DNA of 45,916 nucleotides, from NCBI RefSeq assembly GCF_003148885.1, contig NZ_QGHD01000001.1, forward strand, positions 350,176-396,091, in the 5' to 3' direction. The notes under the pieces are model-generated. The model ran no database searches and was not told the DNA's origin. It saw only the letters and a list, made by a program, of their open reading frames with translations. Below are positions 1 through 45,916 of this stretch, piece by piece. Source of the DNA: Hallerella porci. GTDB taxonomy: Bacteria > Fibrobacterota > Fibrobacteria > Fibrobacterales > Fibrobacteraceae. Every line of letters starts with the position of its first letter. Within the stretch, counting starts at the first letter, position 1. A program made the translations under genes and the position numbers.

Positions 1-2
1 GG

Positions 3-1109
3 GTGCATGGCAAAAAGGACTTCGCCGTGGCGACCCTCACGGACATGGACGGCGCGCATTCGAAGATCGCCCTTGTGAACACGCGCGATTCGAACGTTGT
101 GGAACTTGCCTCGGGCGCGGAACTCTGGCATCCGGACCTGTGGGTGGATGGGCTGAATGTCTCGGACTTTGAACTGGACTTGGACAGCGCGGGGGTGTAT
201 GAAACAGAAAATACGGGGGCCGAGATGACGGCGATTAGAATCACTTTGCAAGTTCTGTATAAATATCGGGATTCTGCTTCGGTACTTGTAACAGGATCTT
301 CGAGACCGCAGATAGCTATCGATCCGCGCTACTGGAATCGCCGAGAAAATTCGCGACTTTTTGTGGTGAACGCCGCCAATGCGTCGATTGACATCAATGC
401 CTCGGAACGAATGCTTTTTGGTTATGGACGCTCGATTTTGCCAAATCTTAAAGTAGTTGTCTTTGGTATCGATTTGGATCTGCTTTCTTATCACTATCAT
501 CGCAACCACAATTCTTGGGAAGCGAATTTCCTAGGCCAAAATTCGCCGGGAATCCGCTACGACATCGATCACGATTTCTGGAAAGACGGCTTTCCGGAAG
601 AACTTTACGATCTAACGGTGAACGCTTACGGGGCGAACGAATCAGAGCGGATTCGCTATGATTCGACTTATGGCATGATTATTCCTATGCCCCCCGGATC
701 GGAAATCGGCTGGACAAAAAAATTGGAAATTTCGGACGATACGACTTGGACGGGATTTGAAAAGAATGGCGTCGAAAAAGCATTCGCCAAAATTCGGGAA
801 ATTCTCGAAAAAGCGGAGGCGTCTGGCATCTATGCGATTGGCGTGATTTTCCCGCAGAATCCGAACTATAAAAATACGGGAGCCTTTGGGCGTTATGGAC
901 TGCGCCGTTCGTTTGCAGAAACGATGATTGAACGCTTGCAACAGCTGGAATCAGAATATCCGCATTTCCGTTTGATGGACGAAAATAAAATGGGTAATCA
1001 CGATTACACGAACGAAATGGCTTACGACTGGGATCATCTTTCGGAAGCGGGCGCCCAGCAATTCTCGGCCCGGTTAGATTCACTTTTTCAAACACTTGAT
1101 ATTCAATGA
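3..1109 (+). CDS. Propeller/SGNH-like protein of the Fibrobacter TIGR02171 type, 5' partial
   Basis: The frame is open to the window edge, so the true start lies upstream; the GTG at 3 is only the first codon present. The first 50 residues resemble the last blade of a TolB/PD40-like beta propeller and end in the same LWHPD-(L/V)-W motif that closes the next gene. After that comes a second domain of about 310 residues with a serine motif (TGSSRP, about residues 97-102) and a C-terminal DWDH motif (D342, H345), which fits a SGNH/GDSL-type hydrolase. A paralogous family of large F. succinogenes proteins, often lipoproteins of unknown function, has this kind of layout; membership is inferred from memory of the family. 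Substrate is unknown, but a carbohydrate esterase is possible. The stop overlaps the next start as ATGA, so the two genes are probably co-transcribed and translationally coupled. Confidence 0.7.
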   Translation: MHGKKDFAVATLTDMDGAHSKIALVNTRDSNVVELASGAELWHPDLWVDGLNVSDFELDLDSAGVYETENTGAEMTAIRITLQVLYKYRDSASVLVTGSSRPQIAIDPRYWNRRENSRLFVVNAANASIDINASERMLFGYGRSILPNLKVVVFGIDLDLLSYHYHRNHNSWEANFLGQNSPGIRYDIDHDFWKDGFPEELYDLTVNAYGANESERIRYDSTYGMIIPMPPGSEIGWTKKLEISDDTTWTGFEKNGVEKAFAKIREILEKAEASGIYAIGVIFPQNPNYKNTGAFGRYGLRRSFAETMIERLQQLESEYPHFRLMDENKMGNHDYTNEMAYDWDHLSEAGAQQFSARLDSLFQTLDIQ

Positions 1110-2131
1110 AAAGTCCCCTCATAGTTTCGCTTGTTTTCTCTCTGACTTTTGGTCTAGTCTCTTGCTCGGAATCTTCGCCGCTTCAGGTACAGCCATTGCC
1201 TACTGCCGAAACTGCGGTCACGATCGAAGAAAACGCTTCCGCCTATCTGTTCGACTCGCTCAAGGTTTCCGAAGCGCGTCTTGTATTCCGCAATGATTCG
1301 ACCGGAAATCTGACCTACATTCGCTTTAGCAGGGATTCCGCCCAAGCCGTCGAATTTGTTTCGGAACTGAACGTCTATCATCCGACGATTTCGCCGGACG
1401 GCAAGTGGGTCGCTTTTGGAACATCGCCGGAGCCGGTTGGAACTTATTCGGAAGTTTACGTGCAGGAACTCGGACCGGAATCTTCGACACGGGTTTCACT
1501 CGGCGGACCTGCGGCCATCCCGCGTTGGCGTATAATTAATGGCGATACGGTCCTTATCTACGTTACGAGCGCAGGCGTAAACCGCAAAGACGATTTCTGG
1601 AAAGAGCAATCGACTTATATGGTTTCCTTCAAGGACGGTGCTTTTGGCATGCCGCAGAAAATTCTTGAAGGCAACTATCATGGCGGAATTTCCGATGATA
1701 TGCGCCTTGCGGTCACTGGGGCGCACTTTCTGCGTGTTCACACGAAAATCCAGGGCGAAGAGCGTGATACGATTTGGTATGATAGCTCGCAGATTTGCAA
1801 CGTTTCACTTTCTACGGACGGATCCTTGCGCACGATCTTTCTTGACCTTGGCGCGGAACGGGGACGGATATTTTCCGGCGAAGATTATTTGGCGCATCAC
1901 CGTATTCTCGTTGCAGACTCGGTCGGGAATTTGATCGGGAGCATTCCCTCGCCGGAACCTTACAGTTTTGATCAACCCGAATGGGTTTTCGGCTCGGATT
2001 TCCTCTTGACCGCCATGAAGACCAGCGATGTCCACGAAACCGTTTTACTTGTCGATATCCGCGATTCTTCGGTTCACTCGCTCGTTTCCGGTTCGGATCT
2101 CTGGCATCCTGACGTCTGGCTTCAGCCTTGA
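1106..2131 (+). CDS. Beta-propeller lipoprotein, short relative of the preceding protein
   Basis: 341 residues. The N-terminus has a lipoprotein signal peptide with a lipobox ending LVSC (about residue 20), so the mature protein is probably anchored in a membrane by an acylated cysteine. The body is a TolB/PD40-like propeller: an SPDGKWVAFG blade motif follows HPTI near residue 90. It ends with GSDLWHPDVW, the motif at which the preceding protein continues into its SGNH-like domain, so this gene looks like the propeller half alone. The start ATG overlaps the upstream stop by four bases. No catalytic residues are visible. Function is unknown; propellers of this kind usually bind proteins or glycans. 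No terminator is visible before the next gene, which begins 40 bp downstream. Confidence 0.75.
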   Translation: MKSPLIVSLVFSLTFGLVSCSESSPLQVQPLPTAETAVTIEENASAYLFDSLKVSEARLVFRNDSTGNLTYIRFSRDSAQAVEFVSELNVYHPTISPDGKWVAFGTSPEPVGTYSEVYVQELGPESSTRVSLGGPAAIPRWRIINGDTVLIYVTSAGVNRKDDFWKEQSTYMVSFKDGAFGMPQKILEGNYHGGISDDMRLAVTGAHFLRVHTKIQGEERDTIWYDSSQICNVSLSTDGSLRTIFLDLGAERGRIFSGEDYLAHHRILVADSVGNLIGSIPSPEPYSFDQPEWVFGSDFLLTAMKTSDVHETVLLVDIRDSSVHSLVSGSDLWHPDVWLQP

Positions 2132-2171
2132 ATTTTTCTATCTTCATCTGTAAAAATCTGAAAGGAACATT

Positions 2172-3209
2172 ATGAAATTTTTGAAAATCTTGATGGCGAC
2201 TCTTGCCTTTTCCACATCCGCCTTTGCCGACGAGGCTCCGACAGGCGCACCCGTTTCTCCGACATCCGAGGAACAGGCCGCGTTGAATGCTCTTCAGGGA
2301 AAATTGAAAGGCAAAATCGTCTGGTCGTCTTCGCGCAGCCATTCCACTCATGATTTGTGGCTGATGAACGCCGACGGCTCCGAAAAAAAACAGCTGACCA
2401 ATTCCACGACGGTCGATTGGTTCCCGCGTTTTTCTCCTGATGGCAAGACGATTATTTTTACGCGTTCAAAAGGCGGATGGACTCCGGAAAACGATGCGAA
2501 TTATCCGGAAAAGTGGGATTTGTGGACGATCAATGCCGATGGCTCGGACGAAAAGAAAGTCGCAGAAAATGCAACGTGGGGAACTTTCCGCCCCGATGGA
2601 AAATCGATTGTCTTTTCGCGCGGTGCAAATGTATATCAGAAAAATTTGAGCTCGGGCGAAGAAACTCTTCTCTTGGATGGCGTCAAAGCATTTGACGAAA
2701 AAGGCGTCATTTTACAAGAGCCGAATTTATCTCCCGATGGAAAATATTTGGCGATTACTCTCCGCGGATCGATGCGTGAAACGGGAATTTGGGACATCGC
2801 CAAAAAGAAATGGAACAAGTCGGGTGACGGTTGCCAAATCGATTTCTTTGCAGATGGCAGCCGCGTTTATCGCGTGAATCCGACAGGAAACGGTGGCACC
2901 GCAGCGCCGAGTGAAATTTTGTGGTTCACATTAAAAGACGGTGTGCAGCAAGAAAAAATCGGATTCTTCGGCGTGCCGAAAGCGGCGAAGTTAATGGATC
3001 TTCCGGGTCGTCGTTCGCACGAATATTTTCCGCGCGTTTCTGCCGATGGAAAATGGCTCGTTTGGGGCGCAACCGCAAAAGGTCACGATCACGACATTTA
3101 CGATTACGAATTGTATTTGTGGCAAATCGGAACGCCGGCAAAGACCGCAGCCCGTTTGACTTATCACACGGCAAACGATCGCTGGCCCGATATTTGGCTT
3201 GAAAAATAA
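2172..3209 (+). CDS. Exported PD40/TolB-like beta-propeller protein
   Basis: 345 residues with a clear signal peptide (hydrophobic stretch, cleavage probably after AFA near residue 19). Repeated blade motifs DLWLMNADGS, FSPDGKTIIFTR, DLWTINADGS and RPDGKSIVFSRG identify WD40-like PD40 repeats as in TolB. It lacks the N-terminal alpha/beta domain of true TolB and is shorter (TolB is about 430 residues), so it should not be called tolB. The ribosome binding site is AAAGGAAC just before the ATG. The stop overlaps the next start by one base (TAATG), which links it to the glutamine cyclotransferase gene. A periplasmic or surface binding role is likely; the ligand is unknown. Confidence 0.8.
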   Translation: MKFLKILMATLAFSTSAFADEAPTGAPVSPTSEEQAALNALQGKLKGKIVWSSSRSHSTHDLWLMNADGSEKKQLTNSTTVDWFPRFSPDGKTIIFTRSKGGWTPENDANYPEKWDLWTINADGSDEKKVAENATWGTFRPDGKSIVFSRGANVYQKNLSSGEETLLLDGVKAFDEKGVILQEPNLSPDGKYLAITLRGSMRETGIWDIAKKKWNKSGDGCQIDFFADGSRVYRVNPTGNGGTAAPSEILWFTLKDGVQQEKIGFFGVPKAAKLMDLPGRRSHEYFPRVSADGKWLVWGATAKGHDHDIYDYELYLWQIGTPAKTAARLTYHTANDRWPDIWLEK

Positions 3210-3919
3210 TGTTTGCCGAAATTGCATTGGCCGCTCTTCTCGGGCAATTTTCTGTTCTCGATTCCGTAGAACATCATCCCGAGAATTATACGCAGGGCTT
3301 TTTCTTTCACGGGAAAACTTTATACGAGACGACGGGACGCTACGGCGATTCCCGTCTTTTGCGTTATCCCGAAGCGGGGAAGCCGGCGACGGATTCGTTA
3401 AAACTTTCATCGAAATATTTTGGCGAAGGTTCTGTTCAATTCGGAAACGATATTTTTTGGCTCACATGGCGCGAAGGAAAAGCTTTCGTCATCGATGCGA
3501 AAACATTGACGAAAAAATCGGAATTCGAAATTCCGGGAGAAGGTTGGGGGCTCACTCTCGACGGTGGCGCTTTGATTCTTTCCGATGGCTCAGCAAATCT
3601 TTATTGGATTTCGCCGGGAGATAAACGTGTTTTTAAAACCCTCGAAGTGCGCGATGGCGAAAGGAAAATCAAAAATTTAAATGAGCTCGAAATGGTTGAC
3701 GGAAAACTTTACGCAAACGTCTGGCTTTCGGATTCTATCGCGGTCATCGACATCCATTCGGGCGCGGTTTTAGAATGGTTGGATTTTTCGAAAATCGCCG
3801 AAGCGGAACGTCGTCAAAATTCCAAAGCTGAAGTTTTAAACGGCATCGCTTACGACGGAAAATTTCTTTGGATTACGGGAAAGTATTGGAAGAAAACGTT
3901 GAAGATTTTGCGGAAATAG
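3209..3919 (+). CDS. Glutaminyl-peptide cyclotransferase family protein
   Basis: 236 residues, one five-bladed propeller-like domain. The N-terminal region (HHPENYTQGFFF, then LYETTGRYGDSRL), a mid-protein LTWREGKAFVID blade, NELEMVDGKLYANVW and the C-terminal LNGIAYDGKFLWITGK match the bacterial/plant-type glutamine cyclotransferase family (Pfam Glu_cyclase_2). Such enzymes convert N-terminal Gln to pyroglutamate on exported proteins. The first 15 residues are hydrophobic and may be a short signal peptide. The start is fixed by the TAATG overlap with the upstream gene. The substrate is unknown; N-terminal pyroglutamate formation on secreted hydrolases is a possibility, but that is inference. 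Confidence 0.85.
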   Translation: MFAEIALAALLGQFSVLDSVEHHPENYTQGFFFHGKTLYETTGRYGDSRLLRYPEAGKPATDSLKLSSKYFGEGSVQFGNDIFWLTWREGKAFVIDAKTLTKKSEFEIPGEGWGLTLDGGALILSDGSANLYWISPGDKRVFKTLEVRDGERKIKNLNELEMVDGKLYANVWLSDSIAVIDIHSGAVLEWLDFSKIAEAERRQNSKAEVLNGIAYDGKFLWITGKYWKKTLKILRK

Positions 3920-3970
3920 AAATGCCGCTAAAATTTTTTCTCTCCATTTGAATTTAACTATACTTGGTCT

Positions 3971-4774
3971 ATGCTTGAAATGCTTTCGTTAGAGTTTATG
4001 CAAAACGCTTTAATCGCAGCGGTTCTTGTTGCGATTTCTTGCGGGGTGATGGGCTCTTATGTCGTAGTCAATAAAATTGCAGGAACAGCGGGCGGAGTTG
4101 CGCACGCTTCTTTTACAGGAATTGGACTCGCTTGCTTTTTTGGATTTTCTCCGATGCTCGGTGCGCTTGGCGTCGCTCTCGCTTGTGCGTTTATCATGGG
4201 ATATGTCACATGGACAAAACGCGAACGTGCGGACACTCTCATCAATGTCATTTGGGCGGGCGGTATGGCGACGGGCGTCATTCTCACGGATTTAACGCCG
4301 GGATATAGCGGCGATTTGATGAGCTTTTTATTCGGGAGCATTCTCACGGTTCCGCGGGAACTTCTTCTCGGCATGACGATTTTAACCGCAGGAATTTTAG
4401 CGGTATCGATTATTTTCTTTCGGCAATTTTTAGCGATTTCGCACGACGCGGAATTTGCTCGTATCCGCGGCGTTCCTGTGCTTCGCCTTTACATGCTTTT
4501 GATGGCGATGATTGCGTGCACTGTCGTCATGGCAGTGCAAACCGTCGGACTGATTTTAGTGATTGCGCTTTTGACGATTCCCGCATACGTTGCCGAAAGT
4601 CATTCTCGGAATTTAAAACAGATGATGCTTCTCGCTTGCGGGCTTTCGCTTTTACTTTCTCTCGCAGGACTTCTTCTCGCGTATCAGTTGAATTTTACCG
4701 TCGGCCCAGTCATCATTTTGCTCGGCGTTTTACTGTATGCGGGGAATCGAATTTTCACGCGGAGAAGTTCGTAG
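3971..4774 (+). CDS. Metal ABC transporter permease, ZnuB/MntB type (ABC-3 family)
   Basis: 267 residues, almost entirely hydrophobic with about eight predicted membrane segments. Conserved features of the ABC-3 family are present: the N-terminal GVMGSYVVVNKIAGTAGGVAHASFTGIGLA segment (residues about 26-55), the central LFGSILTVP loop, and the IPAYVAESHSRNLKQM cytoplasmic loop near residue 200. Members form the membrane channel of zinc, manganese or iron importers and need an ATPase and a solute-binding protein. Neither is encoded next to it: upstream is the cyclotransferase and downstream an unrelated secreted protein. The partners must be elsewhere in the genome. The metal cannot be told from the sequence. 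Confidence 0.88.
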   Translation: MLEMLSLEFMQNALIAAVLVAISCGVMGSYVVVNKIAGTAGGVAHASFTGIGLACFFGFSPMLGALGVALACAFIMGYVTWTKRERADTLINVIWAGGMATGVILTDLTPGYSGDLMSFLFGSILTVPRELLLGMTILTAGILAVSIIFFRQFLAISHDAEFARIRGVPVLRLYMLLMAMIACTVVMAVQTVGLILVIALLTIPAYVAESHSRNLKQMMLLACGLSLLLSLAGLLLAYQLNFTVGPVIILLGVLLYAGNRIFTRRSS

Positions 4775-4817
4775 AAATTTTCTTTTCTTAGGAACGGAAG
4801 TTTTCTAAATTGCGTTT

Positions 4818-5900
4818 ATGTTTAGAATTCTTTTTTTCCTTTTCATCGCTTCGACAATTTCTTTGGCAGCGAAACATTCCCTTTTTAATAATCCCGATAT
4901 TACGACAGAATATTCTGCGCTTTTACAAGAAAAAAATGCGCGTAACGATTCGCTTTTGCCTGCGCTTGACGGCGATAAAGCTTTCGCAGAACTTTTGCGG
5001 CAGCATCCGGATTTTTGGAGCCTCGAACGCTTGGAAGAAGAAGGCGAAATGCTTACGAAACTCAAAGCGAAAATCGTTTACATCGACGGTGTCCGCGAAG
5101 AATCGTATTGCAAACTCGATAAAAATTCATCGCAAGTCGGCGAATGGAATTTGGAAATCGGCGTGGACTTTGTGAGTGCGGCTTCGAATACCGTTGGCAT
5201 TCACGTGCAGCAGTGCTTAAATATGGTCCGCGATGAACTCGGTTATTTGGTGAAAAAAGGCGACAAAATTATCGCCGTTCCGCCGAAAAAAGTTATCGAA
5301 AAAATTAAAGAAGTCGAAATTCCGATGACGGTCGATGTGGATTTGCAGCAGAAACTTCTCGCCGCCCACGAAGAAGTGAACCGCACCGGAAATTGTCCGC
5401 GCGGAATTGAAAGTTATCTGATTTTACGCGATGTTTGGAATCAAGTCAAAGATGAAAAAATGGACATTGTGACGATTAACGATAAATTGAATTCGAATAT
5501 GAACGGCGGACACAGCATTAAAACTTGCGCATTTAGCACCGAATGGAATAAACGTTACCAGGATAATTCTTCGTTTGAATGCGATGTCGATGCCGAAATT
5601 TGCACTTACAAAGAATCCGAAGACGGCGAATCGCGTTGGGCTTGGAACTTTGAAGCGAATCGATTTGAATATGTCCGCAAAAAATTTCTCTTTATTCCGC
5701 ACGGTCCGAAAAGCATTCACGACGGCGGCACGATGATGGATTTACGCTTAATTCGCCTTTCGACGACCCTTTACCTCGAAGGATTTTTAAATGAAAAAGG
5801 CGAGCCGGTGACTCTTGGCCTTGTTATTCTCCCGAATGAAAAGGACGAATACGAAGATCACGGCGAAGATGATGAAGATGAATACGAATATGAAGAATAA
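4818..5900 (+). CDS. Exported protein of unknown function with acidic C-terminal tail
   Basis: 360 residues. An N-terminal signal peptide is evident (hydrophobic FRILFFLFIASTISLAA, cleavage near residue 18). The body has scattered cysteines and no motif that I recognise. The last 20 or so residues are almost all Asp, Glu and Tyr, a strongly acidic tail. The start is supported by an AGGAACGGAAG purine run about 15-25 bases upstream. It lies 47 bp before the sigma factor gene on the same strand, with an inverted repeat between them, so a shared transcript is possible but not shown. I assign no function. Confidence 0.7.
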   Translation: MFRILFFLFIASTISLAAKHSLFNNPDITTEYSALLQEKNARNDSLLPALDGDKAFAELLRQHPDFWSLERLEEEGEMLTKLKAKIVYIDGVREESYCKLDKNSSQVGEWNLEIGVDFVSAASNTVGIHVQQCLNMVRDELGYLVKKGDKIIAVPPKKVIEKIKEVEIPMTVDVDLQQKLLAAHEEVNRTGNCPRGIESYLILRDVWNQVKDEKMDIVTINDKLNSNMNGGHSIKTCAFSTEWNKRYQDNSSFECDVDAEICTYKESEDGESRWAWNFEANRFEYVRKKFLFIPHGPKSIHDGGTMMDLRLIRLSTTLYLEGFLNEKGEPVTLGLVILPNEKDEYEDHGEDDEDEYEYEE

Positions 5901-5912
5901 TTAAAAAAAAGA

Positions 5913-5941
5913 GTAACACTTTTTTCCTCCTCAGGTGTTAC
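5913..5941 (+). promoter_or_regulatory. Inverted repeat over the ribosome binding site of the sigma factor gene
   Basis: GTAACAC (5913-5919) and GTGTTAC (5935-5941) are perfect inverted arms separated by 15 bases. The right arm overlaps AGGTG (5933-5937), the best Shine-Dalgarno sequence for the ATG at 5948. In RNA the hairpin would cover the ribosome binding site; in DNA the arms could be an operator or the -35/-10 elements of an autoregulated ECF promoter. The loop carries CCTCC, an anti-Shine-Dalgarno-like string. The repeat is seen directly; the roles are inference. Confidence 0.5.
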
Positions 5942-5947
5942 AATGGC

Positions 5948-6463
5948 ATGAAACAGCAAAATGAAACCCGCCGCGAGGCTTTTTCGAAACTTTATACGGA
6001 ATATTCACCGATGGTTTTTCGGCGTTGTGAATTTCTGTTAAAGGATCATGCCGAAGCGGGCGACATAATGCAAAATGTTTTCCTGCGGATTTACGATCGA
6101 TGGGAACATCTCGATCTTTCGTCTCCGTCTAGCTTACTTTGGAATACAGCGACGCGGCTTTGCCTCAATCGTTTGCGTGATAAAGTGCGCCGAGGAGTGC
6201 ATGTTTCTAGCGAAGATTTGCTTTTACAAATTGCCTGCGCCCAAGATGAAGCGGACGATTTTGAATCGAAGGGAATTCTCCAACGGATATTCTCAAAAGA
6301 GCCAAAATCGACGCGGACGATTGCGGTGCTCCATTTTGTCGATGGCATGACTCTCGAAGAAACAGCAGAAACCGTAGGACTTTCGGTAAGCGGCGTGCGC
6401 AAACGTTTGCGCAATTTGCAAAACCATGTCCAAGAATTGGAGGCAAAAAATGAAATCCGGTAA
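5948..6463 (+). CDS. ECF-type RNA polymerase sigma factor
   Basis: 171 residues, the usual size for a group 4 (ECF) sigma factor. Region 2 spans about residues 12-80 (FSKLYTEYSPMVFRRC, then the GDIMQNVFLRIYDRWEHL helix). Region 4 spans about residues 115-165 with the helix-turn-helix TLEETAETVGLSVSGVRKRL. Region 3 is missing, as expected. It should direct RNA polymerase to a small regulon, held inactive by the overlapping downstream anti-sigma factor (14 bp overlap). An inverted repeat overlaps its ribosome binding site. The surrounding genes suggest an envelope signal, but the stimulus and regulon are not visible. Confidence 0.9.
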   Translation: MKQQNETRREAFSKLYTEYSPMVFRRCEFLLKDHAEAGDIMQNVFLRIYDRWEHLDLSSPSSLLWNTATRLCLNRLRDKVRRGVHVSSEDLLLQIACAQDEADDFESKGILQRIFSKEPKSTRTIAVLHFVDGMTLEETAETVGLSVSGVRKRLRNLQNHVQELEAKNEIR

Positions 6464-7211
6464 AGTCCTTTCGGATTTAAAACTCGAAAAATATCTGCTC
6501 GGGGAACTCCCGGCAGACGAAATGAAACTTTTACAAGAGCGCGAAGCGACCGATGAAATTTTCCGCGCCCGCGTGGAATTTCTGCGCAAACAAAATCAAA
6601 AAATCCGCGAAGAATTTTCGGAAGAACGCTTTGACGCGCTTCTTCAAGAACGGAGAAATAAACCGAATCATTCAAATTGGATGATTAAAATTGCAGCGAT
6701 GATTGTCGTCGCATTCGGAATTCTTTCGGTGATTTTCATCGCAAAATCCGAACGGCAAATTGTGCCGGTTTCGGAAATCGCAGGCGTCGAAGTTGCGATG
6801 CTTTCGGATTCGGATGTGCGAATTAAAGGCATGCAAAGCCGAATTGAAGTCTGGAAAAAATCTGCAGATACGGCGGTGCTTTTGCAAAATTTAGACGCAG
6901 TGCGCGAAGGCGATGAATTGCAGTTGCGTTATCTTGTGCCACAGAAATGTTTTGGCATTTTCTTGAGTATGGATGGGCGCGGCGTTCTCACGGTGCATTT
7001 AGGAAACGGCAATTCCGCAGTAGAATTAGAACCGGGGAAAATGACGACTCTTCCTTTCGCTTATAAATTAGACGACGCTCCGCATTTTGAAAAATTTTTC
7101 CTCCTCACTTCGGCAAAAAGTTTTGCAGTCAATGCGGATGATTTTGATTCCATATTAAAACAGAAGGAGATTCAAACGGTAACATTTACGGTGCGTAAGG
7201 AGGCAAAATAA
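6450..7211 (+). CDS. Membrane anti-sigma factor with DUF4384-like extracytoplasmic domain
   Basis: 253 residues. I chose the ATG at 6450, nine codons inside the longest frame, because GGAGG (6439-6443) precedes it at the right distance. Residues 1-75 form a charged helical cytoplasmic part (KYLLGELPADE motif like anti-sigma N-termini) without a HxxxCxxC zinc motif. Residues 79-97 are a single membrane span. The outer part, about residues 150-245, has the GDELQLRY and GRGVLTVHLGNGN pattern resembling DUF4384, a domain often found with bacterial caspases; that match is by eye. It most likely binds the overlapping ECF sigma factor and releases it on an envelope signal. The stop overlaps the caspase start by one base (TAATG), so the three genes are coupled. 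Confidence 0.75.
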   Translation: MKSGKVLSDLKLEKYLLGELPADEMKLLQEREATDEIFRARVEFLRKQNQKIREEFSEERFDALLQERRNKPNHSNWMIKIAAMIVVAFGILSVIFIAKSERQIVPVSEIAGVEVAMLSDSDVRIKGMQSRIEVWKKSADTAVLLQNLDAVREGDELQLRYLVPQKCFGIFLSMDGRGVLTVHLGNGNSAVELEPGKMTTLPFAYKLDDAPHFEKFFLLTSAKSFAVNADDFDSILKQKEIQTVTFTVRKEAK

Positions 7212-9334
7212 TGCGTCAACTGAAAAAATTTTTTGATGAATCGATTCTCACGATGAGTTGGATTTTCATTCTCTTAGTCGCAGCTTCATTTTCCGCTGCG
7301 GCCGGAAATTCGGGAACGATAAACCGTTATGTTTTTGCGATTAGTTCAAATTACGGTGGCGAAGGACGTCCGCATTTACGCTATGCGGAATTTGATGCCA
7401 AATCTTTTGCCGCTGTCATCGGCGAAATGGGCGGAACTCCGAAACAGAACATTATCTTTGTGAAAGAGCCGAAAGTTTCGGAACTCGAAAAACAATTCGA
7501 CGCTCTCGATTCTCGCTTAAAAAAGAATGCGGGAAATGGTCGCGAAGAAGTGCTGATTTATTATAGCGGTCACGCTGACGAAAATGGTCTGCGTTTAGGA
7601 AATGAACTCGTCGCATGGCAAAAATTTCGTAAACGCGTGGATGCATTAAATGCAGATGTAAAAATCGCCGTCATCGATGCGTGTGGCTCGGGCGCAATTA
7701 CGCGGGCAAAGGGCGGCGCACAAGTTCCCGCTTTTATGATCGATCAGAGCAGCGATATGAAAGGTTATGCTTTCATCACGAGCAGCACTCAAGATGAAGC
7801 GAGCCAAGAAAGCGATAAACTCAAAGGTTCTTTCTTTACACATTCTCTCGTGAGCGGATTACGCGGCGCGGGCGATTTGAGCGGCGACGGCAAAGTGACT
7901 TTATCCGAAGCGTATCAATTCGCATTTAACGAAACTCTTCAAAAAACCGAAACGACAATCGGCGGTGCACAACATCCAAGTCGTGACATGAGCTTAACGG
8001 GAACGGGCGATGTCGTGATGACCGATTTGCGGAGCACCAAAGCGGGCTTAGGCCTGGCTGAAAATTTAGAAGGCCGCGTTTTTATCCGCGATGAAAAAGG
8101 CGAACTCGTCGCAGAACTTTATAAAAAATCGGGACGCGCGATGAGTCTTGGGCTTCCGGCGGGGAATTATTCTGTCCGCTTAGAAAAGCCCGCAGAATAT
8201 CAAGAAGCCAAAGTCGTTTTGCAAGAAGGAAAAATTCAAAATCTCGCTTCGGCGAATTTCAAAGCAGTCGCTGCCGAAGAAACGGTTTCTCGCGGAGAAA
8301 TCGGCGGAAAGAATTTCAATTCGCGCATCGATTCTCTCGATCATTGCGGAAAATATCGCGTGACATTTAACGCTGCCGATTTGGAACCGAATCCGCGGAA
8401 AGGTTTAATGCTCGGCATTTTCTTCAACAAATCCGATGACATTCTTTTGGGAACGCAAGTGAGTTTAATCGGAAGCGTTGCGAAAAAAGAAATGCACGGC
8501 GCACAAGTTTCCGGTTTATTCAACATGGAATTTGAAAAAATCGAAGGCATTCAAATTTCGGGAATTTTTAACTATACCGATACACTCAAAGGCGCGCAAC
8601 TCAGCTCGGGAGCGAATATTGCGAAAGTTTCTGATTTGCAAATCGGCTTAGGAAATATTTCGAAAAAATCCAAAGTGCAAGTCGGTGTTCTAAACGTTTC
8701 TGAAAATGTGAATGTGCAAGCGGGCTTAATGAACGTCGCCAAAGAAACAAATGCGCCGCAAGTTTCCGTCATCAATTTCGGATGGAAAACGCATGGGCGT
8801 CAATTCGGTCTTATCAACTTCGTAGGATACGCGGACAAAACGCCGATCGGTCTTTTGAACTTTGTCGGAAACGGCGTTTGGAATGTGACCGGAAGCATTA
8901 ACGAAATGAGCGCCACCGCATTTGCATTTCATTTTGGAACAGCGTATTTCTTTACTTCGATTGAAATGTCGCGGGAACTCGAAAAAGGATTTGACCGCTA
9001 CGAAGATATTTACGAATCGGGACTCGGCATCGGCACGCAATTCGGCAAATACGGAACGCATTTTGAACTCGAATATATGTTCCTCTTTGCGCAAGATTCC
9101 TTTGACGATGACAACAGCAATTATCATCATCGGCTGCGTTTCGGTGGCGTAGCAAGACTCCTTCCGTTCGTCGGCATCTCGGCAGGCTTTTCGCTCAACC
9201 TTGCGTCCGAAGGCGATTTGCAATCGGTGATGCTCGAACCGAAAGGCAAGTGGCACGATGATTGGAGCGTGAAAGGGCACAAGGCGAAATTCTGGCCCGG
9301 ACTTTACGCTGGCATTACCCTCGGAAGATTTTAA
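7211..9334 (+). CDS. Exported caspase-like (C14) protease fused to surface repeats and a barrel-like C-terminus
   Basis: 707 residues. The ribosome binding site AAGGAGG sits 7 bases before the ATG. Residues 15-31 form a signal peptide (MSWIFILLVAASFSAAA). A caspase-like domain spans about residues 37-270, with the catalytic dyad in YYSGHAD (H121) and DACGSG (C158) and a DLSGDGKVTLSEAYQFA segment typical of bacterial metacaspase-like proteins. Residues 430-555 hold about nine repeats of 13-16 residues with a GxQxGxxN pattern, like the LA_2272-type surface repeats, probably a beta-solenoid. Residues 570-707 are rich in aromatic, alternating strands and end GITLGRF, like an outer-membrane barrel terminus. 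It is coupled to the sigma/anti-sigma genes. It may cleave an envelope protein such as the anti-sigma factor, which is inference. Confidence 0.8.
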   Translation: MRQLKKFFDESILTMSWIFILLVAASFSAAAGNSGTINRYVFAISSNYGGEGRPHLRYAEFDAKSFAAVIGEMGGTPKQNIIFVKEPKVSELEKQFDALDSRLKKNAGNGREEVLIYYSGHADENGLRLGNELVAWQKFRKRVDALNADVKIAVIDACGSGAITRAKGGAQVPAFMIDQSSDMKGYAFITSSTQDEASQESDKLKGSFFTHSLVSGLRGAGDLSGDGKVTLSEAYQFAFNETLQKTETTIGGAQHPSRDMSLTGTGDVVMTDLRSTKAGLGLAENLEGRVFIRDEKGELVAELYKKSGRAMSLGLPAGNYSVRLEKPAEYQEAKVVLQEGKIQNLASANFKAVAAEETVSRGEIGGKNFNSRIDSLDHCGKYRVTFNAADLEPNPRKGLMLGIFFNKSDDILLGTQVSLIGSVAKKEMHGAQVSGLFNMEFEKIEGIQISGIFNYTDTLKGAQLSSGANIAKVSDLQIGLGNISKKSKVQVGVLNVSENVNVQAGLMNVAKETNAPQVSVINFGWKTHGRQFGLINFVGYADKTPIGLLNFVGNGVWNVTGSINEMSATAFAFHFGTAYFFTSIEMSRELEKGFDRYEDIYESGLGIGTQFGKYGTHFELEYMFLFAQDSFDDDNSNYHHRLRFGGVARLLPFVGISAGFSLNLASEGDLQSVMLEPKGKWHDDWSVKGHKAKFWPGLYAGITLGRF

Positions 9335-9351
9335 TCGCTTGGGGTAATTGT

Positions 9352-10383
9352 ATGCAAAAAATTTTCTTTGATTTCCGAAGAGTATTTTTTCTCGTGTGCT
9401 TCGTCTGCGGCTTTCTAAGCATTGCATCGGCGAACACCGTCAAAAAAGATGCTCCAGATTCCACCAAAGAAAATGCAGCGGATTCGTCGAAAGCGAATGC
9501 TCTTCAAATCAATTGGGAAAATAGTTTTTCCTTCGCCGCGATTTTTCTTTCGCATCGGAGTTTACGCAATTCCGATAATATGCGCAGTTGGCCATTCTTT
9601 CTGATTGCAACTCCTCTCGGTTGGACATCAACTCTCAAAATGCAGAAAAATTTCGGCAAATTACTCGGCGTCAAATCCGCATTCACCGGCGACTTGAATC
9701 TCATGGGCGCAGGAGTGCGGGCTACGGCATCGATTGAACTTTTGCATTTGTTCGAAATCGGAACTCTCGGCAGCGTCAATTCTGCAATCAATTACAGCAG
9801 CGATATGACGCAAATGGGTGTTTACAATTCCGAAAAAAAGAAATTCGAAAATGATTATTTCATGACGGAATTTTTGTTCAACGTCAAATATTTTGCCGCG
9901 ATGACTTTCCCTTTGATGGCAATTCTTCCGAAAAGCGATTGGACAAAAATTTTGCTCAAGCCAAATGCGAGTTTTACTTTTTTGCATTACACGGGAGCCG
10001 CCGACAAAGAAATGTGGAAAGCGGGAAATGAACTTGCTGCAAACGGTTATCGTTATCAATACGGCGCAACTCTTCTCTACATGCTTCCATTTCGGTATCT
10101 CCCGATGGCGATGCTTTCGTATAATGTCATTGGAATCGTGCACAAGTCAGATTACGATGCGGTCTACGACGATTACGATCCGAGTTTCAAAAATATCAGC
10201 ATTACGCCGATGCTTTCTATTCAATTCAGCAAAAAATGGAGCGGTATGTTGATGACAAAAATTGAACGCGTCCGCAAATTCGCCCGTTACCATTTCGACG
10301 AAGACGAAGAACTTCTCCAAAAACGCATCGGCTACGAATGGGCTGTGCCAACGGTCATTTTTATTGTGCAAAGAAAATTTTAA
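9352..10383 (+). CDS. Putative outer-membrane beta-barrel protein, paralogue of 19963-20979
   Basis: 343 residues from the ATG at 9352, chosen because it begins a signal peptide (hydrophobic VFFLVCFVCGFLSIASA); an upstream in-frame codon would overlap the caspase gene. A linker rich in Asp, Ser, Lys and Asn follows. The rest consists of amphipathic strands and ends in FIVQRKF, a terminal phenylalanine as in outer-membrane barrels. It is clearly related along its length to the protein at 19963-20979, sharing LRNS, SWPFF, KSDWTKI, YDAVYDDYDP-like and ITPMLS(I/V)QF motifs. It follows the caspase gene after 17 bp and may close the sigma/caspase operon. No known family is recognised. Confidence 0.7.
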   Translation: MQKIFFDFRRVFFLVCFVCGFLSIASANTVKKDAPDSTKENAADSSKANALQINWENSFSFAAIFLSHRSLRNSDNMRSWPFFLIATPLGWTSTLKMQKNFGKLLGVKSAFTGDLNLMGAGVRATASIELLHLFEIGTLGSVNSAINYSSDMTQMGVYNSEKKKFENDYFMTEFLFNVKYFAAMTFPLMAILPKSDWTKILLKPNASFTFLHYTGAADKEMWKAGNELAANGYRYQYGATLLYMLPFRYLPMAMLSYNVIGIVHKSDYDAVYDDYDPSFKNISITPMLSIQFSKKWSGMLMTKIERVRKFARYHFDEDEELLQKRIGYEWAVPTVIFIVQRKF

Positions 10384-10627
10384 AAAGCGGCTTTGCCGCG
10401 TGGTAATGCAAGAGCTTAGAACTTAGAATTTAGAGCTTAGAATTTTCTCCGCTCTAAGTTCTCAAAACCTCGGGGCGCCATTTCAATTGTAGCGGTCATC
10501 AAAATCTTTATTTTATCCACCGAATTGTAGCGGCGATCAAAAATGAAAAATGAGTTATCCGCAAAAGGGAAAGCCCGCGCGCTAGTGTGTTATATCGCAC
10601 ACTTATCGGAAAAATCTGCATTTTAAC
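10384..10627. other. Intergenic stretch with a degenerate terminator and short direct repeats
   Basis: No gene is seen here. GCGGC-TTT-GCCGC (10387-10399) directly after the stop is a terminator stem without its U-tract; the paralogue at 20979 has the complete version at the same place. From 10411 to 10470 the string AGAGCTTAGAA recurs and partly pairs with GCTCTAAGTTCTC. A 20-base element, AATTGTAGCGG-(TC or CG)-ATCAAAA, occurs twice (10485-10504 and 10523-10542, 38 bp apart, two mismatches). Confidence 0.6.
10485..10542. repeat. 20-bp direct repeat pair, period 38 bp
   Basis: Copies lie at 10485-10504 and 10523-10542 and differ at two adjacent bases. They sit 85-145 bp upstream of the OmpA-family promoter on the same strand. 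They could be paired protein-binding sites or a remnant of a longer repeat; nothing in the sequence decides between these. Confidence 0.45.
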
Positions 10628-10656
10628 TGGACAATTTTACGGATTTTGGCTACATT
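10628..10656 (+). promoter_or_regulatory. Putative sigma-70-type promoter for the OmpA-family gene
   Basis: TGGACA (10628-10633) and TACATT (10651-10656) are separated by 17 bases and lie 36 bp before the ATG at 10692. The -35 box differs from consensus at one base and the -10 box at two. Start of transcription would be near 10663, leaving a short leader with GGGAAG as ribosome binding site. Confidence 0.5.
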
Positions 10657-10691
10657 TCGCTTGCAAATTTTGATTTTCAAGGGAAGATGAT

Positions 10692-12719
10692 ATGAGAACA
10701 AAATCTCTAATCGCAGCAATTCTCGGGCTTTCGGTCGGAATTGCTTTTGCAGAAACGGGGCTAGAAGGGGGCCGTGACGGTCTTCATCAGCAAAGTGCAA
10801 AAACATTAGGACAGTGGGGAATCTCTGTCGGTATCGGCGCCGAAGGCGTTGCCGATGCGCAGCCTTCTGCCTATGATTACTATTACTATTCGAATGGTCA
10901 AGCGACGATGGTCAACAGCTTGATGCCTTCGATTTCTGGAAATTTCCACGCAGCCGTCGGTCTTTTGGACTTCTTAGACCTCGGTGTTGTGGTTCCGATT
11001 CATTACGATGACATTAACCCCGATGACGAAGACGCCGAATTGAATGGCTGGGGACTCGGTGATATTCAACTTTGGACAAAATTCCGCTTGCCGATGTTCG
11101 ATACGACGGATTTAGTGAACGTCGCTGTTCTCGGACAAATTTACTTCCCGACCGGTGACAAAAAAGCCGGTATGCGTCCTCGCCATGTTTGGTATGTGAA
11201 CGCTTGGGGCGAAGATCACGCCTTTACCGCCGACGATTGGGCGTTAGAAGCGAGCCTCCTTTTGACTTTGGACTTTAATCGTCTAGGAATTCCTCTCCGT
11301 TGGAACAGCAACATCGGATTTGTCGGCGTCTTTAACGAAGGCGCAAACACGATGCTTTACGGCACCGGCTTAAACTTCACCGGCATTGAAGCGATGGATA
11401 TCTTCCTCGAATATTCAGGTGAAATGCGAGTTGAAAAAACGAATTCGAGCCATTGGCGCGATCCGCTTTCCGATCCGATGCGCATTACTCCGGGTGTGCG
11501 TTTCCACTTGGCAAAGGGAGTTGATTTGGCAGTGGGCGCTGACATCGGTATCACCGCCTTCATCGACGAAGATAAACTCACCGAAAAATACGTAAGCGTG
11601 GACAAGCATCAAGGCGGAAAAGTGGTCCGTTATAAGACAGGTGCCGCAGACTACGGTGCATCTGCCCTCTTAACTTGGCGCGGAAATCCGTTTGCGAAGG
11701 ATAATGACGAAGATAACGATGGCGTCGAAGATAAGAAAGATCAATGCGCTCATACGCCGAGCGGTGTGAATGTCGACGCAAACGGTTGCCCGATGGACGA
11801 AGATAAAGATGGCATTCCGGATTACTTAGACAAGTGCGCAGGAACTCCGGCTGGAACTGCTGTCGATAGCATCGGTTGCCCGGTGAAGAATCCGGTGGAT
11901 TCTGCTCGTGCCGATAGCCTTGCGAAAGCGCTTGCCGCTGCGGATTCGGCAAAGAACGCTCCGATTGATACCGCTGCCATTTGCGCTGCCCGCGTCGATA
12001 CAACCGATACCGATAAAGATGGCGTTTATGATGCAAACGATAAATGCCCGAATACGCCGAAGGGTGCCGTTGTCGATAGCACCGGCTGCCCGCTCGATAG
12101 CGATAAGGATAATGTTTATGACGGCTTAGACAAATGCCCGAATACATTAAGCGGTGTCATGGTCGATAGCACCGGTTGCCCGCTCGATTCGGATAAAGAT
12201 GGCGTTGCCGACTTCCACGATAAATGCCCGAATACGCCGAAGGGTGCCGTCGTCGATAGCACCGGCTGCATTCTCGATAGCGATAAAGACGGAGTCATCG
12301 ATGCGATTGATCAATGCCCGAATACTCTTCACGGTGTTGAAGTCGATAAAGTCGGATGCCCTGTCCGCAAAAAAGAAGACTTGAGCCAGCTCCGCAAAGG
12401 CATTGCCTTCCAGCTGAACTCGGCAAAGCTCACGAAGAAGAGCTTCGGCACTTTGGACGATGTCGCAAACTTGATGAAAAAGTATGAACAAGCGAAGATC
12501 GAAGTGCAAGGTCACACCGACGAAAGCGGTTCTGCAGAACACAACCAAAAGCTTTCCGAAGACCGTGCGAAGAGCGTCGCCAATTACATTATCAAGAAAG
12601 GCGTCTCTGAAGACCGCATCCGCGCTGTGGGCTATGGCAATACCCGCCCGATCGCTGACAACAAGACGAAGAAGGGTCGCAAAGCGAACCGCCGCGTCGA
12701 ACTCGTTCCGTTTGAATAA
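10692..12719 (+). CDS. OmpA-family outer-membrane protein with thrombospondin type-3 repeats
   Basis: 675 residues. The signal peptide ends AFA-ET near residue 21. Residues 25-330 form an outer-membrane barrel-like domain. Residues 335-560 carry repeated D-x-D-x-DG-x-x-D calcium-binding motifs followed by (Q/K)CPNTP and VDSTGCP, that is, thrombospondin type-3 repeats of about 35 residues. In the middle lies an Ala/Asp/Ser-rich spacer (about 405-435). The C-terminal OmpA domain (about 570-675) has GHTDESGSAEHNQKLSEDRAKSV and NRRVEL and should bind peptidoglycan. It is a structural tether between outer membrane and cell wall, probably abundant. It has its own promoter and a strong terminator, so it stands as a single-gene transcript. 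Confidence 0.92.
   Translation: MRTKSLIAAILGLSVGIAFAETGLEGGRDGLHQQSAKTLGQWGISVGIGAEGVADAQPSAYDYYYYSNGQATMVNSLMPSISGNFHAAVGLLDFLDLGVVVPIHYDDINPDDEDAELNGWGLGDIQLWTKFRLPMFDTTDLVNVAVLGQIYFPTGDKKAGMRPRHVWYVNAWGEDHAFTADDWALEASLLLTLDFNRLGIPLRWNSNIGFVGVFNEGANTMLYGTGLNFTGIEAMDIFLEYSGEMRVEKTNSSHWRDPLSDPMRITPGVRFHLAKGVDLAVGADIGITAFIDEDKLTEKYVSVDKHQGGKVVRYKTGAADYGASALLTWRGNPFAKDNDEDNDGVEDKKDQCAHTPSGVNVDANGCPMDEDKDGIPDYLDKCAGTPAGTAVDSIGCPVKNPVDSARADSLAKALAAADSAKNAPIDTAAICAARVDTTDTDKDGVYDANDKCPNTPKGAVVDSTGCPLDSDKDNVYDGLDKCPNTLSGVMVDSTGCPLDSDKDGVADFHDKCPNTPKGAVVDSTGCILDSDKDGVIDAIDQCPNTLHGVEVDKVGCPVRKKEDLSQLRKGIAFQLNSAKLTKKSFGTLDDVANLMKKYEQAKIEVQGHTDESGSAEHNQKLSEDRAKSVANYIIKKGVSEDRIRAVGYGNTRPIADNKTKKGRKANRRVELVPFE
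12038..12269 (+). repeat. Near-identical 52-bp DNA repeats inside the OmpA-family gene
   Basis: The segments 12038-12089 and 12218-12269 are identical but for one base and are 180 bp apart, exactly 60 codons. They encode the D-K-CPNTPKGAVVDSTGC part of two thrombospondin type-3 repeats. Codon identity this close suggests recent duplication or gene conversion; recombination between them would change repeat number in frame. Confidence 0.8.
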
Positions 12720-12742
12720 TCAAATCGCAGCTGAATGAGCGT

Positions 12743-12778
12743 AAAAACTGCCGCCTAATCGATAAGGCGGCAGTTTTT
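12743..12778 (+). terminator. Rho-independent terminator after the OmpA-family gene
   Basis: A perfect 14-bp stem, AAAAACTGCCGCCT (12743-12756) with AGGCGGCAGTTTTT (12765-12778), has an 8-base loop and a T-run. It lies 24 bp after the stop. Confidence 0.93.
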
Positions 12779-12905
12779 GTTTCTCTGGATTCTTTCGCCC
12801 ATTTTCGTAAAAATGCCGCTTTTTTTCTGCCATTCAAAATTTTGAACATTTCAGGGCGTTTTTTTGTTATTTTAGAGTCGTAATCATTTTAGAATAGGTA
12901 TTCCG

Positions 12906-14519
12906 ATGGAATCTGTAAACAACTCAAAGCCAGGCTTTTTTGTTCAGGGGCGTTTTCTTTATACCAAAGACAATGAAAAAGTGATTCTCCGCGGGGTGAA
13001 TCACATGTTTATTTGGACAGACCGCGAAGGAAAATCCATTCCCGAAATCGCAAAAACCGGCGCCAACTGCGTTCGCATTGTGTGGAATATGCACGGGCGC
13101 ATCTCGGATTTGTATCGTTTGGTCGATGAAAGTATCGTCAACAATATGATTCCGATAGTGGAATTGCACGATGCGACAGGGCAGTGGAGTCGCCTTCCGG
13201 AATTGGTGAATTTCTGGACCCGCGAAGATGCGATGCAGTTAATCCTCGATCACCAAGAATATTTACTGGTGAATATCGGGAACGAAGTCGGCGGCGAAGA
13301 AGAACGCCCTGAAGAATTTTACGAAGCGTATGCTTCGGCTGTTACGCGGATGCGCGCCGCGGGAATTCGTGTTCCGCTGATTATCGATGCGGATAACTGG
13401 GGACAAAGTTCCACGAATATTTTGAACGAAGGAAATCGTTTACTCGCAGCAGATCCCGAACACAATTTGATTTTTGACATTCACATGTGGTGGCCGACAG
13501 AACGGCACAATCCCGAAAAGACGGGCTACGCCACGGTGAAAGAACGCATTACCGGCGTCCTCGAAGAATCGGTCGAGAAAAATTTGCCGTTAATCGTCGG
13601 CGAATTTGCGCCTGTCGCAGTGAACGGCGCCCGCGAAATCCCGTATAAATTTATCATGTCCGAAGCAGAACGCTTAGAAATCGGCTGGCTCGCTTGGAGC
13701 TGGGGACCGGGAAATTTCGATAGCCCCGAAATGGATATGACGACTCACGGATCGTTCAATACTCTCGTCGGCTGGGGAAAAGATGTCTGCGTCGATAGTC
13801 CGCTCGGCATTCAAAATACGAGCGTTATCCCAACTTTCATCCAAAATGCTGATTTTACAACAGGCATTTCGGACCGCGGACGCAATTTGATTTCTAACGG
13901 CGACTTTACCGAAGGCACCGCCGGTTGGACTGCAGACTTTTGGGGCGGCAAGGCGACATTCCGCGTCGAAAATCGCATCGCTCACTTTGACATTCAAGAT
14001 GCGGGCAAAGAATCGTGGAATTTGCAATTCAAGCAAAGCTTCCCGCTTCGAAACGGCGTCACTTATGTGTTTAGCATGCGGGCAAAGGCCGATAAACCGC
14101 GCACATTAAATGTAGACATCAAACGCGAATCCGAAAATTATGTGCCTTATGCAAACGGTCGCTTCTTGGATCTTTCGACGAGTTGGCAAGATTTTAGTTG
14201 GAAGTTCACGATGAAAGAACCGACCGACGAAAATGCGGTTCTAATTTTCGACATGGGCGGTTGCGACACGGGTTGGAATTTGTCCGACGTTTCGCTCGTG
14301 CAAGCGCGAAGCGTTTCGGATCGCTTAAATAAAAGCTTTCAGCGAAATGTGCAGAAAAATTCGGGCTACTTTAATGCGCCCGCAGGTCCGTGGGAATTGC
14401 ATTTATATTCCGCAGACGGCGAATTGCTCGAAGTCCTCGATAAGGGAAAAGGCGGCGAAGGCATGAAGCCTTTCCCAAAAATCGAACGCAGCGGCATCAT
14501 GGTGATTAAAGACAAATAA
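12906..14519 (+). CDS. GH5 subfamily 8-type glycoside hydrolase (mannanase-like) with CBM4/9-like module
   Basis: 537 residues. Residues 10-300 match GH5_8 endo-beta-1,4-mannanases: GVNHM near residue 30, TGANCVRIV, ELHDATG, the acid/base glutamate in NIGNE (E127), IDADNWGQ, and the nucleophile in VGEF (E233), then GWLAWSWG. Residues about 325-465 form a jelly-roll carbohydrate-binding module like CBM4/9 (NLISNGDFTEGTAGW). The last 70 residues resemble a C-terminal sorting domain (LHLYSADGELLEV near the end, SGIMVIK last). Unusually, residues 1-25 are polar and contain no signal peptide, and an in-frame TAG lies 33 bp before the ATG with no start codon between. Its place after a terminator and before another indicates a single-gene transcript. 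Mannan cleavage is likely but not proven. Confidence 0.85.
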   Translation: MESVNNSKPGFFVQGRFLYTKDNEKVILRGVNHMFIWTDREGKSIPEIAKTGANCVRIVWNMHGRISDLYRLVDESIVNNMIPIVELHDATGQWSRLPELVNFWTREDAMQLILDHQEYLLVNIGNEVGGEEERPEEFYEAYASAVTRMRAAGIRVPLIIDADNWGQSSTNILNEGNRLLAADPEHNLIFDIHMWWPTERHNPEKTGYATVKERITGVLEESVEKNLPLIVGEFAPVAVNGAREIPYKFIMSEAERLEIGWLAWSWGPGNFDSPEMDMTTHGSFNTLVGWGKDVCVDSPLGIQNTSVIPTFIQNADFTTGISDRGRNLISNGDFTEGTAGWTADFWGGKATFRVENRIAHFDIQDAGKESWNLQFKQSFPLRNGVTYVFSMRAKADKPRTLNVDIKRESENYVPYANGRFLDLSTSWQDFSWKFTMKEPTDENAVLIFDMGGCDTGWNLSDVSLVQARSVSDRLNKSFQRNVQKNSGYFNAPAGPWELHLYSADGELLEVLDKGKGGEGMKPFPKIERSGIMVIKDK

Positions 14520-14537
14520 AAATCAAAGAATAAGAAG

Positions 14538-14560
14538 AAAGCGTCCACTTCGGGCGCTTT
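14538..14560 (+). terminator. Terminator after the GH5 gene
   Basis: AAAGCGTCC (14538-14546) pairs with GGGCGCTTT (14552-14560) across a five-base loop, with one G-T pair, and is followed by a T-run through 14563. It begins 19 bp after the GH5 stop. Confidence 0.85.
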
Positions 14561-14569
14561 TTTGTTTTC

Positions 14570-14596
14570 TTGCAAAAACAACGAAAAACTTATAAT
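14570..14596 (+). promoter_or_regulatory. Putative promoter of the HD-GYP/hybrid kinase operon
   Basis: TTGCAA (14570-14575) and a perfect TATAAT (14591-14596) lie between the preceding terminator and the ATG at 14635. The spacer is 15 bases, shorter than ideal, so the -10 box is the firmer half of this call. Confidence 0.4.
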
Positions 14597-14634
14597 TGTT
14601 CTTTTTTTATTGAAATAGAATAGATTATTCTTAT

Positions 14635-15723
14635 ATGGAAGATAACTGCAAACCCCAGATTTTAATCGTCGACGATACGAAGCCGAATATTGAAGTCTTA
14701 GAAGGGGCTCTTGTTCAAGAAAATTACGATGTACACGTCGCGCTTAGCGGAAAGCGTGCGCTTGAACTCGTGAAACGCAGTGTTCCCGATTTAATTCTTT
14801 TGGATGTGATGATGCCCGAAATGGATGGCTACGAAACTTATCGTCGCCTGCGGGAAATTCCATCTTGCAAAGATGTTCCGGTGATTTTTTTAACGGCGCA
14901 AATTGAAAGCGAAAGCGAAATGAAAGGTCTCGCACTCGGCGCCGACGATTATGTGACGAAACCGTTCAATCAAGGACTTTTGCGGCTTCGCATTCGCAAT
15001 CAACTCGAACGGAAATTTTTCCGCGATCATCTCGCAGACTTGGTCGAAAAACGGACGGCGCAACTTTCGCAGAAGACGAAAGATTTGCAAAAAACTTTGC
15101 AAGTGATGCTTACGAGTTTGGGCGCCCTCGCCGAATTCCGCGATAACGAAACGGGAACGCATTTACGGCGGACGCAATTTATCGTGCGCAAGCTCGCCGA
15201 AGTGATGAGCGGCTTTGACGAATTTAAAGAAGAATTGAATAGCGAAGAAATCATTGAAGAATATGCGATTGCTGCGCCTCTTCACGATATCGGCAAAGTG
15301 GGAATTCCCGATGGCATTTTACGGAAGCCAGGCCCTTTGACTCATGAAGAACGCGAGCAAATGAAAAAGCACACGATTCTCGGTTATCAAGTTTTGCTTT
15401 CGGCGACTCAAGAATTGCACAATAATCCAATGGTTGTTATCGCAGCAAACATTGCGAAATATCATCATGAAAAATGGGACGGCTCAGGATATCCCACAGG
15501 AATTGCGGGCAAAGAAATTCCGCTTTGTGCGCGGATGATGGCCGTTGCCGATGTCTACGACGCTCTCGTTTCAAAACGCGTTTACAAAAATGCGCTTTCG
15601 CATGCGGAATCGATGCAAATTATCCGCGAAGGCAGCGGTTCGCATTTTGATCCCGCTGTCGTTCAGGCGTTTGAAACTTTCGCCGATACACTTCCTGAAT
15701 TTTATAAGAGATTTGCTGACTAA
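14635..15723 (+). CDS. Response regulator with HD-GYP domain (c-di-GMP phosphodiesterase)
   Basis: 362 residues. The receiver domain covers about residues 8-125 with acidic pocket D13/D14, phosphoacceptor D57 in [13 protein letters not shown], and the KPF lysine near residue 108. A short coiled linker follows. The HD-GYP domain covers about residues 155-350 with [11 protein letters not shown] (H217, D218), the HTILG histidine, [13 protein letters not shown] and VADVYDAL, so the metal ligands and GYP motif are intact. It should hydrolyse cyclic di-GMP under control of phosphorylation. The stop overlaps the next start by one base (TAATG), and the downstream hybrid kinase with a terminal Hpt domain is the obvious phosphodonor. 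Confidence 0.93.
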
Positions 15724-18700
15724 TGAAAATTCGCCAAACGAAGAGCGCTCTCAGTTCTCGCATTATTTGGGTGTATTCTATCCCGACTCTTGTGGCGATG
15801 ATCGTTTGCTTTTTGGCGTTTACCTTTTACATGCGCTCCTTTCTTTTTGAAAATGCGTATGCGGAATCGGGGAAAAAATTGCAGCAAATGTCGCAAGCGT
15901 GTGAAGAAAAAATGGCTTTATACACTTCGCCGTTTCAACGCTTTCATTCAAAAATTGCGCACAAATTACCTTCGAATTTGAAGATATTTCTTTCCTCGGA
16001 ATTGCGGAGGCAAGATGCCGTCGATTTGTATTACGGCGGTTCTAATGGCGTCTATGTCAGTGCCCGCGGATATCGTCGCGATCCCGCACATCCTGAATTT
16101 CGCATGAAGTCTTGGTACTTAGAAGCGTGTCGCAATGAAGGCTTCGCTTATTCCGAACCGACATTCAATTTTGGTGCAGAAAAACGCGTCTTTACACTTT
16201 CTCTTCCGATTTGGACCAAGCAAAATCGCATTCAAGGCGTCATCGCAAAAGATGTCGATGTGAACGATTTTCGCTCAGCCCTTTCGACTCTTTCCAAAGA
16301 AAGCGGCGGCATTACAATGCTCGTCAACAATGAATCGGATAGCGTTTACACTTATTTTCCGTATTTGACAAGTCTCGGCGAAATCACTCTCGATAGCGTT
16401 TATACTTTATTGCATTCAACGCAAGAATTATTTGATGTGGATTCTCTTCCGGCGGGAGTTTCCAATTTTGAATTTAAAGATGCGCATGGGCGACAATATA
16501 TGGCGATGGTTTCGCCGCTCAATAAATTGCCGATGCATTTGATTCACATCGTCCCGCAAAATAAAACCGCAGCCCTTTTAAGCGGAAAGACGTGGAACTT
16601 TATCATGTTCGCGGGCATTTGTATTTTGCTTTTAATCATCGTCACTTTTATCACGAGCCGAATTCTTTTCCGCCGAATGATTTCGAAAGATTTAACGGAC
16701 AGCGTCAATTCGAGCGCGCTCTTTGATGCGATTCTTGGAAGTCAATATTTTTCGCTGATTTTAACGGATAATAATTTTCATGTTTTGCGGGCGAGTTCTA
16801 ATATCGCCGATGTAAACGGCGGTGAAGACTGGCACGATTTGCAGGGAAAAAATTTGTGGGATATTATTCCGAATCCCGAATTCAAAGACTTTGTACTGAA
16901 CGCACAAAAAACGGCTGCGCCGCAGACAAGTGAAATCGGCTCACATCAAATCGTTGTGCAAAAACAAGACGGAAAAATTCTCTGGTGGAATATCTCCTTT
17001 AATTTGCTCATCGAAGACGATGCGTCGGTGCGTTATCTTTTCCTCGTTACCGATGAAACTTCTGCCGTTCAAAAAGATTCCATTTTGGATTCCATTATGC
17101 TTTCGTCGCAGAATACGATTATCATTTTCGACAATGAAATGAAAATCACTTATGCGTCAAAGCGCGTCTCGGATCTTTTCGGCGTTCCTTCGGAAAAATT
17201 TATCGGCATGTATTACGATGACTTAGAACAAATCGGTGTGCCCGCAAAAATTTTAGAGAAACCGTTAGAAGCTTTGGAAAATGGCTCGGTTTGGAATGAA
17301 AATTTTGAATTGCCGCTTCCGAATGGCACAAAAATTTGGTGCCGCGGACAAGGTTCTGTTTTGCCGTCCAAAGATTCGAGCGGAATCGGTTACCTTTTCT
17401 TCATCACCGATATTACGCCGATTATTCGCGCTGAACAAGAAGCGAAAAATGCAACGCGGGCAAAGAGCGAATTTTTGGCGAATATGAGTCACGAAATTCG
17501 AACGCCGATGAATGCGATTATCGGCATGTCGGATTTAGCGCTTTCGACGGAATTATCGCCGCAGCAAGAACATTATTTAGACCGCATTTCTTATGCAGCA
17601 AAATCGCTTCTCGGCATCATCAACAACATTTTGGATTATTCAAAAATCGAAGCGAAAAAACAAGAACTCGAACATATTCCATTTAACATTCGCGAATGCG
17701 TTTCGAATGTGCTTTCGATTGCCGTTGTGCGCATCGCCGGGAAACCGATTGAACTTTTAGCGGACATCGATGAAAAAATTCCGACGCGAGTTTTCGGCGA
17801 TCCGCTGCACCTTTCGCAAATTCTCACGAACTTAATCAACAACGCCGAAAAATTTACGGAAGCGGGACAAGTCGTTCTCAAAATGGAGCTTGTGGAGTGT
17901 GAAAATGCGCAGGCGACGATTTATACTGCGGTCATCGATTCGGGTATCGGAATGACGCCGGAACAATCCGGAAAACTTTTCCACATGTTTACGCAAGCCG
18001 ACGGCTCGACGACGCGGAAATACGGCGGTACAGGACTCGGCCTTGCGATTTCACATTCTCTCGTCGAACTTTCGGGCGGAGAACTTCGCGTAAAAAGTGA
18101 AGCGGGAAAGGGCAGCGAATTTTATTTTACATTGACATTTGATGTGAGCGAAAATGTTCGGGAAGAAACTGCAGAACTTGCGGGCAAACGTCTTTTAATT
18201 TTGGACAATAACGCAACGTCTCTTGCGATTCAAGAAAAAATGGCGAAGGCTTTGCTCGCAAAAGCCGATGCGACTTCGTCGAGCGAAAAAGCGTTTGAAA
18301 ATTTTGAAAAGAATTTTGCGAATCCCTACGATGCGATTATTCTTTCGTGGGATTCTTGCGATATTTCTCCGGTGACATTTGCCGAAAAATTAAAGGCGAC
18401 AGGTCTTAATCTTCCGCCGATTCTCGTCGTTTCGATGCGAAATGATGAAGCGCGATTTAAAGAAGTGCAACAAGCGGGATTTAAACGTTATTTGCCAAAG
18501 CCATTCTTGCTTTCGGATTTTGCGCTGGCGCTCAAAGAAATCCTCGGCATTTGCCCGATGGAAATTCGCCCGGTAAAAGCGAAAACGCAGACGGTTTACC
18601 GCTTTAAACATGCGCGCGTTTTGCTCGTCGAAGACAATTTGCTAAACCAAGAACTCGCTGTCGATTTGCTTTCGCGCGTAGGCTTAGAAGTTGATGTGGC

Positions 18701-19664
18701 AAATAATGGACGCGAAGGGGTGAATGCGGTCAAGCAAAAAGATTACGCTCTCGTTTTGATGGATTTGCAAATGCCGGTGATGGACGGTTACGAAGCGACT
18801 GCAAAAATTCGCGCACTCGGCGAAGACAAATGCAACCTTCCCATCATTGCGATGAGTGCGCACGCGCTTCACGGTGACAAAGAAAAAAGTTTGGCCGCGG
18901 GATTAAACGCTCACGTCACCAAGCCGATTGATCCCGCAGAACTTTACCGCGAACTTTCGCATTGGATTCCGTGCGAAGAAAAATCCGACGCTGCATCTTC
19001 GGAAAATGAAAATTTAGCGCTGACGAAAGATCCGTTCTTATCGCTTTTCGAACGCATTCCCGAATTGAATGCAGAACTCGGACTTTATCGTTCGGCGGGC
19101 AGTCAAACGATTTATTTAAAAGTCATTCGCCGCTTTGTCGAAGATTTTGAAAATTATATTCCGCGGATTCAGAATTGCTTGTCATCGGGCGAAAAAGAAA
19201 CGGCGATGCGGATGGCGCATACGATTAAAGGAATTTTAGGAACGATTGGTTGTGCGCATTTGCAAGAAGCCTTTGCCAAAATGGAATCGCAAATTGCCGA
19301 AGACAACGAAGAATTAAAACTCACGCCGTGGACTGCGTTAAACGATTCGTTACAAACTTTAATTGAACGTTTGCGCAAAACAATTCCGCTTGCCTCGGAA
19401 TGTCTCGGGGAGCACCAAGAAAAAATCGTCGACGATCCCGAAGCGGAAAGTAAATTGCAAAAAGCGATGGAACTTCTTTTGCCCGCGATTCGCGATGCGA
19501 TTCCCGCCGATGCGCGCGCAGCGATTCAACTGATTTCAAATCTCCGCTTTGATTCTTGTCGGATGGAACTCATTCGGCAGTTAGAAAAATCCATCGATGA
19601 TTTTGATTTTGAAGCGGCAGAAAAAATTCTGAGTCAATTAAAATCAAAGACAGAAAACAAGTAA
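15723..19664 (+). CDS. Hybrid sensor histidine kinase (Cache-PAS-PAS-HisKA-HATPase-REC-REC-Hpt)
   Basis: 1313 residues. Membrane spans near residues 15-38 and 290-312 enclose a periplasmic dCache-like sensor. Two PAS domains follow (about 335-450 and 455-570). HisKA has H590 in [12 protein letters not shown]; the ATPase domain holds the N box near 706, DSGIGM and GGTGLGL near 770. A first receiver (about 822-940) is degenerate: DNN replaces the acidic pair and S875 stands where the phosphoacceptor Asp should be. A second receiver is intact (D1014 in [16 protein letters not shown] lysine retained). A Hpt domain carries H1166 in MAHTIKG. This gives a full relay H590-D1014-H1166, probably to D57 of the overlapping HD-GYP regulator. 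The 3' end overlaps the oppositely oriented zinc-ribbon gene by 21 bp. Confidence 0.93.
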
Positions 19665-19886
19665 AAATGTGAGCGCAATCACGGTGACGATTACCGCGGT
19701 CGCGATTTTTGCAGCGAGATTTTTCTTTTTCCCCAATTCATTTTCGACGATTTCTTCGTAATCGGGGAGTTCTAAATCGGCGTTTTCTGCGCCATCTTTC
19801 CAACCGGTTTCGGCATCGCTTCCGCAATTCTTGCAGACGATTGCGCTATCTTCGAGTTCATTTCCGCAATGGGGGCATATTTTCAT
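19644..19886 (-). CDS. Small zinc-ribbon protein with C-terminal membrane anchor
   Basis: 80 residues from the ATG at 19886; a longer in-frame start adds 14 residues that do not look like the family. Four cysteines in CPHC (C4, C7) and CKNC (C18, C21) form a zinc ribbon. An acidic linker follows, and residues about 56-79 are a single hydrophobic membrane span. It probably sits in the inner membrane with the ribbon in the cytoplasm. No partner is known. Its end overlaps the hybrid kinase gene tail to tail. Confidence 0.75.
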
Positions 19887-19962
19887 AGCGTAAAATATAG
19901 GTTTTATCGGAAACGTGGTGCGTATCACTTTGAATCTTTGTAAACTTTTATATATATGGGGT

Positions 19963-20979
19963 ATGAAATTTTTAAGACGATTCCTTTTGAGTTCTTTGTT
20001 TGGCGCGACATTCGCATTCGCAAATGAAAACGGTGAAGCTTCTGCGGATTCTTTGGATTCCTCGAATTCATCGCCGAAAGAAGAATCATTTCAAGTGGAC
20101 ATTGAACATAATTTGAATTTTTTGGGATTTTATTTGCCGCATAGCGCACTCCGCAATTCCGGCTCTCTCAAAAGTTGGCCGTTTTTTGCATTCGCATTTC
20201 CGCTGAGTTGGACTTCTTCCATTTCTTTGGATAAAAAATTTGGCAAATTGCTTTCGATTAACACGGATTTTTCGGGCGACCTCAATGTATTTGGCACATC
20301 GGTGCGGGCGATGGCCGCTACGAAATGGATGGGACTTCTTGATTTGGGCATCATTGGCAGCGTAACTTCGGCGTTTAATTACAGCTCTTCGAATTCGAGC
20401 ATCATTTTTATGGGCGTTTACAATCCCGAAAAAAAAGAATTGGAAGGCGATAATTTTGGAACCGAAGCGTTGTTCGATGTGAAATATTTTGCGACTCTCA
20501 CAATTCCTTTGATGTCGTTTTTACCCAAGTCCGATTGGACAAAAATCATGATTAAGCCGAGCGCATCGTTAACGAATTTATATTACACGGGCGCAGAAGA
20601 TGGCGAATTCTGGAAAGTCGGCAATGAATATTCGGCAAATGGTTACCGCTATTCTTATGGTGCGACTCTCATTTATCTTTTGCCATTTAAATATTTCCCG
20701 TCGGCGATGGTCAAATATACGGTGAGCGGCATCGTCCACGAATCGGATTATGACGCCGTTTACGATCCCTATGATCCGGGCTTTAAAGAAATTACGATTA
20801 CGCCGATGCTTTCAGTCCAATTCAATGAAAAGTGGAGCGGCCTCTTGATGGTAAACATTGAACGCGAACGCAAATTCCGCCATTACCACTACGACTCAGA
20901 CGAAGAGCTTCTCCAAGAACGCGTCGGCTCCGATTGGACCATTCCACACATTATTTTCCTCGCAACGAGAACATTTTAA
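19963..20979 (+). CDS. Putative outer-membrane beta-barrel protein, paralogue of 9352-10383
   Basis: 338 residues from the ATG at 19963, which begins a signal peptide (FLLSSLFGATFAFA). A Ser/Asp/Glu-rich linker follows, then a domain of amphipathic strands that ends IIFLATRTF, with the terminal phenylalanine typical of outer-membrane barrels. It matches the caspase-operon protein at 9352-10383 along the whole mature part (LRNSGSLKSWPFFAF, LPKSDWTKIMIKP, YDAVYDPYDPGF, ITPMLSVQF). Here it stands alone, followed by a strong terminator. Function is unknown. Confidence 0.72.
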   Translation: MKFLRRFLLSSLFGATFAFANENGEASADSLDSSNSSPKEESFQVDIEHNLNFLGFYLPHSALRNSGSLKSWPFFAFAFPLSWTSSISLDKKFGKLLSINTDFSGDLNVFGTSVRAMAATKWMGLLDLGIIGSVTSAFNYSSSNSSIIFMGVYNPEKKELEGDNFGTEALFDVKYFATLTIPLMSFLPKSDWTKIMIKPSASLTNLYYTGAEDGEFWKVGNEYSANGYRYSYGATLIYLLPFKYFPSAMVKYTVSGIVHESDYDAVYDPYDPGFKEITITPMLSVQFNEKWSGLLMVNIERERKFRHYHYDSDEELLQERVGSDWTIPHIIFLATRTF

Positions 20980-21002
20980 AAAAGCGGCTTAGCCGCTTTT
21001 TT
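20978..21002 (+). terminator. Terminator after the outer-membrane protein gene
   Basis: AAAAAAGCGGC (20978-20988) pairs with GCCGCTTTTTT (20992-21002) around a TTA loop and is followed by a T. Its first A-tract overlaps the stop codon. The symmetry could stop transcription from the sufB side as well. Confidence 0.9.
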
Positions 21003-21003
21003 T

Positions 21004-21023
21004 ATGAGGAACGAATTCCTCAT
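21004..21023 (-). terminator. Hairpin directly after sufB
   Basis: ATGAGGAA (21004-21011) and TTCCTCAT (21016-21023) form a perfect 8-bp stem with loop CGAA, touching the sufB stop. With the neighbouring A/T-flanked stem it probably ends sufB transcription. Confidence 0.55.
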
Positions 21024-22459
21024 TATCCAACACTGTGTTCCAATTTTAGCGTGAGAAGTTGTTTGGCTTCGGTGGCAAATTCGCCGGGGAGTTCTTTGAA
21101 AACATCTTTGCAGAAGCCGCCGACGAGGGCTTGAATCGCATCTTCACGGCGGATGCCGCGGCTTTCAAAATAGAAGAGTTGATCTTCGCTAATGCGACTT
21201 GTCGAGGCTTCGTGTTCGGTTGAAGAAGATTTGTTTGCAACGCTGATATACGGGAATGTATGCGCGGCGCTGCGGTTTCCGACGAGCATATTATCGCATT
21301 CTGTGTAATTGCGGGAACCGGTTGCGCTTTTGTGAATGTCCACGAGTCCGCGGTAAGCGTTGGAACTTTCGTCTGCGCTAATGCCTTTGCTGATAATCGT
21401 GCTCTTCGTATTCTTGCCGAGATGAATCATCTTCGTGCCGGTATCGGCTTGCATTTTTCCATTGGTGAGTGCGACCGAATAAAATTCGCAGCGGGAATCG
21501 TCGCCTTGTAAAATGCAACTCGGATATTTCCAAGTAATTGCGCTGCCCGTTTCGACTTGGGTCCAGCTAATGTGAGAATTTTTCCCGGCGCATTTTCCGC
21601 GTTTGGTGACGAAATTATAGACTCCGCCTTTTCCGGTTTCGCGGTCGCCTGCATACCAGTTTTGCACGGTGCTGTATTTGATGCTCGCATTATCGAGAGC
21701 GATGAGTTCTACGATAGCAGAATGCAGCTGATTGCTCGAAAATTCGGGAGCGGTGCAGCCTTCAAGGTAGCTCACGCTTGCATCTTGATCCGCGATGATA
21801 AGAGTCCGTTCAAATTGACCCGCTTCTTTGTTGTTAATGCGGAAGTAGGTCGAAAGATCCATCGGGCACTTGACTCCAGGCGGAATATACACAAAGCTTC
21901 CGTCGCCGAAAACGGCGCTGTTGAGTGCTGCAAAATAATTATCGCCCGCGGGGACGACGCTTCCCATATATTGTTCGATGAGCTCGGGATATTCTTGAAT
22001 CGCATCGGAAATGGAGCAGAAGAGAATTCCCATTTCCATGAGTTTTTTCTTGTGGCTTGTATAAATGCTAACGCTATCGAAAACCGCATCGACGGCGACA
22101 TTCGCAAGGCGCTTTTGTTCGTCCAAAGGAATGCCTAATTTGTCGAAAGTTTCGAGAAGTTCTGGGTCGACATCGGCGATGGAATCGTGCGATTTCTTTG
22201 TCTTCGGTGCAGAATAGTAAACGATGTCTTGCAAATTGACGGGGGCGAATTTGAGTTCGGCCCAACGCGGTTCTTGCATTTGTAATAATTTTTCGTAGGC
22301 ATTTAACCGAAACTTGAGCATAAATTCGGGTTCTTTCCGAATTTTGGATGCGCGGCGGATAATGTCTTCGTTTAATCCTTTTTCAAAGGAATCGTTTTCG
22401 ATGGGAGTCACAAAGCCGTATTTATACGGCTCTCTGTAAGCTTCGGCTTCTGCGGACAT
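21023..22459 (-). CDS. sufB: SufB, Fe-S cluster assembly scaffold protein
   Basis: 478 residues, normal for SufB (470-495). The N-terminus ([20 protein letters not shown]) and the central core ([58 protein letters not shown]) are classic SufB signatures, as is the C-terminal [16 protein letters not shown]. SufB works with SufC and SufD to build Fe-S clusters. Here only a NifU-like gene accompanies it, one base upstream; sufC, sufD and sufS are not in the window. The two form an operon on the minus strand. Confidence 0.95.
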
Positions 22460-22460
22460 T

Positions 22461-23249
22461 TTATGTCTCCGGAGTCTGGGCGGCTAAGGCGTCGGTAAAG
22501 GTATCTTCTGGGACGACATTCAAATTGTAATAAACATTGTCGCGAAGTTGATCTTCGATGTAATAGAGAGTGCCTCCGCTCGATGCGGAGCATCCGGCGC
22601 AAGCGCCTTGGAAACGAATTTTCACATGAGTGTCGTCTAACATGCCGAGGATTTCTAAGTCGCCGCCGTCCATTTGCAAAGTAGAACGCACATTGACATG
22701 CAGGCAGTCGGCGATTTTTTGCAAACGTTCTTCTTGGGAAAGAGCTGCCCATTCTTTGTCGGCTTCGTTTCGGCCTTCGACGGTTTGGGTGCGGTATTTG
22801 ACTTGTTCCATCGTTTCGCGGGCGGCGAGCGCAATCGCTTTCTTTTCGGGATACGAGTCGACGAGTTTTTGAATGAGCTTTGCTAAGCTTTGCACTTCGG
22901 TTGCGGCAGCGGGGAAGGCGGGCTTTTCGGGATCGTCGCGCAATTCTTTTTCCAAATTGTGCACGTTCGTCTTTTCCAAAAATTCAATCGCTTTCCCTTG
23001 CAAATGCTCGCAAAGAGTGTCGGCAAGCGCTGTGAAAATGGGACCGCCATAAGTGAAGAATCGCGTTTCGACGATTTGATCTTTTTCGGGATCTACGGTG
23101 ATGTAAATTTTAAGGCTTTCTTCTTTGCCATCGATGAGCGCAAGTCCGCGTTCATCGGCTTCGACTTGGAAAATAGCGCCGCGGTATTTGGGTGCGCGGG
23201 CGATGTTTTTGACTTTTTCGGAAACGAAAGATTCTGAAATTTCACTCAT
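22461..23249 (-). CDS. NifU-like Fe-S protein with degenerate IscU-like N-terminus
   Basis: 262 residues from the ATG at 23249; the longer frame upstream runs into the divergent patatin gene and is not family-like. The C-terminal NifU domain holds the cluster-binding pair in [12 protein letters not shown] (C217, C220). The N-terminal 100 residues align by eye with IscU ([10 protein letters not shown] in place of the usual FKTFGCG, then [10 protein letters not shown]) but lack all three scaffold cysteines. A helical middle region follows. The protein could deliver clusters rather than assemble them on the N-terminal fold. It is one base from sufB and should share its transcript. Confidence 0.82.
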
Positions 23250-23315
23250 AGTACGCCAAAAATAGAAAAAGAAATTTGTAAATTCCATAGAAAAAGCCGG
23301 AAAAGGAGAAGGCGA

Positions 23316-24173
23316 ATGGAAAATCCTAGCGGAAAAGTCGGACTTGTGCTTGAAGGCGGCGGAATGCGCGGTGTTTATACCGCGGGCGTGCTCGATTTTT
23401 TGCAAAGTGAAAATTTCACCGTGGACGGTGTCGTGGGCGTAAGCGCTGGCGCAGTGCAAGCGGTCAATTTTGTATCGAAACAACCGAAGCGCGGCTTTCG
23501 TGTGACGGCGGAATACATCAACGATAAACGGTATATGAGTCTGCGTTCGCTCCTTTTTTCGGGCGATATTTTTAACAAGAAATTTTGCTACGAAACGATT
23601 CCGAATGAACTCGATCCGTTTGATTATGAAACCTTTGCAGCGTCTCCGACGCGTTGCTTTGCGACGGTTACGAATGTGCTCACCGGCGAAGCGGAAAATT
23701 TAGAGCTCCGCGATTTGAATGAAGATATGGATAAATTGCGCGCATCGGGCTCGCTTCCGCTCGTTTCGAATTTGGTGAATATCGATAGCGTCCCGCATTT
23801 AGACGGCGGCATCGCAGACTCGATTCCGTTTAAGTCTTTTGAACGGGCGGGTTACAAGTGCATTGTAGTGTTGACGCGAGCGAAAGGATACCGCAAAAAG
23901 CCGAATCCGCTCATGCCGATTATCCGCATTAAATATCGGAAATATCCGCGCTTTATTCAGGCTTGCGAGAATCGTTATTTACAATACAATCGCACGTTAG
24001 AGGAATTAGAAAAAGCCGAAGCGAACGGCGAAGTTTTTGTCATTCGCCCCGAGAAAACGGTTGAAGTCAAACGCTTAGAACGCGACGTGAGCAAACTTTC
24101 GCTCCTTTACGAAGAAGGAATCGCCGAAACCAAAGCGCGTTTCGAAGAATTGAAAAAATTTGCGAATCGATAA
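23316..24173 (+). CDS. Patatin-like phospholipase
   Basis: 285 residues. The oxyanion motif GGGMRG (residues 14-19), the nucleophile elbow GVSAG (S43) and the DGG motif with D163 are all present, so the Ser-Asp dyad is intact. The C-terminal part (KRLERDVSKLSLLYEEG) is typical of the YjjU/RssA-like bacterial patatins. It should hydrolyse acyl esters of phospholipids in the cytoplasm or at the inner membrane; no signal peptide is seen. AAGGAG precedes the ATG. It is transcribed away from the nifU-like gene (66 bp gap) and ends in its own terminator. Confidence 0.9.
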   Translation: MENPSGKVGLVLEGGGMRGVYTAGVLDFLQSENFTVDGVVGVSAGAVQAVNFVSKQPKRGFRVTAEYINDKRYMSLRSLLFSGDIFNKKFCYETIPNELDPFDYETFAASPTRCFATVTNVLTGEAENLELRDLNEDMDKLRASGSLPLVSNLVNIDSVPHLDGGIADSIPFKSFERAGYKCIVVLTRAKGYRKKPNPLMPIIRIKYRKYPRFIQACENRYLQYNRTLEELEKAEANGEVFVIRPEKTVEVKRLERDVSKLSLLYEEGIAETKARFEELKKFANR

Positions 24174-24181
24174 AAACAAAA

Positions 24182-24210
24182 GTCTGCGGAATTTTTCTGC
24201 AGACATTTTT
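24182..24210 (+). terminator. Terminator after the patatin gene
   Basis: GTCTGC (24182-24187) pairs with GCAGAC (24199-24204); GGAA and TTCT extend the stem around a TTT loop, and a T-run follows. Its right arm plus ATT forms the first copy of the GCAGACATT motif seen again at the far side of the repeat array. Confidence 0.8.
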
Positions 24211-24242
24211 TGCATTGAGAAATGTGCGCCTTAGAAAATTTT

Positions 24243-24630
24243 GAAAAATTGATTGCGGAATTTTTTTTTTGTTTAACTCGAAAAAATTTTGAAATTTGTC
24301 TGTGAAAATTTTTTGTTTAACTTGGAAAGATTTTGAAATTGTCCGCGGAAATTTTTTCGTTTAACTTGGAAAGATTTGAAATTTGTCTGTGAAATTTTTT
24401 TTGTTTAATTCGGAAAAGTTTTGAAATTTGATTGCGGAATTTTTTTGCTTAACTTGGAAAGATTTTGAAATTTTATTGCGGAAATTTTTTTTCGTTTGCT
24501 TCGGAAAGATTTTGAAAATTATTTGCGGAAATTTTTTTTTTCGTTTGCTTCGGGAAAATTTGAAATTTGTCTGTGAAAATTTTTTTTATTTAACTTGGAA
24601 AGATTTTGAAATTGTCCGCGGATTTTTTTA
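24243..24630. repeat. Tandem array of about nine 43-48 bp AT-rich units
   Basis: Units start at 24243, 24291, 24335, 24378, 24423, 24467, 24514, 24562 and 24608 (last partial). Each runs GAAATT, a short variable GC-containing core (TGTCTGTG, TGTCCGCG or TGATTGCG type), a run of six to ten T, then GTTTAACTTGG or GTTTGCTTCGG, and AAAGATTTT. Units 2-3 and 8-9 match each other best, suggesting a duplicated pair. Lengths vary mainly in the T-run, so no reading frame is kept, and I see no gene in 24211-24718. There are no conserved-repeat/unique-spacer features of CRISPR. Confidence 0.85.
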
Positions 24631-24643
24631 CAAGTAAAATGAA

Positions 24644-24720
24644 TGCGCGCGCCGAGACGGCGCGCGCAAACGCAGACATTCCACGCTATCGCCGCCTTCG
24701 GCGGCGATTCCGCAGACATT
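24644..24720. repeat. Two perfect GC-rich hairpins, each next to a CGCAGACATT copy
   Basis: TGCGCGCGCC (24644-24653) pairs with GGCGCGCGCA (24659-24668). ATCGCCGCC (24688-24696) pairs with GGCGGCGAT (24700-24708) with loop TTC. CGCAGACATT follows each stem two bases later (24671-24680 and 24711-24720). On the minus strand this reads as motif-hairpin twice, starting at the parC stop. They may help end parC transcription, although no U-tract follows either stem directly. Confidence 0.8.
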
Positions 24721-27310
24721 ACCCGAATAAGTCCGGAGAATTCGGATCTTTTTGATCGTCCGGAAGTTCTCCGCCGTTATCTTCTTCGATTTTGGTAAAT
24801 CGCTTTACTTTTTTCGCAGTGAATTTACTGCCGAGAGCTTTGTAGGTTTTGACATCAGCGAGTTCCGTCAAATCGAGCTCTTCCGTTTCAACTTTATGTC
24901 CGGATTGATAATCCATTTGGACACGAGCCGAATCGGTATCGAAGAATTCCACCATTTTTGTGTCCGGATGATCCGAGAGAATATTAAATTCCGTCGTCGT
25001 CGGACAATTTTCTAAGGTGAAACGTTTGACCATATAGCTGAAGCTTGCGCCTTCGAAGTAAAGCACGGTAAAGACTTGCTTCGGATCGAATCGCCCGACG
25101 TAAAGAACATCGGTTCCGACGAGAATCGGGTCCTTCATCTCGTGCAATTTCGTCATGCCATTGCTGCGTACAGAAATCAGCTTTTCATCGTCTTCAAATT
25201 CGCCGAGAGAATCGCCTTTGCGCTGTGTGCTGACAATGCCCGAAATAGCATCGAAGTAATACACCTTTGCGCCGAGAGTGCTTTCGCCCGCGCTTACTTT
25301 TTTGATTGCGCGGACAGCGTACTTGGTCACTTGATTGCCAAGGGTATTGCGGCCCTTGATTTCGGTATCGGCGAAATTGACTTCGAAATTTAATTTGACG
25401 CGTGGACGCGGCTTTAAAATCACTTTTACCACTTCGGCTTCGCCATTCGGATTCGACGAAATGTAAAGAATTTTTGTGCCCGGTTTTCCCTTACCCATCG
25501 GGTAATCTTTATTGCGGGTGACGCCGCCGACATTAAAGCGTTTAATGAGAGCAGGGCCGTCTTTGCCGTCTTGGTAAATGACATTGTAAATGCGACGTTC
25601 ATCGTCTTTGTTGAATTTTTCGACGAGGAGAATGTCTTTGCCGACAAAATCTTTGTCCGAAACTTTGACGATTTTATAAGTGCCGTCGGCTTTGAAGGCG
25701 ATAATGTCATCGTATTCCGAAACATCAAAAAGATATTCTTCTTTTTTGAGTCCGGTGCCGATAAATCCTTCGCTGCGATTGACGTAGAATTTTTGATTCG
25801 CCATCGCTACGTGAACCGCATCGACTTTGCCGAATTCCGCAAGTTGCGTTTTGCGTTCGCGGCCTGCGCCGTATTTTTTCTGCAAATTTTTGAAATGGGC
25901 AATCGTGTAATCGGTCAAATGTTCCAAATCGCTTTGCACTTTTTCGATGTGTTCATCGAGTTCTTTCAAAAATTCGTCGGCTTTTTTCCGGTCAAAATGC
26001 GACAATTTTCGCATCGGAATTTCGGCGAGTTTTTCCAAGTCTTCGGTCGTGATTTCGCGGCGCAATTTTTTCGTGTAAGGCATTAAACCTTCGCCGATTA
26101 AGCGCAGCATATCTTCGCGGTCTTTAGACTTTTTGATGACTTCGTAAACTTCTTTTTCGATGAAGATTTTTTCAAGACTCGTCGCGTGCCATTTTTCTTG
26201 CGTGTGGCGCAGTTCGTTTTCGAGTTCCCACTTGAGCAAGTGCTTCGTGTGATCGACGCTTAACTTGAGCAGTTCCGTCGTCGTGGTAAAGCACGGCTTT
26301 TTGTTGATGATGACGCAAGTGCACGGCGAAAGCGATTTTTCGCAATCGGTAAATGCGTAGAGCGCTTCGATCATCTTTTGGGGATCGGAACCCGGCAAGA
26401 GGTGAATGACGATTTCGACGTCTTGAGCGGTATCGTCGTCCACGCGCTTGATTTTGATTTTGCCTTTGTCGTTTGCCGCAACGATGGTTTCGATAAGAGA
26501 ACCGGTCGTTGTGCCGTAAGGAATTTCGCGGATGACGAGAGTTTTTGCGTCTTGAACTTCAATTTTCGCGCGGACTTTGATGCGACCGCCGCGGGCGCCG
26601 TCATCGTAATGCGAAACGTCTGCCGTGCCGCCGGTGAAAAAGTCCGGATAGAGAGTAAATTTTTTGCCTTTTAAATACGCAACGCTCGCTTCGCAAAGTT
26701 CATTAAAATTATGCGGCAAAATATAAGTCGAAAGACCGACAGCAATGCCGTCGACTCCTTGCGCTAAAAGGAGCGGGAATTTTGCGGGAAGAGTTACCGG
26801 TTCTTTGCGGGTGCCGTCGTAGTTCGGAATCCATTCCGTCGTTTCGGGATTGAAGAGAACTTCTTGCGCAAATTGCGAAAGGCGACCTTCGATATAACGG
26901 CCTGCAGCAGCGCCGTCGCCGGTTAATGGGTTTCCCCAGTTTCCTTGCGTATCGATGAGCAAATCTTTTTGCCCTAAGCCGACGAGCGCTGTGTAAATGG
27001 ACGAATCGCCATGCGGGTGATATTTCATCGTCGCCCCGACAACATTCGCCACTTTAATCAAGTGCCCGTTATTCATCTCGGAAAGGGTATGCAAAATGCG
27101 GCGCTGCACCGGCTTTAAGCCATCTTCAAAATAGGGGACAGCGCGGTCGAGAATCACATAACTCGCATAATCGAGAAACCAACCGTCGTAAAGTTTTTCC
27201 AAATGATTTGCATTGGAAAGCCCGAGAATTTCGGTTTCACTTTGCACATTGACTTCGGGCGCATTTTCAAATTTGTCTTTTTCTTCGCCCGGATTTTTAA
27301 TGTCGCTCAT
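24719..27310 (-). CDS. parC: DNA topoisomerase IV subunit A
   Basis: 863 residues. The winged-helix/tower core has RPVPYFEDGLKPVQRRIL-like residues near 56-74, the KYHPHGDSSIY segment near 96-106 and the catalytic tyrosine in AAAGRYIEGR (Y139). A beta-pinwheel C-terminal domain follows from about residue 500 and ends in an acidic tail. I see no GyrA box, so topoisomerase IV fits better than gyrase; the Bacteroidetes-type pair has the same form. The enzyme passes one DNA duplex through another and separates daughter chromosomes. Its ATG overlaps the parE stop by one base (TAATG). Confidence 0.88.
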   Translation of the reverse strand: MSDIKNPGEEKDKFENAPEVNVQSETEILGLSNANHLEKLYDGWFLDYASYVILDRAVPYFEDGLKPVQRRILHTLSEMNNGHLIKVANVVGATMKYHPHGDSSIYTALVGLGQKDLLIDTQGNWGNPLTGDGAAAGRYIEGRLSQFAQEVLFNPETTEWIPNYDGTRKEPVTLPAKFPLLLAQGVDGIAVGLSTYILPHNFNELCEASVAYLKGKKFTLYPDFFTGGTADVSHYDDGARGGRIKVRAKIEVQDAKTLVIREIPYGTTTGSLIETIVAANDKGKIKIKRVDDDTAQDVEIVIHLLPGSDPQKMIEALYAFTDCEKSLSPCTCVIINKKPCFTTTTELLKLSVDHTKHLLKWELENELRHTQEKWHATSLEKIFIEKEVYEVIKKSKDREDMLRLIGEGLMPYTKKLRREITTEDLEKLAEIPMRKLSHFDRKKADEFLKELDEHIEKVQSDLEHLTDYTIAHFKNLQKKYGAGRERKTQLAEFGKVDAVHVAMANQKFYVNRSEGFIGTGLKKEEYLFDVSEYDDIIAFKADGTYKIVKVSDKDFVGKDILLVEKFNKDDERRIYNVIYQDGKDGPALIKRFNVGGVTRNKDYPMGKGKPGTKILYISSNPNGEAEVVKVILKPRPRVKLNFEVNFADTEIKGRNTLGNQVTKYAVRAIKKVSAGESTLGAKVYYFDAISGIVSTQRKGDSLGEFEDDEKLISVRSNGMTKLHEMKDPILVGTDVLYVGRFDPKQVFTVLYFEGASFSYMVKRFTLENCPTTTEFNILSDHPDTKMVEFFDTDSARVQMDYQSGHKVETEELDLTELADVKTYKALGSKFTAKKVKRFTKIEEDNGGELPDDQKDPNSPDLFG

Positions 27311-29160
27311 TATAATTCCTCCACCGCGTCAGCGCGCAGATTTTTCACAATGCGTTCTTGGCGTTCAGGTGTGTTTTTGCCCATGTAATAGCCGAGCATT
27401 TTTGTAAGAGATGCATCCGGAGGCGATACAACGCTTTCGAGGCGCATCGTTTCGCCGATAAATTGACGGAATTCTTCGGGGTTGATTTCGCCCAAACCTT
27501 TGAATCGGCTGATTTCCAAATCTTTTCCCGCGAGAACTTTTGCGGCTTCATCGCGTTCTGCTTCATCGTAGCAATAAAGCACTTTATTCTTCTTTGAATT
27601 GCGAACGCGGAATAGCGGCGTTTGCAAAATATACAAGTGGCGTTGTTCCACGAGTTCGGGGAAGAATTGCAAAAAGAAAGTCATGAGCAATAGACGAATA
27701 TGCATGCCATCGACATCGGCATCGGTTGCGATAATCACTTTGTCATAACGCAACGAGTCAAGGCCATTTTCAATATCGAGCGCGTGCTGCAGCAGATTAA
27801 ATTCTTCGTTTTCGTAAACGACTTTTTTCGTGAGCCCAAAACTGTTGAGCGGTTTACCGCGGAGGCTAAAGACCGCTTGGTTTTGCACATTGCGCGCTTT
27901 GGTAAGAGTTCCGGATGCGGAGTCACCTTCGGTCAAGAAAATCATCGTTTCTTTGTGAACGGGATTTTTGACATCGGGCAAGTGCACTTTGCAATCGCGG
28001 AGTTTTTTATTGTTCAAATTCGCTTTGCGGGCGCGTTCGTTCGCAAGTTTCCGAATGCCGGCAATATCTTTGCGTTCGCGTTCGCTTTGTAAAATGCGAT
28101 CTTGTAAAGCTTTTTCGGCTTCGGGATATTTGTGCAGATAATTATCGACTTCGGTCGAAACATAATCGACAATCCACGTGCGGAGAGAAGGACCATCGGG
28201 CGCAGTCGTTGTGCTGCCGAGTTTCGTCTTTGTCTGCGATTCAAAAACCGGTTCTTGAATGCGGACGGAAATCGCTGCGATAATGCAATTTCGAATGTCC
28301 GCGGGATCTAAATCTTTCTTGTAATGGTCGCGGACACCTTTCACAAAGCCTTCGCGGAAAGCTTGCTGATGCGTTCCGCCTTGCGTCGTGTGCTGTCCGT
28401 TTACAAAGCTGAAGTAATGTTCGCCGTATTGACTGCCGTGGGTAAAAGCGATTTCGATATCCTTCGCTTTCATGTGCGCAATCGGATAACGCAGCGTATC
28501 GTCTACGCGTCCGGAAAGCAAATCCAATAGACCGTCTTTGCTCACATATTCTTTGCCGTTCATCACGAGGGTGAGGCCGGTATTGAGATAGGCGTAATTC
28601 CAAATTTTTTCTTCCATATACGCCGGAAGAAAGCGGTAATTTTTATCAAAAATCGTCGGATCGGGCGAAAAGATAATTTCGGTTCCCGTCTTTTCGTCGG
28701 TTTTGCATTCGCCGTATTCTTTTACCAAAACGCCGCGGCTAAATTCGGCTTTCTTGCATTTGCCGTCGCGGAAACTTTGCACGATAAATTTTTCGGAAAG
28801 AGCATTGACCGCTTTCGTACCGACGCCGTTTAAGCCGACCGATTTTTGGAAAGCTTCGGAATCGTATTTGCCGCCGGTGTTCATCTTCGAAACGCAATCG
28901 ATGACTTTGCCGAGAGGAATGCCGCGACCATAATCGCGCACATGCACTTCGCGGTCTTGAATTTCAATTTCGATGCGCTTGCCGGCGCCCATCACAAATT
29001 CATCGATGGAGTTGTCGATGATTTCTTTGGCGAGAACATAAATGCCATCGTCGGGACTTTGTCCGTTGCCTAATTTACCGATGTACATCCCCGGACGCAT
29101 CCGGATGTGTTCGTGCCATTCCAAAGATTTAATGTTGTCTTCTGTATATTTCACTGCCAT
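27310..29160 (-). CDS. parE: DNA topoisomerase IV subunit B
   Basis: 616 residues from the ATG at 29160, chosen because AGGTGA lies 7 bases upstream; a GTG three codons earlier is possible. The GHKL ATPase shows [26 protein letters not shown] and [14 protein letters not shown]. The TOPRIM domain holds LTEGDSASG and [12 protein letters not shown], with the acidic metal ligands intact. It supplies ATP-driven gating and metal for the ParC subunit. It leads a two-gene operon with parC. An inverted repeat lies in its leader (29211-29248). Confidence 0.9.
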
Positions 29161-29210
29161 AACGTTCACCTAAAGCATTCGTTAAAATCGTGCCAAATAT
29201 GATTAAAATT

Positions 29211-29248
29211 TTGAACCGAGTTGGAGCAAACCAGCCGCTGCGGTTCAA
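29211..29248 (-). promoter_or_regulatory. Inverted repeat upstream of parE
   Basis: TTGAACCG (29211-29218) and CGGTTCAA (29241-29248) are perfect 8-bp arms with a 22-base interval that itself contains TGG/CCA pairing. It lies 50-90 bp upstream of the parE start. It could be an operator or a leader hairpin; the two cannot be separated by eye. Confidence 0.4.
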
Positions 29249-29343
29249 TTTTTCTTCAAAAATAGTAAAAACTGCTCAATATGAGTGCAATTTTGTGCAG
29301 TAAAATGAGGATTTTTCTGCATTTTTAAGTAAAAAATTTTCGT

Positions 29344-29835
29344 TTATGGATTGTTTTTGCGTTGCTTGTCGATTTCAATGATGAAAACGCCGAGCCAATC
29401 GTCAAAATCAGGCTGCGAATAATAAGAGTAAGCTGATGGGCGAATGGCGGTAATGCGGAAAGTGCAGGAGAGGAGAGAGTCTTTTTTATCTTTGTTTGTC
29501 ACATAAAAAGTTTTGATTTCTTGCGAGTGCGCTGAGAAGCGGAGAGTTTCAGAACCGTAAGTCGGTATATCAGAATTGCTGCAAGTATAATTGTAATCGA
29601 ACACGAGACTATAGCTAAAATTTCGTTGATTCAGGAAAACGATTTCAAAATCATTATCCCAACGATCGGTAAAAAATTGATCGGAAATGGTAAAATCTTT
29701 CCCCGGTATGATTTCGTCGTTTTCTGCATCGCTGCTGTCAAAAACTCTGCAGGCTGTCAGCGCGAATGCGCAGAAAATGGTAGCAAAATAAGCGATGCGG
29801 CCCAAACTCTTGAATGATTTCAAAAAATCTCGCAT
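29344..29835 (-). CDS. Small lipoprotein of unknown function
   Basis: 163 residues. The signal sequence ends in the lipobox ALTAC (cysteine near residue 29), and an acidic SSDAENDE stretch follows, as in many surface lipoproteins. The mature part has aromatic-rich strands and two cysteines (YTCSN and LSCTF) that could form a disulfide. I recognise no family. AAGGAG precedes the ATG. It stands alone between parE and the tRNA gene. Confidence 0.7.
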   Translation of the reverse strand: MRDFLKSFKSLGRIAYFATIFCAFALTACRVFDSSDAENDEIIPGKDFTISDQFFTDRWDNDFEIVFLNQRNFSYSLVFDYNYTCSNSDIPTYGSETLRFSAHSQEIKTFYVTNKDKKDSLLSCTFRITAIRPSAYSYYSQPDFDDWLGVFIIEIDKQRKNNP

Positions 29836-29912
29836 ACCGAACTCCTTTTTTCAAAAATATAACATTTAAAAACGACAAAAAATGGCGAAATTCCATTTTG
29901 AGAAGAACATAA

Positions 29913-29942
29913 AAAAACACTTCGTTTTGGCGAAGTGTTTTT
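29913..29942 (-). terminator. Terminator of tRNA-Pro
   Basis: A perfect 12-bp stem (29913-29924 with 29931-29942, AAAACACTTCG type) has a six-base loop and lies directly after the tRNA 3' end. Reading on the minus strand it is followed by T residues. Confidence 0.9.
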
Positions 29943-29943
29943 A

Positions 29944-30017
29944 TCGGAATAGCGGGATTCGGACCCACGACCTCTTGCTCCCGAAGCAAGCGCTCTACCA
30001 GACTGAGCTATATTCCG
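29944..30017 (-). tRNA. tRNA-Pro (anticodon CGG)
   Basis: 74 bases without encoded CCA. The acceptor arms CGGAATA and TATTCCG pair fully, and the first pair C-G is typical of bacterial tRNA-Pro. The anticodon stem CTTGC/GCAAG holds the loop TTCGGGA, so the anticodon is CGG, reading CCG codons. D arm and T arm fold normally. The T-loop reads TCCGAAT, with C at position 55 where nearly all tRNAs have the U that becomes pseudouridine. Confidence 0.95.
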
Positions 30018-30028
30018 AGGACGCCCCT

Positions 30029-30057
30029 AATTTAGGAAAAAAGTTTTTCACTGGCAA
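30029..30057 (-). promoter_or_regulatory. Promoter of tRNA-Pro
   Basis: On the minus strand TTGCCA (30057-30052) and TAAATT (30034-30029) are separated by 17 bases. The -10 box ends 11 bases before the tRNA 5' end, and the stretch between is GC-rich (GGGGCG), as in stringently controlled stable-RNA promoters. Confidence 0.6.
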
Positions 30058-30081
30058 GGGGTGTGGGCAGATTTTTTTGCA

Positions 30082-30549
30082 TTATTTTCGTCTTTTATCG
30101 CGAGGGATGACATTAAAACCGTCATTTCTTCCGATTTTTAAAATGCTTGAGCCCGAATTATTCGGTTCGGTTTTGTAAAAGAGAACTTTGTGCTTCCAAA
30201 CCGTTGCAACTTTTTTATCGATAATGTGTTTGACATTTCCGTATTCGGGGTTTCCGCCGCCGTGAATAATCCGGAGAACAGAAAGCCCTGCGCGTTTCAT
30301 GCCTTCCATCAAATTTTCGACGGCGGCAGCGGCTTCTTCGGCGACGTAACCGTGCAAGTCGATTTCTTCTTCGGGTTCTGGGAAATTCCAAGCAGCAGGA
30401 TTTTTCCGCGGCTTAAATTTTTTCACCATTTTTTGTTTTTTGTCTTCTTCGGCTTTGGCGGCTTCGATGACTCCATCTTTGTCGTGCATCGGATGATTAT
30501 CCATCCAAGCGAGTTGCATTTTTTCGATTTCGCTGAGTTCTTCGTTCAT
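30082..30549 (-). CDS. Smr-domain protein
   Basis: 155 residues from the ATG at 30549, which overlaps the upstream stop by four bases (ATGA). A charged N-terminal half precedes a Smr domain (about residues 60-135) with IDLHG (64-67) and RIIHGGGNPEYG (94-104), the DxH and HGxG motifs of small MutS-related endonucleases. Such proteins cut or bind nucleic acid, in several cases collided or stalled mRNAs. Its place at the end of an envelope-precursor operon is probably only co-transcription. Confidence 0.87.
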   Translation of the reverse strand: MNEELSEIEKMQLAWMDNHPMHDKDGVIEAAKAEEDKKQKMVKKFKPRKNPAAWNFPEPEEEIDLHGYVAEEAAAAVENLMEGMKRAGLSVLRIIHGGGNPEYGNVKHIIDKKVATVWKHKVLFYKTEPNNSGSSILKIGRNDGFNVIPRDKRRK

Positions 30550-31376
30550 TTTTCTATTCCTCTTGTAAAATTGCGGTGATAATTCCACGTCCACTGCGAC
30601 GGGTGTTCGCTAATCCAATGCGAAATGTCGTCGGCAATTTGCACGGAAACATTTTCCGAATTGGATTTGGGCGGATAAAATTTTTCGAAGCAGATGATGT
30701 GTTTTCCGTTTTCGTAAAATGTGCGGAAAGTGACAATGCCTGCGCCCATTTCCATCGCCTTGAGCGGAAGTCTTAAAAATAATTCGGCGGGGCGGTGCAA
30801 AATTTCGACGGGAGTTCCGCGGGCTTCTGTCGCTTGATCGATGAGCATCGCTAAGATGCCTTTGTTCTTCAAAAATTCGCGGAGAGTTTTCGCAACGGAT
30901 TCGGTTTCGCGTTCTTCTAAGCCGGGAGTTTTGCGGATTTGATGCAGCAAGCGGGTGAGCGCTTGACTTGGAAAACTGTGCGTAAAAAGATAAACGTGAG
31001 CGGAATAGCGGGTGAGTACGCGGTGCATCATTTCGAATGCGCCTTGATGAATGCCTGTCGCGACGACGGGAATGCCGTTTTCGAGAGGCTCTCGGATAAT
31101 TTCTTCGTTTTCAAATTGCACGCATTGGAGAGCTTTCGGCATGTGGCAAAGGTAACGCAGACTTTGTAAATAATTTTTATAAAGTGCGAAGAAAATTTTT
31201 CGCGGGCTCGTTTGCGTTTCGAGATGCGTCAATTCCAAATGCCTTTGGACGCGGCCCCAAGCGCGATTTCGATGGAGAATTTGATAAATCGGATAAATCA
31301 AAACAAAGAGAAAATTCTCGAGCGGCTTCGGCAAATGAAGCAAAATCTGGAGAATTCCTTTGTATGCAAAATCCAT
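30546..31376 (-). CDS. LpxL/HtrB-like lysophospholipid acyltransferase
   Basis: 276 residues. It has a hydrophobic N-terminal anchor (about residues 20-35) and the HX4E acyltransferase motif in GIHQGAFE (H110, E115). The middle FLKNKGILAMLIDQATEARG and the C-terminal HPSQWTWNYHRNF match the lipid A biosynthesis acyltransferase family. It probably adds a secondary acyl chain to lipid A or a related lipid at the inner membrane. It lies 6 bp after the pyrophosphorylase gene and overlaps smr by four bases. Confidence 0.87.
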   Translation of the reverse strand: MDFAYKGILQILLHLPKPLENFLFVLIYPIYQILHRNRAWGRVQRHLELTHLETQTSPRKIFFALYKNYLQSLRYLCHMPKALQCVQFENEEIIREPLENGIPVVATGIHQGAFEMMHRVLTRYSAHVYLFTHSFPSQALTRLLHQIRKTPGLEERETESVAKTLREFLKNKGILAMLIDQATEARGTPVEILHRPAELFLRLPLKAMEMGAGIVTFRTFYENGKHIICFEKFYPPKSNSENVSVQIADDISHWISEHPSQWTWNYHRNFTRGIEK

Positions 31377-31382
31377 GAGAAA

Positions 31383-32609
31383 TTAAAATTCAAAAATCCC
31401 GCGACCGAGTTCGCGATCAAAAACTTCTTGCGAAAGATTTTCTCCAGCGTAAGTTAACCGCGGCGAAATTTCGTAGAGTTTTCCGGCTTTCAATTTGACT
31501 TTGGCTTGTTCCAACCAATAACGATGTAAATTGCCGAGCATTTTACAAGCGCTTTCGGGCGAGTCATTTCCGGTCGCATTTTTTACGGGCGCAAATTCAT
31601 CTTCGCGTTCTACGCCAAAGAGAAAAATTTTTCCGAGGAAGGGGAATGCGTCGAGAAGAAATTGTTCAAATTTCCAACAGTCGGCGACGCCGCTCACGGT
31701 TTTCCGCGCTGCGTGCCACGGCAATTCTTGCGAAGCGATTTTTCGCAGAGAATCGATGCGGAACACGTACATGCCGGTATTTCCACCGTCAAATTGAAGC
31801 GAACCGTCTGCGTTTGTTTTATTGCGAAGTTCATCCGAAACGTCGGAGTATTCGAGGACGGCAGGCTTTCCATTTTTGCTCGCAAAGATGCCGACTTTTT
31901 CTGCGGCATTTTTTTTGTGCACGACTTTGGCTGCGCAGGGGAGACCGCTTCCGGCGAGCGCTCCGATGAAAGTGGGGTCAGCCATTTTGACGAGAGCGTT
32001 ATCGATGTTACAAAGGAAAACGAAACGCACACCTTTTTCGATAAACCACGCGAGAGTTCCGCTTTTGGCGAGTGCGCGGAAACAGCCGCCGTTTCCATCG
32101 GGCGCTTCGACATAGTCGCCGTTTTCGTCGGTGAGCGGAGTGCCATCGGGGCGTAGAGCGCAAAGCATTCCTTGTTCAAAAAAGCGGATATAATCGCGGT
32201 TGTATCCGAAGTAAGAATGGTCTTCAAAATGCTGAATGGTTTCGCTGTGATTGAGTGGAGATGTCATAATCGCCCACGGAATCGGTTTTCCCGCTTTCGC
32301 GCCGAGATTCATCAGACGGCGAGCTTGTAAACGGAAAAGAGTTGCGTGACTCGGAAGTCCAAAATCGTAAGCGCCTTTCGGACCGTCAAATCCTAAGCGA
32401 GAACCTTGACCGCCTGCGAGAGTAAATGCGGCGACGCTTCCTTGCTTGAAAAGAAGATTGCCCGTTTCGGTCCACATTTCGCGACGCTGATCTTCATCCG
32501 CCATATTGAACGGTAGCGGTTGAATTTTGTCTGCGGCGCTTGTCGTCTCTTTTTTATTCGAAAATTCTGCGTAGAGTTTTTTCAAAAATTCCAAGTCGAT
32601 TTGAGCCAT
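31383..32609 (-). CDS. UDP-N-acetylhexosamine pyrophosphorylase-type uridylyltransferase (UDPGP family)
   Basis: 408 residues. The nucleotide loop LAGGQGSRLG (residues 64-73) followed by GPKGAYDFGLP, then MTSPLNHSET, CNIDNALVKMADP and GNTGMYVF are signatures of the eukaryotic-type UDPGP family (UAP1-like), not of bacterial GlmU. The reaction is sugar-1-phosphate plus UTP to UDP-sugar, most likely UDP-GlcNAc or UDP-GalNAc. It lies 7 bp after mraY, which uses a UDP-GlcNAc-derived precursor, so envelope precursor supply is a sensible role. Confidence 0.85.
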   Translation of the reverse strand: MAQIDLEFLKKLYAEFSNKKETTSAADKIQPLPFNMADEDQRREMWTETGNLLFKQGSVAAFTLAGGQGSRLGFDGPKGAYDFGLPSHATLFRLQARRLMNLGAKAGKPIPWAIMTSPLNHSETIQHFEDHSYFGYNRDYIRFFEQGMLCALRPDGTPLTDENGDYVEAPDGNGGCFRALAKSGTLAWFIEKGVRFVFLCNIDNALVKMADPTFIGALAGSGLPCAAKVVHKKNAAEKVGIFASKNGKPAVLEYSDVSDELRNKTNADGSLQFDGGNTGMYVFRIDSLRKIASQELPWHAARKTVSGVADCWKFEQFLLDAFPFLGKIFLFGVEREDEFAPVKNATGNDSPESACKMLGNLHRYWLEQAKVKLKAGKLYEISPRLTYAGENLSQEVFDRELGRGIFEF

Positions 32610-32616
32610 AAAAACC

Positions 32617-33765
32617 TCAGCGGATTCCGAAGAAAATCACAAAGCTCACGATGAGCGCGAAGATGCTAATCAAATGCATGCGCCAAACGATTTTTGAATT
32701 CATGAGCGGCTTGCTCACAAAATGATCGCCCCATTTTTTCTGATAATGGTGATGTAACGGTGCGCAGAGGAAAAGGCGCTTTCCTTCGCCGGTCATTTTT
32801 TTCGTCGCTTTGAACCAAGAAATTTGGAGCAGAACCGAGCACGCTTCGGCGATAATGATAATGCATACGAGCGGAAGGAAAAGTCCTGCTTGCACCAAGA
32901 TGAACATAATGCCAATCGCTGCGCCAAATCCGACCGAGCCCGCGTCGCCCATATAAATTTCGGCGGGAGGACTGTTGAACCAAAGGTAGGCGAGAAGAGC
33001 GCCCGCAATCGCCATCGCAAGCGGGAAAAGTTCATCGCAGCCCGGAAGGAACGGCATATTCAAATAATTGCTAAAAATGAAATTTCCGCAGACATAAGCG
33101 ACGACGCCGACGAAAATCATGCTCGTTAAAATCGGGACAGAAACGAGACTGTCAAGTCCATCGGTGAAGTTCGTTCCGTTTGCAGTGGCGGCGATGACGA
33201 AGGTCATAAATCCGATGAAAACCCAGTTCGGTAAATGAATTTGGAAAACATCGACAGGGACAAAGGGAACCGTTAAATTGCCGCGTAAATCGGGGATGAA
33301 TTTGTAGCAGAAAATTGCGATAATGAAGCTGAATAAAAAGTAAAGTCCCAAGCGCACAGAACTCGAAATGCCGTCGGCTTTTTCCATGTAAGAAGCCGCT
33401 TTCGCTTTGCCTTGGGCGATGAGACGTTTCGTTTTGACTTTTGCCAAGTCATCGATTGCGCCGACAGAACTGAACGCAGCGAGAACGAGAAGAGTTGAAA
33501 TCGTGTAACCGTTGAGTTTACACGTGAGAAGCGAAACGAGAATGACGACGACGACTAAAAGAACGCCGCCCATAATGGGAGGAGCTTTGACTTTGCTATT
33601 CGCATCAAAATCTGAAGTCGCATCGGACTTTTGCAAAAAGCGAATATACGCAGGCATCGTCGAAAGGACGAGAATAATGGAAAGAAGCGCCGCCATCCCA
33701 GCACGGAAAAGGCGACTATCAAAAAGAGGATTGTTTGTAATGTGGTAAATCCATTCGCAGAGCAT
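32617..33765 (-). CDS. mraY: MraY, phospho-N-acetylmuramoyl-pentapeptide transferase
   Basis: 382 residues with about ten membrane spans. Diagnostic motifs are present: KVKAPPIMGG, SSVGAIDDLAK with the catalytic Asp pair, ATANGTNFTDGLDSL, IYMGDAGS and the C-terminal PLHHHYQKKWG. It joins UDP-MurNAc-pentapeptide to undecaprenyl phosphate to form lipid I. It sits outside a division/cell-wall (dcw) cluster, 37 bp after uppP, whose product supplies its lipid acceptor. No strong ribosome binding site is seen before the ATG. Confidence 0.95.
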   Translation of the reverse strand: MLCEWIYHITNNPLFDSRLFRAGMAALLSIILVLSTMPAYIRFLQKSDATSDFDANSKVKAPPIMGGVLLVVVVILVSLLTCKLNGYTISTLLVLAAFSSVGAIDDLAKVKTKRLIAQGKAKAASYMEKADGISSSVRLGLYFLFSFIIAIFCYKFIPDLRGNLTVPFVPVDVFQIHLPNWVFIGFMTFVIAATANGTNFTDGLDSLVSVPILTSMIFVGVVAYVCGNFIFSNYLNMPFLPGCDELFPLAMAIAGALLAYLWFNSPPAEIYMGDAGSVGFGAAIGIMFILVQAGLFLPLVCIIIIAEACSVLLQISWFKATKKMTGEGKRLFLCAPLHHHYQKKWGDHFVSKPLMNSKIVWRMHLISIFALIVSFVIFFGIR

Positions 33766-33802
33766 AAGCAGAATTTAGAATTTTAGGGTGAAACCTTTTA
33801 GG

Positions 33803-34636
33803 TTAAATAAAAATGAGTCCGAGAATTCCCACCGCCCACAAGTAATAAGAGAAGTAATGGAATTTTCCTTTTTGCACAAAATTCATCAACCATTTGAGCG
33901 CGATGACGCCGAAGATAAATGCGACGATCATTCCGAGAATCAGAGCGAAAGAAAAGTCTCCGCTTTCTGCGCATTTGGCAATCATTTCGGGCTTTTCAAT
34001 CGGATTAAAATTTTGACATTTCACCCATTTTACGAGGTCGAGAAGTGCGGCACCGCCGACTGCGGGAATGCTCATTAAGAAACTGAATTCGCCCGCATAT
34101 TTGCGATTTGTGCCCATAAAAAGCATCGCCGAAATCGTAGAACCGCTGCGGCTAATGCCTGGAATGCAAGCGATTCCTTGCGTAATTCCCGTGAGAATGG
34201 CGCGCCACCAATTCATGCCTTTGCCTTCTTCTTCGGGGTGATTTGCGCCGGTCTTTGCCCACTTCGAAAGGAAGAGAAGAGTCCCTGTGAAAAGGAGTGC
34301 AAAGCAAACGGCCCGCGGATTTTCGAAAAGCGATTCCAGTTGATTTTTAAAACCGATGCCGATAGCTGCGGTCGGAATCGATGCGAGAATAATGTAACCC
34401 GCTTCTTTGAGTTGGGCGGAATCGCGGCGGAGACAGCCGAGAAGAATGGTGATAATTTTTTTGCGGAAGACGACGAAAATCGAAAGGAGAGTCCCCGCAT
34501 GCAGCATGATGTCAAAAAACATGCCCGCATCTTGCATATTCAAAAAATATTTTCCGAGAACGAGATGACCGGAACTAGAAATCGGCAAAAATTCAGCGAG
34601 GCCTTGAAGAAGACCTAAAAGGATAGATTCAATCAT
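33803..34636 (-). CDS. uppP: UppP/BacA, undecaprenyl-diphosphatase
   Basis: 277 residues from the ATG at 34636, which gives the standard N-terminus MIESILLGLLQGLAEFLPISSSGH; a longer frame of 26 residues is not family-like. Both active-site signatures are visible: EFLPISSSGHL (residues 15-25) and PGISRSGSTISAML near residue 160. The protein is an integral membrane phosphatase that recycles undecaprenyl pyrophosphate to the monophosphate lipid carrier. It is the first gene of the minus-strand envelope operon. Confidence 0.95.
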   Translation of the reverse strand: MIESILLGLLQGLAEFLPISSSGHLVLGKYFLNMQDAGMFFDIMLHAGTLLSIFVVFRKKIITILLGCLRRDSAQLKEAGYIILASIPTAAIGIGFKNQLESLFENPRAVCFALLFTGTLLFLSKWAKTGANHPEEEGKGMNWWRAILTGITQGIACIPGISRSGSTISAMLFMGTNRKYAGEFSFLMSIPAVGGAALLDLVKWVKCQNFNPIEKPEMIAKCAESGDFSFALILGMIVAFIFGVIALKWLMNFVQKGKFHYFSYYLWAVGILGLIFI

Positions 34637-34712
34637 AAAATAAAAGTAGAAAATGCGCGAAAGATGCTGCAGAAAATCCAGAAGATTTTTGCATTTTTCT
34701 ATCTTAAAATGC

Positions 34713-35924
34713 ATGAAAAAGTTTGGAGTTTTTTTTACCGTTTTTTGTGCTGCATCGTTGCTTTCCGCGGCGCAAAATCCTCGTTTTGATCAAGGTGCGC
34801 GTTTTGAAGCAGCGGGGCAATATGAAAAAGCGCTCGGCGAATACCGTGCGATTCTTTCTGCGGAACCGCATAATGCCAATGCATTTTATGCAGCGGGCTC
34901 AGTCCGTTTTAAAATGAAAGATTACAAAGGTGCGATTGCCAATTATCAGCTCGCCTATAAATATGCGCCGAAGATGAACGAAGCTTACGAAGGCGCTGCG
35001 AAGGCTTACGAAAAACTCGGCGACAAGACGAAAGCGGCTGCGGAACGGCAGAAAAATCCGAATGCAAAAGCGGCGAAAGAAGAAACGAAATCGACGAATG
35101 CTTCTGCGAAAAGCGCTGGCAGCGATTTGCTCGCCAAAGCGCGTGCGGCATTTGACGCCAAGGATTACAAAACGGCATGTTCTGCGGCGCGTGAAGTGTT
35201 AGCAAAAGATCCGGGAAATCCTGGCGCTTATTATTACGCGGGCGCAGGACGCTATGAACTCGGCGAATTCGATAAAGCGGAATACAATCTCAAACGTTCC
35301 TTTGAATATGCAGAACTCGGATTCAATGCGCACTATTACCTCGCACTTATTTATAAAAAGCAAGGCAAAGCGGATTTGGAAAAAGCGGAACTCGAAGCCT
35401 ACGTGAAGTTTTCAAAAAATGAATCGGCGGTCGCCAAAGCGCGAACTCGCATCGCAGAACTTTCGGGAAAATCCAATTCCGAAGTCGTGAAAACAGAAAC
35501 GCCTGCGGCTCCAGTAGAAAGTGCACCGGCAACGGAAAAATCTCTAGAAGAAGTGAAACCGGTTGAAGCCAAAGCCGAACCCGCTCCGCAGCCAGTCGAA
35601 GTCAAAAATCCTCCTGCACCGAAAAAGCCGATGAGTCCGATGGAACAAGCGAATGAAGCGTATCGTCAAGGCGATTATGCGTCGGCGCTTTCGCAATATC
35701 AAGAGTTGCAGAAAAAATTCCGCGATGAAAATACGCGGGCATATTTACTTTTCCAAATCGGAAACGTTTATCGCTCTCGCCGCGATTTCCGTTCGGCGGT
35801 TTCTAAATTCCGCGAACTCGTGGAACTTTATCCGTCTTCAGAATGGTCCGTCGAAGCGCAGCGCGCTTGGGAAGACGCCGTTTGGCAAGAGAAAAATGCA
35901 AAGGAATTGCGTTCTGCTCGATGA
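34713..35924 (+). CDS. Exported TPR-repeat protein
   Basis: 403 residues from the ATG at 34713, which starts a signal peptide (FGVFFTVFCAASLLSAA). TPR units cover about residues 22-110 (FEAAGQYEKALGEYRAIL) and 135-240 (FDAKDYKTACSAAREVL). A Pro/Ala/Glu-rich linker spans about 250-305. A last TPR block (about 310-390, YRQGDYASALSQYQEL and YPSSEWSVEAQRAWEDA) resembles the CpoB/YbgF tail. It is probably a periplasmic scaffold protein. The stop overlaps the next start as ATGA. Confidence 0.8.
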   Translation: MKKFGVFFTVFCAASLLSAAQNPRFDQGARFEAAGQYEKALGEYRAILSAEPHNANAFYAAGSVRFKMKDYKGAIANYQLAYKYAPKMNEAYEGAAKAYEKLGDKTKAAAERQKNPNAKAAKEETKSTNASAKSAGSDLLAKARAAFDAKDYKTACSAAREVLAKDPGNPGAYYYAGAGRYELGEFDKAEYNLKRSFEYAELGFNAHYYLALIYKKQGKADLEKAELEAYVKFSKNESAVAKARTRIAELSGKSNSEVVKTETPAAPVESAPATEKSLEEVKPVEAKAEPAPQPVEVKNPPAPKKPMSPMEQANEAYRQGDYASALSQYQELQKKFRDENTRAYLLFQIGNVYRSRRDFRSAVSKFRELVELYPSSEWSVEAQRAWEDAVWQEKNAKELRSAR

Positions 35925-36496
35925 AAGAATCGCATCCGCTAGAACCTTTTTTGCCTAAAAATGCGAAGCTTTTAATGCTCGGCAGTTTTCCTCCGCCGAA
36001 AGTGCGCTGGTGCATAGAATTTTATTACCCGAATTTCAACAATGACATGTGGCGAATTTTCGGGCATATTTTCTTTCACAATCGCAATTATTTTGTGCTT
36101 TCCTCCGAAAAAAAATTTGATAAAGAGCGCATCATTGCTTTTTTAAATGAAGTGGGAATTGGAATTTTTGATACGGCAACGGAAGTTTTCCGCGAAAAAG
36201 GAAACGCTTCGGATGCGTTTTTGCAAATCGTAAAACCGACGAATGTTGCTGCAATGCTCCGCAAAATTCCGGAGTGTTTAGCGGTGAATACAACGGGAAC
36301 ATTGGCAACGGAAACTCTCTCAGAAATGTTTCAGATAAAGCCGCCGAAAGTCGGTGAAAAAGTGCCGTTTCTTTTGGACGATCGTCGCTTATTTCTGTAT
36401 CGCACGCCGAGTTCTAGCCGCGCGTATCCGCTAGCGTTAGAAAAGAAAGCGGAATTTTATCAAAAAATGTTTGAAGAATTAAAAATTCTAAAATGA
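35921..36496 (+). CDS. Uracil-DNA glycosylase superfamily protein
   Basis: 191 residues from the ATG at 35921, set by the four-base overlap with the TPR gene; the frame upstream lies inside that gene. LMLGSFPPPKVRW near residue 20 and YRTPSSSRAYP near the C-terminus correspond to the two active-site motifs of the UDG superfamily, and FYYPNFNNDMWRIFG follows the first. It probably removes a deaminated base from DNA, with substrate uncertain (uracil or hypoxanthine). The pairing with a periplasmic TPR protein has no obvious logic. Confidence 0.75.
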   Translation: MKESHPLEPFLPKNAKLLMLGSFPPPKVRWCIEFYYPNFNNDMWRIFGHIFFHNRNYFVLSSEKKFDKERIIAFLNEVGIGIFDTATEVFREKGNASDAFLQIVKPTNVAAMLRKIPECLAVNTTGTLATETLSEMFQIKPPKVGEKVPFLLDDRRLFLYRTPSSSRAYPLALEKKAEFYQKMFEELKILK

Positions 36497-36549
36497 AATT
36501 TTGAACAATTTACGCAGGAAATTGTCTTTTTTCGCTTTTCATTTTTCAT

Positions 36550-36584
36550 TAAAAAAGCCTCAGCTTTCGCTGAGGCTTTTCTGC
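36550..36584 (-). terminator. Terminator of the FISUMP operon (copy 1 of a repeated terminator)
   Basis: AAAAGCCTCAGC (36553-36564) pairs with GCTGAGGCTTTT (36569-36580) around a four-base loop that reads GAAA in the minus-strand transcript. The 35-base block recurs unchanged at 40680-40714. Confidence 0.93.
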
Positions 36585-38590
36585 TATTCTTCCAACACGC
36601 ATCGGATAGGGTAATACATTTTGCTATCCGAGACTTTCGTATATGTGCAGATGTCTCCGTCAATTTTAAACACACTGCGAGGTGGAAGGTTATGCGGTAA
36701 ATAAAACCAATAAGCACCCACTTTTCCGGCATCGGTAATTCCATTTGTTGAATGATAACCGCCTTTTGCCTGCAAGCCTAAACCATATTCATCAGTACCC
36801 TTTGCGCCCTTGGTCCAAGTTTCAGAATCCTTTAAAGCGGCTAGCGCTAATTTTTCATCCTGTTCATGTTCGCTTTTTGAAAATTCAATCAACGCTTCTG
36901 CATCTACTATATTAGGCAATTTCCAGCCTGCTGGGCATGCATCTGTGGCTTCATCAGAAGTATAAGCGTAACCATACGAGGATTTTTGATGACCCGCAGT
37001 TTTCAAGTCTTCGGCAAACCAAACTTTATCGCCTACAGAAGCAACCTTATACATGGTGCTGTCGGTTGTGCGGCCATCGATTGCGTACCACTGTTTTTCG
37101 ACACACTTGAAAACGGCTTCATTTTCCATTTTTACAGTCTTTTTATTTAAACCCTTGGTGCATACGCCGATTTTACTTTCCAAGGCGCCGACAAGCCTCC
37201 ACTTGCCTAAATCCTTGTCGAACACATATTCGTTAGAAGTAACGTTTCCGCCCTTAATTTCGGCGTCTTCGCCATCGACCCAGCCGTAAGTGTCCTTTTC
37301 GAAAACCGTTGCGCGGTCCCAGGTGAACACGCCCGCGTTATCGCGGCAAATAAAGTAGCGTTCTGAATTGCTGCTGTTTTCGTCTTCATTTTTCAAGACT
37401 TCTTTTGCACGCAAGGCGTTACAGTCGCCAAGGCCGTATTGGTTATGCCAAAGCTGAGTTAAGTAAACCGCAAAGTCCGATGCTTTCGACAAATTCCATT
37501 GCGCAATGTTCAAGTTCACTTTTCCAAATTCAAAGTCAAACGCCCAGTCCGCCATTTTGCTGCGATTGATGTTTTTATCCCAGGCGCCATTATCTGCAAT
37601 GTCTTCTCTAAATTGTTTGATGTTTTTGATAATCGTTTCTTCGTCGTTATCGGCGAGGAACAAAATCGATACCGCAAGCAAAAGCCCGTGATTTTGAATA
37701 TCCAATTTTTCGGCTTTGTCGTTGGAATCATTCACAGTTTGCACATTCAATAAAAGAGCATTCAAGATTTCTTCTTGCGCTTGCCTTTTGGCTGCTTCGA
37801 CATTGTAGCCTTTTTTCACAAGTTTGATCACGCGGTCGTATTCCAAGTGCGTGAGCAAATTGATGTTTGCGTGCGATTCGTTTTCGTTATAGAGTCTCGT
37901 TTCGGGAAGTTCTACAATCGCTTGCAAAGTCAGCGGTTTCATGCTTACGGTGCCCGTTACCTCGTTTTTATATTCGCCTTTGACTTCGAGCGAGACAACG
38001 TTATTTTTCAAATATAAACTTGGGATGACAAATTCGCCGTTGTTGCCGGAGACTTCGTCGATAACGGTATCTTTAGCGAAAGCAAGCGTATCGTTTAAAG
38101 CTTCGCGCAAGTAAATGGGCGAGTGGAATTTGAACGCGCCTTTTTGTGCGTAGCCGCTCAAGTCCAAGTTGTTCACTTTATACGAAATCGTTTTCCAAAC
38201 GCCATCGCGGCATTCAAACACCGAATTTTTATAAGTCACGACAACCTTGGAACCTTCCCACTTGCTAAAGCAGGTATCGAAATTTTCAATCGATTGCAAG
38301 TAGCGGTATTCGATGGAATCCTTGATGTACAATGTATCGTGATTCATCACAAGGATAACTTTCACGGAATTCGAAACGTATAAGGAATCCTTGCGGTTAT
38401 CCTTCACTATCTTTCTTATGGTATCGATTACAATCGTCGAATCGTTTACGCGAACGGTATCGTAACGGACTTCGACATCGGGCGTATCGTCGCTGGGTTT
38501 AGAAGCAGAGCTGTCATCACCGCAGGCAACAGCGAACAAAGTCAAAAGCAAGTAGGCTAAAACGGCTAAAATTTTAATTTGAAATTTCAT
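36584..38590 (-). CDS. FISUMP-domain lipoprotein (downstream copy)
   Basis: 668 residues. The signal peptide ends in FAVAC (lipobox cysteine near residue 23), and an acidic/serine stretch follows. A region rich in VRVNDSTIVIDTI-like repeats comes next, then a domain with GNNGEFVIPSLYLKNN, then a conserved helical domain (QNHGLLLAVSILFLADND and KQFREDIADNGAWDKN). The C-terminal 130 residues form a FISUMP domain (CPAGWKLPNIVDAEALIEFS, then YGLGLQAKGGY and YYPIRCV). Known members are surface proteins abundant in F. succinogenes. It is a close paralogue of the upstream gene, 12 bp away. Function is unknown; adhesion or glycan binding is plausible. Confidence 0.87.
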   Translation of the reverse strand: MKFQIKILAVLAYLLLTLFAVACGDDSSASKPSDDTPDVEVRYDTVRVNDSTIVIDTIRKIVKDNRKDSLYVSNSVKVILVMNHDTLYIKDSIEYRYLQSIENFDTCFSKWEGSKVVVTYKNSVFECRDGVWKTISYKVNNLDLSGYAQKGAFKFHSPIYLREALNDTLAFAKDTVIDEVSGNNGEFVIPSLYLKNNVVSLEVKGEYKNEVTGTVSMKPLTLQAIVELPETRLYNENESHANINLLTHLEYDRVIKLVKKGYNVEAAKRQAQEEILNALLLNVQTVNDSNDKAEKLDIQNHGLLLAVSILFLADNDEETIIKNIKQFREDIADNGAWDKNINRSKMADWAFDFEFGKVNLNIAQWNLSKASDFAVYLTQLWHNQYGLGDCNALRAKEVLKNEDENSSNSERYFICRDNAGVFTWDRATVFEKDTYGWVDGEDAEIKGGNVTSNEYVFDKDLGKWRLVGALESKIGVCTKGLNKKTVKMENEAVFKCVEKQWYAIDGRTTDSTMYKVASVGDKVWFAEDLKTAGHQKSSYGYAYTSDEATDACPAGWKLPNIVDAEALIEFSKSEHEQDEKLALAALKDSETWTKGAKGTDEYGLGLQAKGGYHSTNGITDAGKVGAYWFYLPHNLPPRSVFKIDGDICTYTKVSDSKMYYPIRCVLEE

Positions 38591-38602
38591 TTTTTACTCC
38601 TT

Positions 38603-40561
38603 TTACTTTGTAAGCTTCATGATGCAGTGTGCGGAATATTTTACCGTTGAATATCCTTGAACATCAAATTTATATCCATCTTCATGAATGTTTATAAAGC
38701 CACGGCCATCATCATTTTTTTCAGAGATCCAAGAGTAAAAATCGGACCCCTTAGAGTAATAAGTATCCATCGGTTTGCTATAGAAACCTTCTGCTTTTAA
38801 GCCAAGACCATATTCATTCGTGCCTTTTGTGCCCGAAGTCCACGATGTCTCATCTTTTAAGGCCGCTAAAGCTTCTGCCAGATTTTGATTATGTTCACTC
38901 AAGGAATAATCAATCAAAGCTTGCCAATCTTCGCGAGATGGGAGTCTCCACCCTGTAGGGCATGGACCCAACGACAGCTCATCAGAATACCAACCATATG
39001 ACCAGGTAAACCATATTTGTCCGTTAACTTCCGCAAACTTGTAAGTAACCGAGCCATCTTTTTGCGCAAGCCATTCGTTATTTAGGCATTTAAATTTGCC
39101 GTCATTTATCGGGTAGGTAACTGTTTCACCATCCAATTTTGCGGTGCATTTTCCAATATGCGTTTCGATGAGTTTCGGTTCGCGCCATTTTTGAATTTGT
39201 TCGTCATACACATATTTTTGATGATAAATTTCTCCTTCGCCATCTTCGCCGTCTTCCCAGCCGTAAGTATCGGCTTCGTAGACCGTGGCGGTATCCCACG
39301 CCAAAACGCCTGCTGTGTTTCTAGAAACAAAGTAGCGTTCTTTGTTTACACTTTTCGCATTTTGATTCTTGATAAGCTCGTTTGCGCGGCCCGCAGCGCA
39401 TTCGCCAATGCCATAAACGTTGCTCCAGAATTGATTCAAGTAAATTTGAAAGTCCGACGCTTTTGACAAATTCCAATGGGCAATGTTTTTGTGAATATCG
39501 CCAAATTCCAGGTCGTAAGCCCAGTCCGCCATTTTGACTTTGTTTTGATTTTTATCCCAAGCGCCATTGTCGGCGATGTCTTCTCTAAACTGCTTAATAT
39601 TTTTCGCAATGGAGTCTTCGTTATCATCGCCCAAAAACAGTAACGATACCGCAAGCAAAAGCCCGTGATTTTGAATTTCAAGCAATTCGGCTTTGTCGTT
39701 TGAATCATTTTGGGTTTGTACATTCAAGGCAAGGGCATTCATGATTTCTTGCTGCGCCTGTTTTTTCGCGGCCTTCAGGCCGTATCCTTTTCGAACAAGT
39801 TTTAACGCGCGGTCGTATTCCAAGTGTGTAAGCAAATTAATGTTTGCTTTGACCTTGGTGCGCGGTTCGTCGACATCGGTCTTAGGAAGTTCCACTAAGG
39901 CTTGCAGCGTGATTGCTTTTGTGCTGTATTTGCCTGTCACCTCGTTTTTATATTGACCCTTGACTTCGAGAGAAATTCGTGGGTTCATCAAGTTTAAACT
40001 CGGGATGACAAATTCGCCGTTATTGCCCGAGACTTCGTCTTTAATCGTGTCCTTGCCAAATTTAAGCGTATCGTTCAAAGCTTCGCGCAAATAAACGGGC
40101 GAGTTAAATTTGAATGCGCCCTTTTGAGCAAAGCCAATCAAGTCCACGTGATTCACGCGGTAAGTAATCGTGTCCCAGATTCCGTTCTGGCATTCGTAAA
40201 TCGCAGAATCCTTCGAAAACACAATGCGAAAACCTTCCCACCTGGTAAAGCAAGAATCGAACCGTTCAATCGATTTTAGGTAACGCACATCAATCGAATC
40301 CGTCACGTAGGCGGTATCGTGCTTCATCACCAAGATTGCTTTGATTGAGTCGGTTACGTAAAGTGAATCGTAATAGACCGTTTTAATCGTGTCAATTACA
40401 ATTGTCGAATCGTTCACACGAATCGTATCGTAACGAACTTCGACATTTACTTGTACTTGGGCGTCTTCGGGTTTGCTTGACGTATCGTCGCCACAGGCAA
40501 GCACAAATAAAGAGGAAAGTCCATAAAGCAGAACCGCGAGCAACTTGGTTTTGAGCTTCAT
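38603..40561 (-). CDS. FISUMP-domain lipoprotein (upstream copy)
   Basis: 652 residues, same order of parts as its downstream neighbour: lipobox FVLAC near residue 23, VRVNDSTIVIDTIK region, GNNGEFVIPSLNLMNP domain, a helical domain (QNHGLLLAVSLLFLGDDNED and KQFREDIADNGAWDKN) and a C-terminal FISUMP domain (CPTGWRLPSREDWQALIDYS, YGLGLKAEGFY). The first 440 residues are closely similar between the two and the C-terminal part diverges more, so the pair arose by duplication. AGGA precedes the ATG. It is the first gene of a two-gene operon ended by the repeated terminator. Confidence 0.87.
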   Translation of the reverse strand: MKLKTKLLAVLLYGLSSLFVLACGDDTSSKPEDAQVQVNVEVRYDTIRVNDSTIVIDTIKTVYYDSLYVTDSIKAILVMKHDTAYVTDSIDVRYLKSIERFDSCFTRWEGFRIVFSKDSAIYECQNGIWDTITYRVNHVDLIGFAQKGAFKFNSPVYLREALNDTLKFGKDTIKDEVSGNNGEFVIPSLNLMNPRISLEVKGQYKNEVTGKYSTKAITLQALVELPKTDVDEPRTKVKANINLLTHLEYDRALKLVRKGYGLKAAKKQAQQEIMNALALNVQTQNDSNDKAELLEIQNHGLLLAVSLLFLGDDNEDSIAKNIKQFREDIADNGAWDKNQNKVKMADWAYDLEFGDIHKNIAHWNLSKASDFQIYLNQFWSNVYGIGECAAGRANELIKNQNAKSVNKERYFVSRNTAGVLAWDTATVYEADTYGWEDGEDGEGEIYHQKYVYDEQIQKWREPKLIETHIGKCTAKLDGETVTYPINDGKFKCLNNEWLAQKDGSVTYKFAEVNGQIWFTWSYGWYSDELSLGPCPTGWRLPSREDWQALIDYSLSEHNQNLAEALAALKDETSWTSGTKGTNEYGLGLKAEGFYSKPMDTYYSKGSDFYSWISEKNDDGRGFINIHEDGYKFDVQGYSTVKYSAHCIMKLTK

Positions 40562-40635
40562 TTTTATTCCTAGAAAGGGGTGTTGATATTTTTAAGAAAA
40601 ATAATAAAATAATATAAAATGTTTTTTTTTCTTAC

Positions 40636-40641
40636 ATTATA
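40636..40641 (-). promoter_or_regulatory. Possible -10 box of the FISUMP operon
   Basis: A perfect TATAAT occurs on the minus strand in a very AT-rich 120-bp stretch, 75 bases before the first FISUMP start. The sequence at the expected -35 position (TTCTAC, 17 bases away) is weak. Confidence 0.35.
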
Positions 40642-40679
40642 ATAAAATGTGGTTAATCGTAGAATTTTTTTTCGGATAA

Positions 40680-40714
40680 TAAAAAAGCCTCAGCTTTCGC
40701 TGAGGCTTTTCTGC
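40680..40714 (-). terminator. Terminator of the GH51 gene (copy 2 of a repeated terminator)
   Basis: Same 35-base block and stem-loop as at 36550-36584, here 18 bp after the GH51 stop on the minus strand. Confidence 0.93.
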
Positions 40715-40732
40715 AATTTTGCAAAGCTTTGA

Positions 40733-43700
40733 TTATTCAAGAACAATCAAAGTAAGCGTGCGCTTGCCAACCTTGACAGGCTTGCTCAAGTCAACGGGCT
40801 TAGCCTTCTTGGAAGGATCGTTTGCCCAGCCTTCTTTGAGCTTTTCTGTCGAGCGGTCAAGAACTTGCATCTTAGCTTTACCCTTGAAGCCCGGAATGTC
40901 AAGCTTCATTTCGTAATCGCTGTACGGGTTCTTGTTTACGACAAGGAGGCTCTTCTTCTTGCCATTTTCGGTGTAGTAAGTCGTGATGAGCGATTCCTTG
41001 TCACCGGAGATGGTTGTTTCGAGGAGCTTACCGCGGAGAGCGTCAGATGCCATCTGGAAAGCCCAGTAGCTCGGACGCGGGCAGTTCATGCATTCTTCAC
41101 CCGAACGAGTGAGGTAGCCGTAGTCACCGCCTTCCGGAGTCATATCGTTGTGAATATCCCAGTACTGTGCGTTGTCCACATTTTCGGTGGCGAGCATAGC
41201 GAGGTAGTCGGCAACGAAGAGACCGTTTTCAAGAGAAATCGTCTGCGGACCCGGGTTGAAGTCGACCGAGTTCCATTCGGTGAGCCAGAGTTCAATCTTC
41301 TTGTCTTTCTTGAAGTGTTCGGTCCACTTGTCGACAGTCTTGTGCAGGCGGCTGTAGATAGGAACGAGGTCCTGCGGAGCCGAGAGCATAGCGAAGTCGT
41401 TTTCTTCGCCGTAGTGCTGCGGATAGTGGTGAACGATAAGACCGTCAGCGATGTCGCCGGTTTCGCGGAGAACGTTTTCGTTCCATTCGCCATCAAGAAC
41501 GCCGAGGACTGCGACCTTAATAGTCGGGTCGACTTTCTTCATCGCTTCGATGAACTTGCGAGCGCGCTTACCGTAAATGGTACCGCCGTCCTTACCATAC
41601 TTTTCGTAGTACGGATGCCAGTTACCGTAGACTTCGTTACCGATTTCCCAGTACTTGATGCCCGCCTTCTTATCGACGTTCGTATGCTTCACCCATGCGG
41701 CAGCTTCTTGTTCGGTACCCGAACCGAAGTTCACCGTGAACATAGCATTCGAACCAGTCTTCTTCAACCATTCAAGGAATTCGTCGGTATCGACCATCCA
41801 GTCCTTATTGTCAAGAATTTCCTTCCAGTGGTCGTCATCAGCGCGGAGACCACCCGGGTAACGGATAATGCCGTGGTTGATGCGCTTGACGAAGTCGCGG
41901 GTCTGAACTTTGAACTTCGAATTGTCGAGCATGTCGCCATCCCAAAGTGCAGAGTTGATACCGAAGAGTCCGCCCGAAATATTCGGGTTGATGACCTTCG
42001 AAGAGCCCTTCACGTCAATCTTCACGACAGCCGGACGAGCAGCAGCCTTGACTTCTTTCTGGTTCGTGAGCTTAATGTTATCGATTTCGAAGGAACCGTT
42101 CGAACCTTCTCCACCCGGTTTGAAGTCGAGAGAAACAACGCCCTTCAAATCGAAGACGCCGTTTTCTTTTGCGTTAGGCGGTTGATAATACGGGAACTTC
42201 GAGAAGTTGCGGAACGGAACGATCACGGTTGTGCGGCCGCGAGGAACGCCGGTGTTTGCAACAAAGAGTTCGTTGCCCGCATCGCCGATTTGGACGGTGA
42301 TGGACTGCCATGCACGTTCGGAGTAAACGTCGAACATGATGCCCCAGTGATTTGTCCAATCGCGGAGCTTTGCGCCATGGTTTGCTGTATTCTTTGTGAA
42401 ATCAAGAACAATGTCAACCCAGTCAGACATCACGAAATGCTTGACGTTCAAAGAGTTGCCATCGAGAGTCTTGGACTTGAACGGAACTTCCACTTCGACC
42501 TGAGACTTCGGACCCTTAGACGGTTCCCAGTTGTCTTTGGCGAAGTTACCTTCGAAGTCCGAAATCACGAGATCCGGAGTCTTCGACTTCCAGTTATCCC
42601 ACTTGATATCCGGGTCGATCCAGTCGATATTTTCGGTGAAGGTAATCTGGTCTACAAAGATGGTGACAGGAGCCGGCTTGCCCGGTTCGCCCTGGTTTTC
42701 ACCCTTGCCGACAGAGAAGCGGATTTCTTGAATCTTATCCCACTGAACGTCCTTTGCAACTTCGGCTTGCTTGTTTGCGTCCCAAGCTTTACCCTTGTCG
42801 ACGAACTTCTTCAGAGGAATCTTCACGAGTTTCCAATCGGTGCCGACTTTCGAGCCTTCGATCCAGTCGTTCAAGCTGATCTTCGTCTGGCTCTTGATGT
42901 CGTTGCCTTGGTTGTCCAAGATACCGACGTAAACTTTTTCGCCACCGAGCTTACCCTTGATCCAGAAGTAGAGACCGCCCTTGTTGCGAACCTTCGAAAG
43001 ATCGATGTACTTGCCTTCGCCGAGCGAGTAAGTCACACCAGACCAGTCGTTATTATCGATGTAAAGCGCGAGGACATTCGGGTTGCCCGGAGTCTTCGAA
43101 TCAGCTTCACGTTGAGCAGAAAGGCCACCGTAGCTGTAGCTGAAGCCCTTGAGCTGGTTATCGTAGAAGATGCCGTTCTTGACAGGCTTTGCCTTGCCGT
43201 CAAGTTTTTCTGGATTCTTCGGACCATCGATTACATCGCTATTTTCGTCCCAGTAGACAATCTTGGCTTTTGGCTTTGCCTTCTTGTTGCCCTTGACGAT
43301 TTCGATATTATCGACCCAAATTTCGAAATCCTTTGCGCCGCTCTTATCAATCGAGAAGCGGATTTCGGCAATCTTATCCCAATCGATGCGAGCCGGGAAT
43401 TCGGACTTGCGGGTGTTGTCCCAGTAGAGGCCGCGGTCCGGGAAGTCGACGAGAGGAATAGAAACTTTTTTCCAATCGGTAGTAACTGCGCCACCTTCGA
43501 TGTATTTGTTCATCGGGAGCACAACTTGAGTCTTTTTACCGTCAGAAACTTCTTCGTCCAAAAGACCGATTTTAACGGATTCGCCGCCGTGTTTGCCCTT
43601 GATCATGAATTCGAGTTTCGAATCCAGCATCAACTTGTTCAAGTCGAACACTTCGTTGTAAAGGCAGATGGATGCGCCCGAGTATTCGCTCGGATCCAAC

Positions 43701-43915
43701 TGAATGTCCAATGCGGATTTGGACTTGTAGCCGCCTTCTTTCGTAATGGTCACGCCTTTGCTTTTGCCACCGTAAGAGTAGTCGTAGCCACCCTGACGAT
43801 AAGCGTCATCAAAGAACTTGTAAACGACGATGCGCGGCGGACGCTGTGCCATCGCTGCAGTCGTTGCAAGCCCTAAGAAGAGCAAAGAGGACGCCTTCAG
43901 AAATTGATGTTTCAT
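40733..43915 (-). CDS. cel51A: GH51 endoglucanase with cellulose-binding modules (CelF/Cel51A type)
   Basis: 1060 residues, close to the 1,045 recalled for F. succinogenes endoglucanase F (from memory). A signal peptide ends AMA-Q near residue 23. Two related N-terminal modules (about 30-215 and 245-435, both with an IKGK-x-GGE(S/K)V strand) look like CBM30; a third (about 450-625) looks like CBM11. The GH51 catalytic domain (about 635-1000) has acid/base E761 in YWEIGNEV and nucleophile E880 in LTEWNS. A small beta-domain ends the chain. It cleaves cellulose or mixed-linkage glucan outside the cell. Codon choice is biased (AAG, TTC, GAC preferred), unlike most neighbours, suggesting high expression. 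It follows a DsbA-like gene by 45 bp. Confidence 0.85.
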   Translation of the reverse strand: MKHQFLKASSLLFLGLATTAAMAQRPPRIVVYKFFDDAYRQGGYDYSYGGKSKGVTITKEGGYKSKSALDIQLDPSEYSGASICLYNEVFDLNKLMLDSKLEFMIKGKHGGESVKIGLLDEEVSDGKKTQVVLPMNKYIEGGAVTTDWKKVSIPLVDFPDRGLYWDNTRKSEFPARIDWDKIAEIRFSIDKSGAKDFEIWVDNIEIVKGNKKAKPKAKIVYWDENSDVIDGPKNPEKLDGKAKPVKNGIFYDNQLKGFSYSYGGLSAQREADSKTPGNPNVLALYIDNNDWSGVTYSLGEGKYIDLSKVRNKGGLYFWIKGKLGGEKVYVGILDNQGNDIKSQTKISLNDWIEGSKVGTDWKLVKIPLKKFVDKGKAWDANKQAEVAKDVQWDKIQEIRFSVGKGENQGEPGKPAPVTIFVDQITFTENIDWIDPDIKWDNWKSKTPDLVISDFEGNFAKDNWEPSKGPKSQVEVEVPFKSKTLDGNSLNVKHFVMSDWVDIVLDFTKNTANHGAKLRDWTNHWGIMFDVYSERAWQSITVQIGDAGNELFVANTGVPRGRTTVIVPFRNFSKFPYYQPPNAKENGVFDLKGVVSLDFKPGGEGSNGSFEIDNIKLTNQKEVKAAARPAVVKIDVKGSSKVINPNISGGLFGINSALWDGDMLDNSKFKVQTRDFVKRINHGIIRYPGGLRADDDHWKEILDNKDWMVDTDEFLEWLKKTGSNAMFTVNFGSGTEQEAAAWVKHTNVDKKAGIKYWEIGNEVYGNWHPYYEKYGKDGGTIYGKRARKFIEAMKKVDPTIKVAVLGVLDGEWNENVLRETGDIADGLIVHHYPQHYGEENDFAMLSAPQDLVPIYSRLHKTVDKWTEHFKKDKKIELWLTEWNSVDFNPGPQTISLENGLFVADYLAMLATENVDNAQYWDIHNDMTPEGGDYGYLTRSGEECMNCPRPSYWAFQMASDALRGKLLETTISGDKESLITTYYTENGKKKSLLVVNKNPYSDYEMKLDIPGFKGKAKMQVLDRSTEKLKEGWANDPSKKAKPVDLSKPVKVGKRTLTLIVLE

Positions 43916-43960
43916 TCGGTATGTTCCTTTTTGTTGTTGTGTTTTTAGAAATGCAAAGCC

Positions 43961-44692
43961 TTACTTGGCTTCTTTCAAGAGTTTTTCCACGAGTTCTGGG
44001 CTAAAGCGGTCTTGACGCTTGCCGTTGATGTAGAAATTCGGAGTTCCTTGCACGCCGACTTTTACGCCCAACTGGAAGTCTTCGTCGATGCGTTTTTGTT
44101 TTGCGGAATCGAGCGCCATGCTCTTTTCGAACTTCGCCATATCGAGTCCGACTTCCTTAGCCACTTTCTTGAAGGTTTCCGGATTGAGTTCGCGGTTATG
44201 GCTGGCGAGCGCATAACGGAATTCCCAGAATTTTCCTTGTTCTTGAGCAGCGATCGAAGCGGCTGCCGCTGGACCCGCATCTTGGTGGAAACTGAGCGGG
44301 AAATGTTTGAAGACAAATTTGATTTCGTCTTTATGCTTGTCCATCAAATCGTGAATAGCGGGAGCGATGCGTGCGCAATACGGGCACTGAAATTCCGAAA
44401 ATTCAACGATGGTGAGCTTCGGATTTTTGGTGTTGCCGAAAACCGGGCTATTGCCATCGGGAATTTCCCAAACTTTATTGTCGGCTTCCATTTCAGCTTT
44501 CATCTGTTCAATCGAAAGACCGCGCTTTTCGAGACCGTATTTGAGCACTTCAAATTCTTCGTGCATTGTGGCGACTTCGGCTGCAAGACTATCGAGTTTT
44601 GCGTTTGACGAAGCAGAACCCGCAGAAGCTTGATTGCAAGCGGAAAGAGAAAAGAGAAGAGCGGCAGAAAGCGCCAACGGGAATGATTTCAT
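43961..44692 (-). CDS. DsbA-family thioredoxin-fold lipoprotein
   Basis: 243 residues. The lipobox LSAC places the acylated cysteine at residue 19. A helical linker (about 30-72) leads to a DsbA-like domain with the active site FQCPYC (C103, C106) and the cis-proline loop GVQGTPNFYING near residue 215. It should form or reshuffle disulfides in exported proteins at the cell envelope. It lies directly upstream of the GH51 cellulase on the same strand, with no terminator in the 45 bp between, so the two probably share a transcript. Confidence 0.88.
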   Translation of the reverse strand: MKSFPLALSAALLFSLSACNQASAGSASSNAKLDSLAAEVATMHEEFEVLKYGLEKRGLSIEQMKAEMEADNKVWEIPDGNSPVFGNTKNPKLTIVEFSEFQCPYCARIAPAIHDLMDKHKDEIKFVFKHFPLSFHQDAGPAAAASIAAQEQGKFWEFRYALASHNRELNPETFKKVAKEVGLDMAKFEKSMALDSAKQKRIDEDFQLGVKVGVQGTPNFYINGKRQDRFSPELVEKLLKEAK

Positions 44693-44919
44693 GGATTATC
44701 CTTATGGTGAAATTTCGTTTGTCAAAATATATAAAAGGATGTTTGATGGAACTTAAAAAAAAGACTTTCGGTTACGAAGGAATCCGTTTTTAGAAAAACA
44801 AAAATTTACAATTGAGCGCAAAAAGCTGGACTGGAATGAAGAGCTTGTTGTGAAAAGCTTTTCTTCTGAATGAAGGATTTCCTCCGCTAGAAACCGCACT
44901 GTTCGACGGGATGAATCAA
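44693..44919. other. Intergenic stretch without a recognisable gene
   Basis: About 230 bp between the DsbA gene and the broken propeller gene. Only short shadow frames occur. An imperfect inverted repeat (GAAGAGCTT near 44838 and AAGCTTTTCTTC near 44857) is the only structure; it might be a decayed terminator for the minus-strand gene. Confidence 0.5.
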
Positions 44920-45875
44920 TCAATCCCCGGGGATCAAGTAGTAAGAATCTTCTTTCGCAATAGTGCTGTCCAGTTCTGCGAGAGGAAATTTGAACAGGCC
45001 ATCTCCCGTGGCTGCATAAAGCGTGTCGCCGACCGCGTCAAGGCTTCGAATGGCGTCTTTACTTTGGCATTCATGCTTGGTACACCAGTTGCCGTCAATC
45101 AGGGCCAACCTTTGGGGTCACTTCCGTAAGGCGGCCCGTAGTCGCCCATATAGACCATCGGAATGGAGGGGATTCTTCCGCCGGAGAACAGATGTTTTCC
45201 ATCTGTCGCGAATGCGTTGATGTAATTCGGTGCACTGCTGTGAATTATCCGGAAAACCTCGCGTTGTTCGTAGTAAATGCTGTCAATCGATATCCAGTAT
45301 CCGGCTTCGTCCCATTGGTAGATGATGCTTTGCGTGAGGGCGTAGAGTTTTTCTTTGTGGACGAGGAGCTCATCGATCCAATTGACGGAGTCTTCCTGAA
45401 GGTAAGGCGGAAATCGTGCGAGCTTTTGGTAGGTTCCTGAGTTCAGATCCAATTTGCAGACGCCCAAATCGTATGCAGCGACAAAGAATGTGCCGGAAAT
45501 TTCTACAGTGCTCAAAAATTGCAGGCCGTCTTCCTCTTCGTATTGATCCCAACTGGAATCCTTCTGGATGGCGATGACTGTCGTGATGCGTTTTTCCGCC
45601 TTGTCAAGACTGTCCTTGTATCCGGCAATGCTTGCGACCAATCGTCCGGAAAGATTTCCGATGCCGACAACATGGAATTCTCCACCTGCGTCATTGTTTT
45701 TTTTCAACAGTCTTGTCCATGTTTTGTCTTCCGGTGAATATCGCCAGATTTCCCCGGATCGGTAGGTCCCCACATAAAGTCCGCTGGAGTCCGCAAATAT
45801 TTTCTTTATGTAGGCGTCTGTCGGCGGCATCGGGCTTGCGTGGATGACGTCCGGATTCGGGGCCGGATACGGGTT
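44920..45875 (-). pseudogene. Beta-propeller (sensor-like) protein, frameshifted and cut at the window edge
   Basis: The frame from 45875 to 45099 encodes propeller blades (GLYVGTYRSGEIWRYSPEDKT, LYALTQSIIYQWDEAGYW) and stops at TGA. The next blades (LDAVGDTLYAATGDGLFKFPL) continue in the other frame down to 44920. One missing base in the CCCCAAAGG tract (45109-45117 on the plus strand) would join them. Upstream, residues before the first ATG (45830) still look coding (NPYPAPNPDV) up to a TAG at 45876-45878, near a GC-rich edge. It is either a pseudogene or a real gene damaged by sequence error and a contig end. Function is unknown. Confidence 0.65.
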
Positions 45876-45916
45876 CTAGGCGGCCCGCAGGAGCGGGAGG
45901 GCCGGGCGGGACCAGA

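Follow-up and report, generated by a model that had tools for sequence, protein, structure and literature searches.

Gene layout and protein architecture

The Hallerella porci DNA analysed here, a stretch of 45,916 nucleotides that we refer to as the window, carries four adjoining plus-strand genes between positions 5948 and 10383, whose reading frames encode an ECF sigma factor, an anti-sigma factor, a caspase and an outer-membrane protein (OMP). The gene for the sigma factor (5948–6463; 171 residues) overlaps by 14 bp that for a single-pass anti-sigma factor (6450–7211; 253 residues), which in turn overlaps by 1 bp the gene for a caspase/β-barrel fusion protein (7211–9334; 707 residues). The gene for the OMP, P0004 (9352–10383; 343 residues), begins after a gap of 17 bp. 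The spacing given in a preliminary description of this locus is confirmed by these reading frames. The same description took all four genes as one set, and in this respect it has to be revised, because P0004 is found behind the caspase gene in just two genomes, that of the window and that of Fibrobacter intestinalis ATCC 43854 (locus L078, genome G140), and its relatives are located elsewhere; members of its family lie away from the operon in about 70 of 111 family genomes, at a loose threshold. A four-gene unit was thus rejected. Judged from sequence, the conserved core is one of three genes, encoding the ECF sigma factor, the single-pass anti-sigma factor and the caspase, with the OMP as a local add-on. 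A paralogue of P0004 with 56% identity is present at 19981–20976 of the window, also on the plus strand (ORF 19915–20979), and the family is widespread in Fibrobacter off the operon.

Profile searches of Pfam and NCBIfam identify the sigma factor through PF04542 (3.9e-11), PF08281 and TIGR02937 (2.2e-21), and its nearest solved sequence is SigW. The window anti-sigma factor gives no family match above the curated cut-offs of either collection. Among 30 of its homologues, 18 match the NCBIfam family 'anti-sigma factor' (best 5.5e-7) and 18 carry the Pfam domain DUF4384, which is not found in the window protein itself; the FecR family is absent from the Pfam matches of all 30. The AlphaFold2 model (mean pLDDT 86.7) shows a four-helix cytoplasmic domain (residues 9–70), a transmembrane helix (residues 75–100), a disordered linker (residues 100–124) and a β domain (residues 131–250), the last being of DUF4384 type as judged from the homologues. 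The NCBIfam matches of the homologues and the single transmembrane helix of the model agree with the earlier assignment of a membrane anti-sigma factor beside the sigma gene. Searches with this protein against solved-structure profiles returned chance matches only, and a fold search with its model returned generic β-sandwiches. An RIKG sequence at residues 124–127 (6819–6830, plus strand), close by the periplasmic face of the inner membrane, is a candidate for cleavage. Alignment and model place this RxKG motif at the border of the disordered linker, which varies in length, and outside the folded β domain; in non-redundant homologues Lys126 is conserved in 69 of 69, Gly127 in 68 of 69 and Arg124 in 66 of 69.

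The caspase protein begins with a signal peptide (residues 1–31, 7211–7303), modelled with a hydrophobic helix at residues 4–25, and continues on the same plus strand with the caspase domain (residues 35–275, 7313–8035), a small β domain (residues 278–355, 8042–8275), a disordered linker (residues 357–370, 8279–8320) and a C-terminal β-barrel (residues 382–706, 8354–9328) that ends in a G-R/K-F type C-terminus. The caspase family PF00656 matches the window protein (3.4e-10) and 40 of 40 homologues, and a search of the H. porci genome finds this caspase as its only one. In the AlphaFold2 model (40 homologues) the mean pLDDT is 82.4, rising to about 95 in the barrel. A sequence search of solved structures gave nothing useful, but comparison of folds did succeed. 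Foldseek relates the front half to legumain and caspases and the back half to NspA, OmpX and porins, and VIA-align superposes residues 34–275 on Arabidopsis metacaspase 4 (Z 18.5) and procaspase-7 (Z 17.8). The barrel matches the VC2662 family at 8e-11, a value under that family's cut-off, and the G-R-F type C-terminus, with its aromatic final residue, is common to the window caspase and its near relatives. The small β domain, whose strands are seen in the model and which is PEGA-like by appearance only, has no family match. The protein scores 53 bits against NF047832 (caspase, EACC1-associated), for which the curated cut-off is 140 bits, and is not a member of that family.

Both marks of an outer-membrane barrel protein, a signal peptide and a C-terminal barrel, are thus present according to the model and Foldseek. 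The caspase had been described as exported, which the signal peptide supports; simple export does not hold, however, since the C-terminal half is modelled as an outer-membrane β-barrel. From the combination of the two features we predict a periplasmic caspase that hangs tethered from the outer membrane.

The catalytic dyad recognised in the preliminary description is indeed intact, His121 and Cys158 being invariant in two sets of homologues, one of 49 and the other of 40. Asp62 and Asp156 are likewise invariant in the set of 40. In metacaspases, two S1 aspartates, Asp95 and Asp211 in T. brucei MC2, give a preference for Arg or Lys (PMC6426788), and our own mapping from that paper suggests that Asp62 and Asp156 are their counterparts. 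With its caspase domain and His-Cys dyad the protein belongs to C14 of clan CD, and the two S1 aspartates point to C14B, with a predicted Arg/Lys specificity. Two further segments of the protein hold basic residues followed by glycine. One is an RxKGG motif (residues 165–169, 7703–7717, plus strand) on a flexible loop after the catalytic Cys, where pLDDT falls below 50 (residues 164–170); Arg165 is conserved in 70 of 70 sequences, Lys167 in 69 of 70 and Gly168 in 70 of 70, and the motif is a candidate for self-processing. The other is Arg361-Gly362 in the disordered linker, a candidate self-release site, where 68 of the 70 non-redundant homologues keep Arg361 and 68 keep Gly362 (one of the exceptions has Lys for Arg361), in surroundings that differ between homologues in both sequence and length. 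Conserved residues within disordered stretches look like processing sites, and these basic-Gly motifs, in flexible segments of both anti-sigma factor and caspase, fit a protease with the two predicted metacaspase S1 aspartates. The RxKG and RG motifs could instead be structural.

Conservation, promoter and target genes

By protein search, 137 of the 168 Fibrobacterota genomes hold relatives. Almost every locus with sufficient flanking sequence, in dozens of genomes, has the genes in the order sigma factor, anti-sigma factor, caspase, with overlaps or short gaps, and this order spans Fibrobacter, Chitinispirillia and further classes of the Fibrobacterota. The four-gene order that had been proposed as the search target is therefore recovered in its three-gene core and, outside F. 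intestinalis ATCC 43854, not in its fourth gene. The triad also occurs at loci labelled, in metagenome-assembled genomes, as Gemmatimonadetes (L133), Spirochaetales (L135), Myxococcales (L136) and Proteobacteria (L131). Its recurrence goes far beyond chance. When only strong, orthologue-grade matches are counted (tallied by hand from tables), 90 of the 111 family genomes have both caspase and anti-sigma factor, 4 the caspase only, 1 the anti-sigma factor only and 16 neither, giving a Fisher p of ∼1e-14 that is uncorrected for relatedness; several of the five discordant genomes are incomplete. Nine genomes (G008, G009, G011, G014 and G155–G159) have multiple matches to both proteins, suggesting expanded paralogous modules.

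Upstream of the sigma gene, at 5913–5939 on the plus strand, lies a putative promoter, not noted in the preliminary description, of the form GTRACA-N16-GTGTT (GTAACACTT-N13-GTGTT). Of 70 homologous loci, 62 have it, in slightly relaxed form, ahead of the sigma gene, those with other phylum labels included. This sigma factor is predicted to recognise it. The start codon ATG of the sigma gene begins 8 nt past the promoter, so that the sigma mRNA may be leaderless. The window copy is near-palindromic (GTAACAC...GTGTTAC) and for this reason also matches the minus strand. That the element is a mere hairpin or palindrome is disfavoured, as its right half varies (GTGTTA/T/C) and GTRACA and the 16-bp gap are fixed. 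The family scan used a stricter form, GTRACACTT-N13-GTGTT, which occurs at 233 sites in the 111 family genomes compared with 11 for the reversed control (sums from the table). The H. porci genome itself shows no large regulon: the exact pattern occurs there once, in the window, and a search allowing two mismatches gives 11 matches against 61 for the control.

The caspase gene is not everywhere joined to its partners. It stands apart from the sigma/anti-sigma pair in termite-gut Fibrimonadaceae and their kin (L107–L109, L112, L116, L117, L119 and L120), and L113 and L115 likewise read as caspase loci without an adjoining pair. A promoter of the same type lies upstream of the lone caspase at L107, L109, L113, L116, L117 and L119, although at L107 and L113 it falls within the automatically called ORF, the real start of which probably lies downstream; at L108, L112, L115 and L120 no exact copy is present in the stretch examined. 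Several of these split genomes have the sigma/anti-sigma pair on another contig, with a promoter copy of its own. Since most lone caspases are preceded by the promoter, the caspase looks like a target of the sigma factor independently of the operon. In genome G053 (L039/L127) the operon is intact and has an extra internal promoter just before the caspase gene, possibly an intermediate towards the split arrangement. The neighbours of the sigma/anti-sigma pair in related genomes are thus far from random, as an order kept across the phylum, joint presence and absence, and a promoter retained on most unlinked caspases all attest; the linked unit of the preliminary description stands, and from these sequence comparisons the linkage and co-regulation of sigma factor, anti-sigma factor and caspase are well supported.

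A survey of 40 stretches downstream of promoter sites shows that nearly all the sites precede a few families: the sigma factor, the caspase, a TonB receptor, a DUF3450 gene and FMN reductases. In other Fibrobacter the putative targets comprise a TonB-dependent receptor (Plug, PF07715) with a DUF4249 lipoprotein gene next in line; an operon for a DUF3450 protein, then MotA/ExbB, ExbB, ExbD and a TonB-like protein; and flavin (FMN) reductase genes. Behind some sites no gene can be called with conviction: L158 lies at a contig end, and L163 and L184 have short ORF calls. The window genome and G140 are without orthologous TonB receptor or DUF3450 genes, and in these two the operon has P0004 attached instead; G141–G145 have the receptor and DUF3450 genes, and neither the module nor promoter sites. 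Within the window's own genus the module and the receptor/DUF3450 system are mutually exclusive, G000 and G140 having the module only and G141–G144 the receptor system only. With the module present without these targets in the window genome, and the targets present without the module in G141–G144, the output seems to differ between lineages. One promoter site each is found in G083, G086, G088 and G152, which are without a caspase or anti-sigma orthologue; the site in G088 precedes a TonB receptor and that in G083 a DUF3450 gene. An incomplete assembly or a second, related sigma factor are possible explanations for these four.

Comparison with known systems

The module shares several features with the FecI/FecR/FecA system. 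Each has an ECF sigma factor encoded beside a single-pass anti-sigma factor, and an additional N-terminal domain placed in the periplasm ahead of an outer-membrane barrel; step-wise proteolysis is expected, and in the Fibrobacter relatives alone the targets include a TonB-dependent receptor. In contrast with FecA, however, the barrel has no match to a TonB plug in any of 40 homologues and carries a protease domain in place of the signalling (STN) domain, and in contrast with FecR the anti-sigma factor has a DUF4384-type periplasmic domain and no FecR match. As two defining features of FecI/FecR systems, the FecR domain and a plug-bearing transducer, are lacking, we do not file the module as a member. 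It resembles the RseA/DegS/RseP and RsiW/RsiP systems in having a predicted site-1 cut outside the membrane and one M50 site-2 protease, but its proposed site-1 enzyme would be an outer-membrane-tethered caspase that is encoded together with its substrate. With the bacterial orthocaspases and metacaspases of C14B the caspase shares the His-Cys dyad, the two conserved S1 aspartates and the caspase fold; it differs from them in its fusion to an outer-membrane barrel and in being encoded with an ECF sigma/anti-sigma pair.

Caspases and other proteases also meet sigma factors in CRISPR immunity. In the PCaspase/PC-sigma system of type III-B CRISPR, a prokaryotic caspase acts on sigma/anti-sigma partners and is activated in the cytoplasm by a SAVED-CHAT protease. 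In the type III-E Craspase system (Csx29-Csx30-CASP-sigma), a caspase-like protease relieves the inhibitor of an ECF sigma factor (PMC10028731), and in the type III system CalpL/CalpT/CalpS a protease, an anti-sigma factor and an ECF sigma factor form three partners (PMC11417357). Craspase, however, has a CHAT domain and is switched on by a guide RNA and its target RNA, whereas the present module has no CRISPR neighbours; CalpL is a Lon protease with a SAVED sensor, driven by a second messenger, where the module has a caspase. Neither in the operon nor in the genes close to it do Pfam, NCBIfam and PADLOC reveal a CRISPR effector or a SAVED/CHAT partner, and a CRISPR or defence link was set aside, PADLOC having given trivial matches only for the operon proteins. 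Literature searches of partial coverage, in which absence is not proof, returned nothing that joins Fibrobacter, an ECF sigma factor and a caspase. The earlier statement that no such system had been described is thus upheld, as far as could be searched, for the exact gene set; it does not extend to ECF systems with a protease-cleaved anti-sigma factor, for which the type III CRISPR example with a caspase-like protease is precedent (PMC10028731).

A signalling model and its alternatives

Taken together, the conserved order and joint occurrence of the genes, the promoter with its targets, the invariant catalytic and S1 residues and the modelled topology are best read as envelope-to-cytoplasm signalling akin to that of FecI/FecR, in which the outer-membrane-tethered caspase would be the site-1 protease of the anti-sigma factor, a reading to which we give an even chance. 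The ECF sigma factor would be held by an anti-sigma factor that exposes a flexible linker and a DUF4384-type domain in the periplasm. On feeling a signal or defect, the barrel would activate the periplasmic caspase (C14, metacaspase-like) on its N-terminal side, possibly through self-cleavage at RxKGG and at Arg361-Gly362. The active caspase would then cut the anti-sigma factor at RxKG, just outside the inner membrane, after which the cell's only site-2 protease (the H. porci genome has one M50 gene, PF02163) would finish the release of the sigma factor. The free sigma factor would act at GTRACA-N16-GTGTT to express its own operon; its further targets in most Fibrobacter would be the TonB-dependent receptor, the DUF4249 lipoprotein and the ExbB/ExbD/TonB-type energy unit. 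We infer the activating signal, the pairing of sigma factor with promoter and the order of events, as also the cleavage of the anti-sigma factor by the caspase, for which the sequence offers the candidate sites. Several observations speak against this reading: the promoter sites of G083, G086, G088 and G152, the receptor system of G141–G144 with no module, the absence of those targets from the window genome, the four lone caspases with no exact promoter copy, the promoter sites with no clear gene behind them and the missing DUF4384 match of the window protein; a structural role for the RxKG and RG motifs would likewise weaken it. A more specific version, in which the module represents a class of receptor with a caspase as its signalling domain, the barrel sensing and the caspase freeing itself at Arg361-Gly362 before cutting the anti-sigma RxKG, we regard as tentative and somewhat short of even.

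Could the caspase-barrel protein be an output of the sigma factor rather than its activator? It would then act on other envelope or surface proteins, in maturation or quality control, and a DegS- or Prc-like protease would open the anti-sigma factor. The sigma-type promoter retained on the caspase gene in split genomes does suggest a target, and a self-regulated operon alone gives no direction of signal. Lineages differ, however, in targets such as the TonB receptor, whereas they keep or lose caspase and anti-sigma factor jointly, and the RxKG motif of the anti-sigma factor suits the predicted specificity of the caspase; we therefore consider this alternative rather unlikely, though a serious one. 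A role without catalysis on the anti-sigma factor has a precedent in FoxA, whose signalling domain, itself subject to cleavage, binds FoxR in the absence of signal and guards it against proteolysis (PMC11637429). By analogy, the caspase domain or barrel would bind the DUF4384-type domain, shielding or exposing the anti-sigma factor, and the peptidase would work only on the barrel protein. DUF4384 is elsewhere fused to a clade of caspase homologues (PMC6426788), and Arg361-Gly362 in the linker would suit self-release. The strict invariance of the dyad and the S1 aspartates, together with an RxKG motif conserved outside the folded domain of the anti-sigma factor, nevertheless makes such a purely binding role improbable. 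The fourth gene shows that outside genes can enter the operon, and a housekeeping surface caspase could in principle share it by plain clustering, with no functional link. Against such chance company stand a gene order kept through the phylum and under other phylum labels, joint loss, and a promoter still shared after the operon has broken up, and we give it hardly any credence.

The role of bacterial caspase homologues is often framed as one of cell death or phage defence. The module described here, phylum-wide in its distribution, ties a bacterial caspase to a cell-surface transcription switch for which the promoter, the targets and the candidate cleavage sites are defined. The question of what the caspase does thereby becomes directly testable, the more so as cultured carriers exist, F. 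intestinalis ATCC 43854 among them. If the proposed model is true, the caspase is an envelope site-1 protease, and thus a bacterial signalling caspase outside both CRISPR immunity and cell death. The module would then extend cell-surface signalling by a further receptor design, and would offer a first means of addressing the regulation of surface transport in the Fibrobacter that degrade fibre in herbivore guts.
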